Source: Desulfitibacter sp. BRH_c19 (lineage in GTDB: Bacteria > Bacillota > DSM-16504 > Desulfitibacterales > Desulfitibacteraceae). From it: a stretch of DNA of 64,000 nucleotides. Positions 1 through 64,000 of the stretch are shown piece by piece. The stretch is from positions 62,001 through 126,000 of the forward strand of contig LOER01000032.1 in NCBI GenBank assembly GCA_001515945.1. The letters are read 5' to 3'. Within the stretch, counting starts at the first letter, position 1. Each line of letters opens with the position of its first letter. The notes beneath the pieces were generated by a model that searched no databases, was not told where the DNA came from, and was given only the letters and a program-made list of their open reading frames with translations. The position numbers and the translations under genes were made by a program.

Positions 1-170
1 TAAAAAGCACTTCTACTTAAGCCAACTTTATCTACAGCTTGATTGACAGTATCTACTTTACCCTTACTAATTATCTCCTTAGCCTCAGCAGTTTTTAAAA
101 TAGCTTCAGGTAATATATCAGCCCTGACAAGATAAAACTTTTGTTCACTATTATCTTTCTTAGACATCAT
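1..170 (-). CDS. pheB: PheB/ACT-domain protein, 3' part outside window
   Basis: Only the first 56 codons are visible; the gene runs off the left edge. The N-terminus has the family pattern: a [13 protein letters not shown]-like strand, then a short predicted helix-turn-helix with a [16 protein letters not shown]-like segment. This matches the start of Bacillus PheB (UPF0735), a small ACT-domain protein usually linked to aromatic amino acid metabolism. The ATG at 170 follows a strong AAGGGGG ribosome site; a second ATG follows at once. ACT domains bind amino acids, so a regulatory role is likely, but its target is not known to me. Confidence 0.8.
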
Positions 171-227
171 ATTAAAATACCCCCTTGATGTCCATGTGAT
201 AAATACATATATCCATTCATGATAGAC

Positions 228-256
228 ATTATAACACCCCCATTTAGGGGGTGCAA
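228..256 (-). promoter_or_regulatory. Sigma-A promoter of pheB with inverted repeat in the spacer
   Basis: On the minus strand TTGCAC (251-256), a 17-bp spacer and a perfect TATAAT (228-233) lie about 60 bases before the pheB start. The spacer contains a perfect inverted repeat, CACCCCC (235-241) and GGGGGTG (247-253) around a 5-base centre, which overlaps the -35 box. This geometry suits a repressor site, but I do not recognise the regulator. Confidence 0.7.
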
Positions 257-390
257 GTTAAAATTATTCTTTTTAAAGATTATTTTAACACCTAGTCCTA
301 TATCTCAATAGCTATTGGCCTTATTAGCAATGGAAACAGTATAACTAGGATAAGTATATCAAAAGTGATAGTAGCTGTAAAGTTAGGACA

Positions 391-1671
391 CTATTTTTGA
401 CTATCTGCTAATGCATTATCAAGATCATTTCTTATATCTTCTATATCTTCTATTCCTATGGATAACCTAATTAAATCATCACTTACACCACTAGCTAATC
501 GTTGTTCAGGTGTTAATTGCTGATGTGTTGTACTAGCAGGATGGATAACAAGTGATTTAGCATCCCCTATATTAGCAAGCAATGAAAACAGCTTTAAACT
601 ATCAATGAATTTCTTACCTTCCTTAAGGCCACCTTTTATACCAAATGTCATAAGTGCACCACAACCCTTTGGAAGATACTTTTGAGCATGGTCATAATTT
701 GGATGAGCCTCTAGACCAGGATAGTTTACCCAACTTACACTAGGATGTGTGCTCAAATGCCTCGCTATTGCAAGGGCATTTTCGCTATGTCTTTCCATTC
801 TAAGATGAAGGGTCTCGATTCCTTGTAATAGTAGAAAAGAGTTAAATGGACTGAGACTGCAGCCAATATCTCTCAATAACTGAACTCGTGCTTTAACTAT
901 ATAGGCTGCGGGTCCACATACTTCAGTATAGCTAACTCCATGGTAACTTGGATCAGGATCTACTAGTCCAGGAAATTTATCTTTAGTCCATTGAAATTTA
1001 CCAGAATCTACGATTACCCCTGCAATTGAGGTTCCATGACCTCCTAAGAATTTAGTTGCGGAATGAACAATTATATGTGCTCCATGCTCAAATGGGCGGC
1101 ATAAATATGGAGTAGCAAAGGTATTATCAACTATCAACGGTATATTATGTTCTTCTGCCAGTTTTGATAAAGCTTCAATATCAGGGATGTCCATTTTTGG
1201 GTTTCCAATTGATTCTATATACAAGCACTTAGTTTGTGGAGTTATGGCACTAGCCATTTCAGTAACATCAGGCTTCACCATTGTTACATTTATACCGATT
1301 TTTTTTAATGTAACAGCAAATAGATTAAAGGTTCCTCCATAAAGGCTTGAAGATGATACCAGATGATCCCCAGCTTCACATATGTTTAAGATTGCAAGAG
1401 TAATGGCAGCTTGTCCTGAAGATACTGCTAAAGCTCCCACTCCACCTTCTAGAGAAGCTACTCTTTTTTCGAGAACATCAGTAGTAGGGTTCATTATTCT
1501 TGTATAGATGTTTCCTGGCTCTTCTAAAGAGAATAGTCGTGCAGCATGATCACTATCCTCAAATAAGTAACTTGTGGTTTGATAAATTGGAACAGCCCTA
1601 GATAAAGTGTCTTTATCTGGAACATGTCCTTCATGAAGTGCTCTGGTGTTAAAGTTAAATTTGTTGTTCAT
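391..1671 (-). CDS. metY: O-acetylhomoserine sulfhydrylase (aminocarboxypropyltransferase)
   Basis: PLP enzyme of the Cys/Met metabolism family, 426 residues, a usual length for MetY. It makes homocysteine from O-acetylhomoserine and sulfide (or methionine from methanethiol) in the cytoplasm. The N-terminal signature [11 protein letters not shown], the [15 protein letters not shown] segment and the PLP-binding lysine in [11 protein letters not shown] (about K207) are all present. The insert after the lysine typical of the long OAH-sulfhydrylase type is there (residues about 215-250), which separates it from shorter cystathionine gamma-synthases. It has its own promoter and a SAM-I riboswitch, so it should be switched off when S-adenosylmethionine is plentiful. 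Confidence 0.93.
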
Positions 1672-1696
1672 AATTACTCTCTCCTTTTAATATAAA

Positions 1697-1852
1697 ATAA
1701 GCCCCTTCGATAAGAAGAGGCTTTTAACGGCATTTCGACTCTCTTATCTATCAGCCAATAAAAAACTGGGGCTGCAGGATTTAGCACCTTCCCTAAGGGG
1801 GGTTGCCGGGTTTCATAGGGCCAGTCCCTCCACCACTCTAAATAAGATTCTT
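1697..1852 (-). ncRNA. SAM-I (S-box) riboswitch with terminator
   Basis: Read on the minus strand, the leader of metY contains the S-box core: GTGGTGGAGGGACTGGCCC, then ATGAAACCCGGCAACC, then a closing P1 strand at about 1742-1755 that pairs with the 5' strand near 1840-1850. A terminator hairpin follows (arms AAGCCTCTTC and GAAGGGGCTT, about 1699-1723), ending roughly 25 bases before the metY start. The family is known to terminate transcription when S-adenosylmethionine is bound; that fits a methionine biosynthesis gene downstream. Confidence 0.95.
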
Positions 1853-1868
1853 TATTAAATTATTTAAA

Positions 1869-1897
1869 ACTATACAACTAATTAAATTATTTGTCAA
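1869..1897 (-). promoter_or_regulatory. Sigma-A promoter of the metY leader
   Basis: Minus strand TTGACA (1892-1897), 17-bp spacer, TATAGT (1869-1874), placed just upstream of the S-box aptamer and ten bases past the stop of the TRAP permease gene. Position and near-consensus boxes make it the obvious start of the riboswitch transcript. Confidence 0.8.
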
Positions 1898-1906
1898 GTT
1901 AAGTTT

Positions 1907-3913
1907 CTATACCGAGATACTAGGCTTTTGAGTTTTATTACGCTGCTTTTGTAAAAACCAGATAGTAGCAACTAGTATAAATCCAACTATATCAGTAAGC
2001 AATTCTGGATTAACTAAAGTCACACCACCGACAAAGAGAATTATCCTTTCATACCATAGATCTTTAGCCATGAAATATCCAGTAGTTGATCCGCCAATTG
2101 CAGTCATACCGATTATTGCAGTAACTACAGCTTTAACAACTAAAAAGACAAAAAGAAAAGTGGTTACACCTTCTGGCCTTACTAAAACTAAAACTGGAGA
2201 TAAGACAAACATATATGGTACTAAATAGGCGGCAAATCCAAGTTTAAATGCTTCAACACCAGTTTTCAATGGATCAGAACCAGCAATACCTGAGCCTGCA
2301 AAAGCAGCTAAGGCTACCGGTGGGGTTATGTCAGCCACAATACCAAAATAGAATACAAATAAATGTGCAGCTATAGGTTCTACCCCTAACATTACTAGTG
2401 CTGGTGCAGAAACAGTAGCTTGTATAATATAATTTGCAGTAGTTGGTACTCCCATACCCAGTAGGATAGAACAAAGCATTGTAAAGACCATGGTTAGAAT
2501 AAGGCTGCCCCCTGCTAAACTCACGATACCACCAGCTAGCTTTAAACCTAAACCAGATAAGGTAATTATGCCAACAATAATACCTGCGGTGGCACATGCT
2601 GCAACTACCGGTAATGCAGATCTTGCACCTTCTTCTAGAGCTGTAATAATCTTCCGGATGGTCATCCGTGTTTCTTTAAGAATCATTGATGCTACTACAC
2701 AACTTACAATACCCCAAAAAGCAGCCATGGTAGGCGTAAAACCTTTTACTAGTAAATAAATAATTGCTGCAATAGGTAAAGCTAAAAACCACTTCCTTAA
2801 TAACTGTTTAACATCAGGCATCCTCTCCTTCGGCATACCTGTTAATCCAGTTTTAACAGCCTCAAAATGCACAGTCGTAAAGACTCCAGTAAAGTACAAT
2901 AAAGCAGGTATCGCCGCAGCTGCAACAATGCTGGTATACGGAACATTTAAAAATTCAATCATTATAAAGGCTGCTGCACCCATAATAGGAGGCATTAGCT
3001 GTCCACCAGTTGATGCAGTAGCTTCGACTGCTCCAGCAAATTCTTTTCTGTAACCAATACTTTTCATTAAAGGAATAGTAACAGAACCTGTACCTACTGT
3101 GTTTGCAACAGAGCTTCCAGAAATAGTACCCTGAACAGCACTAGCTATAACAGCAGCCTTTGCAGGACCACCTGTAGCGCGTCCAGTAAGTCCAATAGCA
3201 ACATTAGTCATCCAGTCTCCAATACCTGTCTTCTTTAAAAATGTTGCAAATAACATAAATAGAAAGATAAATGTTGAAGATACGTAAATCGGAATACCTA
3301 AGATACCTTCAGAACCTAGCCACTGGAACACCGCTATTCTTTTAATTGATAATCCCTGGTGTTGCATAAATCCTGGGAAGTAATCTCCAAAATACGCGTA
3401 ACCTAAGAAAAAGATGGCTAAAGATATAAGAACAGGACCTGCTAGCCTTCTAGTAGCTTCAATAATTAAGACAATGGCGACAAGACCAATCCACATGTCA
3501 AAATCAGTATATAAACCTGCCCGCCAAATGAGTTCCTTATAGAATACAACATGGTAAGCGGATACTACAAAACTCGCTAATGCCAAAATATAATCATACC
3601 ATGGTATCGTATTACTCTTAGAACCTCTCTTTGCCGGATAAATGAGGTAAATCAATACTAATGCTGCTCCCACATGAGGAGCTCGCTGTAATGTTCCAGG
3701 AAGGGTTCCAAAATAAGCTGTATATAGGTGAAACAGCGACCAGCCAACTGCTAAAAGAAAGCAAAACCAGGCAATTGGACCCTGTAGTCTACGAAAGGCA
3801 AACTCTCGGTCGTATTTGGCCAATACATCCGTAGTTTGTTCCTCATCCAAACTGGTCTCGAACTGTTTGGATTCGTCATTTTCTTTAGAAAGGGTTATCT
3901 CTTTGTCAGCCAT
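1907..3913 (-). CDS. TRAP transporter permease, fused 4TM/12TM (TAXI type)
   Basis: 668-residue polytopic membrane protein, the fused small-plus-large permease of tripartite ATP-independent periplasmic transporters. A charged N-terminal tail of about 40 residues is followed by the small Q-like part (residues about 45-170) and the DctM-like part with the glycine-rich segments GTISGSSVANTVGTGSVTIPLM, split as IPLMKSIGYRKEFAGAVEA, and LLGMGVPTTANYII that are typical of this fusion. It uses an ion gradient to import an organic acid or similar solute delivered by the TAXI binding protein encoded upstream. ATG with GGAGG at the right distance; it overlaps the DUF1850 gene by 19 bases. The substrate cannot be read from the sequence. 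Confidence 0.92.
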   Translation of the reverse strand: MADKEITLSKENDESKQFETSLDEEQTTDVLAKYDREFAFRRLQGPIAWFCFLLAVGWSLFHLYTAYFGTLPGTLQRAPHVGAALVLIYLIYPAKRGSKSNTIPWYDYILALASFVVSAYHVVFYKELIWRAGLYTDFDMWIGLVAIVLIIEATRRLAGPVLISLAIFFLGYAYFGDYFPGFMQHQGLSIKRIAVFQWLGSEGILGIPIYVSSTFIFLFMLFATFLKKTGIGDWMTNVAIGLTGRATGGPAKAAVIASAVQGTISGSSVANTVGTGSVTIPLMKSIGYRKEFAGAVEATASTGGQLMPPIMGAAAFIMIEFLNVPYTSIVAAAAIPALLYFTGVFTTVHFEAVKTGLTGMPKERMPDVKQLLRKWFLALPIAAIIYLLVKGFTPTMAAFWGIVSCVVASMILKETRMTIRKIITALEEGARSALPVVAACATAGIIVGIITLSGLGLKLAGGIVSLAGGSLILTMVFTMLCSILLGMGVPTTANYIIQATVSAPALVMLGVEPIAAHLFVFYFGIVADITPPVALAAFAGSGIAGSDPLKTGVEAFKLGFAAYLVPYMFVLSPVLVLVRPEGVTTFLFVFLVVKAVVTAIIGMTAIGGSTTGYFMAKDLWYERIILFVGGVTLVNPELLTDIVGFILVATIWFLQKQRNKTQKPSISV

Positions 3914-4413
3914 ATTTCGACCTCCTTGACTAAATACTCTATGAACATCTTATTTGCTATTCCTACATGAACAAATCCACCCGGTTTAAATGCTTTCTTT
4001 AGAGATGTTGTTTTTCCGTTATATATTAATTTATGGTCTGCTATAACTGCACCAATGGTGACGGGAACTCTTTCAAAAACCCTATCATAACCAGTAACAA
4101 TGAATTTCCCATCTTTAATAGTCCAGACCTGATTATACTCTGGATGTGCCGGTAGATTAGGTCCATTATCATCAAATATCATTTTTTCCATTGAAATAAT
4201 ACCAGGAGCTTGAAGCTTATAACTCTCGATTACAGGCTGTAAAGTAACAGAATGTGTCCAGTAGATATCAAATTCATCATCTAACTTAGCCTTTTGTTGG
4301 TAAACAAGCTCTTCTGAACCATTAACTCTAACCTCTAAATAATAATGGCTACTAAACAATAAAATACCAAGAATTATCAAAATAAAACATATTATTACTA
4401 ATATTTTCTTCAT
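3895..4413 (-). CDS. DUF1850 protein of TAXI-TRAP operon
   Basis: About 172 residues with an N-terminal membrane anchor (KKILVIICFILIILGILLF) and an exported beta-rich domain containing YWTHSVTLQPVIESY, a pattern of DUF1850. Such genes commonly lie between TAXI binding-protein and fused permease genes, as here; their function is not established. The ATG at 4413 puts the start at the anchor. A GTG at 4455 would add 14 residues, but it overlaps the AGGAGG ribosome site itself, so I reject it. A hairpin separates that ribosome site from the ATG, which is unusual. Overlap with the permease gene argues for translational coupling. Confidence 0.8.
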   Translation of the reverse strand: MKKILVIICFILIILGILLFSSHYYLEVRVNGSEELVYQQKAKLDDEFDIYWTHSVTLQPVIESYKLQAPGIISMEKMIFDDNGPNLPAHPEYNQVWTIKDGKFIVTGYDRVFERVPVTIGAVIADHKLIYNGKTTSLKKAFKPGGFVHVGIANKMFIEYLVKEVEIWLTKR

Positions 4414-4422
4414 AATAGGTAA

Positions 4423-4450
4423 GGTCGAGTGCTTTTTTAGGCACCCGACC
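4423..4450 (-). promoter_or_regulatory. Hairpin between ribosome site and DUF1850 start
   Basis: Arms GGTCGGGTGC and GCACTCGACC (one wobble pair) enclose an 8-base A-rich loop. The AGGAGG (4455-4460) lies upstream of it and the ATG (4411-4413) 9 bases downstream. Folding would bring the ribosome site to about 14 bases from the ATG instead of 42. It lacks a U-tract, so it is not a normal terminator. Confidence 0.5.
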
Positions 4451-4533
4451 TGCACCTCCTAATTCAATTAGATAAATATTATAATGTATCAAGTTAGTAC
4501 TTTGTTGGTTTAAATAGTAATACTAGTTATATG

Positions 4534-5562
4534 TTACCTAATCTCTTCTGGTACATCAATACCTTGCTCTAGGTAGTATTTTAAAGCACCTGGATGAAGT
4601 GGAGTGCTAATACCATCTAATGCTTTATCTAAGCTAATGTATCTTCCAGCTGCGTGAGCATCAGCAATCTCAGAAGCATGCTCATAGAATACCTTAGTAA
4701 TTTCATATACCATATCTTCTGACATGTCAGGTGTTACATATAATGCAGCCTGACAGTTGATTGTTTTAACATCTTCTTCATTCCCATAGGTTCCGGCTGG
4801 AATGATAAACTGGGAAAAGAATGGCATTTCAGCTTTAATCTTTGCAAACATTTCATCATCAATTTCAATTACGTTAATATCACGTGAAGTCATGATATCC
4901 TGAATAGCAGCGGCTGGAACTCCGAGAACACCAAAGTTAGCATCTAAATGACCATCCTTCATTTTGCTAGCGGCATCTCCAAATCCAGCATAGTCTGCAG
5001 TCATGTCATCAAATTCCAAACCAGCAATTCTAAATACTCCTTCACTTAATACCATCGTACCACTACCAACTGGGCCAACAGCAACTCTCTTGCCGCCTAA
5101 GTCCTCAATGGAGTCTATTCCACTATCTGCTAAAGCTACCCCTTGGTATACCTCTGGATAAATAACACCAATAGCCCTGAAGTTTTGCTGTGGACCATCT
5201 TCTGCCCAAGTGCCTTTTCCATTCCATGCATCATCAGCAATATTATTCATTGCCATTCCTAATTCAATTTCACCAGCATTTACTCTGTTGACACTTTCAA
5301 CAGATGCACCACCTGGCTGAGATGTTACTTGAAGACCATCAATATAATTTGTCCATACATTGGCCATAGCTCCACCTAGCGGATAGTATGTACCACCAGT
5401 AGAGCCAGTGATAATACTAATGTTAAGCGTTTCAACTACTGGTGGCTCTTCAACTGGATCATTTCCTTCATTGTTTGGTTCTTGTTCTTGGCCACCACAC
5501 CCTGCTAACGCAAAACTTAACACCAAAGCAAAAACTAACATTAAAATAATTTTCTTTTTCAA
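4534..5562 (-). CDS. TAXI family TRAP transporter solute-binding lipoprotein
   Basis: 342 residues. A lipoprotein signal (KKKIILMLVFALVLSFALAGC) is followed by an acidic linker, then the TAXI-family opening LNISIITGSTGGTYYPLGGAMANV and later AVGPVGSGTMV and the late SEDMVYEITKVFYEH segment. It should capture the solute outside the membrane and hand it to the fused permease. The start is TTG behind a strong GAGGAGG. The gene order binding protein, DUF1850, permease is the usual TAXI set. The ligand of these systems is often unknown; glutamate or other acids are possibilities only. Confidence 0.92.
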   Translation of the reverse strand: MKKKIILMLVFALVLSFALAGCGGQEQEPNNEGNDPVEEPPVVETLNISIITGSTGGTYYPLGGAMANVWTNYIDGLQVTSQPGGASVESVNRVNAGEIELGMAMNNIADDAWNGKGTWAEDGPQQNFRAIGVIYPEVYQGVALADSGIDSIEDLGGKRVAVGPVGSGTMVLSEGVFRIAGLEFDDMTADYAGFGDAASKMKDGHLDANFGVLGVPAAAIQDIMTSRDINVIEIDDEMFAKIKAEMPFFSQFIIPAGTYGNEEDVKTINCQAALYVTPDMSEDMVYEITKVFYEHASEIADAHAAGRYISLDKALDGISTPLHPGALKYYLEQGIDVPEEIR

Positions 5563-5825
5563 ACTGTAAACCTCCTCATTTTTTAAATGTTATGCAGAAT
5601 TCATTAAGATACTTACCTAAATCACCTCCAATTAGTCTTGAATTTTCCATAAGGAAATATAAAATAATGACTTTCCTGGATATTCTGGTGATATATCTGC
5701 ATATCAGTATATTAGCTTGGTTATAAATAGTTCTAGGATTTTTAATTCTCTATTTAGGACAAATATCCTTCTTTTAATTGTACGTATGGAAATAATTAAT
5801 AGTTATTTTTTATATAAATATGTTT
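5563..5825 (-). promoter_or_regulatory. Upstream region of the TAXI-TRAP operon
   Basis: A gene-free stretch of about 260 bases before the TAXI gene. On the minus strand it holds two ribosome-site-like runs (GGAGGTG near 5630 and GAGGAGG near 5573); the first precedes only a four-codon reading frame. I find no convincing promoter, riboswitch or coding region in it. Confidence 0.4.
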
Positions 5826-5857
5826 TTAAAAAAAATAAAAGTCGGTGATTAACCGAC
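5826..5857 (-). terminator. Terminator of spoIVA
   Basis: Minus strand GTCGGT-TAATC-ACCGAC followed by TTTTATTTTTTTT. The hairpin begins at the last base of the spoIVA stop codon. Confidence 0.85.
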
Positions 5858-7335
5858 TATATAATAATGCAAATGAGCCCCCCGCTACCGTCATTTACTA
5901 TTCTTTCTAATGTTTCCTGAAGTTTCTCTTGTGCATTTTCTGGCATTCTGTATAGTTTTCCTTGAATTCCTTCTCGAGTTAGGTCATAGAGAGATTTACC
6001 AAAGATATTTGTGTCCCAAATTTTTTGTGGATTTTCCTCAAATTCTTCCACTATATATTGAATAAGCTCTTCACACTGTTTTTCTGTGCCAATAAGAGGT
6101 GTGATTTCAGTAGTAATATTAGCCCGTATTAAATGATAAGATGGTGCGGTTGCCTTTAATTTTACTCCAAAACCTCTTCCCTGTTTTATTAACTCTGGTT
6201 CTTCTAGTATCATTTCAGCAAGGGTAGGAGTAACTGTGCCATAACCTGTGTTTCTAACTTCATTTAGGCCGGTTGCAATTTTATCATAATCCTTTTTAAC
6301 TATGGATAACTCCTTCATCAGTTTCATTAATTCCTGTTCACTATGAATTGAATGTCCAGTTTCTTCTTCTAATACTTTAAAGTAGAGTTGTTTATCAGCA
6401 CTTACATCAATGTATGCTGTACCTGTACCAAGGTTCATATCCTTTAGAACAACATTAGAAACATTTTCTTTAATAGAAAGAGTCTCTATGACATTATCAA
6501 TATCTCTTACTTTCTTAACATTTTCAGTTGCTGTGTTTACACTTTCTTGATACGAAACTCTCAACCAGTGCTCTTCGTCCAATTCATCAATCCATAAAGG
6601 TAGATCAATACTAATTTCAACAACAGGGAACTCATAGAGAGCCTCTTCTAAAATGTTCATAATATCTTCTTCTTTTAAGTTTGAAACATCCATTGGTAAT
6701 ACTGGTGATCTATACTGTTCCTCAAGAGAATTTGCAAGATTGTAAGTTTCTTCAGAGTATGGGTTAGCTGAGTTTAAGATGATAATGAAAGGTTTGTTTA
6801 AACTCTGTAATTCCCATATAACTCTTTCTTCTGCTGACTCATAGTTCTCTCTTGGAATATCTGAGATGCTGCCATCAGTAAATACCACAAGTCCCATAGT
6901 TGAGTGGTCCTCGATTACTTTTTTAGTCCCAAACTCAGCTGCTTCTTGAAAAGGAATATCATCTTCAAACCATGGTGTTCTAACCATTCTAGGTCCGTCT
7001 TCATCACCGTATCCCTTTGCTCCTTCTACTGTATAACCAACACAATCTACTACCCTAACATTCATCTTCAGTCCATCTTTGATTTTTACCTCTACCGCAT
7101 CTGCAGGTATAAATTTTGGTTCGGTAGTCATTATAGTTTTACCTGCACCACTTTGTGGAAGTTCATCTCTAGCACGGTCTCTATCATTAGGATTTTCAAT
7201 ATTAGGTATGACCATAAGTTCCATAAACTTTTTGATGAAGGTGGATTTACCTGTGCGAACAGGGCCAACTACACCCAGATAAATATCACCTCCTGTACGT
7301 TCAGCTATGTCACGAAAGATAGTCGTATTATCCAC
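5857..7335 (-). CDS. spoIVA: Stage IV sporulation protein A
   Basis: 492 residues, the family length. SpoIVA is the ATP-hydrolysing basement-layer protein that polymerises on the outer forespore membrane and anchors the spore coat. The N-terminal Walker A GPVRTGKST (residues 24-32), a DCVGYTVEGAKGYG segment, and the conserved C-terminus ending GLICIII are all present. Start is GTG with AAGGAGGG upstream. It lies downstream of gpsA as in Bacillus, but a terminator between them suggests a separate mother-cell promoter in the 170-base gap, as expected for a sigma-E gene; I could not assign the boxes with confidence. Confidence 0.97.
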   Translation of the reverse strand: MDNTTIFRDIAERTGGDIYLGVVGPVRTGKSTFIKKFMELMVIPNIENPNDRDRARDELPQSGAGKTIMTTEPKFIPADAVEVKIKDGLKMNVRVVDCVGYTVEGAKGYGDEDGPRMVRTPWFEDDIPFQEAAEFGTKKVIEDHSTMGLVVFTDGSISDIPRENYESAEERVIWELQSLNKPFIIILNSANPYSEETYNLANSLEEQYRSPVLPMDVSNLKEEDIMNILEEALYEFPVVEISIDLPLWIDELDEEHWLRVSYQESVNTATENVKKVRDIDNVIETLSIKENVSNVVLKDMNLGTGTAYIDVSADKQLYFKVLEEETGHSIHSEQELMKLMKELSIVKKDYDKIATGLNEVRNTGYGTVTPTLAEMILEEPELIKQGRGFGVKLKATAPSYHLIRANITTEITPLIGTEKQCEELIQYIVEEFEENPQKIWDTNIFGKSLYDLTREGIQGKLYRMPENAQEKLQETLERIVNDGSGGLICIII

Positions 7336-7501
7336 GCTTTCTTTCCCTCCTTACTATATTTTTTATGATTTCAAAGGACAGGATTATATACTCTAGCTGT
7401 TCCATCCCTCCTTCATCCAACCTTAAAGAGTATTAAACTCTTTCACCAATATATGTATATGAGATGGTTGGACGATTATTACAGAATATGCCTGCACATA
7501 G

Positions 7502-7535
7502 AAAAAAAGTACAGCTAAATGCCATACTTTTTTTC
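7502..7535 (-). terminator. Terminator of the der-gpsA operon
   Basis: Minus strand A-run, AGTATGGC, loop, GCTGTACT, then seven Ts, one base after the gpsA stop codon. The A- and T-runs extend the stem and would make it work in both directions, but only the minus strand has genes here. Confidence 0.75.
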
Positions 7536-7536
7536 T

Positions 7537-8565
7537 TTACCAATCTTTTCGGTTTAAAACTATTTCTTCAACCTCGTGGGTCTTATTTCTCTCCATGAGG
7601 CTTGCCACTCCCAGTTTTGGGTCAAGCCCCTCAAACAAGATTTTGTATAACTCTTCAGTAATAGGGACTTCAACCTGATTTAGCTTAGCCATGTCAAAGG
7701 CAGCTTTAGTAGTTTTGATACCTTCAACAACCATTCCCATGTCCTTAAGAATTTGCTCTAAAGGCTTACCTTGCCCAAGTTGTATTCCTGCTCTTCTATT
7801 ACGACTATGCATACTGGTACAGGTAACTACCAGATCACCTACTCCACTTAAACCAGCAAAAGTTAAAAGTTCACCACCCATTTTACTTCCCAATCTAGCA
7901 ATTTCACTAAGACCTCTAGTGATAAGAGCAGCTTTACTATTATCTCCAAAGCCTAAACCATCAGAAATACCAGTAGCTACAGCAATAACATTCTTTAAAG
8001 AACCAGCCATTTCCACTCCTATTATGTCTGGATTAGTATATACCCTAAAATAAGGGGTCATAAAAGCATCTTGTACATATTCAGCAATTCCTTTATTTTC
8101 AGAAGCTGATACAATAGCCGTGGGGATTCTACAGCCTACCTCTTCAGCATGACTTGGCCCTGATAAGACGGCAATATTATCACTATGTAAAGGAAGTTCC
8201 TCCTTAATAACCTGTGATAATCTAGAAAGTGTTTTGATTTCTATACCTTTTGCAGTATTTACAATAACAGGATTTCCTTTAATGTAAGGTCGTATGTTGC
8301 AACAGACTTCTCTAACTGCCTGCGAAGGTACAGAAAGAACAATTAGCTCTGCCCTAGCCAAGGCTTTGTCAATATCACTAGTAAATTTTATAGTATTAGG
8401 AAGCTTTACACCCGGAAGATAAGCCTTATTTTCCCGGTCATCTTTATAAATATTGGCAATTTCATCTTCTCTACCCCATAGAGTGACATTATGTTTGCTA
8501 TCGGAAAGCACTAAAGAAAGGGCTGTTCCCCAACTACCAGATCCTAGTACTGCAACATTAATCAT
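7537..8565 (-). CDS. gpsA: Glycerol-3-phosphate dehydrogenase, NAD(P)
   Basis: 342 residues. Makes sn-glycerol 3-phosphate from dihydroxyacetone phosphate for phospholipid synthesis, in the cytoplasm. The Rossmann motif GSGSWGTALS (residues 8-17), LSGPSHAEEV, the AGSLKNVIA segment with the catalytic lysine and the SRNRRAG region are intact. ATG at 8565 follows GGGGGATAC. It is 16 bases behind der, with which it should be co-transcribed; this der-gpsA-spoIVA order is the one seen in Bacillus. Confidence 0.97.
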   Translation of the reverse strand: MINVAVLGSGSWGTALSLVLSDSKHNVTLWGREDEIANIYKDDRENKAYLPGVKLPNTIKFTSDIDKALARAELIVLSVPSQAVREVCCNIRPYIKGNPVIVNTAKGIEIKTLSRLSQVIKEELPLHSDNIAVLSGPSHAEEVGCRIPTAIVSASENKGIAEYVQDAFMTPYFRVYTNPDIIGVEMAGSLKNVIAVATGISDGLGFGDNSKAALITRGLSEIARLGSKMGGELLTFAGLSGVGDLVVTCTSMHSRNRRAGIQLGQGKPLEQILKDMGMVVEGIKTTKAAFDMAKLNQVEVPITEELYKILFEGLDPKLGVASLMERNKTHEVEEIVLNRKDW

Positions 8566-8581
8566 TATAATGTATCCCCCT

Positions 8582-9901
8582 TTACGTTTCTTTTCTTTTG
8601 GATATATCTAGGCGAATAGGATTGCCTTCAAAACCAAAGGTTTTCCTGAGTTGGTTTTCCACATATCTTTTATAAGAGAAATGAAATAATTCAGGATCGT
8701 TAACAAAAAGTCTAAAAGATGGAGGCTTGACAGATATTTGTGTAACATATAATATCTTCAACCTATTTCCCTTGTCAGTAGGTGGCGGTGTAAATGCTAC
8801 AATATCTCTTATAAAATCGTTTAAGATAGGTGTTGGTATTCGGTAATTTGCCTGTTCAGATACAAATCTTATGAGTTCAAATAACTTCATAACTCTTTGA
8901 CCAGTAAGAGCGGATATGTATGCTGTAGGAGCATACTGCATGAAACCCAACTCCGCACGAATTTTTTGATCAAATTCATGCATGGTCTTAGTATCTTTTT
9001 CAATTAGATCCCATTTATTAACAACTAAGATAGAGCTTTTGCCAGCTTCATGTACATATCCAGCTACTTTTTTATCTTGCTCAGTAACACCTTCTACAGA
9101 ATCAATCAGGATTAAAGCCACATCTGATCTGTCAATAGCCCTTAAAGAGCGTATAACGCTATATCTCTCTGTGGGATTGTGAATTTTACCCTTTTTTCTC
9201 ATACCTGCAGTATCTATCAAAATGAATTTTTGGTCTTCATGTTCAAAATATGTATCAATAGCGTCCCTTGTGGTACCAGGAACATTGCTTACTATAACTC
9301 TATCTTCACCTAATATCTTATTAATCAATGAAGATTTTCCAACGTTTGGCTTTCCTATAACGGCTACTTTAACAATATCTTCATCAAACTCTTCCTCAGA
9401 TAAATGGGGAAGTGCAGCCATAGTTTGGTCTAACAAGTCACCTATATTTTTTCCATGTTCAGCGGAAATACCAATTGGTTCCCCTAACCCTAATTTATAA
9501 AAATCATAATCTTGAAAGTTTGAGAAGTCGTCTACCTTGTTTACAACTAGAATTATTGGTTTGCCTGATTTGCGTAATAGTGTAGCAATGGTTAAATCAT
9601 CAGGAGAAAGCCCTATTTTACCATCTACAACAAAAATTATTAAGTCAGCCTCATCTACAGCAGTCTCTACTTGCAATTTAACCTTCTTACTAATTGTATT
9701 TATTTCATCTTCAAATTCTAGACCACCTGTGTCTATGAGCGTGAAATGGTTGCTAAGCCATGTACCATTTCTATACATTCTGTCTCTGGTAACACCAGGC
9801 ATATCATCTACTATTGCTACCCTACCACCAGTTATTCTATTAAATAAAGTTGATTTACCAACGTTTGGCCTACCAACTATGGCTATTACTGGTTTTGACA
9901 T
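8582..9901 (-). CDS. der: Ribosome-associated GTPase Der (EngA)
   Basis: 439 residues with two tandem GTPase domains and a C-terminal KH-like domain. First domain: GRPNVGKST at residue 10, DTGG, NKVD. Second domain: GKPNVGKSS near residue 183, DTAGMRKKGKI, NKWD. The KH-like end carries FTPPPTDKGNRLKILY. Der is needed for 50S subunit maturation. The gene start overlaps the end of the DUF512 gene by 32 bases, which indicates coupled expression. Confidence 0.97.
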   Translation of the reverse strand: MSKPVIAIVGRPNVGKSTLFNRITGGRVAIVDDMPGVTRDRMYRNGTWLSNHFTLIDTGGLEFEDEINTISKKVKLQVETAVDEADLIIFVVDGKIGLSPDDLTIATLLRKSGKPIILVVNKVDDFSNFQDYDFYKLGLGEPIGISAEHGKNIGDLLDQTMAALPHLSEEEFDEDIVKVAVIGKPNVGKSSLINKILGEDRVIVSNVPGTTRDAIDTYFEHEDQKFILIDTAGMRKKGKIHNPTERYSVIRSLRAIDRSDVALILIDSVEGVTEQDKKVAGYVHEAGKSSILVVNKWDLIEKDTKTMHEFDQKIRAELGFMQYAPTAYISALTGQRVMKLFELIRFVSEQANYRIPTPILNDFIRDIVAFTPPPTDKGNRLKILYVTQISVKPPSFRLFVNDPELFHFSYKRYVENQLRKTFGFEGNPIRLDISKRKET

Positions 9902-11228
9902 CTAATTCACCTCCTGTTATTGCATTTGCCAGAGCATATCCTGAGTTTTCAATAATCTGTACTTTCACGTCAAGAGATTGCTCCAATTGACTTACATTCA
10001 TATTGTCTAAGAATATGTTGTCATCCCTTTTTAGTAAAACATCAGAAATTAGTAAAATACTATTTTCTTTGATTACTTCTTTTAAACCCTGTATAATGTC
10101 GCCTCCTGTAAGTAAGCCAGCAACTGTGATTGAATTTCCGAAAAACCTATTTTCAATTTGATGAACAGTTACTATATCTTGGTTATAAAACTCTTTAATC
10201 AGACTACTTATAATAGGAAATGCAGATTGTCCAGTAACTATTAGAAACTTTTTATTATGATCAAAAATAGTAAATTGATTTTCCTTAAAAAAATCTTTAA
10301 AATCGTTGACAAAATTTCTAACAAGGCCAACTCCATTTTCTAATTGAGGATAATTTTCATAATCTGCTTCATTTGGAATATTTATATTAGCCCGTAAGAA
10401 AAATTCATCGGCAGCAAATACAAACCGTGAATTGAATTTTTCTAGAAACAGCTTTTGCCACTTATGTATCTTATCCATCACCAAAATACTCTCTTCAATA
10501 GAAAAGTGTCTAAGATATTTATTGGCTAAATAATTATATTTAGTTAAGCCAACTGGGACTATTGCAAGAGATTTAATGGAAGGCCATAGACTAGATAAAT
10601 CTTCTATACTTTTATCCAACTCTGCCCCATCATTTAAATCGGGACATAAAACAATCTGAGTGTGCATCTCAATATCACTTTTAGCAAGGTATTTTAATTT
10701 TTCAAAAATGTCTCCAGCCAATCGACTTCCCAAGATATTTTCTCTTAATTCAGGATTAGTGGTATGTACAGAAATATATAGAGGACTAAGCTTGTATTTA
10801 ATTATCCTTGCAAGATCATCCCAAGAAACATTTGTTAGAGTAATGTAATTGCTATACAAAAAAGAATGTCTGTAGTCATCATCTTTTATATAAAGAGTCT
10901 TTCTCATACCCTTTGGCAAACCCTTAAGAAAGCAAAAAACACATTTATTTAGGCATTTGTTCAATCCATCAAAGCATTCTTCATTGAATGAAATCCCCAA
11001 AGGTTCATGAGGATCCCTTTCAATATCTATTTCCCAGAGCTCCCCATTTTCCTTTTCAATTTCTAATTCTATAAAATCATTTTCTGCTAGTAAATGATAA
11101 TCAAGAATATCTCTTAATGGGGTTCCATTAATTTTTAGAAGTTTATCTCCCATCTTGATATCGACTTCTTCTGCAATGGAATTGGGCTCAACGTGATTGA
11201 TGAAAGCTTTAAATATACTGTTATTCAT
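9870..11228 (-). CDS. DUF512 radical-SAM-like protein with PDZ-like N-terminus
   Basis: 452 residues. The first 60 residues look like a PDZ-type segment (NSIAEEVDIKMGDKLLKING). A CLNKCVFC motif (CxxxCxxC, near residue 92) marks a radical-SAM iron-sulfur site, followed by LPKGMRKTLYIKDDDYRHSF and the C-terminal DUF512 region. This family is widespread in anaerobic Firmicutes, almost always next to der; its reaction is unknown. The adjacency hints at a role in ribosome or RNA maturation, which is inference only. Start ATG behind AGAGGTGG. Confidence 0.85.
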   Translation of the reverse strand: MNNSIFKAFINHVEPNSIAEEVDIKMGDKLLKINGTPLRDILDYHLLAENDFIELEIEKENGELWEIDIERDPHEPLGISFNEECFDGLNKCLNKCVFCFLKGLPKGMRKTLYIKDDDYRHSFLYSNYITLTNVSWDDLARIIKYKLSPLYISVHTTNPELRENILGSRLAGDIFEKLKYLAKSDIEMHTQIVLCPDLNDGAELDKSIEDLSSLWPSIKSLAIVPVGLTKYNYLANKYLRHFSIEESILVMDKIHKWQKLFLEKFNSRFVFAADEFFLRANINIPNEADYENYPQLENGVGLVRNFVNDFKDFFKENQFTIFDHNKKFLIVTGQSAFPIISSLIKEFYNQDIVTVHQIENRFFGNSITVAGLLTGGDIIQGLKEVIKENSILLISDVLLKRDDNIFLDNMNVSQLEQSLDVKVQIIENSGYALANAITGGELDVKTSNSHSW

Positions 11229-11263
11229 TATCCCACCTCTATTCCCACGTCCCTAATTATCCG

Positions 11264-11695
11264 CTAACTATGAGCAGTAGTCAAGAAGCATGAGGAATAA
11301 TTTTCTAGTCCTTTAAGTACAAGCTGGTTAGCAAGCCATTTAAACCTTGTATTCATAGATAAAAAAATCCCTAGCTTAATCCAGGGATTGCTGCATGTAT
11401 CGGCATCAATCATTTTAATAGCCGAAGATTCCTTTCCCCTTAATTCCAAAAAATTTAAAATAATTTTCTCCATTATTTCTTTTTCCTTAGGAATTCCAAT
11501 TGTGTAAACTTCATTAGCATCTTTATCAATGCCAATTAGTAAAGGTTCTTCATTTGTAGATATTTTATCAAAATACTGTAATTTATTTATCTCTTCAGCC
11601 TGATAGTGTTTTTTCAAAGAAATGTTTCCTAAATGTAAATGCGCCATAAATATAGATGTATGTCTACCAGTAGAGCAGTAATAAATGATTTTCAT
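11264..11695 (-). CDS. DUF3189 protein, copy 1
   Basis: 143 residues, cytoplasmic, no membrane segment. Opens MKIIYYCSTGRHTS, with the C-x-x-G-x-H-[TS]-S pattern shared with the next gene, then a YFDKIS segment and a GIDKDANEVYTIGI segment. This is a DUF3189 protein, seen in spore-forming Clostridia; no function is known to me. A TTG four codons upstream overlaps the GGAGGA ribosome site, so the ATG at 11695 is the start. It is a divergent tandem paralogue of the following gene, with 20 bases between them. Confidence 0.75.
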   Translation of the reverse strand: MKIIYYCSTGRHTSIFMAHLHLGNISLKKHYQAEEINKLQYFDKISTNEEPLLIGIDKDANEVYTIGIPKEKEIMEKIILNFLELRGKESSAIKMIDADTCSNPWIKLGIFLSMNTRFKWLANQLVLKGLENYSSCFLTTAHS

Positions 11696-11714
11696 ATCTT
11701 CCTCCAAGTAACAG

Positions 11715-12176
11715 TTATCTTTGGGCTATATTTTTTTTTACCTCGCCTACCATATCAACAAATTTGTTAAAAGAATTTATCGTACCCTCGAGGACTAAAG
11801 GTCTTCCCATGGATACTAGTTTAAGTTTACGTGATAGAAAACCACCTACACGCATTAAATTATTTACTCCATTTAAAGTGTCAATAAAAATCATGTCATC
11901 TATTGGTGTATTTGTTATCTTAGCAACGCCTTGTAAAGTTTTTTCCACTTTACTACCCAGGCTCCGACAACCACATATGTAAACTTCATTGCCAATCTCA
12001 TCTTTACCCATCAAATTAAATTTCCCATGGTCCTTGTCTATCTGTTTATCAAAAAAAGGCAATCCCATTAACTCCTCAGATGTAGGTCTTCTGTGATTAG
12101 GTAGATAGCCTAGATGTATTGCAGCAGTTGTAACTGATGAATGGGAACCCCCATAGCAATGATAAACAATTTTCAT
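11715..12176 (-). CDS. DUF3189 protein, copy 2
   Basis: 153 residues. Same architecture as its neighbour: MKIVYHCYGGSHSS start with C-x-x-G-x-H-S-S, LPFFDKQID, and GKDEIGNEVYICGCR. The two copies have diverged strongly in their C-terminal halves. The motif-first, strand-then-loop start resembles a nucleotide- or phosphate-binding fold, but it is not a Walker A and I cannot assign an activity. The cluster with YIEGIA and spoIIP suggests a sporulation role. Confidence 0.75.
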   Translation of the reverse strand: MKIVYHCYGGSHSSVTTAAIHLGYLPNHRRPTSEELMGLPFFDKQIDKDHGKFNLMGKDEIGNEVYICGCRSLGSKVEKTLQGVAKITNTPIDDMIFIDTLNGVNNLMRVGGFLSRKLKLVSMGRPLVLEGTINSFNKFVDMVGEVKKNIAQR

Positions 12177-12197
12177 GCTTTCACCTAATTTCGTTAT

Positions 12198-12383
12198 TTA
12201 TTGTCTATATAAAAGATAAACACCATTTTCTAAATCATGAACCATTGCTTTAAATATTCTACTCATAAGCAAAGAAAGCTTTTCCATTTCCTCTTCATCC
12301 TTTGCTATAAATATCGGAGCAGCACCACCCTTTACCAAATCTAGATTTGTTGTAACAATTGCTAGTAAAACACCTGAATCCAT
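12198..12383 (-). CDS. Small partner of YIEGIA (putative capping-complex subunit)
   Basis: 61 residues: a hydrophobic N-terminal strand (SGVLLAIVTTN), a central KGGAAPIFIAKDEEEM and a helical C-terminus. A gene of this kind stands beside YIEGIA genes in Clostridia, and I recall such proteins being named capping complex subunit for YIEGIA in reference annotations. No experimental function is known to me. It starts with ATG behind GGAAGGTGA, 85 bases after the YIEGIA stop. Confidence 0.6.
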   Translation of the reverse strand: MDSGVLLAIVTTNLDLVKGGAAPIFIAKDEEEMEKLSLLMSRIFKAMVHDLENGVYLLYRQ

Positions 12384-12468
12384 CCATATTCACCTTCCAT
12401 CCAACTTCAGACATCCTAAAAATAAAAATATCGCTTCTTATGATAATAGTTATACTGACAGGTTTCTT

Positions 12469-13359
12469 TCAATCAGAAGCATATTTTCCTGCCTCTGTAG
12501 AAAGGATATTCCTTCTGGAGCTCTCTAAAACTGGTGAAGTTTCAACTGATTTAATTAATGCCTTTATATCAGGTTCATTCGGTAAAATAAAGAGTCCGAT
12601 AACACCAGTATCAATATTTTTTCTAGCTAAGGGTGTCCATTCCTGTTCACCAACTTCAGATTTAGTACCTATGATAGTTGATGCAATATGTATAATTGCT
12701 TGTCTTTGACCTGGGTTGTGAAGTGTGGCCCTTGCATTATCATCATTTGGTTTAATAACTATTCCTAGACCTTCCTTTAAAATCTTTTCTTTAGATGATT
12801 TTAAACCAACGTTCATGATTACAATATCATCAATCATCAAAAGAGAATTATCAAAATATAGCTTGCCCTGTTTAACTTCTGCTATATCTTGAATCATCTG
12901 CCCCTGCATCAGCCTGCTTGCTAAAAAGATCAGAGCAAAACCTACAATTACTCCAACTATCCAGTTAGTAAAAAAAATTGCTAGACTAGTTCCAAAAGAA
13001 ATTATCATTACTAGATAATTTCTTGCTTCAAAAACCCTAGCTATACCTTCTATATAGTCATTTCCCCGGAGAATAATATCTCCATCCTCTAGCTTTTGCA
13101 ATGAATCTCTTTCCATATTTCTAATTTCTCTAAATTGTTGGGCAGCTAAGGCTAGAAAGGTGACGGCAGTAAACTCTTTTTCCGCCAAGGCTGGAATAGC
13201 TACTGCACCTAAAGCAGCAGCTATAAAACCTAGTGAAATATGAGTTAAATAACCATGGGGATAACCAGGATACTGCCTGTAGTCCGTTTTTAATAAAAAG
13301 ATTCTTCCAGCTGTACCAAGAACCACAGAAAGTAACACCATTACACCATAATCTTCCAT
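12469..13359 (-). CDS. YIEGIA family membrane protein
   Basis: 296 residues. The family name motif YIEGIA is at about residue 102, inside ILRGNDYIEGIARVFEARNYLVM. Predicted membrane segments lie near residues 5-22, 45-65, 115-130 and 130-150; the second half (about 170-296) is soluble, with LGIVIKPNDDNARATLHN. The family is found in spore formers and has no established function. ATG with GGGGGG upstream, 24 bases behind spoIIP, so the two are probably co-transcribed. Confidence 0.8.
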   Translation of the reverse strand: MEDYGVMVLLSVVLGTAGRIFLLKTDYRQYPGYPHGYLTHISLGFIAAALGAVAIPALAEKEFTAVTFLALAAQQFREIRNMERDSLQKLEDGDIILRGNDYIEGIARVFEARNYLVMIISFGTSLAIFFTNWIVGVIVGFALIFLASRLMQGQMIQDIAEVKQGKLYFDNSLLMIDDIVIMNVGLKSSKEKILKEGLGIVIKPNDDNARATLHNPGQRQAIIHIASTIIGTKSEVGEQEWTPLARKNIDTGVIGLFILPNEPDIKALIKSVETSPVLESSRRNILSTEAGKYASD

Positions 13360-13383
13360 GGCAATCCCCCCATTCTAATTAGT

Positions 13384-14535
13384 TTACTCCTTATTATCAT
13401 CTTTGCCATTATCTTTTAGTCGATTTCTTCTAATACCACCCATATAATTCGCCCATTCTTTAGTAACAAATTGTTTGCCTTTATTCAGAGCACCTTCCCA
13501 ACTACCAGTACTTATTACAAGAAATGCTACTATTCCAATTACGGTTAAAGCTAGTATCCACCCAATTGTACTCCAATCACTTCCCTGTGTTGGTGGACCA
13601 CCTGCTGAAGGAGCACCGGGTGTAACACCCATTACTGCGGGCATTATCTCGGCAAATAGTTTTGCTCCAACTTGAGCTTCTTCTTTAGTATTTGTGTGAG
13701 TTCCAACTTCTATTAAGACTGCCCTTGGGGCTAAATCTTGATTATAATTACCCTGGGCTATGAATATCTCCCTAACAATTCCTTGATGTACTTCATTTCC
13801 TGCTGCTTTAATATGCTTAGCAAACTCCAGGTTGCTCTCCATATTCTGGTTTTGTCTACCAACAACTAAACGTATTTGGGTAGCAAGTTCTCCATCAATC
13901 TCCTCCCTATAATACTCTGGGTCAGGTATTCCATCCCTATGAACATCGATTAATACAGAAGGCTCCTGTCTTAAAATGTCTACAGCAGTCCGTCTTGACC
14001 TATTATATGCCTGGGAATCGTGAGGTTCGTGGGCAGTTACATCATGGATAACAGTAAAATTCTGTCCTTCAAGAGCTTCAGCAAAAACATCACCTACATC
14101 GAATATGCCACCATCGCCAGGGATACTTTCTGCACCATCAGAAGGAACATAGGACTCTGCACTATGAGTATGATAGATGGCAATAACTATGTCATTAATA
14201 TCTCCTTCCTCTTGAACAGGTATACTTGAGACCATGGATAACTGTAGAGGCTCTATGTCATGCTTTCCATCATAAGTAGCAATAGCCTTTCTACCTTCTA
14301 CCTTAGTTACTCTGTAGTGTTTATTGTCAAAGGCTATTAACTCATCACCGACCTGAATAACCCTTGCCATAATAGATAGTAATTCATCCTCTTCATTATA
14401 GATTTCGTACGGCTCTTGCGCACTAGAATGAAAATCTAGTTCTTCAAATAAACTAGCCTGTACTCCAGATACACTAAAGTTAACTACTAAAAGCAGACAG
14501 CTACCTAAAAGATATATAAACAATCTATTTTTCAT
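13384..14535 (-). CDS. spoIIP: Stage II sporulation protein P
   Basis: 383 residues. SpoIIP is the amidase/endopeptidase of the DMP engulfment machine and works with SpoIID and SpoIIM (the latter is encoded at 52350). It has an N-terminal membrane anchor, the zinc-site segments AIYHTHSAESY, SVLIDVHRDGIPD and VLIEVGTHTNTKEEA, and a C-terminal transmembrane helix near residue 340 with a basic tail. ATG at 14535 has GGGAGGTG nine bases upstream, inside the end of the DUF1614 gene; an in-frame start 12 codons earlier has no such site. The two genes overlap by 11 bases. Confidence 0.96.
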   Translation of the reverse strand: MKNRLFIYLLGSCLLLVVNFSVSGVQASLFEELDFHSSAQEPYEIYNEEDELLSIMARVIQVGDELIAFDNKHYRVTKVEGRKAIATYDGKHDIEPLQLSMVSSIPVQEEGDINDIVIAIYHTHSAESYVPSDGAESIPGDGGIFDVGDVFAEALEGQNFTVIHDVTAHEPHDSQAYNRSRRTAVDILRQEPSVLIDVHRDGIPDPEYYREEIDGELATQIRLVVGRQNQNMESNLEFAKHIKAAGNEVHQGIVREIFIAQGNYNQDLAPRAVLIEVGTHTNTKEEAQVGAKLFAEIMPAVMGVTPGAPSAGGPPTQGSDWSTIGWILALTVIGIVAFLVISTGSWEGALNKGKQFVTKEWANYMGGIRRNRLKDNGKDDNKE

Positions 14536-15364
14536 CTTTTTTTTCACCTCCCATATCAAGTGAGTCAACATTTTCTTTCCTATTCTCGATACTTCTATGA
14601 TCTAATACTGCTTCATCTTCCAATTGTTTATCAGTACTTTCTTCAATTGTTTCTTCAGTTGGTTTCTTTGCTGGTGCTGGGCCTTCTATGTCCTGCAAAC
14701 CCTGAATTAGTTCTTTTGCCCTTCCTTTTGTGCGTGGACCTCCTTGTACTCTTTCTAAGGTTTCGCCCACAACCTCAGCTAATAGAACAGCAAATAGACC
14801 GGAAATAACGATTACATCAAAGGCTCCAGCTCCACCTATAGCAACTGTTCCTCGTACACCAGTAGTAGCTAGAAGGCTAAAATTGACTATATCTAGAATT
14901 AATACCCCTAAGGTTGCTGCGATGAATGCTGCCCTTCTAGATCTTCCAACAAGATAAGCTATTCCTCCAGCAATTATTGGGTACATATAAAGGGGATCAA
15001 TAATATCCCTTCCAGTCTGCCAAGGGTCAGCAGACATGACATAACTGTTAAAGAAGTAAACTGCTCCAGCAGTTGCCGCTATGGCAACTAGTGTACGAAT
15101 CACTTCTTTTCTTGTTCCTGCACGAGATAAAACATATATAGCAACTCCAATTGGTACAATAGCACCACCTACATTAATAGATCCTTCAATATTTGCTAAG
15201 GGTATAGGTATATCTATAAAACTACCAAGAAATATGGCACCTACAATCACTAGAGCAGCTTTATCTGTTAGCCTCATACGATCTAATATCCTTTGTGCTA
15301 ATCCAAAGTATATTAGAACAGCTACAATCATGAGAAGTATCATTCCTATCGGATATCTTTCCAC
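14525..15364 (-). CDS. DUF1614 membrane protein
   Basis: 279 residues with about seven predicted membrane helices in the first 215 residues and a charged, glutamate-rich cytoplasmic tail ending GGEKKDEK. The FIDIPIPLANIEGSINVGGA stretch fits DUF1614. Start GTG at 15364 behind AAGGGAG. It overlaps spoIIP by 11 bases, with the spoIIP ribosome site inside its coding end, so translation is probably coupled. Function unknown; linkage suggests sporulation or envelope work. Confidence 0.75.
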   Translation of the reverse strand: MERYPIGMILLMIVAVLIYFGLAQRILDRMRLTDKAALVIVGAIFLGSFIDIPIPLANIEGSINVGGAIVPIGVAIYVLSRAGTRKEVIRTLVAIAATAGAVYFFNSYVMSADPWQTGRDIIDPLYMYPIIAGGIAYLVGRSRRAAFIAATLGVLILDIVNFSLLATTGVRGTVAIGGAGAFDVIVISGLFAVLLAEVVGETLERVQGGPRTKGRAKELIQGLQDIEGPAPAKKPTEETIEESTDKQLEDEAVLDHRSIENRKENVDSLDMGGEKKDEK

Positions 15365-15429
15365 TTAAATAACTCCCTTCTGTAATAATTTTCTTTGTTT
15401 ATATTTCCCTTTGACGTAGCCTAATATAC

Positions 15430-15464
15430 AAAAAACCTCATCTAACCTAGGTTAGATGAGGTTT
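15430..15464 (-). terminator. Terminator of the gltP-type symporter gene
   Basis: A 32-base perfect palindrome (15433-15464, arms AAACCTCATCTAACCT and its complement) followed on the minus strand by TTTTTT. It sits 36 bases after the symporter stop. As DNA it could also extrude as a cruciform, but the T-run makes termination the simple reading. Confidence 0.9.
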
Positions 15465-15499
15465 AAATCTACGCTCTCAAGTAAAAATTTACATTAAAC

Positions 15500-16729
15500 T
15501 TATGTGGAAATTGATTGATCTGTTTCAGTTGTTGTTGGTGCATACTTCTGTTCAGTTGCATCAACAAAGACTGCAGCAGCAGCATCACCTGTAATGTTTA
15601 ATGTAGTTCTTGCCATATCAAGTATTCTATCAATACCCGCTATTAGGGCGATGGCTTCGATAGGCAAGCCAACTGATGCTAGAACCATTGTAAGCATAAT
15701 CAACCCAGCTCCAGGAACTCCTGCGGCACCTATTGATCCTAAGGTTCCTGTTAATATTACTGATAATTGCTGCCCTATAGTCAAATCTAAACCATATACA
15801 TTGGCAACAAAAAGCGCCGATATACCTAGGTATATTGCAGTTCCATCCATATTGATTGTGGCGCCTAAAGGTAGAGTAAAGCTTGATGTGCTTTTAGAAA
15901 CTCCAAGGTTTTCCTCAGTACATTTTATTGTGGCAGGTAAGGTTGCACCACTACTACATGTAGAAAAAGCTATCACCTGTGCAGGGAGTATGCCTTTATA
16001 AAACCCAGGAATTGTAAGCTTTGAGAAACCTTTAATAACTAATGTATAAACAATCAATGCATGAATGATTGCACCTACATACATTAACCCTATCACTTTG
16101 CCAAGCGGTAGAAGTACAGCAGGCCCATTTGCAGCAACGACTGGAATAATTAATGCAAAAACACCATAGGGTGCAACCTGCATTACGATTCCAGTAATTT
16201 TATACATAACTTCAGCAAATCCCTCGAAAAAGGTTTTAACGGGCTCTGCTTGTTTACCAACTAATGAGATGGCAATTCCTATAAAAAGAGCAAAAACAAT
16301 GATTTGCAGCATAGAGCCACTTGCCATGGCTTGAATTGGGTTACTTGGTACAATATTTAATAATACTTCCATGAGTGGTGGAGCTTCACGTCCTACATAC
16401 TCTGCACCTACTGGTAAAGTTAATCCACTACCCGGCTTAAAGATATTTGCTAAAATAAGACCAACGGTAACGGCAAATGCAGTAGTAGCTAAATAAAAGG
16501 CAATTGTTTTTGCACCCATTCTACCCAATTTTTTGACATCACCTGTACTTGCGGCACCCACTATTAGAGAAGAAAATACTAAAGGAACAATAATCATCAT
16601 AATTAAACGAATAAATAAATCTCCAAAGGGCTTAATATAATTTACTGCAATATCTTGTGAACCTTGCATAAATAAACCCACGATAATACCTGCCACTAGA
16701 CCGATTAGAATTTTGGTAGCTAAACGCAT
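15500..16729 (-). CDS. Dicarboxylate/amino acid:cation symporter
   Basis: 409 residues, DAACS (GltP/GltT/DctA) family. The hallmark segments are present: the serine-rich re-entrant loop FSTCSSGATLPATI, the GATINMDGTAIY motif, and GVPGAGLIMLTMVLASVGLP. It should import glutamate, aspartate or C4-dicarboxylates with sodium or protons. It is a single-gene unit with its own terminator and a long upstream region, inserted between the fni and DUF1614 genes. Exact substrate is not decidable from the sequence. Confidence 0.93.
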   Translation of the reverse strand: MRLATKILIGLVAGIIVGLFMQGSQDIAVNYIKPFGDLFIRLIMMIIVPLVFSSLIVGAASTGDVKKLGRMGAKTIAFYLATTAFAVTVGLILANIFKPGSGLTLPVGAEYVGREAPPLMEVLLNIVPSNPIQAMASGSMLQIIVFALFIGIAISLVGKQAEPVKTFFEGFAEVMYKITGIVMQVAPYGVFALIIPVVAANGPAVLLPLGKVIGLMYVGAIIHALIVYTLVIKGFSKLTIPGFYKGILPAQVIAFSTCSSGATLPATIKCTEENLGVSKSTSSFTLPLGATINMDGTAIYLGISALFVANVYGLDLTIGQQLSVILTGTLGSIGAAGVPGAGLIMLTMVLASVGLPIEAIALIAGIDRILDMARTTLNITGDAAAAVFVDATEQKYAPTTTETDQSIST

Positions 16730-16876
16730 TTTATTTACCTCCCTTTATTTTTTATTCTAAACAGCAGCTAAGTTCCCTCCTTTCAATAAAAATACCGTTT
16801 TTCTCCGTAACGACAATCATAGTAGTATATATTACTAGATTTTTAGCAATTATATATCAAATAAAATAATGGTAAT

Positions 16877-16915
16877 TATAGCCGTAAATCTTACTAGTTA
16901 GTAAAATATTTACAG
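16877..16915 (-). promoter_or_regulatory. Possible promoter and operator of the symporter gene
   Basis: The roughly 290 bases upstream of the symporter contain a minus-strand TATAAT (16877-16882). Immediately upstream of it lies an imperfect inverted repeat, GTAAATCTTACTA with TAGTAAAATATTTAC (16886-16915), covering the spacer and the -35 position, where no good -35 box is seen. This would suit an activator or repressor. The rest of the gap (16730-16876) shows only a duplicated ribosome-site-like run. Confidence 0.35.
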
Positions 16916-17014
16916 TCATAATATTCAATAGATTTTTACAAAAGTCCTTTAAGTATTACAAAAGATATTACAAGAATAATGTCTTTGTTTCCGATAAAAC
17001 GTCTATTTATGTAT

Positions 17015-17053
17015 AAAAATAAAAAAGGAATAGCTCGCTTTCAGCTACTCCTT
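17015..17053 (-). terminator. Terminator of fni
   Basis: Minus strand GGAGTAGCT, 7-base loop, AGCTATTCC, then TTTTTTATTTTTA. The 5' arm includes the last codons and stop of fni. Confidence 0.85.
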
Positions 17054-18078
17054 GTATCTATCCATTCTTTTATAAAGCCGTTAATAATAACCGGAATATT
17101 CCTTAGCTCAGAGATGTTTTTACAGCCACTTAGGAGCATTCCCTTTCTAAAATCATTTTTTATTGCTGTTAATAGTTGATTGATTTCATCAGTTCCTGGC
17201 TTTACCGCTGCTTTTATAAAGGAACCAGCTATAGCTCCAGAAACAGCACCCATAGCAATGGACTTAAGTAAATCTAATCCGTTTCTTATCCCACCTGATG
17301 CAATAAGTTTGATTGGCAAATTTTCATTCTTGATTTCCAATAAGCTAGCTGCAGTAGGTATACCCCATGATACTAGGGATGTGATAATTGATTTGTCGCT
17401 TCTTGCAGATTCTATATTGATAAAGTTCGTGCCACCAGTACCCCCTACGTCTACCCATTTAACTCCAATACTGTGTAACTTATGTGCACATTCTTTAGAA
17501 ATCCCAAAACCAACTTCCTTAACTATTATTGGAACAGGGGATTTTAAAATAATTTCAGCAATATTCTCTTCCAACTGGGAAAAACGCCTGTCTCCCTCCT
17601 CCATAAAGATTTCTTGTGCTGTGTTAATATGAAGTTGTAAAGCATCAGCTTCGATCATATCAACTGCTGCCAAGGCTTTATGGTAAGGGCTGTTAGCGCT
17701 CACATTAGCTAGCAATAATCCATTGGGGTTTACTTTACGTGCTATTCTAAAGGTTGGTATAGATGTAGATAATTCTAAAGCTGCTGTCTGAGACCCAACA
17801 GCCATCCCTATAGAATACTCAGCAGCCAATAAAGATAACTTTTTATTTAGTTCCTCTGTTTCTACTGGGCCACCCGTGATAGCATTAATAATCAAGGGGA
17901 AAGACAACGTCTTTCCCCACAGATTTTGGCTAGTATCAATTTCATCCCAATCTATGCCAGGCAATGCTTGGTGTATCAGATAAATATCTTCAAAACCTGG
18001 TGAGTTTGGTCCATCAGGAAACTTAAGGGTGTTTTCAATGTGATCTAATTTTCTTTTTAGTCTATTTTTTTTCTCCAT
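17041..18078 (-). CDS. fni: Isopentenyl-diphosphate delta-isomerase, type 2 (FMN)
   Basis: 345 residues. Interconverts IPP and DMAPP with reduced FMN. The pattern is that of the family: LSFPLIINAITGGP near residue 55, GMAVGSQTAAL near 95, HINTAQEIFMEEGDR near 150, KEVGFGIS near 188 and VDVGGTGGTNF near 210. It overlaps the upstream ispH-rpsA gene by 17 bases. The pair IspH plus Fni places the final MEP-pathway step and the isomerase in one operon, so isoprenoid supply is tied to expression of the ribosomal protein S1 part. Confidence 0.95.
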   Translation of the reverse strand: MEKKNRLKRKLDHIENTLKFPDGPNSPGFEDIYLIHQALPGIDWDEIDTSQNLWGKTLSFPLIINAITGGPVETEELNKKLSLLAAEYSIGMAVGSQTAALELSTSIPTFRIARKVNPNGLLLANVSANSPYHKALAAVDMIEADALQLHINTAQEIFMEEGDRRFSQLEENIAEIILKSPVPIIVKEVGFGISKECAHKLHSIGVKWVDVGGTGGTNFINIESARSDKSIITSLVSWGIPTAASLLEIKNENLPIKLIASGGIRNGLDLLKSIAMGAVSGAIAGSFIKAAVKPGTDEINQLLTAIKNDFRKGMLLSGCKNISELRNIPVIINGFIKEWIDTRSS

Positions 18079-20140
18079 TGCCTTTTAACAAATCTCCATA
18101 TAAGTCTCCAATAGTAAACCCACCATCATTGGTAGTAACATATTCTTCTCTTTTATCTTCCTTTTTCTTTGGAGGACTTGGTTTTTTGGGCAGAGCATCT
18201 TTAATACTTAAACTCATTCTTTGCGCTTCCGTATCCACACTAAGAACCATTACTTCAACGATCTGACCAACTGAAACGATATCCTCAGTTTTTTCAACAT
18301 GATCAGTAGCTAGTTGAGAAATATGAACCAATCCTTCTACACCTGGCTCAACCTCTACAAAAGCTCCAAATGGAGCTATCCTTAATACTTTACCCTTTAC
18401 TATTGTATTTACTGGATATTTATCAGATGCGGTTTTCCATGGATTCTCTTGTAGTTGCTTTAAGCCTAAAGAAACTTTTTCTGTATTTTTATCAACACCT
18501 AATACAACCACATCAACTTCCTGATTTTCCTGTAATACATCTTTTGGATGGTCAACTCTTCCCCAGGAAATTTCAGATACATGCAATAATCCATCAACGC
18601 CTCCAATGTCAATAAAGGCACCAAAGTCAGTTAATCTTCTAACAATACCTTTTTTTACTTGGCCTATTTCTATGTCATCCCAAGTTTCCTGCTTTTTTTG
18701 CTCAAATTCTTCATCAAGAACTGCTTTTTGAGATAATACTACTTTATTTTTACCTTTTTCTAGCTCAATGATTTTTAATCGAAGAGTTTTTCCAATATAT
18801 TCTTCTAGGTTTTCTACATAACCTCTTTCAACAAGAGAAGCCGGTACAAAACCCCTAATACCAACATCTACTAAGATGCCACCCTTTACCACTTCAACTG
18901 CAGTACCTTCTAATTCAATATTCTTTTCAAAGGCATCCTCAATACTTTCCCAGGCCTTGCGTCGGTCAGCTCTCCTTTTTGATAATATGGGATGACCTTC
19001 TTCATTTTCAGGCTTGATGACAAATACCTCTATTTCATCTCCAGGCTTTAATTCCACGGTCTCTCCAGTTGCTGATATTTCACCCTTTGGAACTATGCCT
19101 TCAGATTTTCCACCAACATCAACAAGGATTTGCTCCTCGTCAATTTGTACAACTGTACCTGTAATTATGTCACCCTTTTGAAAAGTGGATACAGATGTAA
19201 CAATTTGTTCTTCTTCAGGTACACTTTGTACCTCAGTTTCTTCATTTACAGCAACTGAAGTATCATCCACATTTTCAGCTACTGTTTCTTCTTGGACTTC
19301 GTTGTTCTTTTCATCACTAAATTCAACCATTTTCAAAACTACCTCCTCAATAATCCTATCTGGGGTTGAAGCACCTGCACTCACTCCTACTGTTTTAACC
19401 TCATTAAACATACTAGGTTGTAATTCACTAGCTTGTTCTATATGAATTGTAGGAGTTCCTATTTCCCGGCATAAATCAACAAGCTTTCCGGTATTTGCGC
19501 TGTTGTATCCCCCTATCACAACCATCATATCTACATTAGGAGCTAACTGCTTAGCAGCCTGCTGTCTAGAATGTGTAGCACGGCAGATGGTATTGTGCAC
19601 TCTAAAATCAACAATCCTACCTTTAAGATAATTAACAATTTCTCGAAAAGTTTTCTCTGGTAAGGTTGTTTGGGCTAAAACTCCTACCCTGTTCATTTCT
19701 GGCAAGGCTTTTGCCTCATCAAGATTAGCTATTATATATACATTTTCTGCCCAATCTTTTATTCCCTGAACTTCTGGATGGTTTTTATCTCCAACAACTA
19801 TAACCCTATACCCATCCTCGCATAAAGTGCGGGCCAATTTTTGTGCTTTTTTAACAAAAGGGCATGTACCATCAATAATATTTAATGAATATTCATTGGC
19901 CTGTTCAAAAACCTGTGGGCCTACTCCGTGAGACCTAATAATTACGTTACTGCCACTCTCCAGGTCATTTAGATTAGTAATGGTTTTTATTCCATTTTTC
20001 TCTAAATCGGCTATAACTTGAGGATTATGAATTAAGGGTCCAAGCGAATATGTATTATGATTTATATTGTTGTAAGCCAATTCGATTACCCTTTTCACAC
20101 CGAAGCAGAAACCTGCTTCTTTGGCAACAATTATTTTCAC
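18062..20140 (-). CDS. ispH-rpsA: Fused HMBPP reductase (IspH) - ribosomal protein S1
   Basis: About 692 residues. The N-terminal 280 residues are IspH, the iron-sulfur enzyme that makes IPP and DMAPP, with cysteines in EAGFCFGVKR, GTCPFVKKA and NTICRATHSRQ. An acidic linker (about 285-320) leads to four S1 RNA-binding domains, with motifs GGKSEGIVPKGE, GIRGFVPASLV, DFGAFIDIGGVDGLLHVSE and PFGAFVEVEPGVEGLVHIS. This fusion is known in Clostridia. An in-frame TTG at 20194 lacks a ribosome site; the GTG at 20140 has AGGAGTG nine bases upstream and gives the normal IspH N-terminus, so I use it. It lies between plsC and fni. Confidence 0.93.
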   Translation of the reverse strand: MKIIVAKEAGFCFGVKRVIELAYNNINHNTYSLGPLIHNPQVIADLEKNGIKTITNLNDLESGSNVIIRSHGVGPQVFEQANEYSLNIIDGTCPFVKKAQKLARTLCEDGYRVIVVGDKNHPEVQGIKDWAENVYIIANLDEAKALPEMNRVGVLAQTTLPEKTFREIVNYLKGRIVDFRVHNTICRATHSRQQAAKQLAPNVDMMVVIGGYNSANTGKLVDLCREIGTPTIHIEQASELQPSMFNEVKTVGVSAGASTPDRIIEEVVLKMVEFSDEKNNEVQEETVAENVDDTSVAVNEETEVQSVPEEEQIVTSVSTFQKGDIITGTVVQIDEEQILVDVGGKSEGIVPKGEISATGETVELKPGDEIEVFVIKPENEEGHPILSKRRADRRKAWESIEDAFEKNIELEGTAVEVVKGGILVDVGIRGFVPASLVERGYVENLEEYIGKTLRLKIIELEKGKNKVVLSQKAVLDEEFEQKKQETWDDIEIGQVKKGIVRRLTDFGAFIDIGGVDGLLHVSEISWGRVDHPKDVLQENQEVDVVVLGVDKNTEKVSLGLKQLQENPWKTASDKYPVNTIVKGKVLRIAPFGAFVEVEPGVEGLVHISQLATDHVEKTEDIVSVGQIVEVMVLSVDTEAQRMSLSIKDALPKKPSPPKKKEDKREEYVTTNDGGFTIGDLYGDLLKGNGEKK

Positions 20141-20211
20141 TAATTGTGACACTCCTGTGAATAAATCCATTATTATTTTGCTGCATTTTATCAAACATTA
20201 TTAATGTTTCG

Positions 20212-20820
20212 TTAAAAATCTTTAAATTCCTGCAAAATAGATAAAATTTGCTGTCTTATGTCATTAGTTATCTGTTCTAGCTGTTTCGAAGTAACCTTTT
20301 GGGCTTCATTTTTCTCTATATATATTGGTTTTTGAACAATTACTTTAAAGGATCTAAAGAAACCTTTTGAAAATATTTTGGGAGTATTTATAAGTGCTAT
20401 AGGAATTATTGGTGCATTAGCTTTAGCTGCTATCATCGTGGCTCCCATCTTGAATTCTCCAAGCTCCTCATCCCTTATTCGAGTTCCTTCGGGAAACATT
20501 CCTACGACATCTCCCTTATCTAGTATATCTAGTGCCGCCCTAAGAGCTGCTCTATCGGATTTTTGCCTATCAACCGGAAATGCCCCTAAACCTTTAACAA
20601 TTTGAGATAATACAGGTATCTTAAAAAGTTCAGCCTTTGCCATAAATGACACACGCCTTGATGAAACAACGCCGAGGGCTATAGGATCCCAATAACTCGT
20701 ATGGTTTGCGATTAAAACTACCGGGCCTTTTTGGGGAATGTTTTCTACACCTTCAACCTGCCATCTACACAGGTATTTAAAAATAAATAAAAAAATTGCC
20801 TTAGCAAAAGAATAAAGCAT
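20212..20820 (-). CDS. plsC: 1-acyl-sn-glycerol-3-phosphate acyltransferase
   Basis: 202 residues. Second acylation step of phosphatidic acid synthesis at the membrane. The HX4D motif NHTSYWDP, FPVDRQKSDRAALR and the FPEGTR motif are intact, after an N-terminal hydrophobic segment. The cmk stop lies just upstream; a GTG at 20829 overlaps the GGGGAGG ribosome site, so the ATG at 20820 is the better start. It sits between cmk and ispH-rpsA, a common clostridial arrangement. Confidence 0.93.
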   Translation of the reverse strand: MLYSFAKAIFLFIFKYLCRWQVEGVENIPQKGPVVLIANHTSYWDPIALGVVSSRRVSFMAKAELFKIPVLSQIVKGLGAFPVDRQKSDRAALRAALDILDKGDVVGMFPEGTRIRDEELGEFKMGATMIAAKANAPIIPIALINTPKIFSKGFFRSFKVIVQKPIYIEKNEAQKVTSKQLEQITNDIRQQILSILQEFKDF

Positions 20821-20825
20821 CGTAC

Positions 20826-21482
20826 TCACCCTCCCCTAACAATCCTACACATTATTTCCACTACATTTTCCGCTGAAAGAGACGTGGTGTCAATCAGTAT
20901 TGCATCTTGGGCCTGTATTAATGGTGAATTTTTTCTGGAACTATCCTGGTTATCACGTATTGAAAGGGTAACTTCAATTTCCTCTTTGCTTACCTGATAC
21001 CCATTTTCCAACAATTCCTTATATCTTCTGTCGGCTCTTTCATTTAATGCTGCATCAAGGAAAAATTTATATTTAGCGTTAGGTAAAACCCTTGTTCCAA
21101 TATCCCTTCCATCCATAACCACTTTATTACGGCTGGCAATTTTCTGTTGAACTGCCACTAACTTGTCTCTTACCCCTTTATGTTGAGAAACCATTGAAAC
21201 ATGTCGAGAAACATCAGGTCTTCTTATTTCATCTGTAACTAGCCTTTCATCTAAATATATTTTCTGAGGGTTCCCCGGCTGAAGCTCTATATTTGTTTGA
21301 TTTGCCAGTTTTGTCATAGTTTGCTCATCTTTAATATCAATGTTATTCTCAATAGCCTTAAGTGTCAATGCTCTATACATAGCACCAGTATCTATATACA
21401 CATAGCCTAATTTGCGAGCAAGCATTTTTGCAACAGTACTTTTTCCAGCTCCCGCAGGACCATCTATAGCAATGTTAGCCAT
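20826..21482 (-). CDS. cmk: Cytidylate kinase
   Basis: 218 residues. Phosphorylates CMP and dCMP. P-loop GPAGAGKST at residues 8-16, the YIDTGAMYRALTL segment near residue 30, the MDGRDIGTRVLPNA segment near residue 120 and DNQDSSRKNSPL are as in the family. ATG behind GGAGGGTAAC. It starts the cmk-plsC-ispH/rpsA-fni run. Confidence 0.97.
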   Translation of the reverse strand: MANIAIDGPAGAGKSTVAKMLARKLGYVYIDTGAMYRALTLKAIENNIDIKDEQTMTKLANQTNIELQPGNPQKIYLDERLVTDEIRRPDVSRHVSMVSQHKGVRDKLVAVQQKIASRNKVVMDGRDIGTRVLPNAKYKFFLDAALNERADRRYKELLENGYQVSKEEIEVTLSIRDNQDSSRKNSPLIQAQDAILIDTTSLSAENVVEIMCRIVRGG

Positions 21483-21578
21483 TTGTTACCCTCCATTAGC
21501 ATATTCCATCAAGTGAAACTTCTATAAGTAGGGTTTTTCTACTTACAATTAGTTGAACTATCAGGAAGTTAGCATTCG

Positions 21579-22592
21579 TTATCTCCCAACTGCCCTTGCT
21601 ACTGCCCTTAAATCATGCATCATACTAGTAAATCTGCCAATTGTCAAGGATTGGGCACCATCTGAAAGAGCTTCTTCTGGATTAGGATGGACCTCTACTA
21701 TTATTCCATCTGCTCCAGCAGCTATGGCCGCATTAGACATGGGAGCTACTAGCTCCCATTTACCAGTAGAATGACTTGGATCTACCATGATAGGAAGGTG
21801 GGTCAAGCTTTTTATTAGGGGAACTACACTTAAGTCCAGAGTATACCGAGTATTGTTTGCAAAGGTTCTGATACCTCTTTCGCATAGAATTACTTGATAA
21901 TTACCTCCTGCAAGAATATATTCTGCAGCTAGAAGCCATTCTTCAACACTAGCACTTGCCCCTCTTTTGAGTAAAACAGGTTTTCTACATTCGCCTAGCT
22001 TCTTTAGTAGCTGATAGTTTTGCATATTTCTTGTTCCAATCTGTAATACATCAGCATATTCGGCCACTAGTGGTAAAGTATCACTATCCATAACTTCGGT
22101 AACTATCTGAAGACCTGTTACCTCGCGTACCTTTGCCATAATTTTTAACGCTTTTTCTCCTAAACCCTGAAAAGAATAAGGGGATGTCCTAGGTTTAAAG
22201 GCTCCTCCCCTAAAAAGAGTAGCACCAGCTCTTTTTACAGCTAGAGCTGTTTCCAAGGCCTGTCCTTCACTTTCTATAGCACAAGGGCCAGCTATCACCT
22301 GAATTTCTGTTCCTCCAATTGCCACACTACCTACTTGTATAATTGTATCTTCGGGCATAAATTCTCTACTTGCAAGTATATACGGTTTTAGAATGGAAAC
22401 AATTTTCTCAACGCCAGGTATTGCTTTAATAGCCATATCTTCCAATTTTCGTCTTGTATCTTCTCCTATGACACCTATGATTATTCTAGATGCACCATGA
22501 GAAACGTGGGCTTTGAATCCGGCATTTTGGAGCTTTCCCTTTAAATATGCTATTTGTCCAGGAGAAGAACCAGCTTCCATAACTATAACCAC
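21579..22592 (-). CDS. aroF: 3-deoxy-7-phosphoheptulonate synthase
   Basis: 337 residues. First step of the shikimate pathway, from phosphoenolpyruvate and erythrose 4-phosphate. Residues 1-70 form a ferredoxin-like regulatory domain as in the Thermotoga-type enzyme, followed by the barrel with IAGPCAIES, RGGAFKPRTSPYSFQG, KRGASASVEEW and the DPSHSTGKWELV motif. In that class the extra domain gives feedback inhibition by tyrosine or phenylalanine. Start is GTG behind AAGGAGG. Chorismate mutase and a HutP-like gene lie just upstream in the same direction. Confidence 0.95.
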   Translation of the reverse strand: MVIVMEAGSSPGQIAYLKGKLQNAGFKAHVSHGASRIIIGVIGEDTRRKLEDMAIKAIPGVEKIVSILKPYILASREFMPEDTIIQVGSVAIGGTEIQVIAGPCAIESEGQALETALAVKRAGATLFRGGAFKPRTSPYSFQGLGEKALKIMAKVREVTGLQIVTEVMDSDTLPLVAEYADVLQIGTRNMQNYQLLKKLGECRKPVLLKRGASASVEEWLLAAEYILAGGNYQVILCERGIRTFANNTRYTLDLSVVPLIKSLTHLPIMVDPSHSTGKWELVAPMSNAAIAAGADGIIVEVHPNPEEALSDGAQSLTIGRFTSMMHDLRAVARAVGR

Positions 22593-22632
22593 CTGTATGC
22601 CTCCTTAGTAATAAAGTGCTCCAGAAATTATA

Positions 22633-22998
22633 TCATATTGTTATTAAGTCTGGACGCAGTCTTTTAGCCTTTTTTAAATATATATGTATAATTTCTTTTT
22701 GTTTTTTGGTTGTGTTAACATGCATGAGAACTTTGATTAGTTTCTTATCACTACCAGTAACAGGTATCTCCATACTACAAAGAAGCGGGACATATGTCCA
22801 ACCTAAGTCTCTAGCTGCTGCTGCAGGAAAGGTACTAGTTAAATCTTGGGTAACAGTAAAATAGATACTGGCAATATCCTCAACTTCAACTTGGTTACGA
22901 GAAACAATTTCTAGAAGTAGCGCCTTAGTTGCATTTAAAACTTCAGTTTGGGTATCTTTACTAACAGAAATGGCTCCTCTTATGCCCCGTACCTGCAT
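22633..22998 (-). CDS. aroH: Chorismate mutase, AroH type
   Basis: 121 residues, the short monofunctional class of Bacillus. Converts chorismate to prephenate. The N-terminus QVRGIRGAISV with the catalytic arginine, the central FPAAAARDLGW, the MEIPVTGSDKKLIKVLMHV strand and the YLKKAKRLRPDL end match AroH. The ATG at 22998 overlaps the TAA stop of the preceding gene (TAATG), so translation is probably coupled. An in-frame ATG 11 codons earlier has no ribosome site. Confidence 0.93.
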   Translation of the reverse strand: MQVRGIRGAISVSKDTQTEVLNATKALLLEIVSRNQVEVEDIASIYFTVTQDLTSTFPAAAARDLGWTYVPLLCSMEIPVTGSDKKLIKVLMHVNTTKKQKEIIHIYLKKAKRLRPDLITI

Positions 22999-23411
22999 TA
23001 GGGTGCCGCCCTGTGGGCTATTCCAATACATATCTCATCCAAATGCACCAGTCCAATACCAAAAAAGATAACTACAGTAATATGGTCATCCTTGCGAGCT
23101 ATTCCTATTTTTCCTCCAACATTTAACCCCAGAGCTTTAGGCATTATCTGGGAAAGAGCCTCTCTAGTTGCACCGGCAATTGCACCTTCATCTGCATGAG
23201 TATCTTTAATGATACCTTCTCTTTTTGCAGCTACCACAGATCTTTCAATAATTTTTTTGATTGAGGAAATGTATTCACCACCATAGTCAACTGCAGCTGC
23301 TTTAATACCCAACGCTTTAAACTCTTGCTTCAATTGCTCTTCTTCCTGGCGGTCTTCACTAATTGCTAACTTTATAGCTATAGAAGCCACCTTCTTGCTA
23401 CCTATCTTCAT
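22998..23411 (-). CDS. HutP-family protein
   Basis: 137 residues. The layout and motifs resemble HutP, the histidine- and metal-dependent RNA antiterminator of the Bacillus hut operon: an N-terminal helix-strand pair, a central DEGAIAGATREALSQI helix, and a C-terminal FFGIGLVHLDEICIGIAH strand with paired histidines comparable to the HutP metal-binding end. In Clostridia such homologues are not tied to histidine degradation. Here it is translationally joined to aroH and precedes aroF, so a regulatory role in aromatic synthesis is a possibility, not a demonstration. Confidence 0.7.
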   Translation of the reverse strand: MKIGSKKVASIAIKLAISEDRQEEEQLKQEFKALGIKAAAVDYGGEYISSIKKIIERSVVAAKREGIIKDTHADEGAIAGATREALSQIMPKALGLNVGGKIGIARKDDHITVVIFFGIGLVHLDEICIGIAHRAAP

Positions 23412-23422
23412 GGTATCCCCCC

Positions 23423-23881
23423 CTATCTGGTACTATTAAGTTCAATTTCCCCTAGCAAATTGTTTTGTGGCAACAAAGTAAACCTTTCACCAGCTACAGG
23501 ATATACTATACTTCCAGATGTAGCAACAACTTCAAGATCTAGTTCTCTTTCATAGAAGCTTGTATCAACAAAAATTTTATCCCCATGGTCAACAATAAGT
23601 GTAATTTGGCCATCTCTCAAATCAGAGATTTCATATTCATTAACGTAAATTTTTGCATAAGGTAAAGAGTAAAAGTCTGGACTTTTTATTGTGATAGTAA
23701 TTAAATGATTGTTTTGACTTGCAACTTCTCGCGCCTGAGGAAACTGCATAAGATAAGCATCTTGAACCTTTTCATAATATTTACTGTCCCAAACATAATA
23801 ATACCAGTCAAAGTTAGACAAGGAATAGATGGCAATTAATAATAGACATCCACAAATTAATAATACCTTTATTTTCTTCAA
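23423..23881 (-). CDS. Hypothetical membrane-anchored protein
   Basis: About 152 residues from the TTG at 23881, which has GGGGGT at a good distance; an ATG at 23902 would add seven residues but has no clear site. A single N-terminal anchor (VLLICGCLLLIAIYSL) is followed by an exported, tyrosine- and aspartate-rich beta domain. I do not recognise a family. It lies between the FAD-dependent protein and the HutP-like gene, with gaps of 6 and 11 bases, so it belongs to the same operon. Confidence 0.7.
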   Translation of the reverse strand: MKKIKVLLICGCLLLIAIYSLSNFDWYYYVWDSKYYEKVQDAYLMQFPQAREVASQNNHLITITIKSPDFYSLPYAKIYVNEYEISDLRDGQITLIVDHGDKIFVDTSFYERELDLEVVATSGSIVYPVAGERFTLLPQNNLLGEIELNSTR

Positions 23882-23908
23882 CTTAATACCCCCGCATAAC
23901 ATTTCTTT

Positions 23909-25177
23909 CTAAATATTATGCGTATAAGTATTAGTATATTCTCCAGCAGACTGTCCTGCTAACAAACCTGTTGAAAAGGCAGCCTGTAAATTATAACCCC
24001 CAGTAAAACCGTCAATGTCAATGGTTTCTCCGGCAAAGTACAATCCACGAATTATTTTTGATTCCATGTTTGATGGGTCTATTTCCTTAACATTGACACC
24101 CCCTGAGGTTACAATTGCTTCATCATATGAACTAAAACCATTTATGGTTAGTTCTAAATTTTGAATTAAATAAACGAGTCCATTTCGTTCTTCCCTGGAA
24201 ATCTGATGGGCTGGTTTGTGGGGTTCAATTCTGCTTAAAGAAATCATAGGTTCAATAAGACTCTTAGGAAATAAACCATCTAAGGTATTTTTAAACTGTT
24301 TATTAGAAAGCTCAGAAAAAACCCTTTGTAGTCTAGCATCTAATTGGGCAGAGTCAAGTGCAGGCTTAAGGTTTATCTTGATTTTTACAGGTCCTCCCTT
24401 TGACTTTAGTGCTTTGACTACAAATCTACTTAAGCTTAGGATTATTGGACCTGAAACACCAAAGTGAGTAAAGAGCATTTCTCCAAACTCTTTGCCAAGT
24501 TCTCTACCTTTCATAAATGCTGTTACTTCAACATTCTTCAAAGTCAGACCCTGGACCTGTGTAACCCAAGCTTCTTTTGTTTTTAATGGTACAAGAGATG
24601 GAAATGGATCAATAATCGTATGTCCAGCTTCTCTTGCAAGTTTATATCCATCACCAGTAGAACCCGTTTTAGGATACGACAAACCACCAGTAGCAATGAC
24701 TACTGAGGAAAACCTTTGATTGTTTCCTTTTGCCCATATCCCCTGAAGCCTTCCATTATCATTATCTAACCACAAATGTTCAACAGGAGTATTATATTTT
24801 ATTTCGCAACCCTTTTTAAGTATGTAATTAGTTAATGCCTCTACAACATCCCCTGCTTTATCTGATTCGGGGAATACCCTTCCTCCTCTTTCAACCTTAC
24901 AAGGAACATTAAGAGAACTAAGAAAATCAATAAGTTGATAGTTATTAAAATTGTAAAGGGCACTATATAAAAAAGAACCGTTACCAGGAAACCTTTGAAC
25001 AAATTCTGAGATTTCAAGTTCATTGGTAAGATTACATCTTCCCTTCCCTGTTATCAAAAGCTTAATCCCAAGTTTTTTATTTTTCTCGTATATTACTGGT
25101 ATAGCTCCTTTTTCTAAAACCCCTACTGCAGCCATTAATCCTGCTGCTCCACCGCCTACAATGGCAACTTTTTTCAC
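23909..25177 (-). CDS. NAD(P)/FAD-dependent oxidoreductase, HI0933/YhiN family
   Basis: 422 residues. Dinucleotide-binding VAIVGGGAAGLMAA at residue 4, KLLITGKGRCNLTNE near residue 40, SVVIATGGLSYPKTGSTGDG near residue 165, VTSGGVNVKEIDP near 360 and the C-terminal GGYNLQAAFSTG motif define the HI0933-like flavoprotein family. Some members are called aminoacetone oxidases, but the physiological reaction is unsettled. GTG start at 25177 with AGGACGGG upstream. Confidence 0.88.
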   Translation of the reverse strand: MKKVAIVGGGAAGLMAAVGVLEKGAIPVIYEKNKKLGIKLLITGKGRCNLTNELEISEFVQRFPGNGSFLYSALYNFNNYQLIDFLSSLNVPCKVERGGRVFPESDKAGDVVEALTNYILKKGCEIKYNTPVEHLWLDNDNGRLQGIWAKGNNQRFSSVVIATGGLSYPKTGSTGDGYKLAREAGHTIIDPFPSLVPLKTKEAWVTQVQGLTLKNVEVTAFMKGRELGKEFGEMLFTHFGVSGPIILSLSRFVVKALKSKGGPVKIKINLKPALDSAQLDARLQRVFSELSNKQFKNTLDGLFPKSLIEPMISLSRIEPHKPAHQISREERNGLVYLIQNLELTINGFSSYDEAIVTSGGVNVKEIDPSNMESKIIRGLYFAGETIDIDGFTGGYNLQAAFSTGLLAGQSAGEYTNTYTHNI

Positions 25178-25206
25178 ATAAACCCGTCCTTATATTTTAC
25201 TATAAC

Positions 25207-25965
25207 CTACTTCAAAGTGACTGTATTGTTAAGTTTTCCTATCTCTTCAATTTCCACAATAATAGTATCTCCTGGTTCCATTGGACCAACTCCTGGGGGA
25301 GTACCAGTAATAATAACATCTCCAGGAAAGAGAGTCATAATCTTACTCAGATAGCTGACCAAAAATGGAATGCTAAATATCATTTGAGATGTATTACTAT
25401 TTTGCTTAATTTCATTATTAATAATAAGCTTAATTGCTAAATTATCTGCAGAAATATCAGTTACTATGTATGGACCTATTGGGCAAAAAGTATCAAAGGA
25501 CTTTGATACTGTCCATTGGCCATCTTTAGGTTGTAAATTTCTTGCTGTAACATCATTAGAACAGGTATAACCAAGTATGTTATCTAATGCATCCTCGACT
25601 TCTACATTTTTAGTTACACTACCCATTACTACTGCTAGCTCTGCCTCATAACTCATACTAGTGCATTGAGGTGGATATACAATATTATTGCCAGGTCCAG
25701 TTATACTGGAAGAAGGTTTTAAAAAAACAATAGGTTCTTTAGGCACAGGTAAATTCATTTCCTTAGCATGATCGTGATAGTTTAGTCCTATACATATAAT
25801 CTTTGTAGGTTCACAAGGTGCTAGCAGCTGAATCTCATTAAACTCCAGGGTTTCTTTCCCTATAGTAAAGTTACCAAATAAATTACCGTTAATCGGTGAT
25901 ATTTTATGATTATCTAGTGAACCATAAGATATTTTATTACCATCCCAAAATCTAACTATTTTCAT
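25207..25965 (-). CDS. Fumarylacetoacetate hydrolase family protein
   Basis: 252 residues. FAH-fold enzyme with the metal-ligand pattern: IGLNYHDHAKEM, SYEAELAVVMG, the NDVTARNLQ segment and the IITGTPPGVGPMEPGD motif. Members act on 2-oxo acids, such as oxaloacetate decarboxylation/tautomerisation, acylpyruvate hydrolysis or aromatic breakdown. ATG at 25965 follows GGAGGA at a good distance; an earlier in-frame ATG lacks one. The substrate cannot be chosen from this context. Confidence 0.88.
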   Translation of the reverse strand: MKIVRFWDGNKISYGSLDNHKISPINGNLFGNFTIGKETLEFNEIQLLAPCEPTKIICIGLNYHDHAKEMNLPVPKEPIVFLKPSSSITGPGNNIVYPPQCTSMSYEAELAVVMGSVTKNVEVEDALDNILGYTCSNDVTARNLQPKDGQWTVSKSFDTFCPIGPYIVTDISADNLAIKLIINNEIKQNSNTSQMIFSIPFLVSYLSKIMTLFPGDVIITGTPPGVGPMEPGDTIIVEIEEIGKLNNTVTLK

Positions 25966-26028
25966 ATTTAATTCCTCCAAATCATGCAATTCAATGTCAA
26001 AGGCATTATTCCTTAATGGATAGTATAA

Positions 26029-26061
26029 AAAAGTGAAAGGCTTTTTGTCCTTTCACTTTTA
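26029..26061 (-). terminator. Terminator of ilvC
   Basis: Minus strand AAAAGTGAAAGG, 8-base loop, CCTTTCACTTTTTT, eight bases after the ilvC stop. Confidence 0.88.
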
Positions 26062-26068
26062 AACCCGT

Positions 26069-27070
26069 TTATTTTTTAAGCCAAGGCATCATATCTCTTA
26101 GCTTTTTACCAACAACTTCTAATTCAGACTTAGCATCTTGTTCATTTAAGGCATTAAAGACTGGTCTATTTGCCTTGTTTTCCAAAATCCACTCTCTAGC
26201 AAATTCTCCATTTTGAATTTCGGCTAAAATCTTTTTCATTTCCTGACGAGTTTCTTCTGTTACTATTCTTCTTCCCCTTGTAAGATCACCAAACTGAGCT
26301 GTATCACTAATTGAATATCTCATACCAGCCAATCCGCTTTCATAAATTAAGTCAACAATCAATTTCAATTCATGTAAACACTCAAAATATGCAATTTCAG
26401 GTTGATATCCAGCTTCAACTAAAGTTTCAAAGCCAGCCTTTATAAGTTCAGTAGTACCTCCACAAAGAACAGCTTGTTCACCAAAAAGGTCTGTTTCAGT
26501 TTCTTCTTCAAACGTAGTCTCAATCACACCTGCTCTTGTGCCACCAATCCCCTTAGCATAAGCTAATCCTATATCTTTTGCTTTACCACTATAGTCTTGA
26601 TAAACCGCAACTAAAGCTGGTACTCCCTTACCTTCTTCATATTGCCTTCTTACTAGATGTCCAGGCCCCTTAGGTGCAATCATGATTACATCTACATTTT
26701 TAGGTGGTACAATCTGTTTGAAGTGAATATTAAAACCATGGGAAAACATCAAAACATTGTTTTCATCCAAATTTGCTTCAATTTCATTCATGTAAACAAC
26801 AGACTGAATTTCATCAGGTACCAAAATTTGAATTAAATCCCCTTGTTTAGCAGCCTCTGAAACAGGCAATACAGTAAGACCCTTGCTAACTGCCTCATCC
26901 CATTCAGCTTTAAAGCGAGAATCATCTCTTAATCCCACAACCACTTTTAATCCACTTTCTTTTAGATTTAGTGCTTGGGCATGTCCCTGGCTACCATATC
27001 CAATTATTGCAATTGTTTTATCCTTTAACAAACCTAGATCAGCATCACTATCATAATACATTTTTGCCAA
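26069..27070 (-). CDS. ilvC: Ketol-acid reductoisomerase
   Basis: 333 residues, the short class I form. Second common step of valine, leucine and isoleucine synthesis. [13 protein letters not shown] (cofactor loop), [23 protein letters not shown] with its catalytic residues, and the [17 protein letters not shown] metal site are intact. TTG at 27070 is at the right distance from GGAGG; the ATG three codons later is too far. It stands alone, without other ilv/leu genes and with a terminator. Confidence 0.96.
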
Positions 27071-27165
27071 CTTAACCTTACCTCCTTATGTATTTAAGTT
27101 AATTAAAAATCATATAACATTTTAAATTCTATAAAACTAAGGCAATTCCCTCTTAAGCCTGTATT

Positions 27166-27627
27166 TTATCTTAAATTATATTTTTTGTCCAGAGCATTCC
27201 TGTAACTTTTCAATTCAGCATTAGCTTTGAACAACAATCTTTCTGCATCCTGTTTGCTCATGAATATTTCCTGAGGCTCGATTATTTCAATTTTTCTAAA
27301 TTCATCTCTCATTACAAAACGTACAATATCTTCAAAAGAATCTGCTTCTAAATTTAGAAAAACAGGGGCATATGCTACGTCCTCTCCCAGTGTCTCATCA
27401 AATACTACATAGATTTCCATCCCTAAGTCTAGATCATCAATCTTAACTCCCTGAAATGGAACATTTCTTAAAAGGGCGACATGCTGTTCCCTTGCCTCTT
27501 CAGCTGCCTTTATAAGATTTTTATTTGCAAACAATTTACTTTTTACTTCACTTTTAAAGTCAAGTCTAATCCTTACCTTTAATATTGTTTCCTGAACTTC
27601 GCCATTTATATGCTTTTTAACCATCAT
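27166..27627 (-). CDS. Hypothetical protein
   Basis: 153 residues, soluble, with alternating strands and helices: KVRIRLDFKSEVKSKLFANK near the start, a GVKIDDLDLGMEIYVVFDE strand pair, and a helical C-terminus ending DKKYNLR. I do not recognise a family. Two in-frame ATGs (27627 and 27624) follow AAGGGTGG; an upstream GTG overlaps that site and is rejected. It is flanked by terminators or long gaps and is probably its own unit. Confidence 0.65.
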   Translation of the reverse strand: MMVKKHINGEVQETILKVRIRLDFKSEVKSKLFANKNLIKAAEEAREQHVALLRNVPFQGVKIDDLDLGMEIYVVFDETLGEDVAYAPVFLNLEADSFEDIVRFVMRDEFRKIEIIEPQEIFMSKQDAERLLFKANAELKSYRNALDKKYNLR

Positions 27628-27710
27628 ATCCACCCTTCTCACTTCTTATCTTCAATATTATTTCTATATAAAGAAATGTTTTCCTTCTAAAAAATTGATA
27701 CAATATAAAT

Positions 27711-27738
27711 ATCCTCAGTTTATTCGTAAACTGAGGAT
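27711..27738 (-). terminator. Terminator after the small zinc-ribbon gene
   Basis: Perfect 12-bp stem ATCCTCAGTTTA with a 4-base loop (TTCG on the plus strand, CGAA on the minus). It lies 31 bases after the stop of the 77-residue gene; the minus-strand tail is only moderately T-rich. Confidence 0.65.
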
Positions 27739-27769
27739 AAAAGACCTATAGAATGTTAATATAAAGGTC

Positions 27770-28003
27770 CTACCATAATAGATTTTGACTTCCACAATTA
27801 TGACAAGTATCAAAATATTTCTCAGGAGTCTGCCAGGCTTCGTTATGGGTTTCCACGGGTGCATTATTATTTTCTAAATGAACTAAACCACCCTCATCAG
27901 AGAACTGGCCAGCCATTCCATGGGGTTGATGATGCATTCTCGAAGAAACAATTTGACTGCTGACAAATCTGTTAGTATTACCACAATTTAAACATCTTGG
28001 CAT
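27770..28003 (-). CDS. Small zinc-ribbon protein
   Basis: 77 residues. Starts with PRCLNCGNTNRF and ends with DTCHNCGSQNLLW, giving two CxxC pairs about 60 residues apart that could bind one zinc ion. The centre is histidine- and glutamine-rich (SSRMHHQPHGMAGQF). ATG behind TAGGAGTG. No family or function recognised; such small zinc ribbons are common in anaerobes. Confidence 0.7.
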   Translation of the reverse strand: MPRCLNCGNTNRFVSSQIVSSRMHHQPHGMAGQFSDEGGLVHLENNNAPVETHNEAWQTPEKYFDTCHNCGSQNLLW

Positions 28004-28093
28004 TAGTAATCACTCCTAGGTAGTCTAATTGTTAGTAAATATGGGTGTTTATATACTTTTTAGTATTACCCATATACCAACAAGAAAACCCCT

Positions 28094-28807
28094 TTATACT
28101 AATGTTTTTAGTTTATTTACTTCATATGTAGTGAGATATCGATATTTTCCTGGAGCTACTCCCTTTAAAGTTAAAAATCCAAAAGATGACCGTTTTAAGC
28201 TTAAGATTGGAAAACCTATTGCATCAAACATTCTTCTCACTTGTCTATTCTTACCTTCTCGGATTGTTATTTCGGCTATGCTTTTACCATCTTTTATTTC
28301 TAAAACATTTACCTTTGCAGGTGCAGTCACCCCATCATCTAAGGTAACACCGTTTTCAAGGTTTGTAACTGCCTCAACTGTCAATTTTCCTTTGACTGAG
28401 GCGCGATATGTTTTAGAGAAACCATGCTTGGGGTGTGTCAACTTATATGTTAATTCACCATCATTTGTAAGTAGTAATAGACCAGTTGTCTGGGAATCCA
28501 ATCTACCTACTGGATATAATCTTCCAATGTTTTTTGGGATTAATTCCAAAACAGTTTTTCTCCCATGATTGTCTTTAACAGTACTAATATAACCTTTCGG
28601 CTTATTTAAAAGTATGTATATGTGTTCTTCTTTGCGCTCCAATAGCCTTCCATCTATGTGTATATTATCTGCACTAGGATTGATTTTCGTACCTAATTCT
28701 TGCATAACTCTACCGTTAACCTTAACTCTTCCCTGCAAAATAAGCTCTTCACTTTTCCTTCTTGATGCCACTCCAGCCTGAGCAAGGAATTTTTGGAGCC
28801 TTTCCAA
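28094..28807 (-). CDS. rluB: Ribosomal large-subunit pseudouridine synthase B
   Basis: 237 residues, RsuA/RluB family. An S4 RNA-binding domain (ERLQKFLAQAGVASRRKSEE) is followed by the catalytic domain with YPVGRLDSQTTGLLLLTNDG, where the aspartate attacks uridine, and a C-terminal REGKNRQVRRMF motif. It modifies 23S rRNA near position 2605 in characterised members. TTG start at 28807. It follows spmB, as rsuA-type genes often do in spore formers. Confidence 0.92.
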   Translation of the reverse strand: MERLQKFLAQAGVASRRKSEELILQGRVKVNGRVMQELGTKINPSADNIHIDGRLLERKEEHIYILLNKPKGYISTVKDNHGRKTVLELIPKNIGRLYPVGRLDSQTTGLLLLTNDGELTYKLTHPKHGFSKTYRASVKGKLTVEAVTNLENGVTLDDGVTAPAKVNVLEIKDGKSIAEITIREGKNRQVRRMFDAIGFPILSLKRSSFGFLTLKGVAPGKYRYLTTYEVNKLKTLV

Positions 28808-28897
28808 AATATAACACCGCCTCTATGAGATATGACTACCTATAATATATCTCATTCTATCATGCATTAACCATCCGTAATAGTCTATTATTGCACT

Positions 28898-29434
28898 TTA
28901 CCCAAAAACTAGATTTACTATATAGATACATGCAATCAGTCCTGCCAAATCAGCCAATAATCCAAGGGTAAGGGCATATCTGTAACGTACAATTCCAATT
29001 GACCCAAAATAAACTGTTAAAACATAAAATGTGGTATCTGTGCTTCCCTGCATCGTAGAAGAAAGCCTTCCTATGAATGAGTCAGGGCCATATGCACCTA
29101 TTAATTCAGCAGCTATGCCAAGGGCTCCGCCTCCTGACAATGGTCTCATAATTGCTAGAGGAATAATTTCTGCAGGAACCCTTAAAAGGGTTAATACAGG
29201 GTTAAGAACTGAAGCAAACATATCCATGGCACCGGAAGCCCTAAAAACTCCTAGAGCTACTAACATTCCCACTAGGAATGGAATTATTTTAACAGCAGTA
29301 GTGAAACCATCACTAGCTCCTTGAACAAATGACTCGTAAACCCTTACTCCCCTTAGATAACCTATTAGAGGTATAAAAAATAGTAAGCAAGGAATTGCCC
29401 ATTTTGAAATAATATTAATAATATCGGTGAACAT
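28898..29434 (-). CDS. spmB: Spore maturation protein B
   Basis: 178 residues, membrane protein of the nucleoside-recognition (Gate) family. RVYESFVQGASDGFTTAVKI, IIPLAIMRPLSGGGALGI and GSTDTTFYVLTVYFGSIGI are hallmark segments. SpmA and SpmB are needed for spore core dehydration in Bacillus. ATG behind GGAGGG, six bases after spmA. Confidence 0.95.
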   Translation of the reverse strand: MFTDIINIISKWAIPCLLFFIPLIGYLRGVRVYESFVQGASDGFTTAVKIIPFLVGMLVALGVFRASGAMDMFASVLNPVLTLLRVPAEIIPLAIMRPLSGGGALGIAAELIGAYGPDSFIGRLSSTMQGSTDTTFYVLTVYFGSIGIVRYRYALTLGLLADLAGLIACIYIVNLVFG

Positions 29435-29439
29435 TTTTT

Positions 29440-30033
29440 TTACCCTCCATATTTTTTCCGGTATCTACTTCTTAAGAACCTATCGGCAAAGATAGCAACT
29501 ATCATGGCACATGCTGTAGCAAAGATTGTAGTTCCAACTATTTCAGCAGGGTTATTAGAGCCTGCCACAACTCTAATACCAATGATTGTTGCAGGTATTA
29601 AAGTTATGCAACCAGTATTTAGGGCTAAAAAGGTACACATTGCTTCTGTAGCCTCTTTAGGATTTTTATTAAGCTTCTGTAACTCCTGCATGGCCTTTAA
29701 GCCAAATGGGGTAGCTGCATTTCCAAGACCCATAATATTTGCACTTAGATTCATCACGATGGCACCGATAGCAGGGTGATCCTTGGGTACTGACGGAAAC
29801 AAAAAGATTGTTAAAGGTCTAACTATTCTAGCTATGGCATTTACCAACCCAGCATCTTGGGCTATTCTTAAAATACCTAGCCAAAGAGCCATTATACCAA
29901 TTAGTTCAAGTGCAATGGAAACTGCGGTTCCTGCAGATTCTAAGGCTGCTTTTGTAACTACTTCAATATTTCCGTTAATAGCTGCTACAACAATACCTGA
30001 TAAAAGTAAAAAAAGCCAAATTACATTAACCAT
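29440..30033 (-). CDS. spmA: Spore maturation protein A
   Basis: 197 residues, membrane Gate-domain protein. The NLSANIMGLGNAATPFGLKAM segment, split here as NLSANIMGLGNAATP and FGLKAM, and the FLALNTGCITLIPATII segment are typical. It acts with SpmB, whose gene follows at once. ATG behind AAGGGGTG. A terminator separates it from ytfJ upstream, so spmA-spmB form their own unit. Confidence 0.95.
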   Translation of the reverse strand: MVNVIWLFLLLSGIVVAAINGNIEVVTKAALESAGTAVSIALELIGIMALWLGILRIAQDAGLVNAIARIVRPLTIFLFPSVPKDHPAIGAIVMNLSANIMGLGNAATPFGLKAMQELQKLNKNPKEATEAMCTFLALNTGCITLIPATIIGIRVVAGSNNPAEIVGTTIFATACAMIVAIFADRFLRSRYRKKYGG

Positions 30034-30139
30034 TTGCTCACACCCCTTGGACAGCTCTTTAAAATAAATCTATGAGACTATGTCCAAAAATAGAACTTTG
30101 AGCAAATGAATGTAAATGGCCTTAATAAAGAAAAAATAA

Positions 30140-30171
30140 CATAAAAGGAAGGGTTTATTATACCCCTCCTT
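30140..30171 (-). terminator. Terminator of ytfJ
   Basis: Minus strand AAGGAGGGGT, 7-base loop, ACCCTTCCTT, then TTATGTTATTTTTT. The 5' arm includes the last codons of ytfJ. Confidence 0.8.
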
Positions 30172-30586
30172 GGTAAAGAGTTTCTTCTTCATTATCGTCT
30201 GTAGTTGATTTATTGAAAAGAGATTGTAACTGACTTGCTAATTGAGGTGCCATATCGATTATCCGATCTATAACAGCCTTATTACCATCTACTGGTAGAA
30301 GTCTTACATGTCCTCCTCCAACTACCAAGAAACCCATTGGTTGAACGGAAATTCCCCCTCCACTTCCACCGCCAAAAGGTACATTTTCGCCAGACTTTTC
30401 ATCCTCACCACTACTAGTATATTCTCCACCACCAGCAGCGAAACCGCATGTTAATCTCGAAATAGGTATAATTATGGTCCCATCAGGAGTTTCGACCGGG
30501 TCCCCTACTACTGTATTAACATCCACCATTTCCTTTATACTTTCCATTGCTGTTTTCATCAATGCTTCAATAGGATGTTCTGACAA
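30158..30586 (-). CDS. ytfJ: Sporulation protein YtfJ (GerW)
   Basis: 142 residues. The family pattern is clear: HPIEALMKTAMESIKEMVD, VVGDPVETPDGTIIIPISR, a glycine-rich middle (GFAAGGGEYTSS and GGGSGGGI) and VGGGHVRLLPV. GerW is a forespore protein needed for germination with certain nutrients in Bacillus. TTG start behind GGGGGT, five bases after the DUF2953 gene. Confidence 0.94.
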   Translation of the reverse strand: MSEHPIEALMKTAMESIKEMVDVNTVVGDPVETPDGTIIIPISRLTCGFAAGGGEYTSSGEDEKSGENVPFGGGSGGGISVQPMGFLVVGGGHVRLLPVDGNKAVIDRIIDMAPQLASQLQSLFNKSTTDDNEEETLYQGGV

Positions 30587-30591
30587 GTGAT

Positions 30592-31275
30592 TTACCCCCT
30601 TTGGGCTAATAATGATTTAATGGATACAATTAATATTTTTAATCCTGCTGTAATAATATGGCCAAATCTAAAGGTAAATATGCAATCAAAAACAACATGG
30701 AATTCCTTTCTAGTAAAGCTAGGATAAACCTCATAAATAGGTTTAGGAAAATTCACCTGGACATTCTTTTTCAAATTTAGATATAATAAGCTTTTGGTTG
30801 CCCATATGCTGCCTGTAGATAAGGCAGTTAAGGCAGGATCTCCTAAACCAAGGGTAGTCTTCCATACCAGCCTCTGACAAACTATTTGTTTAAAAAAGGC
30901 ATCATTTATAAGAAGTATTCGTCTTACAAATGTTAACAGTATTTTTGCTCTATAAAAGGGCGATATTTCTACTAGTTTTTTTAAATAAATCCAAGGCTTA
31001 TCTATGTATATTTTTTCTTTATGAATGGGTTGACCGCTTGTCCCTTCAGTTTCAGTATTTAGCAGGATATAGGGTAGAAATTCCTTAAGATGAATCTTAA
31101 ACAATGTCATTTCTAATTGAAGACTAAATATGGCAGGAATGATACAAGCCTTAACATAAAAATCTTCATCTTTCCCATCTTTATTTAGCTTTACCGCAAG
31201 TTTTATAGGTAAAATAAAAATAATGGTGAGGAAAATGATTAATAATAGTATTATTTCTATCATTATTAAAGTCAT
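30592..31275 (-). CDS. DUF2953 membrane protein
   Basis: 227 residues: one N-terminal membrane helix (ILLLIIFLTIIFILPI), a soluble domain, and a VYPSFTRKEFHVVFDCIFTFRFGHII end typical of DUF2953. These proteins lie next to ytfJ in spore formers; their role is unknown. Start ATG with GAGGTGG upstream. Confidence 0.8.
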   Translation of the reverse strand: MTLIMIEIILLLIIFLTIIFILPIKLAVKLNKDGKDEDFYVKACIIPAIFSLQLEMTLFKIHLKEFLPYILLNTETEGTSGQPIHKEKIYIDKPWIYLKKLVEISPFYRAKILLTFVRRILLINDAFFKQIVCQRLVWKTTLGLGDPALTALSTGSIWATKSLLYLNLKKNVQVNFPKPIYEVYPSFTRKEFHVVFDCIFTFRFGHIITAGLKILIVSIKSLLAQRG

Positions 31276-31371
31276 GAAATACCACCTCGCAAGGTTGCAT
31301 TTCTACTTTATCCCACCACCTGCAATTATATTCATTCAAGTTTTTTAACTCACCATACAGGGTTCTTGTCC

Positions 31372-31905
31372 TTAGGAGACAAGAGGAGGCAAACCATCTA
31401 TCTGAGGTAACTGATCTAAATCATTAAGGCCTAGATATTCTAGAAATTTATTGGTTACCCCATATAAAATAGGTCTCCCAGGTGTATCTTTCCTTCCCAC
31501 CTCTTCAACTAAGCCTCTCTCAAGCAATGTTCCAACAACACTATCTGCCTTAACTCCCCTAATACTTTCAATTTCAGCTTTTGTTACGGGATGCTTATAT
31601 GCAATAATAGCTAGAGTTTCCAGAGCTGCTTGTGACAAGGGGTTTACCTGTGGTTTATATAGTTTTTCAATATATGGCAAGTATTCAGGTCTTGTTACAA
31701 TTCTATAGCCACCTGCCACCTGCTCAATCATTAAACCTTTATGTGGTTCTGTATACTCATCCTGAATTTCCTTGATAAGTTCTGATACAGTTTGTTCTTC
31801 TATTTCAGTTATTTGAGACATACGACTTACAGTAAGAGGTTCTGTAGCAACGAATAATAGAGATTCCAAAATCCCCTTATTTTCATTTTTAAAGAAAAGG
31901 ACCAT
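31372..31905 (-). CDS. scpB: Segregation and condensation protein B
   Basis: 177 residues, winged-helix kite subunit of the SMC-ScpAB condensin. ESLLFVATEPLTVSRM near the start, MIEQVAGGYRIVTRPEY, AALETLAIIAYKHPVTKAEIE and RGVKADSVVGTLLERGLVEE are family segments. ATG at 31905 with AAAGGATGG upstream. It is 19 bases after scpA, the usual pair. Confidence 0.95.
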   Translation of the reverse strand: MVLFFKNENKGILESLLFVATEPLTVSRMSQITEIEEQTVSELIKEIQDEYTEPHKGLMIEQVAGGYRIVTRPEYLPYIEKLYKPQVNPLSQAALETLAIIAYKHPVTKAEIESIRGVKADSVVGTLLERGLVEEVGRKDTPGRPILYGVTNKFLEYLGLNDLDQLPQIDGLPPLVS

Positions 31906-31926
31906 CAAAATACCATCCTTTGTTTT

Positions 31927-32652
31927 CTAATTTTTCAGGATCGTGATTTGTCCAAAGACATCTTCCTGTATAACCTTGACCTTTTGGAGCTTTGATAGCT
32001 CTAGTAATGCTAAAAAAGTAACAATTATTTCTGCAATACTTGGTCGCGATGCAAATAATTCCTGAAAAAGAAGCCGTTGGCGTTTTTTAATGTTTGTTAA
32101 GATCACAGCCATCTGATTCTTTATGAAATATTGTTTATGAATGATATGAGCTTTTTCAGGTTCAGTTTCCTTAAGAAGTTTTTCTAGCGCTTTTAAGAGT
32201 TCATCTACACCAAGGCCGGTGACGGGAAACTCAGGGAAAAGTATACTAATAAGATGTTCCCTATCTATTGGCCTTGATACTTTTAATCTCTGCTGTTTTT
32301 CGATGCCTTTTAATATTTGAGCAGCTTCTTTAATCTTCTTATATGACAGTAAGTGCTGTACCAGGGCATGTCTAGGATCATCATCTTCCATTTCTTCATG
32401 TATGATTTCCTTTTTAGGCTTTGGCAAAAGCATTTTTGCCTTAATTGATAATAAAGTAGCTGCCATAACTAAAAAATCACAAGCAAAATCAAGATCAAGC
32501 TCATCTAAGTTTTGTATATAAGCTAGATACTGTTCAGTAATAACAGCAATTGGAATGTCATAAATGTTTAATTCTTGTTTTTCTATAAGATGCAGAAGAA
32601 GATCTAAAGGCCCCTGAAATAATTCTAGATCTACCTTATAAGTGCATTGCAT
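31927..32652 (-). CDS. scpA: Segregation and condensation protein A
   Basis: 241 residues, the kleisin subunit that links SMC heads. The N-terminus YKVDLELFQGPLDLLLHLIEKQELNIYDIPI is split as FQGPLDLLLHLIEK and LNIYDIPIAVITEQYL; a FLVMAATLLSIKAKMLLP segment follows, and the C-terminal winged helix ends the protein. ATG overlaps the end of trpS by 17 bases. Confidence 0.96.
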   Translation of the reverse strand: MQCTYKVDLELFQGPLDLLLHLIEKQELNIYDIPIAVITEQYLAYIQNLDELDLDFACDFLVMAATLLSIKAKMLLPKPKKEIIHEEMEDDDPRHALVQHLLSYKKIKEAAQILKGIEKQQRLKVSRPIDREHLISILFPEFPVTGLGVDELLKALEKLLKETEPEKAHIIHKQYFIKNQMAVILTNIKKRQRLLFQELFASRPSIAEIIVTFLALLELSKLQKVKVIQEDVFGQITILKN

Positions 32653-33628
32653 TTCTTACCTCTTGTAATGTAGCTTCGGCCCTAGCTCCAGCTTTTTCTT
32701 TGCCATTTTGCAGGATTTCCTTAACTAACTCAGGTCTTTCTGAATAGTAATTCCTATTTTCTCTATAGGGAGCTAAAGAAACTTCCATCTGCTGTGCTAG
32801 TTTCTTCTTACAAGAGACACAACCTATAGTACCTTTTTTACAGCTATGTTCTATTTCTGAAACCTCATCAGAAGTATAAAGTCCATGGTAAGTATAGACC
32901 ACACAGACATCTGGGTTGCCAGGGTCTGTTTTGTGTATTCTATTAGGATCTGTTACCATCTGTCTAACTTTTTCCTGAAGTAGATCTTGAGCTTCATTAA
33001 TAGCAATGTAATTGTTATAACTTTTACTCATTTTACGTTTGTCCAATCCAGGCAAAAGCGAAACCTTTGCAAGTGCAGCTTTAGGTTCTGGGAAAATATT
33101 GGTATTGTATAAATAATTAAAGCGCCTCGCAATTTCCCGACTGAATTCTAAATGGGGAAGCTGGTCCACTCCAACTGGAACAGTATCTGCCTTATAAACA
33201 AGAATATCTGCTGCCTGTAATAAAGGATAACCCAAAAAACCATAAGTAGATATATCTTTACCTTCCTTACTTAACTGCTGTACCTGATCCTTATAAGTAG
33301 GGCATCTTTCTAACCAGGAAAGTGGAGTTATCATAGAAAGCAGCAGATGTAATTCAGCATGTTGCTTTACCTGACTTTGAACAAAAACACAACTTTTTTC
33401 AGGGTCAATCCCAACACTTAGCCAATCAAGAGCCATTTCATGGATATTTTCTGGAATACTCTCTGTTTCATCAAAGCTTGTAGTCAAAGCATGCCAATCA
33501 ACTATCGTAAAAAAGCACTCATACTCATTCTGAAGCTTTACCCAGTTTTCTAATACACTCAAATGACCTATATGAAGGCTGCCAGTAGGTCTCATTCCAC
33601 TTAAAATTCTTCCTTTAACCATATCCAT
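32636..33628 (-). CDS. trpS: Tryptophanyl-tRNA synthetase
   Basis: 330 residues, class I synthetase. The HIGH signature is in GMRPTGSLHIGHL and the KMSKS signature in KRKMSKSYNN. An insert with IEHSCKKGTIGCVSCKKKLAQ near residue 270 carries three cysteines. I saw no T-box leader in the short gap before it. Two ATGs two codons apart follow AAAGGAG. Confidence 0.96.
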   Translation of the reverse strand: MDMVKGRILSGMRPTGSLHIGHLSVLENWVKLQNEYECFFTIVDWHALTTSFDETESIPENIHEMALDWLSVGIDPEKSCVFVQSQVKQHAELHLLLSMITPLSWLERCPTYKDQVQQLSKEGKDISTYGFLGYPLLQAADILVYKADTVPVGVDQLPHLEFSREIARRFNYLYNTNIFPEPKAALAKVSLLPGLDKRKMSKSYNNYIAINEAQDLLQEKVRQMVTDPNRIHKTDPGNPDVCVVYTYHGLYTSDEVSEIEHSCKKGTIGCVSCKKKLAQQMEVSLAPYRENRNYYSERPELVKEILQNGKEKAGARAEATLQEVRNAMHL

Positions 33629-33654
33629 CTTCTCCTTTATCTACATTAATTGAA

Positions 33655-34290
33655 TTAAAACATTCCAAAGGAAGTTAATCTTACAATGAAATCAATTACT
33701 AAAAATATTATAGGCCTAATAATAGAACCAATAAAACCAAATAGCAAGAGAACAAGTAAGATAATTGGACCATATGCCTCTAGAGTATGGAATAACTTAA
33801 AATTACCTTTCGGTATCAGACCCCGAAGTACCTTGGAGCCATCTAAAGGAGGCAACGGTATCATATTAAAAATTGCAAGCATTACATTAAACCATATTAA
33901 ATAATTAAAAAACAATCCGAAAGTAAGGGTAGTTCCAGGGATTCCCACAAACCCAAAGAAGTTGTAACCTATACCTGCTAAAAGTGCAATTAGTATATTC
34001 ATTGCTGGACCTGCCAACCCTACAATCATCATTCCCTTGTCTCTATCAATTCGAAAATGAAAGGGATTCACCTGGACAGGTTTTGCCCAGCCAAAACCAA
34101 TCAAAACTAACATTAATGAACCCATAACATCTAAATGCTTTACAGGATTTAATGTTAATCTTCCCTGCGAAGCTGGTGTAGGATCTCCTAAAATAGAAGC
34201 CACTCTTCCATGGGCGTATTCATGTAAGGTAATTGCTATTAAAATTGCTGGAATACCAAGCAATAGAGCTTCAAGTGAACCAAAAAACAT
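33655..34290 (-). CDS. Site-2 protease family intramembrane metalloprotease
   Basis: 211 residues, M50 family. The zinc motif is in ALTLHEYAHG-like ITLHEYAHGRVAS near residue 22; the second metal ligand is in NMIPLPPLDGSKVLRG near residue 145, the NPDG-like motif of the short S2P class. About five membrane helices. This soluble-domain-free type is widespread beside scpA/trpS in Firmicutes; its substrate is unknown. ATG behind GGGGGTG. Confidence 0.9.
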   Translation of the reverse strand: MFFGSLEALLLGIPAILIAITLHEYAHGRVASILGDPTPASQGRLTLNPVKHLDVMGSLMLVLIGFGWAKPVQVNPFHFRIDRDKGMMIVGLAGPAMNILIALLAGIGYNFFGFVGIPGTTLTFGLFFNYLIWFNVMLAIFNMIPLPPLDGSKVLRGLIPKGNFKLFHTLEAYGPIILLVLLLFGFIGSIIRPIIFLVIDFIVRLTSFGMF

Positions 34291-34292
34291 TC

Positions 34293-36896
34293 TTAATCAC
34301 CCCCATTTGTCTTTGATGACAGGTAGTCTAATACCCATCTTTTTGCTCCATCTTTATCATGAAATTCTCTATCTAAATATGCCTCTTCAAGTTTTGCAAG
34401 AATTGTTTTATATATAGGGCCTGGTTTAACATTTAAATCTTTTAAATCAGCACCCTGTAAAGGAATTGATAGCCTTGATCGCTCAATTAGATAATTAATT
34501 ATCAATTTATTATAACAGGTCGGTTCCATGGTAGCCATAAAAAGAATAGCATCAAAGGATATCTTTTTAAAAATTCTATGTACGAATCCAGGTGTAATAT
34601 TATCATGACTCTTAAATATTTCATCCCAGTTTTCCTTACAGTATTTTATATCTCGGATAACCTTTCTATCAAAATTATTTAAGGTATATTTATCTAACTT
34701 ATCTACCCATTCTTCAGTATTATACAAAACAATTGCCAAATAACAAATCCAAGAAATATTTTTATCAGTACTCTTTAGCAACTTTTTTAAAGAATTATTT
34801 AGATTTGCTACTTGAGTTAATTTGCTTTGATTAACGTCAAAGCCAAGAAGATGATACCATACCCTTAGGTAGTTTAATCTTCTTATAGAGTTAATTACAT
34901 TAGTTTCCTTGAAGAGAATTTTTAATTCATGTGCTATTCTAGGATTTGATACAGATTCAATTAATTCAACAGAATTCTGAGCAAGTTCAAGGGTTTGGGA
35001 GTCCATTGCAAATCCAAATCTTTGTTCAAAACGTACAGCTCGCAGAATCCGGGTGGGATCTTCAACAAAGCTTAAATTATAAAGTATCCGAATCTTTCCC
35101 TGCTGTAAGTCTTTGTAGCCATGAAAATGATCTATTAAAACTCCATATTTTAGGTTATTAAGCTTTATTGCCATGGCATTGATAGTAAAGTCTCTTCTAT
35201 ATAAATCTTCTTTTAAACTTGATCTTTCCACAATTGGCAATGCCGCTGGATAATCATAATATTCCCTTCTAGCAGTAACTAGATCTATTTTTACTCCATT
35301 GATTAATTTCCACTTTGCAGTTCCGAATTTTTTATGACTTGTAACCTTTCCTCCCCAATCACTTGCTAATGCTTCTGCAAACTCAATTGCATCACCATCT
35401 ACAACTATGTCTATATCCTCACTAGGATAACCCAATAGAAGATCCCTTACTATCCCACCTACCATATACACTTTATAATCAAACTCTTCAGTCTTATTTA
35501 CAATATATTTTAAAATCTGTAAAAGGTTATCAGGAATATTCTCTTCTAATAAATCCTGAACATTCTTTTCAATAGGTACAGGAAGCACAGTACTATAGTG
35601 GTCTCCCTTAATATTTTCACCATGTAAATAGTTTAAAACATCAGTTCTAGAGACAATACCAATTAATTTGCCATCTTCTAAGACTGGAAGTCTTCCAACA
35701 TCTTCATCAATCATAGTATTTTGAATCTCTTCTAAGGAGGTATCCATGGAAGTTGTAAAGACATTTTTACTCATAAAACCCTTAACAGGGGCATGTCCTA
35801 AGCCATGGTGAGCTGCTTTATCCACATCTCTTCTGGAAATAATCCCTATCACTTCTACATCCTTTACCACAGGTAGACCTGTGTGACCATACCTAAGCAT
35901 AATTTTAGCAGCTTCCTCGATTTTTGTTTCAGGGGAAACTGTTTTTACAGGACTGCTCATAATATCCTTAGCTGATATGGAGGGCTTTAATGTTTTAGTT
36001 ATTAAACTCTTGATTGTATCTAGGATTTCAATATAATTTCCATCTTTAATAGATGCTGATGCTGCCCTAGAATGTCCTCCCCCACCAAGCTGGGAAATAA
36101 TTATATAGATATCAAGCATATCAGTATTTGATCTACCAACCACAAATACCTTGTTAGTCATTTCAACAACTAAAAAGAGCGCATGTACACCAGTGACTTC
36201 TAGAATTTTACTAGCTAGCAGAGATAATCCACCCTGGTAAGTCTTCTGTCTATTCCAGGCTATGAATATATCAATTCCCTTTATATTATACTCTATACTG
36301 TTGACCATCAAAGAATTAAAAAGGCTTTGCTGTTGTCCTAATAGGGGTCTTTCAGAGAATCTAGACACAATTCCAAGGTTAGCTCCCTTTTCCAATAAAT
36401 AAGCCGCAGCGTGTAAATCTCTTGAAGTAGTATTGGCATAAGAAAAGGAGCCTGTATCTGTATATAAACCAAGAGCCATGATTGTGGCCTCAAATGATGA
36501 TAAAGGTAGATTGTTTTTACGCATTTCTTCTATTAGTAAGGTAACAGTAGCTCCCACTTCCTCTACTCTTTTAAAAATAACTTTGTTTATTACCACTCCA
36601 GAAGGCTGATGATGATCATAGATTATAAGACTAGCTTGCTGTATATACTCTTTGAAATATCCTACCCTGTCTAAATTAGGTGTATCAACTATGATAACCT
36701 CTTCAACTCTATGCCAATCTACTTGTCGAGGTGAAAAAAATTGAACACTATCCTTATAAAGAGCTAGAAAATGTTGTACCGAAATACTTAATCTTTCAGG
36801 CAACACCCTCTTTGCTTTAGGATATAATTTCCCTGCAGCCACCATGGAAGCAAGACCATCAAAGTCGAGATTTAAATGAGATAAGATAACTTGCAC
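34293..36896 (-). CDS. DHH phosphoesterase - CBS - tRNA nucleotidyltransferase fusion
   Basis: About 867 residues. An N-terminal DHH/DHHA1 module (LDFDGLASM, VDTPNLDRVG, YDHHQPSG, GGGGHSRAAS) occupies roughly residues 1-310, two CBS repeats 315-435, and a class II CCA-adding nucleotidyltransferase the rest, with VYMVGGIVRDLLLG and EDIDIVVDGDA as the catalytic part and RRDFTINAMA after it. The class is known from Aquifex, Thermotoga and Clostridia; some members add only A or only CC. GTG at 36896 has AGGAGG at a good distance, so I reject the earlier in-frame ATG. It lies three bases from the S2P gene. Confidence 0.9.
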   Translation of the reverse strand: MQVILSHLNLDFDGLASMVAAGKLYPKAKRVLPERLSISVQHFLALYKDSVQFFSPRQVDWHRVEEVIIVDTPNLDRVGYFKEYIQQASLIIYDHHQPSGVVINKVIFKRVEEVGATVTLLIEEMRKNNLPLSSFEATIMALGLYTDTGSFSYANTTSRDLHAAAYLLEKGANLGIVSRFSERPLLGQQQSLFNSLMVNSIEYNIKGIDIFIAWNRQKTYQGGLSLLASKILEVTGVHALFLVVEMTNKVFVVGRSNTDMLDIYIIISQLGGGGHSRAASASIKDGNYIEILDTIKSLITKTLKPSISAKDIMSSPVKTVSPETKIEEAAKIMLRYGHTGLPVVKDVEVIGIISRRDVDKAAHHGLGHAPVKGFMSKNVFTTSMDTSLEEIQNTMIDEDVGRLPVLEDGKLIGIVSRTDVLNYLHGENIKGDHYSTVLPVPIEKNVQDLLEENIPDNLLQILKYIVNKTEEFDYKVYMVGGIVRDLLLGYPSEDIDIVVDGDAIEFAEALASDWGGKVTSHKKFGTAKWKLINGVKIDLVTARREYYDYPAALPIVERSSLKEDLYRRDFTINAMAIKLNNLKYGVLIDHFHGYKDLQQGKIRILYNLSFVEDPTRILRAVRFEQRFGFAMDSQTLELAQNSVELIESVSNPRIAHELKILFKETNVINSIRRLNYLRVWYHLLGFDVNQSKLTQVANLNNSLKKLLKSTDKNISWICYLAIVLYNTEEWVDKLDKYTLNNFDRKVIRDIKYCKENWDEIFKSHDNITPGFVHRIFKKISFDAILFMATMEPTCYNKLIINYLIERSRLSIPLQGADLKDLNVKPGPIYKTILAKLEEAYLDREFHDKDGAKRWVLDYLSSKTNGGD

Positions 36897-37023
36897 ATTA
36901 AATCCTCCTGAGTAGATAAGAGTTTTTTCGGACATATAATACTGCATATATAATAGTATACATAAATTTACCAGCAATAACTATGTGATTCCTAAAGATC
37001 TTTTCTGAAATATGTATAGAAAA

Positions 37024-37050
37024 ATAAGGAGTACATATAGTACTCCTTAT
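37024..37050 (-). terminator. Terminator downstream of lysA
   Basis: Perfect 11-bp stem ATAAGGAGTAC with 5-base loop, followed on the minus strand by TTTTTC. It lies about 170 bases after the lysA stop, beyond the structured region. Confidence 0.75.
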
Positions 37051-37081
37051 ATAGTATATACGTTTGTCCAAATTATTCTAT

Positions 37082-37212
37082 ATGGGTAAGACCCCCACTT
37101 CTCTATAAGGAAAGGTGACACACCTGTGAGTAGAACCAGGAATGTTCCCAATTTGACTAAATCAGGTGGAGTAGAGTCTCCATCTGATTTCCCGATGTTC
37201 AGCTTAGGCTAA
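37082..37212 (+). ncRNA. Probable structured RNA, family uncertain, strand uncertain
   Basis: A gene-free stretch rich in hairpins: GGGTAAGACCC (37084-37094), AGGTG-ACA-CACCT (37113-37125), GAAC...GTTC (37133-37147) and a 13-bp stem, AAATCAGGTGGAG with CTCCATCTGATTT (37159-37190). The one imperfect pair in that stem is G-U if transcribed from the plus strand but A-C from the minus strand, which favours plus. The conserved-looking GGTGACACACC-TGTGAGT run reminds me of the raiA motif RNA of Firmicutes, but I could not confirm it. I see no strong promoter on either strand. Confidence 0.45.
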
Positions 37213-37218
37213 ATGAGT

Positions 37219-38529
37219 TCACTTGAGCCGCTCAGGTAATACATCATTTCTTATAAGATCCTCATAGGTTTCTTTCTTGACTATTTCGTCTGATTTTCCA
37301 TTATATACTAGTACTACTGCCTGTTTTGGTATCCTGTTGTAATTACCTGACATTGCATATCCATACGCTCCAGTAGTTGTCATTGCAAGTATATCTCCAG
37401 GATTTAATTCTGGAAGCCTAATATTCCATGCTAGAATATCACCAGACTCACAACACTTCCCTGTTACTGTTACTTTTTCGGTATTAGTGTCATTCATTCT
37501 ATTAGCAACATATACCTCATATTTTGCTTCATAAAGAGCAGGACGCAAATTTTCATACATTCCACCATCAACGGCAACATATTTACGTACATCTGGTATA
37601 TCCTTGATAGACCCAACTTTATATAAAGTTGTACCAGCGGGACCAGCAATAGACCTTCCTGGTTCAATAAGAAGCTTAGGAACAGGTAGTGAAAACTGAT
37701 TACATTTTTCTTTTACTGTACTCATAACAACTTCAGCATAGTTTTCAATACTAGAAGGTTCATCACCTTTAGAATAGTATATCCCTAGTCCACCACCAAT
37801 ATTTAATTCCTCAATAACATAGCCTGTTTCTTTTTCGATGTTCTTCATAAATTCAATCATTACATGAGCAGCATGACCATAAGAACCCATTTCAAATATC
37901 TGAGAACCTATATGACAATGGATTCCCTTTAAATCTAAATTAGGTAATTCTAAAGCAATTTTAACTGCTTCCATTGCTTGTCCGTTAGTTAGAGTAAAGC
38001 CAAATTTGGAGTCTATTTGTCCAGTTCTTATATATTCGTGTGTATGAGCTTCTACACCTGGTGTTATTCTTAAAATAATAGCTTGTTTAGTATCCATTTC
38101 ACCAGCAATTCCATTTAAAACCTGAAGCTCATAAAAGTTATCTACAACTATACGTCCTATACCATTTTCCAAAGCAAGCTTTATTTCTTCAAAGCCCTTA
38201 TTATTCCCATGAAAATATATATTTTTTACTGGGAAATTTGCTTTAAGTGCAGTATAAAGTTCTCCTCCTGAGACTACATCAAGGCCAAGACCTTCTTCAT
38301 TAATTATTTTACACATTGCAGTTGTAAGAAAGGCTTTACTTGCATATAAAACTTGAGAATTTCCTTTTTGAGAGAAGGCCTTAACAAGCCTTTGGCATGT
38401 ATTTCTAATTAATTCTTCATCCATCACCCATAGTGGTGTACCATATTTTTCGACCAGTTCTATGGCGTTGCATCCACCTATCTCTAAAATCCCCTCAGAG
38501 TTAATTTTCGAAGTACCATGAAGTTTCAA
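37219..38529 (-). CDS. lysA: Diaminopimelate decarboxylase
   Basis: 436 residues, PLP alanine-racemase fold. Last step of lysine synthesis, from meso-diaminopimelate. YASKAFLTTAM carries the PLP lysine; GIHCHIGSQIFE, NIGGGLGIYY, EPGRSIAGPAG and the GKCCESGD motif follow. TTG start behind AAGGAGTG. As in Bacillus it closes the spoIIA-sigF-spoVA block, but three activase genes now separate it from spoVAF. It has its own promoter and no lysine riboswitch. Confidence 0.96.
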   Translation of the reverse strand: MKLHGTSKINSEGILEIGGCNAIELVEKYGTPLWVMDEELIRNTCQRLVKAFSQKGNSQVLYASKAFLTTAMCKIINEEGLGLDVVSGGELYTALKANFPVKNIYFHGNNKGFEEIKLALENGIGRIVVDNFYELQVLNGIAGEMDTKQAIILRITPGVEAHTHEYIRTGQIDSKFGFTLTNGQAMEAVKIALELPNLDLKGIHCHIGSQIFEMGSYGHAAHVMIEFMKNIEKETGYVIEELNIGGGLGIYYSKGDEPSSIENYAEVVMSTVKEKCNQFSLPVPKLLIEPGRSIAGPAGTTLYKVGSIKDIPDVRKYVAVDGGMYENLRPALYEAKYEVYVANRMNDTNTEKVTVTGKCCESGDILAWNIRLPELNPGDILAMTTTGAYGYAMSGNYNRIPKQAVVLVYNGKSDEIVKKETYEDLIRNDVLPERLK

Positions 38530-38646
38530 AGTAAATCACTCCTTCTCAATGTCTGTTTTATGATGAAAGTCAGTTGTGGTTTTCTGAAGCCACAAGTGCT
38601 CTAAGATGCTATTTATAGCTGGAAAGTGGTTAATTCTTTGCCACCA

Positions 38647-38675
38647 ATAGTAACATAGGCTATCTTGGGTGTCAA
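38647..38675 (-). promoter_or_regulatory. Sigma-A promoter of lysA
   Basis: Minus strand TTGACA (38670-38675), 17-bp spacer, TACTAT (38647-38652). The 115-base leader downstream has two small hairpins (GTGG...CCAC) but lacks L-box lysine riboswitch sequences. Confidence 0.75.
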
Positions 38676-38714
38676 TAATAATTCTTCTCAATTAGCCCGA
38701 CTTCGAGTAGTAAA

Positions 38715-39686
38715 TCAGGAAATTTGTGTTTTCATAGTGCTATTTTCCCATTTGCCGCATCTGTCGCCCCATCTTGCTAAAATAACATCTTTTTCAAAAA
38801 TCTGTATTATTTCACAACAGTTAGCACAGCCATTACATTCAAAGCTACTCGCTTGGTAATCAGCTACTGCAGATTCAAAACCTTTGAAGCAAGTGTTTTC
38901 ACCTTTAGTAGTTTCTTTCGCTAGAAGGGCACTTCCTATTGCCCCCATGACATCATAGTAATCTGGTACAACTATCTCACATTGTAATTCTTTCTTAAAA
39001 GCCTCTATCATTCCGAGATTGGCAGCTACTCCTCCTTGAAAAACAACCTTACTTTGAATCTTTTTCCCTTTACCAATATTGTTTAAATAATTACGTACAA
39101 GAGCTTCACATAGACCTGCTACAATGTCTTCAAGGGAATGTCCCATTTGCTGTTTATGAATCATATCAGATTCTGCAAAAACAGAACATCTACCAGCAAT
39201 ACGGACAGCACTTTTACTTTTTAAAGCTATCTTTCCAAATTCCTCAATAGGAAGTTCAAGTCGTGATGCCTGTTGATCCAGGAAGGAACCAGTTCCAGCT
39301 GCACAGACTGTGTTCATTGCAAAATCAGCAACCACTCCATTTCGTAATACTATTATCTTTGAGTCTTGTCCTCCAATTTCAATTACTGTTTTTGCATCTG
39401 GTACCATCGTTGATGCTGCAACTGCATGTGCAGTAATCTCATTTTTAACTACATCTGCTCCGACCATTAAAGCCGTTAAATTTCTTGCACTTCCAGTTGT
39501 TCCTACTCCCATAATTGTTAAGTCTTCTGCCATTTCTTCCTGTATCTTAAGTAATCCTTTTTGAACTGCTTTTATTGGTTGTCCCTGGGTTCTAATATAT
39601 AGTTTGTGTAATACTTCATTTTCGTTGTTAATAACCACCACATTTGTACTAACAGAACCTACATCTATTCCTAAATACCCATACAT
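38715..39686 (-). CDS. Acyl-CoA dehydratase activase (BadF/BcrA/HgdC type) with Cys-rich tail
   Basis: 323 residues, ASKHA-fold ATPase. GIDVGSVSTNVVV at residue 5, VIEIGGQDSKII, CAAGTGSFLDQQASRL and GRCSVFAESDMIHKQQ (the two cysteines that hold the shared 4Fe-4S cluster), and VFQGGVAANLGMIEAF are all in place. Known members use ATP to push an electron into 2-hydroxyacyl-CoA dehydratases or benzoyl-CoA reductases. The C-terminal 60 residues add CNGCANCCE and a further cysteine, not part of the minimal activase. No dehydratase subunit is encoded nearby. Confidence 0.9.
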   Translation of the reverse strand: MYGYLGIDVGSVSTNVVVINNENEVLHKLYIRTQGQPIKAVQKGLLKIQEEMAEDLTIMGVGTTGSARNLTALMVGADVVKNEITAHAVAASTMVPDAKTVIEIGGQDSKIIVLRNGVVADFAMNTVCAAGTGSFLDQQASRLELPIEEFGKIALKSKSAVRIAGRCSVFAESDMIHKQQMGHSLEDIVAGLCEALVRNYLNNIGKGKKIQSKVVFQGGVAANLGMIEAFKKELQCEIVVPDYYDVMGAIGSALLAKETTKGENTCFKGFESAVADYQASSFECNGCANCCEIIQIFEKDVILARWGDRCGKWENSTMKTQIS

Positions 39687-40780
39687 GAAGTTATATCCTC
39701 CTTCTTCCCTAAGAACTTATTTCTATATATCATATCTGTAAAAGCTTCTAACCTAGTAGTTAGCCCTGCTTTACCAGTTTGTTCGTCAACATAGATTGTC
39801 ATCGCAGGGATACCAGTATCTTCACTAACCTTGAATAAAAGTGTCTGTGCTACTATTTCAGGCATACATGTTAAAGGTGCGATTTGTATAATTCCATCTA
39901 CTTTATCATTTAACTCTACTGCATGGCCAACTGTCTCTCTCCCATGACCTCCTACGAAATAATTTAAATAGGGGGCTGATAGCTTTCTTGCTTCCTTTGA
40001 TCCCTTGATGGGAAGTATTCCCCCAAAAAGATGATCATTAATCCATTGACTTAAAAATAAGGGCCTATAAACCTCTACCCCTAACCGTCCTAAGATTTTT
40101 TCTATATCAAAATTCACAAATGGTTCTAAAACAGTATAGATTTCTCCCACAATTGCGACTTTGATAACAGGTTTATTCTTATACACAGGTATCTGCTTGA
40201 ATTGGTCTATGTAATAATTAGCCGTCTTCTTTACCTGGGTTCTTGCTTGACACTTGTCCACATCAACTAAAAATGCCCTGAAAATATTGTCTGCCTCTCC
40301 AGGATTTTTTTGACTGGGTCGTATTTTGTGGACTTCACGCTCCATCTGGTCAATAGCATAAGTTTTATGCCAGGAGAGATAGATGCTTTTTATTGCTTGC
40401 GACCATGATGAGTGCATTAGATATTTTACCTTATCCCAGACCTCCCCAAGATGAACATCTGGGGGTTCAAGAACTATCATTTCCATGTGATAACCTAAGT
40501 CTTCTAAAATTTCTCTTTGGATTTCGGCATAATACCCAAATCGACAAGGGCCTACTCCTCCACCCATAATTATGGTATCCGCTCCCAATTCTGCTGCTTC
40601 AAGATAGTTTCCTAGATTAATTTTTAGTGGGAGACAGGCAGATTCAGGGGAATATTTTGTTCCTAGGTTTAAGGTTCTTTTTGTACATGGAGGTGGTACA
40701 ATTACGTCCAATCCAAAACCTTCAAAAATAGTCTTGCCTGTAATATAGAAATACCCCATGTGGGGAAAAGTTACTTTCAT
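39671..40780 (-). CDS. Acyl-CoA dehydratase activase-related protein (DUF2229-like), 369 aa
   Basis: 369 residues. Opens KVTFPHMGYFYITGKTIFEGFG; cysteines in CTKRT, ESACLPLKINLG and GPCRFGYY resemble the dehydratase D-component/DUF2229 group, which may carry an iron-sulfur cluster; later come VGEIYTVLEPFVNFDIEK, APLTCMPEIVAQTLL and VDEQTGKAGLTTRLEAF. The end is shared with the next protein, so the two are distant paralogues. Overlaps both neighbours (16 and 4 bases). Reaction unknown. Confidence 0.82.
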   Translation of the reverse strand: MKVTFPHMGYFYITGKTIFEGFGLDVIVPPPCTKRTLNLGTKYSPESACLPLKINLGNYLEAAELGADTIIMGGGVGPCRFGYYAEIQREILEDLGYHMEMIVLEPPDVHLGEVWDKVKYLMHSSWSQAIKSIYLSWHKTYAIDQMEREVHKIRPSQKNPGEADNIFRAFLVDVDKCQARTQVKKTANYYIDQFKQIPVYKNKPVIKVAIVGEIYTVLEPFVNFDIEKILGRLGVEVYRPLFLSQWINDHLFGGILPIKGSKEARKLSAPYLNYFVGGHGRETVGHAVELNDKVDGIIQIAPLTCMPEIVAQTLLFKVSEDTGIPAMTIYVDEQTGKAGLTTRLEAFTDMIYRNKFLGKKEDITSCMGI

Positions 40781-41751
40781 ACAGCTTCTCTCCTTTTTAG
40801 CATATCTAAAAAGGCTTCCAAACGCGTATTAATCCCAGCTTCTCCTGTATGTTCATCTACTGTTATTAGCATAAATGGAATATCGCTTTTTCTAATCAAA
40901 TTCTCTGCTAGATGACCAATAATAGAATCTGGACCACAGCCAAAGGATGCAATATAGATAATACCTTCTACCCGGTTATTTTCTATAAAATCATAAAGAG
41001 AACCCATTATTCTCTTTCCTAATGTCCAAAAGATCTTCTTGCGTAACCTGCTGCTGTACTTATCAATTAGATTATTTTCGACCATTTCAGGACTTATAAC
41101 GTTAAATTCATTTCCTCTTAATTTTTTAATAATATTCATGCTTAGATATTCATCATATAGATTATACCCATGTCCTAGGATGGCTAGTGTTGGCGCATTT
41201 TCTATATAAACCTCTTCTACTTCTTTATTGCCGCTAATTATTTTCAAAGCATCAACTGGGGTTAATTTCTTTTTCAAAAGGTTTTCATAATCTGTCTGTA
41301 CTGTTGTGGCATTAAGCCATGCCTTATCTGCAATTTTATGATGGATTCCTAATCCATTTGCCATTTTTACAAATATAGTCTTATGATCTTGCTCCTGATT
41401 TTTTTGCAGACAGATGGTAGGTGTTAACAATTTTACTTTTTCCTCAAAGGCTGCTTTGATCATGTCTGGTAACCCCATAAACTTGGGACAAATGTATGCT
41501 TTAGGCTCAATACTAACAATTCTTGGACAAAAGATGTAATCTGCCTTGGAAATTAGATTTGCTACATGACCGAAATAGATTTTTACTGGAAAACAAACTT
41601 CATCGACAGTTAGTTGGACTCCCTTTGTTGCTATATTTTTGTTAGTGGTGTTTGAAACTACTACTTCATAACCAATCTCTTTAAAAAATGTAGACCATAA
41701 AGGAAAGTAATAATAATAAAATAGTGATTGTGGTATACCTATCTTTGTCAT
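40777..41751 (-). CDS. Acyl-CoA dehydratase activase-related protein (DUF2229-like), 324 aa
   Basis: 324 residues. GIPQSLFYYYYFPLWSTFFKEIG start, VDEVCFPVKIYFGHV, FCPRIVS, YICPKFMGLPDMI, CGPDSIIGHLAENLI and VDEHTGEAGINTRLEAFLDML. It is the first gene of the activase trio and shares its C-terminal motif with the second. Conserved single cysteines at equivalent places suggest a bound iron-sulfur cluster. It starts 98 bases past the spoVAF stop, after a hairpin. Function unknown; an enzyme activated by the neighbouring ATPase would be elsewhere in the genome. Confidence 0.82.
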   Translation of the reverse strand: MTKIGIPQSLFYYYYFPLWSTFFKEIGYEVVVSNTTNKNIATKGVQLTVDEVCFPVKIYFGHVANLISKADYIFCPRIVSIEPKAYICPKFMGLPDMIKAAFEEKVKLLTPTICLQKNQEQDHKTIFVKMANGLGIHHKIADKAWLNATTVQTDYENLLKKKLTPVDALKIISGNKEVEEVYIENAPTLAILGHGYNLYDEYLSMNIIKKLRGNEFNVISPEMVENNLIDKYSSRLRKKIFWTLGKRIMGSLYDFIENNRVEGIIYIASFGCGPDSIIGHLAENLIRKSDIPFMLITVDEHTGEAGINTRLEAFLDMLKRREAV

Positions 41752-41794
41752 AACATCCTCCTGAAATAAATACTTTTTTTAGTATAAGCATAAA

Positions 41795-41818
41795 GAAACC
41801 CAAATATACTTGGGTTTC
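41795..41818 (-). terminator. Hairpin terminating spoVAF transcript
   Basis: AAACCCAA (41796-41803), 6-base loop, TTGGGTTT (41810-41817), extended by a G-C pair, about 32 bases after the spoVAF stop. The tail on the minus strand is only weakly T-rich. Confidence 0.6.
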
Positions 41819-41849
41819 CATAAATTGCCTTCTAGATGATCTTTTAATT

Positions 41850-43367
41850 TTATTTATGTTTTTTCTTCTTTAGCTTTGGTTTAAGTGCAGGAGCTGGTTG
41901 CTGTCTATCCTTATCCTGAGGATGTATAATGCTTAGTCTAATATTATGTAATGGCACGGGACTTCTAAATACGACTGCAAATAATGCCTTCAAATTTAAT
42001 GGTATCAAAGGCCACATATAGGGAACTCCGAAGCTTTTGGTTAATGCTATAAAAATAAACGCAAGTAATGTAGCACCTAAAAAACCAGGTAGCAGGAAAA
42101 GACCTGTGGCGACAAGAATAAAAATTCTCACTATGGTATTAGCTAAACCCAGTTCAAAACTGGGGGTTGAAAATATACCTACTGCAGATACAGCCGCATA
42201 TAGTATAATTTCAGGTGAGAATAGTCCTATTGTTATGGCAATATCTCCAATTAGTACTGCAGCTATCAAGCCTAGTGCTGTAGCTAGTGATGAGGGTGTA
42301 TGAGTCGCTGCAATTCTCATCAGATTAATCCCTAATTCTGCAAAGAGGGCTTGAATAAAAAGGGGGACATTCCCAGTTTCCTCAGGTCCTATAAACCTTA
42401 AACTTTCTGGAAGTAATGTTGGAGTAAGAGCAAAAAGCAACCATAAGGGTAGTAAAAATATAGACATGAAGACACCAATGTATCTTCCAAGTTTTAAAAA
42501 GCCACCTAATAATGGCCCTTGACGGTACTCTTCTGCATGCTGCAGATGATGAAAATATGTAACGGGCAAAATCATTACACTAGGTGATGTATCAACAACA
42601 ACAAGGATGTGTCCTTCTAGTAAATGTACGGCTGCCACGTCCGGTCTTTCGGTATAACGCACCTTTGGAAAAGGATTCCAATAGCTACCTGGCGTTATTA
42701 GTTCTTCTACTGACTTTTCAGCCATAGGTAAGCCATCAATATCTATCAGTTCAATTTTTTCTTTAATAGATTTAACTGTATCAGGATTGGCTATATCATC
42801 AATATACATAATACATATATCAGTTTGAGATCTTCTGCCCGCTTGCATAATATGAACCCTTAGCCTGGGATCTCTAATTCTTCTCCGGATTAATGCTACA
42901 TTAAATACTATTGTCTCTACAAAGCCATCCCTAGATCCCCTAATTACCCTCTCCAAGTCGGGTTCTTGAGGTCCTCTTACTGGATATTCTCTAACATCTA
43001 AGATTAATACTTTATCTGCACCTTCTATAACAATTGCCATGGCTCCTGAAAGTACGGAATACATAATCTTATCCATTTTCTCTTCGGTTTCAGCTTCTAC
43101 ATAATGGATATGCTTCTTAATTAATTTTTCCAGGGAAAATGGGCTTATTTCTGATCGTTCAAGGTTTTCTAGAGTTCTAGTAATTTGTGTAACTATATCA
43201 TCCTTAACAAAACCATCAATAAAAAACATACCAAATTTATGCCCAGCAAATTCCATTTCTCTGTATATTACGTCAAAATTATCATCAACAGCAAGACTTT
43301 TCATTAGGTAGTCAACATTTCTAGAATAGTCTTTGGTAACATTAACCTTGTCAGCCTTTTCGGACAT
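41850..43367 (-). CDS. spoVAF: Stage V sporulation protein AF
   Basis: 505 residues, GerA-like A subunit family. The soluble N-terminal half contains GADKVLILDVREYPVRGPQEPD and GSRDGFVETIVFNVALIRRRIRDP; the C-terminal half has about five membrane helices and ends in a lysine-rich tail. SpoVAF interacts with germination membrane proteins in Bacillus spores. ATG at 43367 follows AGGAGTGG; a TTG upstream overlaps that site. It overlaps spoVAEa by 17 bases. Confidence 0.95.
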   Translation of the reverse strand: MSEKADKVNVTKDYSRNVDYLMKSLAVDDNFDVIYREMEFAGHKFGMFFIDGFVKDDIVTQITRTLENLERSEISPFSLEKLIKKHIHYVEAETEEKMDKIMYSVLSGAMAIVIEGADKVLILDVREYPVRGPQEPDLERVIRGSRDGFVETIVFNVALIRRRIRDPRLRVHIMQAGRRSQTDICIMYIDDIANPDTVKSIKEKIELIDIDGLPMAEKSVEELITPGSYWNPFPKVRYTERPDVAAVHLLEGHILVVVDTSPSVMILPVTYFHHLQHAEEYRQGPLLGGFLKLGRYIGVFMSIFLLPLWLLFALTPTLLPESLRFIGPEETGNVPLFIQALFAELGINLMRIAATHTPSSLATALGLIAAVLIGDIAITIGLFSPEIILYAAVSAVGIFSTPSFELGLANTIVRIFILVATGLFLLPGFLGATLLAFIFIALTKSFGVPYMWPLIPLNLKALFAVVFRSPVPLHNIRLSIIHPQDKDRQQPAPALKPKLKKKKHK

Positions 43368-43926
43368 GAAATCCACTCCTAGCAAGTATTTCTTCTACAG
43401 CTTTTAATGTAACTTGATTGCCATTTCTACTACTATCGAAGCCTTTCATTTTACCAGTATCCCCAGTTCCAACAACTATAGGCACATCTTCTTCTTCTAG
43501 TATTTCGACTGTATCACCAGATAAACCACCGGCTGTTGGGTAACCATCCTTGTTGACACTACCTTCTAGTACATGTCCATATCTATCTATGGAAATATCA
43601 ACATCTACTTTCTTAGTAAGTTGAGTGTTAGACGCAACTGCTACTACGCCTAAAACCTCCATATTTGGATCATTTATAATATAATCCATGGCCCTTTCAC
43701 CACTACCCTGTCCAACCTCACCTTTGTCATCGAGCATTACTAATATTGGATCAAAAGGCGTTTCCATTATTAGTTTAACCAAATCTTGACCTGTTACCGG
43801 CGTTGGATTACCTGCTGAAAGGGAGATACACCGCCCACCAACCTGCTTTGCTACATTTTCAATGGCCTTTCTGGCAACTTTATCTCCATCAGTTATTAAA
43901 ATAACTTTCCTTTTATTCTTTTTCAT
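43351..43926 (-). CDS. spoVAEA: Stage V sporulation protein AEa
   Basis: 191 residues, soluble. KVILITDGDKVARKAIENVAK at the start, CISLSAGNPTP, VMLDDKGEVGQGSGERAM and PIVVGTGDTGKMKGFD are family segments. It is the cytosolic protein of the spoVA operon, which moves dipicolinic acid into the spore. Here only AEa and AF remain at the locus: no spoVAA, AB, AC, AD or AEb lies between it and sigF. ATG behind AGGATGATG; a terminator separates it from the dodecin gene. Confidence 0.94.
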   Translation of the reverse strand: MKKNKRKVILITDGDKVARKAIENVAKQVGGRCISLSAGNPTPVTGQDLVKLIMETPFDPILVMLDDKGEVGQGSGERAMDYIINDPNMEVLGVVAVASNTQLTKKVDVDISIDRYGHVLEGSVNKDGYPTAGGLSGDTVEILEEEDVPIVVGTGDTGKMKGFDSSRNGNQVTLKAVEEILARSGFHVRKG

Positions 43927-43992
43927 ATCATCATCCTAATTCTTTATCCTATTAGCTATTTTTTCTTAGCATCGGTAAAATATTCAGAGAGA

Positions 43993-44040
43993 ATAAAAAT
44001 AGCAATAGACTGCTGAATTATTTATTTCAACAGTCTATTG
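43993..44040 (-). terminator. Terminator of the dodecin gene
   Basis: Long stem on the minus strand: CAATAGACTG, inner TGAA/TTCA pairing, CAGTCTATTG, then CTATTTTTATT. It lies 30 bases after the dodecin stop. Confidence 0.82.
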
Positions 44041-44070
44041 GCTAAAAATTTAAAGCTTAAGGAGAAAGAA

Positions 44071-44328
44071 TTAAAGGATGTCACCTTGATATTGATGATG
44101 ATACTGCTGCTGCTGCTGGTTTATCTGCCCTCTTTGTGTAGCATAGGCAATTTTAACGTTTGCTTTATAATCCGTTAATTGTCCATTTACTACATCAGCA
44201 GTAAGGTTATAGATTTCCACACCTGTAATGTTTGGTACTTCTCTAGATGCTTCATTTACCGCTTGCTGTACGGCATCTTTCCAACCAGAATGTGATTCAC
44301 CAACTAGTTCTACTACTTTTACATGCAT
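44071..44328 (-). CDS. Dodecin with glutamine-rich tail
   Basis: 85 residues. The core (residues 1-67) is dodecin: KVVELVGESHSGWKDAVQQAV, the VPNITGVEIYNLTADV strand and a closing beta strand (YKANVKIAYAT). Dodecins form hollow dodecamers that bind flavin or CoA. The last 18 residues (RGQINQQQQQYHHQYQGD) are an added Gln/His tail. The gene is flanked by terminators and occupies the position of spoVAA-AEb in Bacillus. The minus strand upstream holds GCATA, then CAATAATA 16 bases on, loosely like forespore sigma-F/G boxes; this is weak. Confidence 0.88.
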   Translation of the reverse strand: MHVKVVELVGESHSGWKDAVQQAVNEASREVPNITGVEIYNLTADVVNGQLTDYKANVKIAYATQRGQINQQQQQYHHQYQGDIL

Positions 44329-44393
44329 TTTAAAATAAGCCTCCTTTATTAGTTTTTCCCTATTATTATTGCCATGGATAAATTATATATGCT

Positions 44394-44440
44394 AAAAAAA
44401 GAACCATCCCATAATTTATAAATCTTTAGGAAGGTTCTTT
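44394..44440 (-). terminator. Terminator of the spoIIA-sigF operon
   Basis: Minus strand AAAAGAACC (inside the last sigF codons), long loop, GGTTCTTTTTTT. It ends transcription before the dodecin gene. Confidence 0.8.
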
Positions 44441-45202
44441 TAAAATATTTTTTATGTTTTTTAGTGCTTGTCTCTCAATCCTAGATACCTGAACCTGTGA
44501 TAAGCCTACAATATCAGCTACTTCCATTTGTGTTTTATCATGAAAAAAGCGTAGTAGGATTATTTGTTTATGTTTTTGAGGTAAGTGTTTTAATACTTCT
44601 TTAACAATTATTTTATCAAACCAGGCATCCTCACTTACTTTACTGTCACTTAACTGATCTACCACTAGTATAGGGTCTCCTTCATCTTGATACAAAGTAT
44701 CATGAATAGAAGTCGTAGATTGTACTGCATCCAGGGCAGTAATTATATCTTCCTTTGGAATATCTAATTTTTCACTTAGTTCTATTAGCGTTGGTTCTCT
44801 ACCTAGTTCTTTTATCAATTCTTCTTTCATCCTATATGCTTTAAAGGCTGTTTCTTTAAGTGAACGGCTTATTTTTATGGAACTATCATCCCTTAAGAAT
44901 CTACGTATTTCCCCAAGTATCATAGGAACAGCATATGTAGAAAATTTAACCTGATAGTTTAGGTCAAACTTATCAATGGATTTCATTAAACCTATAGTTC
45001 CGATTTGGAAAAGATCTTCAAGGTCATGTCCTCTATTCTCAAATCTTTGTACAAGGTTGAAAACTAGTTTTAAATTACAATTTATCAGACGCTCTCGAGC
45101 TTCCCCATCTCCTTCTTTAGTCTTCTTTAGGAGCTCTTGCATCTCCTTATCGGATAATAAAGGAAATCTAGGTAAATTCATCTCAGACAATCTAGACCCC
45201 AT
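44426..45202 (-). CDS. sigF: RNA polymerase sigma-F factor
   Basis: 258 residues. First forespore-specific sigma factor. Region 2 (NLKLVFNLVQRFENRGHD and LFQIGTIGLMKSIDKFDL), the FSTYAVPMILGEIRRFLRDD segment, and region 4 (LRFFHDKTQMEVADIVGLSQVQVSRIE) are complete. SpoIIAB holds it inactive. An in-frame GTG at 45211 directly follows the spoIIAB stop without a ribosome site; the ATG at 45202 has AGGTGA, so I use it. The operon stops after sigF by a terminator. Confidence 0.96.
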   Translation of the reverse strand: MGSRLSEMNLPRFPLLSDKEMQELLKKTKEGDGEARERLINCNLKLVFNLVQRFENRGHDLEDLFQIGTIGLMKSIDKFDLNYQVKFSTYAVPMILGEIRRFLRDDSSIKISRSLKETAFKAYRMKEELIKELGREPTLIELSEKLDIPKEDIITALDAVQSTTSIHDTLYQDEGDPILVVDQLSDSKVSEDAWFDKIIVKEVLKHLPQKHKQIILLRFFHDKTQMEVADIVGLSQVQVSRIERQALKNIKNILKEPS

Positions 45203-45211
45203 ACCTATCAC

Positions 45212-45661
45212 CTAATTTTTTAAAGTATTATTAATTCGTTTCTCCATAATAACCTGTGTTCCTGAACTGAGCTTTGAATTAACAGTTAAAGAATCCATGA
45301 AAGAGCACATAAACACAAACCCTAATCCCATTCTTTCAGGGTCAGAAGAATAAGCTGGCTGCACAGCTTCGTCGACATCCTCAATACCTTTACCAGTATC
45401 CTCTACCTCTATCTGTAATCTGTCTTCGTAGCGAATAATCTTAACTTTTATTATTCCTTCTTCTGAATTATCATATCCATGAATTATAGAATTTGATACA
45501 GCTTCAGAAACTGCAACTTTAATTTCTTCTAATTCATTTAATGTTAGGTCATCTTGTGCTGCAAAAGAAGCTACTGCTACCCTGGCTAAACTAACATTCT
45601 CCTGGAGACTCAGAAACTCCATTTTCAATGAATTAAAAATTATATCACTCTTTTTAGTCAT
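45212..45661 (-). CDS. spoIIAB: Anti-sigma F factor SpoIIAB
   Basis: 149 residues, GHKL-type kinase. ELEEIKVAVSEAVSNSIIHG (N-box), VEDTGKGI (G1) and RMGLGFVFMCSFMD (G2) are intact. It binds sigma-F with ATP and phosphorylates SpoIIAA. 13 bases after spoIIAA and nine bases before sigF. Confidence 0.97.
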   Translation of the reverse strand: MTKKSDIIFNSLKMEFLSLQENVSLARVAVASFAAQDDLTLNELEEIKVAVSEAVSNSIIHGYDNSEEGIIKVKIIRYEDRLQIEVEDTGKGIEDVDEAVQPAYSSDPERMGLGFVFMCSFMDSLTVNSKLSSGTQVIMEKRINNTLKN

Positions 45662-45674
45662 TTAAATAATCCTC

Positions 45675-45998
45675 CTATATGTCCATTTGTTGTTCTGTAA
45701 CTTTAAGTAATCTCATTATTCCAGACAATTCCAGGACACGTTTTACTTGAGGTTGTACTTCTTTTATGTATATTTTCGTTCCTGATGGATGTAATTTTTT
45801 GTATCTACCAAGCAAAACACCCAACCCTGAACTATCTATAAAATTAACATTTGAAAAATCCAAGATCAAATCTTTTCCTGGATTTTTATTAATTAATTCA
45901 TCCAATTCTGTGCGAAGCTTGTCCGCCACCCTTAAGTCTAACTCCCCAGCAATAGTAATAACCATACTGTTATCCAATACCTCTATATCCTTTAGCAA
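45675..45998 (-). CDS. spoIIAA: Anti-anti-sigma factor SpoIIAA
   Basis: 107 residues, STAS fold. The phospho-acceptor serine is in FIDSSGLGVLLGRY near residue 58. Its unphosphorylated form frees sigma-F in the forespore. ATG behind AAGGGGG, first gene of the operon with a sigma-H type promoter and Spo0A box upstream. Confidence 0.97.
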   Translation of the reverse strand: MLKDIEVLDNSMVITIAGELDLRVADKLRTELDELINKNPGKDLILDFSNVNFIDSSGLGVLLGRYKKLHPSGTKIYIKEVQPQVKRVLELSGIMRLLKVTEQQMDI

Positions 45999-46032
45999 AA
46001 TGTTTCCCCCTTAAGTTGCATTCTACAAAAAT

Positions 46033-46088
46033 ATTCTACCATCTTTTACATCCTTCCTGCATAGTATTTAGAGAAATAATGTCGAAAT
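46033..46088 (-). promoter_or_regulatory. Sigma-H promoter and Spo0A box of spoIIA
   Basis: On the minus strand AGGAAGG (46052-46058), 12 bases, GTAGAAT (46033-46039) fits a sigma-H promoter. A 0A box, TGTCGAA (46080-46086 on the plus strand), lies 21 bases upstream of the -35. In Bacillus the spoIIA operon is driven by sigma-H and phosphorylated Spo0A, so the arrangement is preserved. Confidence 0.72.
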
Positions 46089-46100
46089 AGAAGGCATCAC

Positions 46101-46127
46101 AAAAAAAGAAGGGGGATTTCCCCCTTC
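46101..46127 (-). terminator. Terminator of dacF
   Basis: Minus strand GAAGGGGG, 4-base loop, CCCCCTTC, then TTTTTTT; 34 bases after the stop. Confidence 0.92.
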
Positions 46128-46161
46128 ATCTTCTTTGATACTATTCAAACTAAGTTGTGTA

Positions 46162-47313
46162 TTATACCGCCAAACTAAATACACATTTAAATACTTTAGT
46201 AACCATTTGCAACAGGGTACCCTTTGGAACCTCAGATGCAGTAACTAATTCAAAGCTTTTAATTTCCTTACCATCTTTTATTACAGTAAGTTCACCTGCT
46301 ACAGTTCCTTTCTCAACTGGTGCATGTAAATAGGGATATATGGATATTTTAGTGGAAAAGCCTTCATCCTGACCCTTAAGAATTGTAACGCCTACATTTT
46401 CAGTAGTAATCACGTCAACAAAATCAGTAGCACCTTTGCCGACTCGAGCTTGACCAAAAACTTTATTCTCTGCATAAAATTTTTTAAAAATAAATTTTGA
46501 AAAACCATAGTTAAACAACTTCATACTCTCCCTAAAATGCCCATTTACTTCATCAACACCCATAACAACTGCTATTAAACGTAGACCATCTCTTGAAACT
46601 GTGGCAACAAGGTTTCTTTTAGCTGCCGAAGTAGTTCCTGTCTTAAATCCATCCGCTCCAGGGTACCACCAAAGCAATTTATTCAGACTATATCTAGCAG
46701 TTGGAGGATCTTCACGGAATTCATGGTACTGTATTGACGTAAATTCCAAAGTTTTTGGATATCTTAAGCTGTATTGTCCAATTAAAGCCATATCTTTTGC
46801 AGTTGTGTAATGTTCATCATCATGTAATCCGTGAGAGTTTACAAAATGGGTATTTGTACATCCTATCTCTTTAGCCATTTCGTTCATCATGTCTGCAAAC
46901 GCTTCTTCACTCCCTGCAATATGCTCAGCGACTGCCACACTTGCATCATTTGCAGAACCTAGTATTACTGCCTTCAGCATTTCTTCCATGGTAAACTCTT
47001 CTCCAACCTCAAGGTACAATTGGGCTCCCCCGTAGCTGGCAGCGTTATCACTAGTAATGACAGTCTCCTCAAGGGATAGTTCACCCTTTTCAACTAGGTC
47101 CAAAGCAATCAAAAGGGTCATTAATTTTGTCATACTAGCGGGATACCATTTAGTTTCGCTATCTAAGTCAAAAAGAACATCACCTGTTGCTGCATCTATC
47201 AGAATAGCCGATTCCGCTTGAATATCTACCTCTGCGCTTACTGGTACACACATAATAGCAATAATAAAAAAGGCAAAAATGAATATTATTATAGGCCCTT
47301 TACTCCAATACAT
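46162..47313 (-). CDS. dacF: D-alanyl-D-alanine carboxypeptidase (DacF type)
   Basis: 383 residues, penicillin-binding protein 5 class. Signal peptide (IIIFIFAFFIIAIMCVPVSA), SASMTKLM-like PASMTKLMTL with the active serine and lysine (SxxK), GSANDAS (SxN) and GFKTGTTSAA (KTG). It trims peptidoglycan stem peptides outside the membrane. The C-terminal beta domain (about 285-383) ends in a hydrophobic helix. DacF precedes spoIIA in Bacillus too; here its own terminator separates the two. Confidence 0.94.
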   Translation of the reverse strand: MYWSKGPIIIFIFAFFIIAIMCVPVSAEVDIQAESAILIDAATGDVLFDLDSETKWYPASMTKLMTLLIALDLVEKGELSLEETVITSDNAASYGGAQLYLEVGEEFTMEEMLKAVILGSANDASVAVAEHIAGSEEAFADMMNEMAKEIGCTNTHFVNSHGLHDDEHYTTAKDMALIGQYSLRYPKTLEFTSIQYHEFREDPPTARYSLNKLLWWYPGADGFKTGTTSAAKRNLVATVSRDGLRLIAVVMGVDEVNGHFRESMKLFNYGFSKFIFKKFYAENKVFGQARVGKGATDFVDVITTENVGVTILKGQDEGFSTKISIYPYLHAPVEKGTVAGELTVIKDGKEIKSFELVTASEVPKGTLLQMVTKVFKCVFSLAV

Positions 47314-47426
47314 AAAAATCTCCCCCTATTAACTCTTTGTCCGCTTCCTTTATTTCAATTTATTTAAGTTAATAGGGTTTTATGACACTTAATTTGGGGA
47401 TATCTACATGCATCCAACATCGTGCG

Positions 47427-48743
47427 TCATAGATCTTGAACGGATATTCTATCAAAGATTAATGGCTGATCCTCAAGTCTAGCATCCTTAATGATAATGG
47501 CATCCATTAAAATATCAATGGCAAGGTCAAGGTTATGCTTATTCCTGGAGTGGATATTTGCAATGATCTCACCAGGATTTACCATATCTCCAATCCTCTT
47601 GTTTAATGTAACACCAACTTCTAAATAAATTTCCTGCCCCTTATATTCTCTACCAGCACCTAGGACCATCGCAGCTTTACCTATTTTTTCAGCATTTAAT
47701 TCCCATATGCAACCTTTTTTATCAGCATGCACAGGTGTGATTGTTGATGCCTGTGGAAGTAGTGATAAATCACTTACTACATTTGCATTGCCACCTTGAT
47801 TCTCGATAATTTCTGATAATTTTTCAATTGCCCTTCCACTTTCAATTAATCCTCTAAGAAGATTAATTGCCTGCTTTTTATCTTCCACAGCATTAGCCAT
47901 TAATAACATTTCTGAAGCTAACTCAATAGAAAGCCGATACAAATCACCTTTTAACTCCCCTCGGAGAGTCAAAATGGCCTCTTTAACCTCCAGAGAATTA
48001 CCAATGGAACTACCTAATGGCTGGTCCATATTTGTGATTAAAGCAACTGTTTCTCTATTCATACCAGTACCAATTTTAACCATGGTCTTGGCTAATTTCA
48101 ATGCATCCTCTAGATTTTTCATAAAAGCACCTTTACCCACTTTAACATCAAGCAGTATCTTGTCAGCCCCAGAAGCTATTTTTTTAGACATCACACTACT
48201 TGCAATTAAAGGTATTATATCTACTGTAGCAGTAACATCCCTTAATGCATAGAGCTTTTTATCAGCAGGCACAAGATTTCCTGTTTGACCTGCAATTACA
48301 GCACCAGACTTATGAACCATTTGAAAAACACTTTTTGAATCTAATTCCACATTAAAGCCTGGAATTGACTCTAGTTTATCAATAGTTCCACCTGTATGTC
48401 CTAAGCCTCTGCCTGACATCTTAACAACTGGTACACCAGTTGCAGCAACTAGTGGTACAAGAATTAGGGTAGTTGTATCTGCAACTCCTCCTGTACTATG
48501 CTTATCTACTTTGCAACCTGGAAGAAAAGAAAGATCGATAGTATCTCCTGAATTGATCATGGCCTTTGTTAAGTTAATGGTTTCCTCTTCTGACAGTCCA
48601 TGAAAATAAACTGCCATGGACCAGGCAGCAATTTGATAATCAGGAATACTTTCTTTAACAAAACCATCTATCAGAAAATTAATTTCATCCTTGGTCAATT
48701 CCAGTCCATTTCTTTTCTTTAAAATTACTTCATATGCCCTCAT
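47427..48743 (-). CDS. pdp: Pyrimidine-nucleoside phosphorylase
   Basis: 438 residues. Phosphorolysis of uridine and thymidine. The signature KMSGRGLGHTGGTIDKLESIPG near residue 108, split here as KMSGRGLGHTGG and TIDKLESIPG, DKHSTGGVADTTTL and the KVGKGAFMK segment are intact. It is followed closely upstream by punA and deoB, forming a nucleoside salvage operon. Confidence 0.95.
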   Translation of the reverse strand: MRAYEVILKKRNGLELTKDEINFLIDGFVKESIPDYQIAAWSMAVYFHGLSEEETINLTKAMINSGDTIDLSFLPGCKVDKHSTGGVADTTTLILVPLVAATGVPVVKMSGRGLGHTGGTIDKLESIPGFNVELDSKSVFQMVHKSGAVIAGQTGNLVPADKKLYALRDVTATVDIIPLIASSVMSKKIASGADKILLDVKVGKGAFMKNLEDALKLAKTMVKIGTGMNRETVALITNMDQPLGSSIGNSLEVKEAILTLRGELKGDLYRLSIELASEMLLMANAVEDKKQAINLLRGLIESGRAIEKLSEIIENQGGNANVVSDLSLLPQASTITPVHADKKGCIWELNAEKIGKAAMVLGAGREYKGQEIYLEVGVTLNKRIGDMVNPGEIIANIHSRNKHNLDLAIDILMDAIIIKDARLEDQPLIFDRISVQDL

Positions 48744-48745
48744 AA

Positions 48746-49570
48746 CTACAACCTCCTGACAACGCCTCTAAGAACATTAATAAATTTATCCTTAACTTTA
48801 TTGGCTGTTTCCACAACCTCTTCATGGTTTAGTTTTGCGTCTAACACACCTGCTGCCATATTTGTAATGCAAGATATGCCTAATACTTTAATACCCATGT
48901 GATTAGCTGCAATTGTCTCTGGAACAGTTGACATACCTACAGCGTCAGCTCCTATTGACCTTAAATAACGAATTTCAGCAGGAGTCTCATAGCTTGGACC
49001 TGTTACAGCTGCATAAACCCCTTTTCTTACGTCTATTGTTAAATCCTTAGCTGTTGCTAAGGCTATTTCTCTTAAAGCTAGATTGTATGCTTCAGACATA
49101 TCAGGGAACCTTTCCCCTAAGTGACCAATATTTTTACCCATTAGTGGATTAACACCCATCAGGTTTATATGATCTTTTATAACCATTAAATCCCCTGGCT
49201 GAAAGTCCAGGTTAATGCCACCAGCAGCATTGGTAATAATCAGGTTCTTAATGCCTAATTGTCCCATGACCCTAACTGGATAGACAACATCTGCCATTGA
49301 ATAACCCTCGTAATAATGAAACCTGCCCTGCATAGCCACAACCTTTTTACCTTCAAAGTCTCCAACAATCATTTGACCTTTATGCCCCTCTACAGTAGTG
49401 ATAGGAAAATGGGGAATTTTATTATATGGTAGGGTAGTTTTATTTTTTATTTCTTCGGCCATCACGCCAAGGCCAGAACCTAAGATAATCCCAATATCTG
49501 GTTTATCAGTTATTGAATTTAATATGTACTTTTTAGTATCTTCCAATTCTCTAATAATTTTATTAATCAT
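48746..49570 (-). CDS. punA: Purine-nucleoside phosphorylase
   Basis: 274 residues, trimeric PNP class. IGIILGSGLGVMAEEI near the start, VEGHKGQMIVGDFEGKKV, MQGRFHYYEGY and ITNAAGGIN are typical, and the substrate-site GPSYETPAEIRYLR near residue 190. It releases purine base and ribose 1-phosphate, which DeoB converts to ribose 5-phosphate. Three bases before pdp and 13 after deoB. Confidence 0.96.
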   Translation of the reverse strand: MINKIIRELEDTKKYILNSITDKPDIGIILGSGLGVMAEEIKNKTTLPYNKIPHFPITTVEGHKGQMIVGDFEGKKVVAMQGRFHYYEGYSMADVVYPVRVMGQLGIKNLIITNAAGGINLDFQPGDLMVIKDHINLMGVNPLMGKNIGHLGERFPDMSEAYNLALREIALATAKDLTIDVRKGVYAAVTGPSYETPAEIRYLRSIGADAVGMSTVPETIAANHMGIKVLGISCITNMAAGVLDAKLNHEEVVETANKVKDKFINVLRGVVRRL

Positions 49571-49583
49571 AATCTATCTCCCT

Positions 49584-50759
49584 TCATTTAATAAAAAAAT
49601 CTTTACTCATATCAGTTCCATTTGGTGGTGCATTTGTACCTAATAAGCTAGTTATGGTAGCTGCCACATCGGCAAAGGTATCTCTAATTCCCAGAGACAA
49701 AGCTTTCACCTGAGAACCGTAAATAATTAGTGGAACATATTCACGGGTATGATCTGTACCAGCCATGGTTGGATCACAGCCATGATCAGCAGTAATTATT
49801 AGGATATCGTCTTTGCCTAGTTTAACTAGTATCTTGGGTAATTCTCTGTCAAATTCCTCCAAGGAATCAGCATAGCCCCTTGGATTATTTCTATGACCAT
49901 ACTTCATATCAAATTCAACTAGATTAGTAAAGATAAGTCCTTTCTTTACATTAGCTAGGGCTTCAATTGTTTTATTAATGCCATCAAGATTACTGATTGT
50001 TGCTATCGTCTGGGTAAGCCCCCTACCAGCATATATGTCCTTTATTTTTCCTATACCAAACACTTCTAACCCAGCTTCTTTAAGTATATCAAGTAACATA
50101 GGGTATGGCGGTTCTAGAGAAAAATCATGTCTATTGGCTGTTCTTACAAAACTACCAGGACTCCCTAAAAATGGCCTTGCTATAACTCTACCAACACCAT
50201 GTGGTGGTTTCAAAATGTCTCTAGCAATTTGACAGTATTCATAAAGGGTTTCTAGGGGAATAATTTCTTCATGGGCTGCAATTTGAAGAACACTATCAGC
50301 AGAGGTGTAAACAATAGGTTTTCCAGTTTCCAGATGCTCTTTACCCAGCATTTCGATAATCTCTGTTCCAGAGGCAGCTATATTGCCAAGGATTCCTCTG
50401 CCAATTCTTAGCTTGAATTCATTTAATACCTCATCTGGAAATCCATTAGGATATGTAGGAAATGGCTCAGAGACAATTTGGCCGGCTAATTCCCAATGAC
50501 CTGTTGTTGTATCCTTTCCAGAAGATTTTTCAGCCATTTTAGCATAAGCCCCAAGAGGAGTAGCAAGTCTGTCCACTCCCATGACATCAATTATATTACC
50601 AAGCCCTAAGCTTTCCAGATTAGGTACATTCAAACCACCTATTGCTCTTGCTAAATTTTTTAAAGTATTACTTCCAGTATCACCATATAGATGAGCATCT
50701 GGTAATTCTCCAACTCCTACACTATCTAAAACTATTACTAAAACTCTATTTATCGTCAT
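49584..50759 (-). CDS. deoB: Phosphopentomutase
   Basis: 391 residues, alkaline-phosphatase fold. [20 protein letters not shown], the [12 protein letters not shown] motif with the phospho-threonine, and [21 protein letters not shown] with metal ligands. It is the first gene of deoB-punA-pdp, with xerD 66 bases upstream, as in Bacillus. Confidence 0.97.
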
Positions 50760-50825
50760 ATCAGCCTACTACCTCTCTATTCTTATTATGTCTTGTTTCA
50801 TGCCTCATCTATTAGCTTTCATGCC

Positions 50826-51719
50826 TTATGTATTCTTTGCCCTAGGATGGGTTTTATCATATACCTTTCTCAGATGACTATTTGTTAAATGGGTATAAAT
50901 CTGTGTTGTAGAAATATCAGCATGACCAAGCATTTCTTGAACTGCCCTTAAATCTGCTCCATTTTCCAGTAAATGGGTCGCAAAGGAATGTCTAAAGGTA
51001 TGTGGTGTAATTTCACTAACACCTGCGCCTTTAGCATATTTTTTAATGATTTTCCATAATCCTTGTCGTGTCAAACGGTTTCCCATACTGTTAACAAATA
51101 GAGACTTTTCACCAGGCTTTTTAATTAGTTTAACCCTTGCTTGCTCTAAATATTGAGTTACGAAAAAAATTGCCATTGAACCTAGGGGAACTATCCTCTC
51201 CTTTGAACCTTTTCCAAAGCATCTAATAAATCCTTGATTTAATTCAAGATCACTAAGATTTAATGAAGTCAATTCTGTTACCCTTAATCCAGAAGCATAA
51301 AGAACTTCTAGCATTGCCCTGTCTCTCAAACCTATGGTTGTTTTAACTCGTGGTCTTTGAAGCAGAATGTCAATTTGCTCCATTGATAATGTTTGAGGAA
51401 GCTTTCTACTTAGTCTTGGAGATTGCAAGGTTTCAGATGGGTTGTTATCAAGAATCCCTTCATTGACAAGAAATTTAAAAAAGGTCTTGATAGCAGCCCT
51501 ATTTCTGGATATGGTAGCAGGGGCTTTATTGCTTGCCTTGAGAAATAATATGTATTCGATAAGATGCTGGTTATTTAGCAACTCTACTGAATTTAGATCC
51601 TTTTCTTCTAAAAAAGCAATAAACATCTCAAGATCACTCAAATAAGAGGATAATGTATTATCAGCTAAAGCTCTTTCAACTGCAAGATAATGAATAAATC
51701 TTTCTAATAAAACCCTCAT
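50826..51719 (-). CDS. xerD: Tyrosine recombinase XerD
   Basis: 297 residues. SAM-like N-terminal domain (FIHYLAVERALADNTLSSYLSDL), then the catalytic domain with RVTELTSLN (Arg), GKGSKERIVPLG, HTFRHSFATHLLENGADLR (His-x-x-Arg), LGHADISTTQIYTHL (His and Tyr). Resolves chromosome dimers at dif. The neighbourhood with spoIIM and deoB identifies it as XerD rather than a phage integrase. Confidence 0.94.
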   Translation of the reverse strand: MRVLLERFIHYLAVERALADNTLSSYLSDLEMFIAFLEEKDLNSVELLNNQHLIEYILFLKASNKAPATISRNRAAIKTFFKFLVNEGILDNNPSETLQSPRLSRKLPQTLSMEQIDILLQRPRVKTTIGLRDRAMLEVLYASGLRVTELTSLNLSDLELNQGFIRCFGKGSKERIVPLGSMAIFFVTQYLEQARVKLIKKPGEKSLFVNSMGNRLTRQGLWKIIKKYAKGAGVSEITPHTFRHSFATHLLENGADLRAVQEMLGHADISTTQIYTHLTNSHLRKVYDKTHPRAKNT

Positions 51720-51791
51720 AATAAATAACTCCCATCACTTGCTGAAATATAAAATACTTCCACAAGAGATGGGAAATTCCTGTAATTAAAA

Positions 51792-52271
51792 CTATTCTTT
51801 ACGAAACTTTTCTAGAATTTTTTCCCAGAACCCTTTTTTCAATTCTTTTTCTTCAAATTCTTCCTCTAATTCTGAGTTTTGTGGAGCTTCATCTATGTCT
51901 TCCTCATTTTGACCTGCTTCTTCTCCATTATCATTATCAACAACAGCTTCAGTTTGTTCCCCAGGAGTAGCTTCTGTAGGTTCTGTAGGTTCTGTAGGCT
52001 CTGTAGTCTCTGTAGGTTCTGTAGACTTTGCAGGATCTGTAGGTTCTTCATCTTTAACACCTTCATCTTGTGTTCCTTCGCCATCCTCTGTTACACCTTC
52101 AATCATTTCCGTTTCAGATCCTATTGCGTCTTCAAACATTTCCTCAAACTCTACACCAGCATTCATATTTTTGTAGTAGTTAAGCCCTATACTAAAGGCA
52201 GCAACAAGAAGAATTATACAAGCTAAAATAATCAGCTTTTTCCGCCAACTTGAAATAGATATAACAATCAT
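51792..52271 (-). CDS. Membrane protein with Thr-Glu-Pro repeats
   Basis: About 159 residues. One N-terminal transmembrane helix (LIILACIILLVAAFSIGL), then a long acidic, low-complexity exterior: nearly five TEPTEP-type units around residues 85-105, and a glutamate-rich stretch, ending with a basic amphipathic tail. The ATG at 52271 follows AGGGAGG; an upstream ATG has no site. No family. A protein of this shape would be a wall-spanning stalk; its place between xerD and spoIIM differs from Bacillus. Confidence 0.7.
   Translation of the reverse strand: MIVISISSWRKKLIILACIILLVAAFSIGLNYYKNMNAGVEFEEMFEDAIGSETEMIEGVTEDGEGTQDEGVKDEEPTDPAKSTEPTETTEPTEPTEPTEATPGEQTEAVVDNDNGEEAGQNEEDIDEAPQNSELEEEFEEKELKKGFWEKILEKFRKE
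51967..52040 (-). repeat. Nine-base tandem repeat coding Thr-Glu-Pro
   Basis: About eight tandem units of roughly nine bases (plus-strand consensus TCTGTAGGT), slightly degenerate, encode the Thr-Glu-Pro units. The length is a multiple of three, so copy changes would keep frame. Confidence 0.8.
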
Positions 52272-52349
52272 ACAAAAAAACCTCCCTATTTTAAACGTTT
52301 CCATGTTAAAAATTATGAGGGAAGTTGATATTTTAGACTAATATTTTAG

Positions 52350-52982
52350 CTATTGAAAATAGGTTATTATGAATTTCATGGTTAAAGGAGCTCCATAGCC
52401 TTCTACTAGGCCCCCTATTACAGTAATAATACAAAATATAAATAGTAACAAAGTATAATTAATAAACATTTGGGAAATAGAAAATTTGCCTTTTCCCATG
52501 CTACCTTTTAGTAAGCATAATGAAAAAGTAATAGAGGCTACTGCGCAGACAAGAAGGCTTGGTACATAGAAGAGATTTTGTGGTAAGACAGAAAATATTG
52601 ATAATAACATACCAGCAAAACCTTTTTGTAATATAAGAAAACCAACAGTAAAGCCCATTATAAAGCCTTTAAAAGATACTATTAATAGAATAATTGGTAT
52701 ACCAATTATAGTTAATCCTAATGCCCATATTATAAAAATGAACTTTAAGTTATTAAAGATAGCATCCTGTGTAACTACGACAGAATTGATAGTCAAGCCG
52801 GCAAGCCCCTTAAGGAAAAAATCAAAATACTCAACCAGTTCTTGGATCTGATATTCCCCTAAGCTACTAACAGTTAGTGCACCCAGAGAACTGCCTCCAA
52901 GAAACATAACTAGTGTAAGTATATATAAAACTATATGGTCCTTAACATGATTAAACCATACCTTAAGTAAAGCCTTTATCAT
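52350..52982 (-). CDS. spoIIM: Stage II sporulation protein M
   Basis: 210 residues, about five membrane helices; FNHVKDHIVLYILTLVMFLGGSSLGAL near the start and FIMGFTVGFLILQKGFAGML are typical. It anchors the SpoIID-SpoIIP engulfment enzymes in the mother-cell membrane; spoIIP is encoded at 13384. The ATG at 52982 has GGGGGG nine bases upstream; an ATG six codons earlier is less well placed. Confidence 0.94.
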   Translation of the reverse strand: MIKALLKVWFNHVKDHIVLYILTLVMFLGGSSLGALTVSSLGEYQIQELVEYFDFFLKGLAGLTINSVVVTQDAIFNNLKFIFIIWALGLTIIGIPIILLIVSFKGFIMGFTVGFLILQKGFAGMLLSIFSVLPQNLFYVPSLLVCAVASITFSLCLLKGSMGKGKFSISQMFINYTLLLFIFCIITVIGGLVEGYGAPLTMKFIITYFQ

Positions 52983-53039
52983 TTGAGTTTTGCCCCCCAT
53001 ATCACATAACTATTAAAATGATATGCGGAAAGGCTTGTT

Positions 53040-53702
53040 TTATGACAAGCCCTTTGTAAGCTCACATAAATACTTTGCGGCCAATACATCTTCAAGTGAA
53101 TTAGAGCTAGCTGCCACAAACGAAATGTTTTTTTGTGAGTCTATAGCTAGCTTATAAGCCCGTAAAGCACCTTTTAAAGCGGGTTCCTTACCTTTGAGGT
53201 TTCCAGTGCGAGCTATAGTAGCAGTTGTTGTAATACCCCCAGCATTATAGGCTGTATCAAACGCCACGCCACCTGTATTAGTTGCAGCTATAACAATTCT
53301 ATTTGTAAAGTCTGTAAGCCCAGATATTTCTTTTCCGATGTTTGGAACATAATCATAGATTTTTGCACCTAAATCACTTAATTTGTTAATCAGTCTTTGA
53401 CTGTTTTTTTGATGCTCAAATTTACTGGCGAATCTAGGTTCTCCAATTATGATTATCTCAGTATTTAATTGTAGTGCCAATGAAGCAGCAACCGTGGCAA
53501 TTTTTTCAGGATTAACTGGTACTGGTGCACTATTTTTGTCCGGGCTTGAGCCAAATACGGCTGTCGCTCCCATCTCCATGGCAGTTTCCAGGCTTGTTGA
53601 CATATCTATAACATCTACTATCACAACAATATGACCATTAAGGCCTGCTTCATAAGCTCCACTAGCATCAGCACTAAAGTATACCTTAAGTTGTTTCATT
53701 TT
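53040..53702 (-). CDS. ComB-like protein (2-phosphosulfolactate phosphatase family), uncertain
   Basis: About 220 residues. VVIVDVIDMSTSLETAMEMGAT near residue 25, IIIIGEPRFASKFEH, and RIVIAATNTGGVAFDTAYNAGG near 140 resemble the ComB phosphatase fold, which in methanogens and Bacillus makes sulfolactate. The match is from pattern only; key metal residues are not certain. It overlaps the nudF end by 17 bases, and two ATGs (53702, 53696) lack a clear ribosome site, implying coupling. A stem with short T-run overlaps its stop. Confidence 0.5.
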   Translation of the reverse strand, partial: KMKQLKVYFSADASGAYEAGLNGHIVVIVDVIDMSTSLETAMEMGATAVFGSSPDKNSAPVPVNPEKIATVAASLALQLNTEIIIIGEPRFASKFEHQKNSQRLINKLSDLGAKIYDYVPNIGKEISGLTDFTNRIVIAATNTGGVAFDTAYNAGGITTTATIARTGNLKGKEPALKGALRAYKLAIDSQKNISFVAASSNSLEDVLAAKYLCELTKGLS

Positions 53703-54234
53703 CATAAAAAATTCTGGCAGCAAGGATACCAGCCACAGTTTTTCCATCTACTATTTTTTTTGATTCTATAAGCTTTAAAGCCTCACTTACTGAAATCAAA
53801 TCAATACTGGCTATTTCCTCGCTATCCATTGGATTATCTAGAGTTTTAACCACTTCAGTTGCTAGATAGATTATTACTTTTTCGTTACTAAATCCTGGAG
53901 ATGTATAGATAGCAAAAAGCTCTCGCCAATTATTAGCGACATAGCCTGTCTCCTCTAGCAACTCTCTTTTTGCACATCCTAGAGGTGTTTCATTCTTTTC
54001 TAGTTTTCCCGCAGGAATCTCTATTAGATCTTTTTCCATAGGTTTTCGAAACTGGGTTACAAGTAATACCATTTTGTCATGGGTAATGGCTACAATTGCA
54101 ACTGCTCCCGGATGTTCAACTATCTCACGTTTCCCAAGCTTTCCTCCTTCTAGCTGAACCTCATCAACTCTTAAACGTAAAATCTTGCCTTCAAAAAAGC
54201 ATTTAGAATTAATTGTAGTTTCCTTCTTACTCAT
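53686..54234 (-). CDS. nudF: ADP-ribose pyrophosphatase, NUDIX
   Basis: 182 residues. Full Nudix box GKLEKNETPLGCAKRELLEETG (split GKLEKNETPLGCAK, RELLEETG) with VTQFRKPMEKDLIEIPAGK before it, the ADP-ribose subfamily pattern. ATG at 54234 follows AGGTGATTTA; a longer frame to 54318 has no ribosome site and a membrane-like odd start, so I reject it. The plus-strand gene at 54339 diverges from it. Confidence 0.93.
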   Translation of the reverse strand: MSKKETTINSKCFFEGKILRLRVDEVQLEGGKLGKREIVEHPGAVAIVAITHDKMVLLVTQFRKPMEKDLIEIPAGKLEKNETPLGCAKRELLEETGYVANNWRELFAIYTSPGFSNEKVIIYLATEVVKTLDNPMDSEEIASIDLISVSEALKLIESKKIVDGKTVAGILAARIFYENETT

Positions 54235-54338
54235 TAAATCACCTACTTTATTCATATTGTAAATATATACATAATTAGAAAAAAGATACATAAAATAGTA
54301 TCCAATATAACTCGACAATTACCTTAGGAGGAAAGTAT

Positions 54339-54467
54339 ATGTATATTATTGTAAATAAAAAGAGCATCTATTTCTATGGGAAGGTAAAAGAACTCCGAAA
54401 ATATTTAAATGAATTGAGCTCAGAATATACTACTGTAGCCCAATTCATTAATAGCAAACTCAATTGA
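54339..54467 (+). CDS. mciZ: Putative MciZ-like FtsZ inhibitor peptide
   Basis: 42 residues, the only plus-strand gene in the window. The ribosome site AGGAGG lies seven bases before the ATG. Residues 8-41 align with Bacillus MciZ, which caps and shortens FtsZ filaments in the mother cell: shared or similar positions include K8, G14, K15, E18, L19, R20, L23, E25, V33 and I37, and both proteins have a beta strand, then a helix, a short loop and a closing helix. As I recall, Bacillus mciZ is also beside nudF; here it diverges from nudF and ends 11 bases before the DUF3866 stop. Bacillus mciZ is a sigma-E gene; I see no convincing sigma-E boxes in the 105-base gap. Confidence 0.68.
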   Translation: MYIIVNKKSIYFYGKVKELRKYLNELSSEYTTVAQFINSKLN

Positions 54468-54478
54468 TATTATCATAT

Positions 54479-55546
54479 TTATTCCTGTGTAGCTAAAATT
54501 CCTGCAGCACCAGCAGCTAAAAAGTAGTAACGTTCCTCTTCAACTGACCTGCCCATGGTCGAAAAGGGGATATTCAAATGTTCTGCATAGTCCAATACCT
54601 TTTCTGCATCAATGGTGATAAAGGTGTGCAAATCATCTAATCTTCTTTCACGAATCTGATTCTTTAAGTAATCGTTTTCCTCTTTAGGTAAAACGGGAAG
54701 AGATACCTCAGCTGGCTGTAATGCTACTTTTTCAAGGATAGTTAAAGTATGATGGCTGAGACCTTTGTGTCTATCCCTCTTATCCTTAAAAGTGATTCTA
54801 GGAATAGCAATTGCTCTGCCTTTAAGAACGTTTACTGCATTAATTATGTCACCCTGTTCAATTCCTGTAAAACCCCACTTAGTTCCAGTACCTACAACAC
54901 CCGGTCCCATACAAATAATTACTGCGTCAGCCTCTAATACTTCCTTTGCTGCAATTAAACCTGAGTAGATATTTACAGCTTCATAGTCTCCCCCATATGC
55001 ATGCCCCACGGTAATGGTCCCATCAATTAACCCTTGTTCTTTTAATACAGGTACCGTTTTACTAAATGCAAGTGGTAAGGCACCACCGTCTGTCATTATG
55101 TAAACAAGTTTTCCATTTGGGTTCATTAATTTGTAGCCCAAAGCAGCAGGAGCTAATTTGCTATGTAAACTACCTATCATAACTGGGATGTTATTCAAGT
55201 CTTTAAAATCTGATATTTCCCCATGATGAGGATTACCTTGTTCTTCAACTGCTAGAACCTTTATTTGAAAGGGAGTATATCTCAGCTTCATGATATGCCC
55301 TGGTTCTTTAGCTTTACTTTCTATACTAGACAGGTTTAGCATTACAATATGGTACCCACCTGTACCAAGACCATGTTCAACAGCTGTAGTATTTAAGACA
55401 ACTTCATCTCCAGGCTTAACAGTTCCTGTTGCAGTTGGATAATTAATTGCAGAAAATAATTGCTCATCTATAGTAACCTTTATCCATTGTATATCAGCAT
55501 TTTCTTTCTCAATTTCTAATACCTGTCCGATTTTCTTGGATATCAT
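54479..55546 (-). CDS. DUF3866 protein
   Basis: 355 residues, soluble. KPGDEVVLNTTAVEHGLGTGGYHIV near residue 50, LHSKLAPAALGYKLMNP, YIMTDGGALPLAFSK, MGPGVVGTGTKWGFTGIEQG near 225 and FKDKRDRHKGLSHHT identify DUF3866, an uncharacterised actinobacterial and clostridial family. It follows the MraY-like gene in the operon and ends tail to tail with the mciZ-like gene. ATG behind GGGAGGG. Confidence 0.82.
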   Translation of the reverse strand: MISKKIGQVLEIEKENADIQWIKVTIDEQLFSAINYPTATGTVKPGDEVVLNTTAVEHGLGTGGYHIVMLNLSSIESKAKEPGHIMKLRYTPFQIKVLAVEEQGNPHHGEISDFKDLNNIPVMIGSLHSKLAPAALGYKLMNPNGKLVYIMTDGGALPLAFSKTVPVLKEQGLIDGTITVGHAYGGDYEAVNIYSGLIAAKEVLEADAVIICMGPGVVGTGTKWGFTGIEQGDIINAVNVLKGRAIAIPRITFKDKRDRHKGLSHHTLTILEKVALQPAEVSLPVLPKEENDYLKNQIRERRLDDLHTFITIDAEKVLDYAEHLNIPFSTMGRSVEEERYYFLAAGAAGILATQE

Positions 55547-55582
55547 TTTTAGGTCCCTCCCCTGAATTATTATATATAATAA

Positions 55583-56389
55583 TTAGCTCCTACCCCAATG
55601 ATCTAAGTGGCTTAGGAACTGATTACTTTCTATAAGAGAATTTAAAGATTTCTTTTCAGTATACCAGTGTAGCATTATTAAAACAAGAACTATTAGAATA
55701 TTCATTAAAAAAGGTAATACTAAGACGCTTACTATACCAACACTCATACCAATAAAATTAGAGCCAGCATCTCCAAGCATAGATTTAGCTTTAAGATCAA
55801 AGGGTGCATACGCAAGGATACAACCTAACAAAGGATATAATAATACTATACTAGTATTGTTTAAAATAAATGCCATGAATAATAAGAAAACAGATACAGT
55901 AAATAATGCCTTAATACATCTTCCAGGCCTTAAATCAAATAAATTAAAGGCATTTGTAAATAAGATAATTATTAAAAAATTAACCATAAAATCTAATAAA
56001 CTATCTGAAAATAATAGAGCTCCAATAAATGCAATAAAAACCCCAGTAAAGGCCTTTAACATTCCAGTTGAAAATTTCCCTTTAAATAATAAATTTTTGA
56101 AATGACCCTTCAGACCTTTAATTTGTGTATCTCCTTTTAAATCGTCATAAAGCCCTATCAGGCCAGTAATAATAATGGCACCTGCATAAAAGGATATGGC
56201 TATAGGTGATATTGTATAGTACCACGCAAAGAGCACTAAGACACTAGGAGGAATTAGGATAAACCCCAAGCCTATAGGTATGCTATTTCCTTTGTAATTT
56301 TTCTTAGTCCAGTTTAGTAAAGCAAATTTTTTTATACCAGCTGGAACAAGTAACCTAGTCATTAGATAAGCTAAGAATGTAGCTGCCAT
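55583..56389 (-). CDS. MraY/WecA-like phosphosugar transferase
   Basis: 268 residues with about nine membrane helices. GLYDDLKGD near residue 75, FNLFDLRPGRCIKA and LGDAGSNFIGMSVG near 200 are the acidic loops of the UDP-sugar:polyprenyl-phosphate phosphosugar transferase family. It is shorter than MraY (about 320) and lacks the histidine-rich loop, so a cell-surface polymer rather than peptidoglycan synthesis is possible. ATG at 56389, five bases after the GT2 gene, behind GGGGGA. Confidence 0.8.
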   Translation of the reverse strand: MAATFLAYLMTRLLVPAGIKKFALLNWTKKNYKGNSIPIGLGFILIPPSVLVLFAWYYTISPIAISFYAGAIIITGLIGLYDDLKGDTQIKGLKGHFKNLLFKGKFSTGMLKAFTGVFIAFIGALLFSDSLLDFMVNFLIIILFTNAFNLFDLRPGRCIKALFTVSVFLLFMAFILNNTSIVLLYPLLGCILAYAPFDLKAKSMLGDAGSNFIGMSVGIVSVLVLPFLMNILIVLVLIMLHWYTEKKSLNSLIESNQFLSHLDHWGRS

Positions 56390-56394
56390 TTTAT

Positions 56395-57069
56395 CTAGTT
56401 CCCCCAAAGTCTTAATCTAAATAATGAAAACAATATATGATAAAATTGTTTTCCCCGATGCGTAAAATCTGAGATAGACCTACCAGTTTCTCTATGACTC
56501 ATTTGGGTTTCAACTTCTTTAACTAATAGCCCCTTTTGTAATGCTTTAATGGTAGCCACAACCTCAACACCAAATCCTGTTGCAAATGGAAATACTTCAT
56601 TAAATGCCTTTCTATTCATAACTCTTTGTCCTGAAAGAGGTGCCTTAAAATTATCACCCCCATACGCTCTTATTCCCAGATTGGCTAAGGCCTTTACCAA
56701 TCCTATGCCTCCTTTTTTTTTGGCCCTTGGAAAGGCAGCTATGGTCATGTCAGCCTCATGATTAGTTACAGGTTCTACTAGCTTTGCAAGCTCATTAGCA
56801 CTTTCACACAAATCGGCATCAATTAACGCTATTAACTCCCTATTACATTGCAAACATCCTAGATTTAATGCTTTACCTTTGCCTAGATTATTCTTAAGCC
56901 TTATAAGCTCAACACCTTCATTATGTGCATATTCTGCCGTTTTATCTGTAGATCCATCATCAACTACTATAATCTGTTCTACACCCTTAACCTTAAGCAC
57001 AGCCCTAATTGTTTTTCGTATATTTGTTTCTTCGTTATATGCTGGTATCACCACAGATATCGATTTCAA
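56395..57069 (-). CDS. Glycosyltransferase family 2
   Basis: 224 residues, GT-A fold, no membrane helix. VVIPAYNEETNIRKTIRAVL at residue 6, IIVVDDGSTDKTAEYA, and ALIDADLC as the DxD site, with GQRVMNRKAFNEVFPF further on. It is similar to polyprenyl-phosphate glycosyltransferases. TTG start behind AGGAGGA. Between steA and the MraY-like gene. Confidence 0.86.
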   Translation of the reverse strand: MKSISVVIPAYNEETNIRKTIRAVLKVKGVEQIIVVDDGSTDKTAEYAHNEGVELIRLKNNLGKGKALNLGCLQCNRELIALIDADLCESANELAKLVEPVTNHEADMTIAAFPRAKKKGGIGLVKALANLGIRAYGGDNFKAPLSGQRVMNRKAFNEVFPFATGFGVEVVATIKALQKGLLVKEVETQMSHRETGRSISDFTHRGKQFYHILFSLFRLRLWGN

Positions 57070-57082
57070 AGCAAAGATCCTC

Positions 57083-58216
57083 CTAAACTTGCAATATTAG
57101 CCGTAATCTCATGTATAGTAACCTAGCAAATTGAAAAGCTGGGGGAGATACCATAAGTACAATTACTAGAGGTATAAGAGCTGCCGAAACCATTGCTATT
57201 AGATATTTTAATCTAAATTTCTGTTTATAAAGCTGGTTCACTCCCCTTGCATCCATAAGTATCGAGCCTACCTTTATTCTTACTAAAAAGGTACTTGACA
57301 TTCCTTTTCTACCTTTTTCAAGAAAATCAATTACATTAGAATGTGTTCCAACTGCAACAATAAGTTCTACACCTTTTTCATAGGCTAAGAGCATGGCTAC
57401 ATCTTCACTAGTTCCAAATGTAGGAAGTACTTTATAATTGCTGATACCAAGTTTCTTTATTCTATCAATCCCAGGAGCTTTTCCATTACTGTATGCATGA
57501 ATCACAAGCTCAGCACCAGATTTTAAAGCTTTATCAGAGACACTATCCATGTCCCCTATTATCAAGTGTGGTTTTAAACCATTTTCCATTAGTGCATCTG
57601 CTCCACCATCTACACCAATTAGTACTGGTTTCATTTCCCTGATATAGCTTTTAAGGGCTTGTAAATCCGCTTTATACTTTTGTCCTCTGACCACTATCAG
57701 GCATTGTTTTCCTTTAAAAGTAGTTTTGATATGGGAAGTGTCTATTTCCTTAAAAATTACTTCAAGCTCTTTATTTGCATATTCAATGGTATTTTTAATA
57801 AAGCTTTCTAGCTGGGGGTTAAAATTCTCCTTTGCCTTTTTTAAAGCGGCCTTAACTGTTTGTACATTCAATAACTTTCCCTGTGCTAAAAAAGCACCTG
57901 AGCTTGTGTAAATTGTGCTACCAATAATGGTTATTTCATCCCCATTATTAACAGCCTCCCAGATATCTTCATTAATACAATCAATTAATGGTACTCCCTT
58001 TTGGACTAAATTTAATGGACCTGGATTAGGGTATTTTCCTGTGCAGGACTTTTTTACATTTAAGACAGCCTTAACTTTAGCCTCAATAAGTGTATTGGCT
58101 GCTATCTCATCCAAATCTTCGTGGGCTATCAAGGCAATATCACCTGGCTTTAGGTTAGGAACCAGTTCCTTTGTTCTACGATTTTTTAAAACTCGCCCTT
58201 TAACTAAGCGATTCAT
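57083..58216 (-). CDS. steA: Cytokinetic ring protein SteA
   Basis: 377 residues. The N-terminal NLKPGDIALIAHEDLDEIAANTLI region, NVKKSCTGKYPNPGPLNLV, a thiamin-pyrophosphokinase-like middle (VGVDGGADALMENGLKPHLIIGDMDSVSD, split GGADALMENGLKP and LIIGDMDSVSD) and a single C-terminal membrane helix define SteA. In actinobacteria SteA works with SteB at the division ring. No SteB is evident here. ATG at 58216 behind AAGGGTG, first gene of a group reaching DUF3866. Confidence 0.84.
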   Translation of the reverse strand: MNRLVKGRVLKNRRTKELVPNLKPGDIALIAHEDLDEIAANTLIEAKVKAVLNVKKSCTGKYPNPGPLNLVQKGVPLIDCINEDIWEAVNNGDEITIIGSTIYTSSGAFLAQGKLLNVQTVKAALKKAKENFNPQLESFIKNTIEYANKELEVIFKEIDTSHIKTTFKGKQCLIVVRGQKYKADLQALKSYIREMKPVLIGVDGGADALMENGLKPHLIIGDMDSVSDKALKSGAELVIHAYSNGKAPGIDRIKKLGISNYKVLPTFGTSEDVAMLLAYEKGVELIVAVGTHSNVIDFLEKGRKGMSSTFLVRIKVGSILMDARGVNQLYKQKFRLKYLIAMVSAALIPLVIVLMVSPPAFQFARLLYMRLRLILQV

Positions 58217-58280
58217 GATTAACACCCTTTTTTAGGTTGCCCAAGGACATAATTTCATATTATCTTTTTAAATACAAAAT

Positions 58281-58356
58281 AAAAAAAGAACCATGAAACC
58301 TTAAGGTTATTGCTCCTACTAGAATGCAACAACATATTCAAGATTCATGGCCTTCT
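58281..58356 (-). terminator. Terminator of the LPxTG protein gene
   Basis: Minus strand GGCCATGAA (near 58347), a 30-base inner region, TTTCATGGTTC, then TTTTTTT. An inner palindrome AACCTTAAGGTT adds structure. Confidence 0.65.
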
Positions 58357-58372
58357 TCACTTTTTATAATTT

Positions 58373-60583
58373 TTAAGTTAATCTTTTTCCATATCTTCTG
58401 AGCAATAAACCTCCACCTGCTAATACCATTCCACCAAACAATAGCATTCCACTTGCACCAGTCTTAGGTAGCTCAGGTTCTTCAACTTCGTCAACAACTA
58501 CAGGATCAGGAATCTTTGGATCGTCAGGTCTAACATTTGGAGGAGGTGGGTCCACCTTATCTCCTTGTTTTACTATATAATGGGCAGGATCGGTATCCGT
58601 ATACGTTCTCCCACTATAATCTCCAGTAGCAGTAGCAGTATTCTTGTGCTGGCCATTTGCTGCACCCACAGGACCAAAGATGTATTCGAAGCTACTACCT
58701 TTACTCAATGAATCCTCTATTTCATCTTCATCAAGGTCATCAAAATAGTCATCTGTAAGTGTAATGTTGGTTAATCTAACATCACCAGTATTAGTAACAA
58801 CAAACTTAAAGAACACATCACTATTTTCTGTTGTTTCAGGTCCGCTAGCTGAATTTGCATCATCCCAAGTATCCTTACCATCTACAGAAACGTACTTCTT
58901 AACATCAATTCTTGGTTTTTTTGAACCATTTGGTGGTGGATCAGATTCCTTTTTGTTTTTAACAAGTACTTCGTCGGTTTTTTCATAAACAGAAAGAACT
59001 ACACTACTTGTAGAAATACTATCAAATTTATAGGGTGAAGGAACATTTAATTCTTTAAAGGTGTATGTTCCAAAATCTAGATCCTTCAAGGTTACTGGAA
59101 CATTCTCACTAACCTGTATAACCCTTTTCACTACACCATCGCCCATTGTTGGATAGGTGACCTCTACATCAAATTTTTTCGCCTTATCTGTGGTGTTACC
59201 ATTAATTACATGTTTTTTAATAACTAACATAGCCTTTTCAGGATCACTTTCCTTGTAGTTAGTGATAGTTACTTCTTTATGCATACTCTCATCTGTAGTT
59301 CCGTCAGGGATGGTTACATTAAATGTTGCCTTATTAGTTTTGTAACCAGTTGGCAGATTGATCTCTTCAACAAGATAGGCTCCTGGATCTAAATTAGAAA
59401 ATACTGCTGATGAATTGACACTAACTAATTTAATTTGAGAGTACATGTTATCAGGACCACCAGTAACTTTTACACTAAAATCTATACTAGCCTCTTGATC
59501 TGTACCTCCACTTATGACTTTGTTTACAGTAATACTGCCTTTTTCAGGATCACTTTCCTTGTAGTTAGTGATAGTTACTTCTTTATGCATACTCTCATCT
59601 GTAGTTCCGTCAGGGATGGTTACATTAAATGTTGCCTTATTAGTTTTGTAACCAGTTGGCAGATTGATCTCTTCAACAAGATAGGCTCCTGGATCTAAAT
59701 TAGAAAATACTGCTGATGAATTGACACTAACTAATTTAATTTGAGAGTACATGTTATCAGGACCACCAGTAACTTTTACACTAAAATCTATACTAGCCTC
59801 TTGATCTGTACCTCCACTTATGACTTTGTTTACAGTAATACTGCCTTTTTCAGGATCATTTTCCATGTAGTTAGTGATAGTTACTTCTTTATGCATACTT
59901 TCATCTGTAGTTCCGTCAGGGATGGTTACATTAAATGTTGCCTTGTTAGTTTTGTAACCAGTTGGCAGATTGATTTCTTCAACTACATAATTTCCTGGTT
60001 CCAAATTAGAAAATAGTGCTGGTGAATTTAAACCGAAATTTTTAGTTTGAGAATAGTAGTTGTCAGGTCCACCAGTAACTTTCACTATGAAAACAGCACT
60101 TTCATCATCAGTTGTGCCATCAGTTATTAGTTTATTTACTGTAATACTACCCTTATCATGTTCTTGCTTGGTGCACCAATAAAAAACTAAATGGCTAATC
60201 TCTTGATTTGTTCCTAAACCTAAATTTGTATCGCTCTTAATTGCTGGATCATAACTGTAAAGGGTTCCTCCTTCTTTTCCACCTTTTACAAATACATGGC
60301 TAATATTAATATCTGATACCCAATCAACTAAAGTACCCGAGGAATGAAAGTATACAGAAACATAAACCGATGGGTTTTCATCTAAAAGGTATCTTCCATC
60401 TTTTGGTGGATCAATTTTCATTTCATTACAGTCATTTAATGCAGGAACATGATTATTAGGAAAGTTATCTGGTATTGGAGTCTCAGTCCTACCTTCAGCA
60501 AGAACCATACTGTAAGTGAGTAATAAAGTTATTATTAATACTACAGCTAATATGGTTACTTTTGCAATTCTGTTATTCTTCAT
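58373..60583 (-). CDS. LPxTG cell-wall protein with DUF5979/Cna-B-like repeats
   Basis: 736 residues. Signal peptide (residues 1-30, VTILAVVLIITLLLTYSMVLA), then three SITVNK-type repeat domains of 102 residues (about residues 145-450), a fourth related domain, a DUF11-like domain with TGDVRLTNITLTDD, a proline-rich stretch and the sorting signal LPKTG, a hydrophobic helix and RRYGKR. Sortase would link it to the wall. No sortase is in the window. Start ATG behind GGGAGG. It stands alone, with its own promoter and terminator. Confidence 0.9.
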   Translation of the reverse strand: MKNNRIAKVTILAVVLIITLLLTYSMVLAEGRTETPIPDNFPNNHVPALNDCNEMKIDPPKDGRYLLDENPSVYVSVYFHSSGTLVDWVSDINISHVFVKGGKEGGTLYSYDPAIKSDTNLGLGTNQEISHLVFYWCTKQEHDKGSITVNKLITDGTTDDESAVFIVKVTGGPDNYYSQTKNFGLNSPALFSNLEPGNYVVEEINLPTGYKTNKATFNVTIPDGTTDESMHKEVTITNYMENDPEKGSITVNKVISGGTDQEASIDFSVKVTGGPDNMYSQIKLVSVNSSAVFSNLDPGAYLVEEINLPTGYKTNKATFNVTIPDGTTDESMHKEVTITNYKESDPEKGSITVNKVISGGTDQEASIDFSVKVTGGPDNMYSQIKLVSVNSSAVFSNLDPGAYLVEEINLPTGYKTNKATFNVTIPDGTTDESMHKEVTITNYKESDPEKAMLVIKKHVINGNTTDKAKKFDVEVTYPTMGDGVVKRVIQVSENVPVTLKDLDFGTYTFKELNVPSPYKFDSISTSSVVLSVYEKTDEVLVKNKKESDPPPNGSKKPRIDVKKYVSVDGKDTWDDANSASGPETTENSDVFFKFVVTNTGDVRLTNITLTDDYFDDLDEDEIEDSLSKGSSFEYIFGPVGAANGQHKNTATATGDYSGRTYTDTDPAHYIVKQGDKVDPPPPNVRPDDPKIPDPVVVDEVEEPELPKTGASGMLLFGGMVLAGGGLLLRRYGKRLT
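59235..59846 (-). repeat. Two identical 306-base tandem copies
   Basis: 59235-59540 and 59541-59846 are base-for-base identical as far as I compared them; a third, diverged copy follows upstream to about 60150. Each encodes one 102-residue surface domain, so changes in copy number keep the frame. Confidence 0.92.
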
Positions 60584-60671
60584 TCTTTACCTCCCTTCTT
60601 CAATTTTCATATTATAAATACTAAAACTATAACCTTTATCCCATGGCCACCACCCTTCTATATCTACTATT

Positions 60672-60706
60672 ATTATTTATGCGCTGCGACAAGTATCAAG
60701 ACTTGT
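60672..60706 (-). promoter_or_regulatory. Promoter of the LPxTG gene with inverted repeat
   Basis: Minus strand TTGATA (60694-60699), 16-bp spacer, AATAAT (60672-60677). The inverted repeat ACAAGT-N6-ACTTGT (60689-60706) covers the -35 box. The stretch between it and the gene shows only a two-codon reading frame behind AAGGGTGG. Confidence 0.5.
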
Positions 60707-60745
60707 TTTTGATGCAAAAAAAATGTAAAAGTAATATGGGTATAT

Positions 60746-60919
60746 TTATTTAAAATTGACTGTGTATATATTATCTGATTTTTTTACTATGTCTGATTCC
60801 TGAAGTTTCATCACGGGTCTTTTGGTTAAATCATGACCACAGGTAGGACAGCGCCATTCACCCAGACATGAGGCTGAATAGGAAAATTTTCCACATTTAT
60901 CGCAAAGTTTTTTTATCAT
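60746..60919 (-). CDS. Small zinc-ribbon protein
   Basis: 57 residues. LCDKCGKFSYSASCLGEWRCPTCGHDL gives CxxC and CxxC pairs 19 residues apart, a rubredoxin- or zinc-ribbon-like knuckle. ATG at 60919 behind AAGGGGTG; a GTG nine bases upstream overlaps that site. No function known; it lies in the gap between the LPxTG gene and the gene-free stretch with 0A boxes. Confidence 0.7.
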   Translation of the reverse strand: MIKKLCDKCGKFSYSASCLGEWRCPTCGHDLTKRPVMKLQESDIVKKSDNIYTVNFK

Positions 60920-61001
60920 TAGACACACCCCTTACTATTAGAAAATTAGATAGGTATTTATTAACAATAATTCCTAAGTACTATCTTAAGGTTGATAAAG
61001 T

Positions 61002-61030
61002 AAAAAATCCTGCGAAAATACACACAGGAA
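61002..61030 (-). terminator. Orphan terminator
   Basis: Minus strand TCCTG, 12-base loop, CAGGA, TTTTTT. It lies 171 bases past the DUF192 stop and 83 bases before the small zinc-ribbon gene start, so it either ends a long DUF192 tail or a small RNA. Confidence 0.65.
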
Positions 61031-61070
61031 TAATAAAAATAAGTTACAGATAACATGTTATTTAACATAG

Positions 61071-61186
61071 TTTCGACAAAGAATTTTAGCTAATATAGAA
61101 GATTTTATCTAATAACTTGTCTAAAATAGTATAGTAAAGCATAAGTGGTAAATTTACTTTCAAATTAACCAAAAAAATGTCGAAAA
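61071..61186 (-). promoter_or_regulatory. Two Spo0A boxes in a gene-free stretch
   Basis: The minus strand has TTTGTCGAAA (61071-61080), a full match to the 0A-box consensus; the plus strand has ATGTCGAAAA (61177-61186). The stretch 61031-61200 has no coding sequence I can support. A palindrome ATAACATGTTAT (61050-61061) lies next to the first box. Confidence 0.55.
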
Positions 61187-61200
61187 CTAAAAATAATAGT

Positions 61201-61554
61201 TTACGATATAAGCTTAATCTTGTCTCCTAAATTAGTTCCAGAAGTCTTAAAGGTACTTGCAGGAGCTTCAATTACATAATCTGCTTTTCGAATAGTAGGA
61301 CTAAACTTATATGGTAGCATAGAGTCAATAATGTGGCAGATGTAATTATTTTTATCAACAAAGGCAACATCTATTGTAAATGACATTGCCATAGTATGAA
61401 CTGCTTTACATGGCTTAATAATTATACCCTTCCCATGTGGTAGAGATGATTTACCTAAAAGACCTTTAAGTCTTAAGAAAAAACTATCAGCTATCTCTAC
61501 TTCTTCAAGGAGAATAGTATTTTTTGATTCATTAAACACCTTGACTTTTATCAT
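61201..61554 (-). CDS. DUF192 protein
   Basis: 117 residues. FFLRLKGLLGKSSLPHGKGIIIKPCKAVHTMAMSFTIDVAFVDK is split as LRLKGLLGKSS, GIIIKPCKAVHTMAM and FTIDVAFVDK, with DYVIEAPASTF near the end, as in DUF192. The function is unknown, and no signal peptide is visible. ATG at 61554 with AAGGT upstream; a longer frame runs back through the preceding gene and is rejected. It overlaps the VWA gene by 23 bases. Confidence 0.85.
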   Translation of the reverse strand: MIKVKVFNESKNTILLEEVEIADSFFLRLKGLLGKSSLPHGKGIIIKPCKAVHTMAMSFTIDVAFVDKNNYICHIIDSMLPYKFSPTIRKADYVIEAPASTFKTSGTNLGDKIKLIS

Positions 61555-64000
61555 TAGATACCTTACCTTCCAAAATGTTTTTTCCTTGGTACGTTTCCCT
61601 AGATAATTTACTAGGGGCAGTATATTGAAAACCAAATCCTCCTGAAGTGAACTTATCTCTGTGATGTAAATCCCTTTGACTATATATTTCACCATTTAAT
61701 TCAAGTACCCCAGGTTGAGTACACTTAACCCTTAATGAAATGGGTTGCTTCCTTTTAAGAAGTACCTTCCATCCCTGTATAAACCTTTTTGTCTTTTCAT
61801 CGGTAATAACTTGCAGGATAATATCGTAATCAAATTCCCTGTTTTTCACATGTACATCTGCCTGTTGGTTGTCGGGATTAAATGAAACAATCACCTTATT
61901 CTTTTTAAATGGTTTTAATTGAACCTTCTTTGGAATACTGCTCCATGGATTATCAGAAGATATCCAATATGACAGTTCACCTGAAATTATAGATCTAGGC
62001 TTTATAAGAATAAAATATAGTAATAAGCCTAAAGCATAAATAAGGATAGCTACTGCCATAAATCCAATTAAAATATAGACGAGAAGACCTATTGTTGAGT
62101 AATATTTTTTAAGTAAATACTCTCCTTTAGAAACTATATCAACTGGGACATTTAAGCTATTAGCTTCTAGCCTGGTTAATTCATTATCCGTTCTAAAGGA
62201 TAATGGTAATAGATAACCTTCTTTTTCTAGTTCAGTAGCCATTTCAACATTTATATATAATGTTTTAGTTTCCTCTGGTTCTAGTACTATTTGGGTATTA
62301 ACTAGTTTTCCCAAGCTACTTTCCATATCTATAAAAAGTGTTTCTTTAAAATGTGATATGTTTTGAATTTCTAAAGGAATAGATAAAACTCCCCCTGAAA
62401 CACTCCATAAACTTCCCTGTGAATTATTGATAATTATATTTCCTGGTGGGGCTACTAAAAAACCTCCTAGTTTTTTCTCTAGAATAAATTCATCCCCTCT
62501 ATATTCCCCCACAACTATTATCATAGCTTCTGCTATGCCTGCACGATCAAAGGCTTGCCTATTGCTCCAGATACCATCAGCACTTCTAATATCTCCATGC
62601 TCTGCAGCTCCACTATCATTTAAAGCAATAAATTCCGAATAACCATCCTCATAGTCAACTACAAGGTTAAAGCTTTCAACCTTTAAGTCATTACTTTCAG
62701 TAATACGGTTTCCTCCAATTGATAGAGAAGCAGTTACTATAACTTCTTCCCCTATCCTATAACCATCTTCTATCCAGAAGTCTGTTAAAAGGCTAGGAAG
62801 AAGCTTGACATATAGCTTTGTGGAAGATGTATTTACCACCTTATTATCCATAAGTAAGTTTACCTGTATATCATAGGTGCCAGCCAGATTGGCTCCATCA
62901 TAAATGCCTATAAAATATCCATTTTCTTGCTTAAGCTTCACTATTTCAGGTCTATCCTGTCCAGGCTTTGTTAATTCAACAGTCACATCAAGATTTTGGT
63001 TTGTAGTACCACCCAGAGGAACATACACCTTAAATTCTACAGACTCATTTAAGGAGTGCTGTGAATAGGGTACTGGAGACATGAGCCAGGCCTTTAGAGA
63101 AATATCTAGATCAGCCATCAGGCGAATACTCCCTCTACCTGAAACTTCAATTTCCCACTCTCCAAGATGGTGTTCTCCAGGCATAGCTAGGGTAAGAATC
63201 CGATAATTATCTTCTATGCTTTCCGTAATACCCTCATCCATTAAATCAATATTTGCAGGCTTCTTAATCTTTATTTCATAATCAGAATCTGGGGCATCTA
63301 AAAAAAGTAAATTAACCTGATTGGTATATTCATCTACAAAAAAGCTAAGAGTTTCTCCAGTATTTGTGAGTAAGTAATCTTCGTCATATATATTATTGCG
63401 ATTTTTTAATTTTCCTAAGAGATTATAAAAGGTATGTGCTAAATCAGAAGGAGTATCTAAAATATAGGCTTCAGCCTTTGTATCCATAGATATTTTATTA
63501 ATAATATCAGGATCAATTTCGTTACTAAAGGCAACAGAATAAATGGGATATCTTTGAAGAGTAAAATTTGTTACGGTTTCCCACATGGATTCCATATATG
63601 TTTTCATAAAAGCGGTATCATTGCTTCGCCGTGAATCAGGATTAGGCTCTCCGTCTGTCAGAAATATGACAACAGGTCTTAAATCTTCCTGGTCAAGCTG
63701 CTGTAACTGGTCGTATGCAGCCTCAAATGCTCCTGTGTAATCAGTATTTCCACGTTGATCAGGCTTGCCAGATAAGGTATTTTTAATTACTTCTTTATTC
63801 GAATTACTTGCTACTTTCTGAATGGGAACAACTACCTCAATTCTATCATCAAAAGTGATGATACCAAGGTAGTCATCTTGACTTAACAAATCTATAAAGA
63901 TATTGGCAGCAGTTTCACGTAACCTTTGTGGATCAGTATCAGCCATGCTGCCAGATATGTCTATTATAAGGACAACACAAAGGTTTTCCTTTGCTAGCTC
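61532..64000 (-). CDS. VWA-domain membrane protein, 5' end outside window
   Basis: 823 codons visible; the N-terminus lies past the right edge. The metal site DISGS is near 63955, with IFLTDGEPNPDSRRS (third ligand) near residue 115 after it. The VWA domain is followed by about 400 residues of beta-rich modules, one helix (LLVYILIGFMAVAILIYALGLLLYFIL) and a C-terminal cytoplasmic domain of about 150 residues. It presumably binds an extracellular ligand. An ATG at 63946 is inside the VWA fold and is not the start. Confidence 0.85.
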   Translation of the reverse strand, partial: ELAKENLCVVLIIDISGSMADTDPQRLRETAANIFIDLLSQDDYLGIITFDDRIEVVVPIQKVASNSNKEVIKNTLSGKPDQRGNTDYTGAFEAAYDQLQQLDQEDLRPVVIFLTDGEPNPDSRRSNDTAFMKTYMESMWETVTNFTLQRYPIYSVAFSNEIDPDIINKISMDTKAEAYILDTPSDLAHTFYNLLGKLKNRNNIYDEDYLLTNTGETLSFFVDEYTNQVNLLFLDAPDSDYEIKIKKPANIDLMDEGITESIEDNYRILTLAMPGEHHLGEWEIEVSGRGSIRLMADLDISLKAWLMSPVPYSQHSLNESVEFKVYVPLGGTTNQNLDVTVELTKPGQDRPEIVKLKQENGYFIGIYDGANLAGTYDIQVNLLMDNKVVNTSSTKLYVKLLPSLLTDFWIEDGYRIGEEVIVTASLSIGGNRITESNDLKVESFNLVVDYEDGYSEFIALNDSGAAEHGDIRSADGIWSNRQAFDRAGIAEAMIIVVGEYRGDEFILEKKLGGFLVAPPGNIIINNSQGSLWSVSGGVLSIPLEIQNISHFKETLFIDMESSLGKLVNTQIVLEPEETKTLYINVEMATELEKEGYLLPLSFRTDNELTRLEANSLNVPVDIVSKGEYLLKKYYSTIGLLVYILIGFMAVAILIYALGLLLYFILIKPRSIISGELSYWISSDNPWSSIPKKVQLKPFKKNKVIVSFNPDNQQADVHVKNREFDYDIILQVITDEKTKRFIQGWKVLLKRKQPISLRVKCTQPGVLELNGEIYSQRDLHHRDKFTSGGFGFQYTAPSKLSRETYQGKNILEGKVSNDKSQGV

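Follow-up and report, generated by a model that had tools for sequence, protein, structure and literature searches.

SulA of the Gammaproteobacteria and MinC are unrelated in sequence and fold to MciZ, the FtsZ-capping peptide of Bacillus subtilis that keeps the mother cell from dividing during spore formation, and respond to other signals (SOS response, cell position). Like MciZ, both are negative regulators and target the same C-terminal face of FtsZ (PMC11938149). MciZ is under the control of sigma-E (PMC5045927) and caps FtsZ (PMC5045927, PMC6126333, PMC4929429, PMC7430163); in the FtsZ:MciZ crystal, its hairpin extends the C-terminal sheet of FtsZ by two strands (PMC4929429), and the N-terminus of the free peptide is unstructured (PMC7430163). 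SpoIIM, SpoIID and SpoIIP are likewise sigma-E-dependent and oppose the formation of a second mother-cell septum in B. subtilis (PMC6126333), but they act downstream on the peptidoglycan, not on FtsZ, and have no sequence relation to MciZ. In the mostly freely accessible literature searched, MciZ is discussed for Bacillus only: no report of MciZ in clostridial lineages and no paper joining mciZ with nudF or yqkF was found, and mciZ is unmentioned in the main text of Galperin et al. 2012 on sporulation gene sets.

The window, i.e. the whole stretch of 64,000 nucleotides of Desulfitibacter sp. BRH_c19 that was analysed, contains an open reading frame of 42 codons on the plus strand (54339-54467, ATG to TGA; MYIIVNKKSIYFYGKVKELRKYLNELSSEYTTVAQFINSKLN), preceded 7 nt 5' of the ATG by the directly readable Shine-Dalgarno sequence AGGAGG (54326-54331, plus strand), just as the original prediction had described it. 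With a probability of roughly 0.87, we regard this frame as an MciZ ortholog, that is, a sigma-E-controlled FtsZ-capping peptide of the mother cell that works as in Bacillus. The gene is divergent from a nudF-like NUDIX hydrolase gene (53686-54234, minus strand; PF00293, E=1.4e-18), whose probable ATG lies at 54234 (start codon and ribosome site judged by eye), which bears out the predicted adjacency to nudF; on its other side it converges with a DUF3866 gene (54479-55546, minus strand; PF12982, E=4e-135), the two stop codons being 11 bp apart. On the minus strand, nudF is followed by a weak 2-phosphosulfolactate-phosphatase-like ORF, spoIIM (52350-53000; TIGR02831 over cut-off), a 170-aa ORF, xerD, deoB, punA, a pyrimidine-nucleoside phosphorylase gene, dacF, spoIIAA, spoIIAB and sigF. 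The predicted order nudF-spoIIM-xerD-deoB-punA-dacF-spoIIAA-spoIIAB-sigF was thus found, with the phosphatase-like ORF, the 170-aa ORF and the phosphorylase gene interspersed. The further claim that the peptide gene is the only one against the strand of the window was examined in part and held for the long plus-strand ORFs, all of which overlap minus-strand genes (the largest, 28029-28568, is the antisense shadow of a pseudouridine synthase gene). The window also carries spoIVA (5857-7335) and, at 58373-60583 (minus strand), a gene for a surface protein of 736 aa, which contains nearly identical internal repeats and terminates in an LPKTG-type anchor.

The Pfam profile of MciZ, PF13072, matched the whole frame significantly, as had been anticipated (23.4 bits, E=5.1e-5; curated cut-off 22.2 bits), and in a genome-wide search (22.6 bits) the frame was the single match above cut-off in its own 3.85-Mb genome; a single match in the genome is a feature shared with MciZ of B. 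subtilis. In an ungapped alignment with the B. subtilis sequence (40 versus 42 residues; sequence as printed in PMC5045927), 10 of 40 residues (25%) were identical, namely M1, K8, G14, K15, E18, R20, L23, E25, V33 and I37. The residue match proposed by eye withstood shuffling: over residues 8-37, a fraction of 5e-5 of the shuffled sequences scored equally well in any register. Single-sequence phmmer searches against the PDB retrieved no MciZ; profiles were needed. NCBIfam yielded no match to the frame and contains no model for MciZ. A match in the Bacillus phage Novomoskovsk (E=6) runs antisense to a gene annotated there and is put down to chance.

Short ORFs are common in AT-rich DNA (63 of at least 30 aa per 10 kb here), and the frame might in principle have arisen by chance or belong to a non-coding element, such as a leader or antiterminator, between nudF and DUF3866. 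We give this reading hardly any credence: The frame is kept in two congeners with dN/dS values of 0.11, 0.15 and 0.19, which agrees with the conservation that had been predicted for related genomes and is counted as refuting a chance origin; a family of about 50 loci, a ribosome site and a promoter motif speak against it likewise, and no Rfam match was obtained in 53900-54900.

The first relatives came from a PF13072 search of 61 genomes, and their neighbours were DUF3866, nudF and spoIIM. All nine first family members match PF13072; a 9-row profile built from them found both B. subtilis MciZ structures among the PDB chains (2mrw_A, E=4.7e-5; 4u39_J, E=1.5e-4; ungapped over 30 residues), with some designed helical repeats scoring similarly, solely via summed sub-threshold pieces. 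Because these nine members had been recruited with PF13072, a second, 15-row profile was composed of sequences from loci fetched solely through the neighbouring DUF3866 gene; its best PDB match was again 2mrw_A (E=0.014).

The AlphaFold2 model of the peptide (40-row alignment; pLDDT 92.8) comprises strands at residues 2-5 and 10-13 and helices at 16-29 and 33-41, corresponding to the hairpin-helix fold of MciZ. A Foldseek search against 350,542 PDB chains returned one match at E of at most 10, MciZ from the FtsZ:MciZ crystal (4u39_J; TM 0.67/0.75, rmsd 1.7 over 36 columns); the Foldseek E of 1.2 is weak in itself, as with any 42-residue chain. In the model made from DUF3866-fetched sequences only, 4u39_J also ranked first (rmsd 1.3 over 25 columns), weakly and with low probability. 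As the N-terminus of free MciZ is unstructured, the predicted hairpin would represent the bound form. A sigma-E-dependent hairpin-helix sporulation peptide with another partner than FtsZ, its likeness to MciZ being convergent or distant and its target changed, would fit the low identity to the B. subtilis peptide (10/40 residues) and the E of 0.014 at which the DUF3866-fetched profile reaches MciZ. Such a change of partner appears quite improbable, given that the match to MciZ is ungapped, that the sole fold match in the PDB is MciZ complexed with FtsZ and that size and promoter type equal those of MciZ.

The occurrence of the gene points in the same direction as its sequence, i.e. to an MciZ ortholog. 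In order to avoid circularity, 80 named loci were fetched with the DUF3866 protein alone; 22 of them contained a match to the peptide profile. All these matches lie on the strand opposite to DUF3866 and immediately follow or overlap its stop, even though 3-9 kb of both strands were searched with the profile. Where the gap between DUF3866 and the next gene was below about 95 bp, there was no peptide gene, and where it exceeded about 105 bp there was nearly always one; exceptions were L069, L080, L083 and L098, and the gap of L024 is poorly measured, its nudF match overlapping the DUF3866 end. Among 51 non-redundant loci, mciZ runs against DUF3866 in 44 and against nudF in 31; the nudF neighbourhood is present in the clostridial loci, and a single locus, at a contig end, lies outside the block. 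B. subtilis mciZ presumably adjoins nudF too; the position of the clostridial gene between nudF and DUF3866 is, besides the 25% identity, what distinguishes it from the B. subtilis counterpart. DUF3866 itself, a conserved 355-aa protein with function unassigned, almost always accompanies nudF in clostridial genomes, whether or not mciZ is present.

In a sample of 150 genomes from the phylum of the window, 51 contained one match each at E of at most 0.01, a few of which (E near 0.001-0.01) may be chance. Altogether, about 50 loci form a clostridial family whose location is nearly always the interval from DUF3866 to nudF or the vicinity of spoIIM, and with them the predicted occurrence of MciZ beyond the Bacillus line is established. 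Among the named carriers are Geosporobacter ferrireducens, G. subterraneus, Thermincola, Syntrophomonas and Gelria MAGs, an Alkaliphilus MAG and Peptococcaceae. No mciZ was present between DUF3866 and nudF in, among others, Clostridioides difficile, Terrisporobacter, Romboutsia and Tissierella, and whole-genome searches of these gave nothing convincing. The present Pfam cut-off mostly misses the family: in the 61 genomes mentioned above, it is passed in three, versus 18 found by the new profile. That it catches 3 of 18 carriers and that NCBIfam gives no match would explain why the family has been overlooked. The MciZ family itself is known; its clostridial occurrence appears in none of the papers searched, and new here is the sigma-E-type promoter of most family members described below.

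Some additional frames were recorded in the course of these searches. The genome of locus L044, whose record name 'Lutibacter sp. B2' is ill-fitting for a block of clostridial spore-former type, contains a second MciZ-like frame (G161:C40:4512-4619; E 2e-7), two copies being rare. Natronincola peptidivorans (L078) yielded a partial match to model positions 8-25 in a 34-aa frame (G169:C20:104565-104618; E 5e-4), and similar, weaker partial matches occur in Alkaliphilus genomes; such matches may stem from relatives that were shortened or have decayed, or may be due to chance.

Upstream of the Desulfitibacter gene, a putative sigma-E-type promoter consists of the -35 element ACATAAT (54269-54275, plus strand; assigned from the family motif) and, 13 bp downstream, the -10 element CATAAAAT (54289-54296, plus strand; assigned from the congeners and the family motif), which ends 42 bp 5' of the ATG. 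Taken alone, the copy ACATAAT-13-CATAAAAT of the window is not significant (p=0.13); those of the two congeners are (p=0.005 and 0.015), and the site occupies the same position in both, on conserved islands of the alignment. For the family, 29 of the 41 upstream regions reached p<0.05 in a two-box sigma-E scan of 130 bp, assessed against dinucleotide shuffles (the combined p-values ignore relatedness). An unbiased dyad search in 38 upstream regions had ATA-N16-CATA as its top motif (18 observed versus 0.9 expected), which, judged by its sequence, is the sigma-E arrangement: The sigma-E boxes of C. difficile have ATA at -35 and a -10 in common with sigma-K, the latter having AC at -35 (PMC3789822). 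Sites with a score of at least 10 were found in 76% of the mciZ regions (median 31 bp before the start), compared with 46% for spoIIM, 15% for DUF3866, 10% for the reverse strand, 2% for nudF and 0% for xerD. The upstream regions of spoIVA, taken as positive control, showed no signal within 130 bp and reached 35% with scores of at least 10 at 350 bp; spoIIM, which sits in the same block as clostridial mciZ, is the better positive control. A sigma-E-type promoter is a further trait in common with MciZ of B. subtilis.

The gene is also linked with sporulation at the level of genomes. Within the 150-genome sample, 128 genomes contain spoIVA; MciZ was detected in 50 of these versus 1 of the 22 others (Fisher p=7e-4, uncorrected for relatedness), i.e. 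50 of the 51 MciZ genomes have spoIVA. The exception, G079 (97% complete, 280 contigs), has mciZ without a spoIVA match, and spoIIM and nudF adjoin the gene. Together with the fact that many spore-formers manage without MciZ, this genome might point to a genuine MciZ homologue with FtsZ as its target but a role outside sporulation, e.g. slowing division in response to growth rate or stress. We consider such a role unlikely in view of the sigma-E-type promoter carried by most family members, the strong bias toward spoIVA genomes and the presence of spoIIM, sigF and spoIIA in the block. The sporulation reading of the peptide, as an MciZ acting in the mother cell, does not imply that it is indispensable: MciZ went undetected in 61% of the sampled genomes with spoIVA, and hence it is not a general requirement of sporulation.

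Concerning the origin of the gene, its fixed locus speaks for vertical inheritance among the clostridial lineages. That control of FtsZ by MciZ is likely to be older than the Bacillus line, as originally proposed, we can only infer, because a peptide of 42 residues yields no usable tree. We lean toward the view that mciZ, its sigma-E promoter and its adjacency to nudF are ancestral to the Bacilli and the clostridial lineages and were lost many times; the closed DUF3866-nudF gaps in the Clostridioides, Terrisporobacter and Tissierella groups would then be examples of such losses, and spore-formers without MciZ would stop mother-cell division by another route. A widespread clostridial branch whose promoter and position are conserved would make mother-cell control of FtsZ an old part of endospore development, would offer structural studies a diverse set of natural FtsZ-capping peptides and would render it testable how spore-formers without MciZ, such as C. 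difficile, block division of the mother cell.

The genome of the Desulfitibacter strain provides the partners that an MciZ would require: it carries the sigma-E gene (421 bits) in addition to spoIVA, sigF and spoIIM, and its canonical FtsZ (L205:976-2022, minus strand) gives a gap-free alignment of 304 residues with 4u39_A, the FtsZ chain of the crystal. By analogy with B. subtilis, from which expression in the mother cell, FtsZ binding, capping and the effect on division are all transferred, mciZ would be transcribed from the promoter at 54269-54296 by the sigma-E RNA polymerase of the mother cell after formation of the polar septum. The 42-residue peptide would fold on FtsZ into a beta-hairpin and helices, and its two strands would extend the sheet of the FtsZ C-terminal domain, thus covering the C-terminal polymerisation face; the capping of FtsZ filaments would in turn prevent any further Z ring in the mother cell. 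Apart from the canonical FtsZ, the genome encodes a second protein of the tubulin/FtsZ family with 445 aa (L206:754-2088, minus strand; G000:C16:207862-208365).
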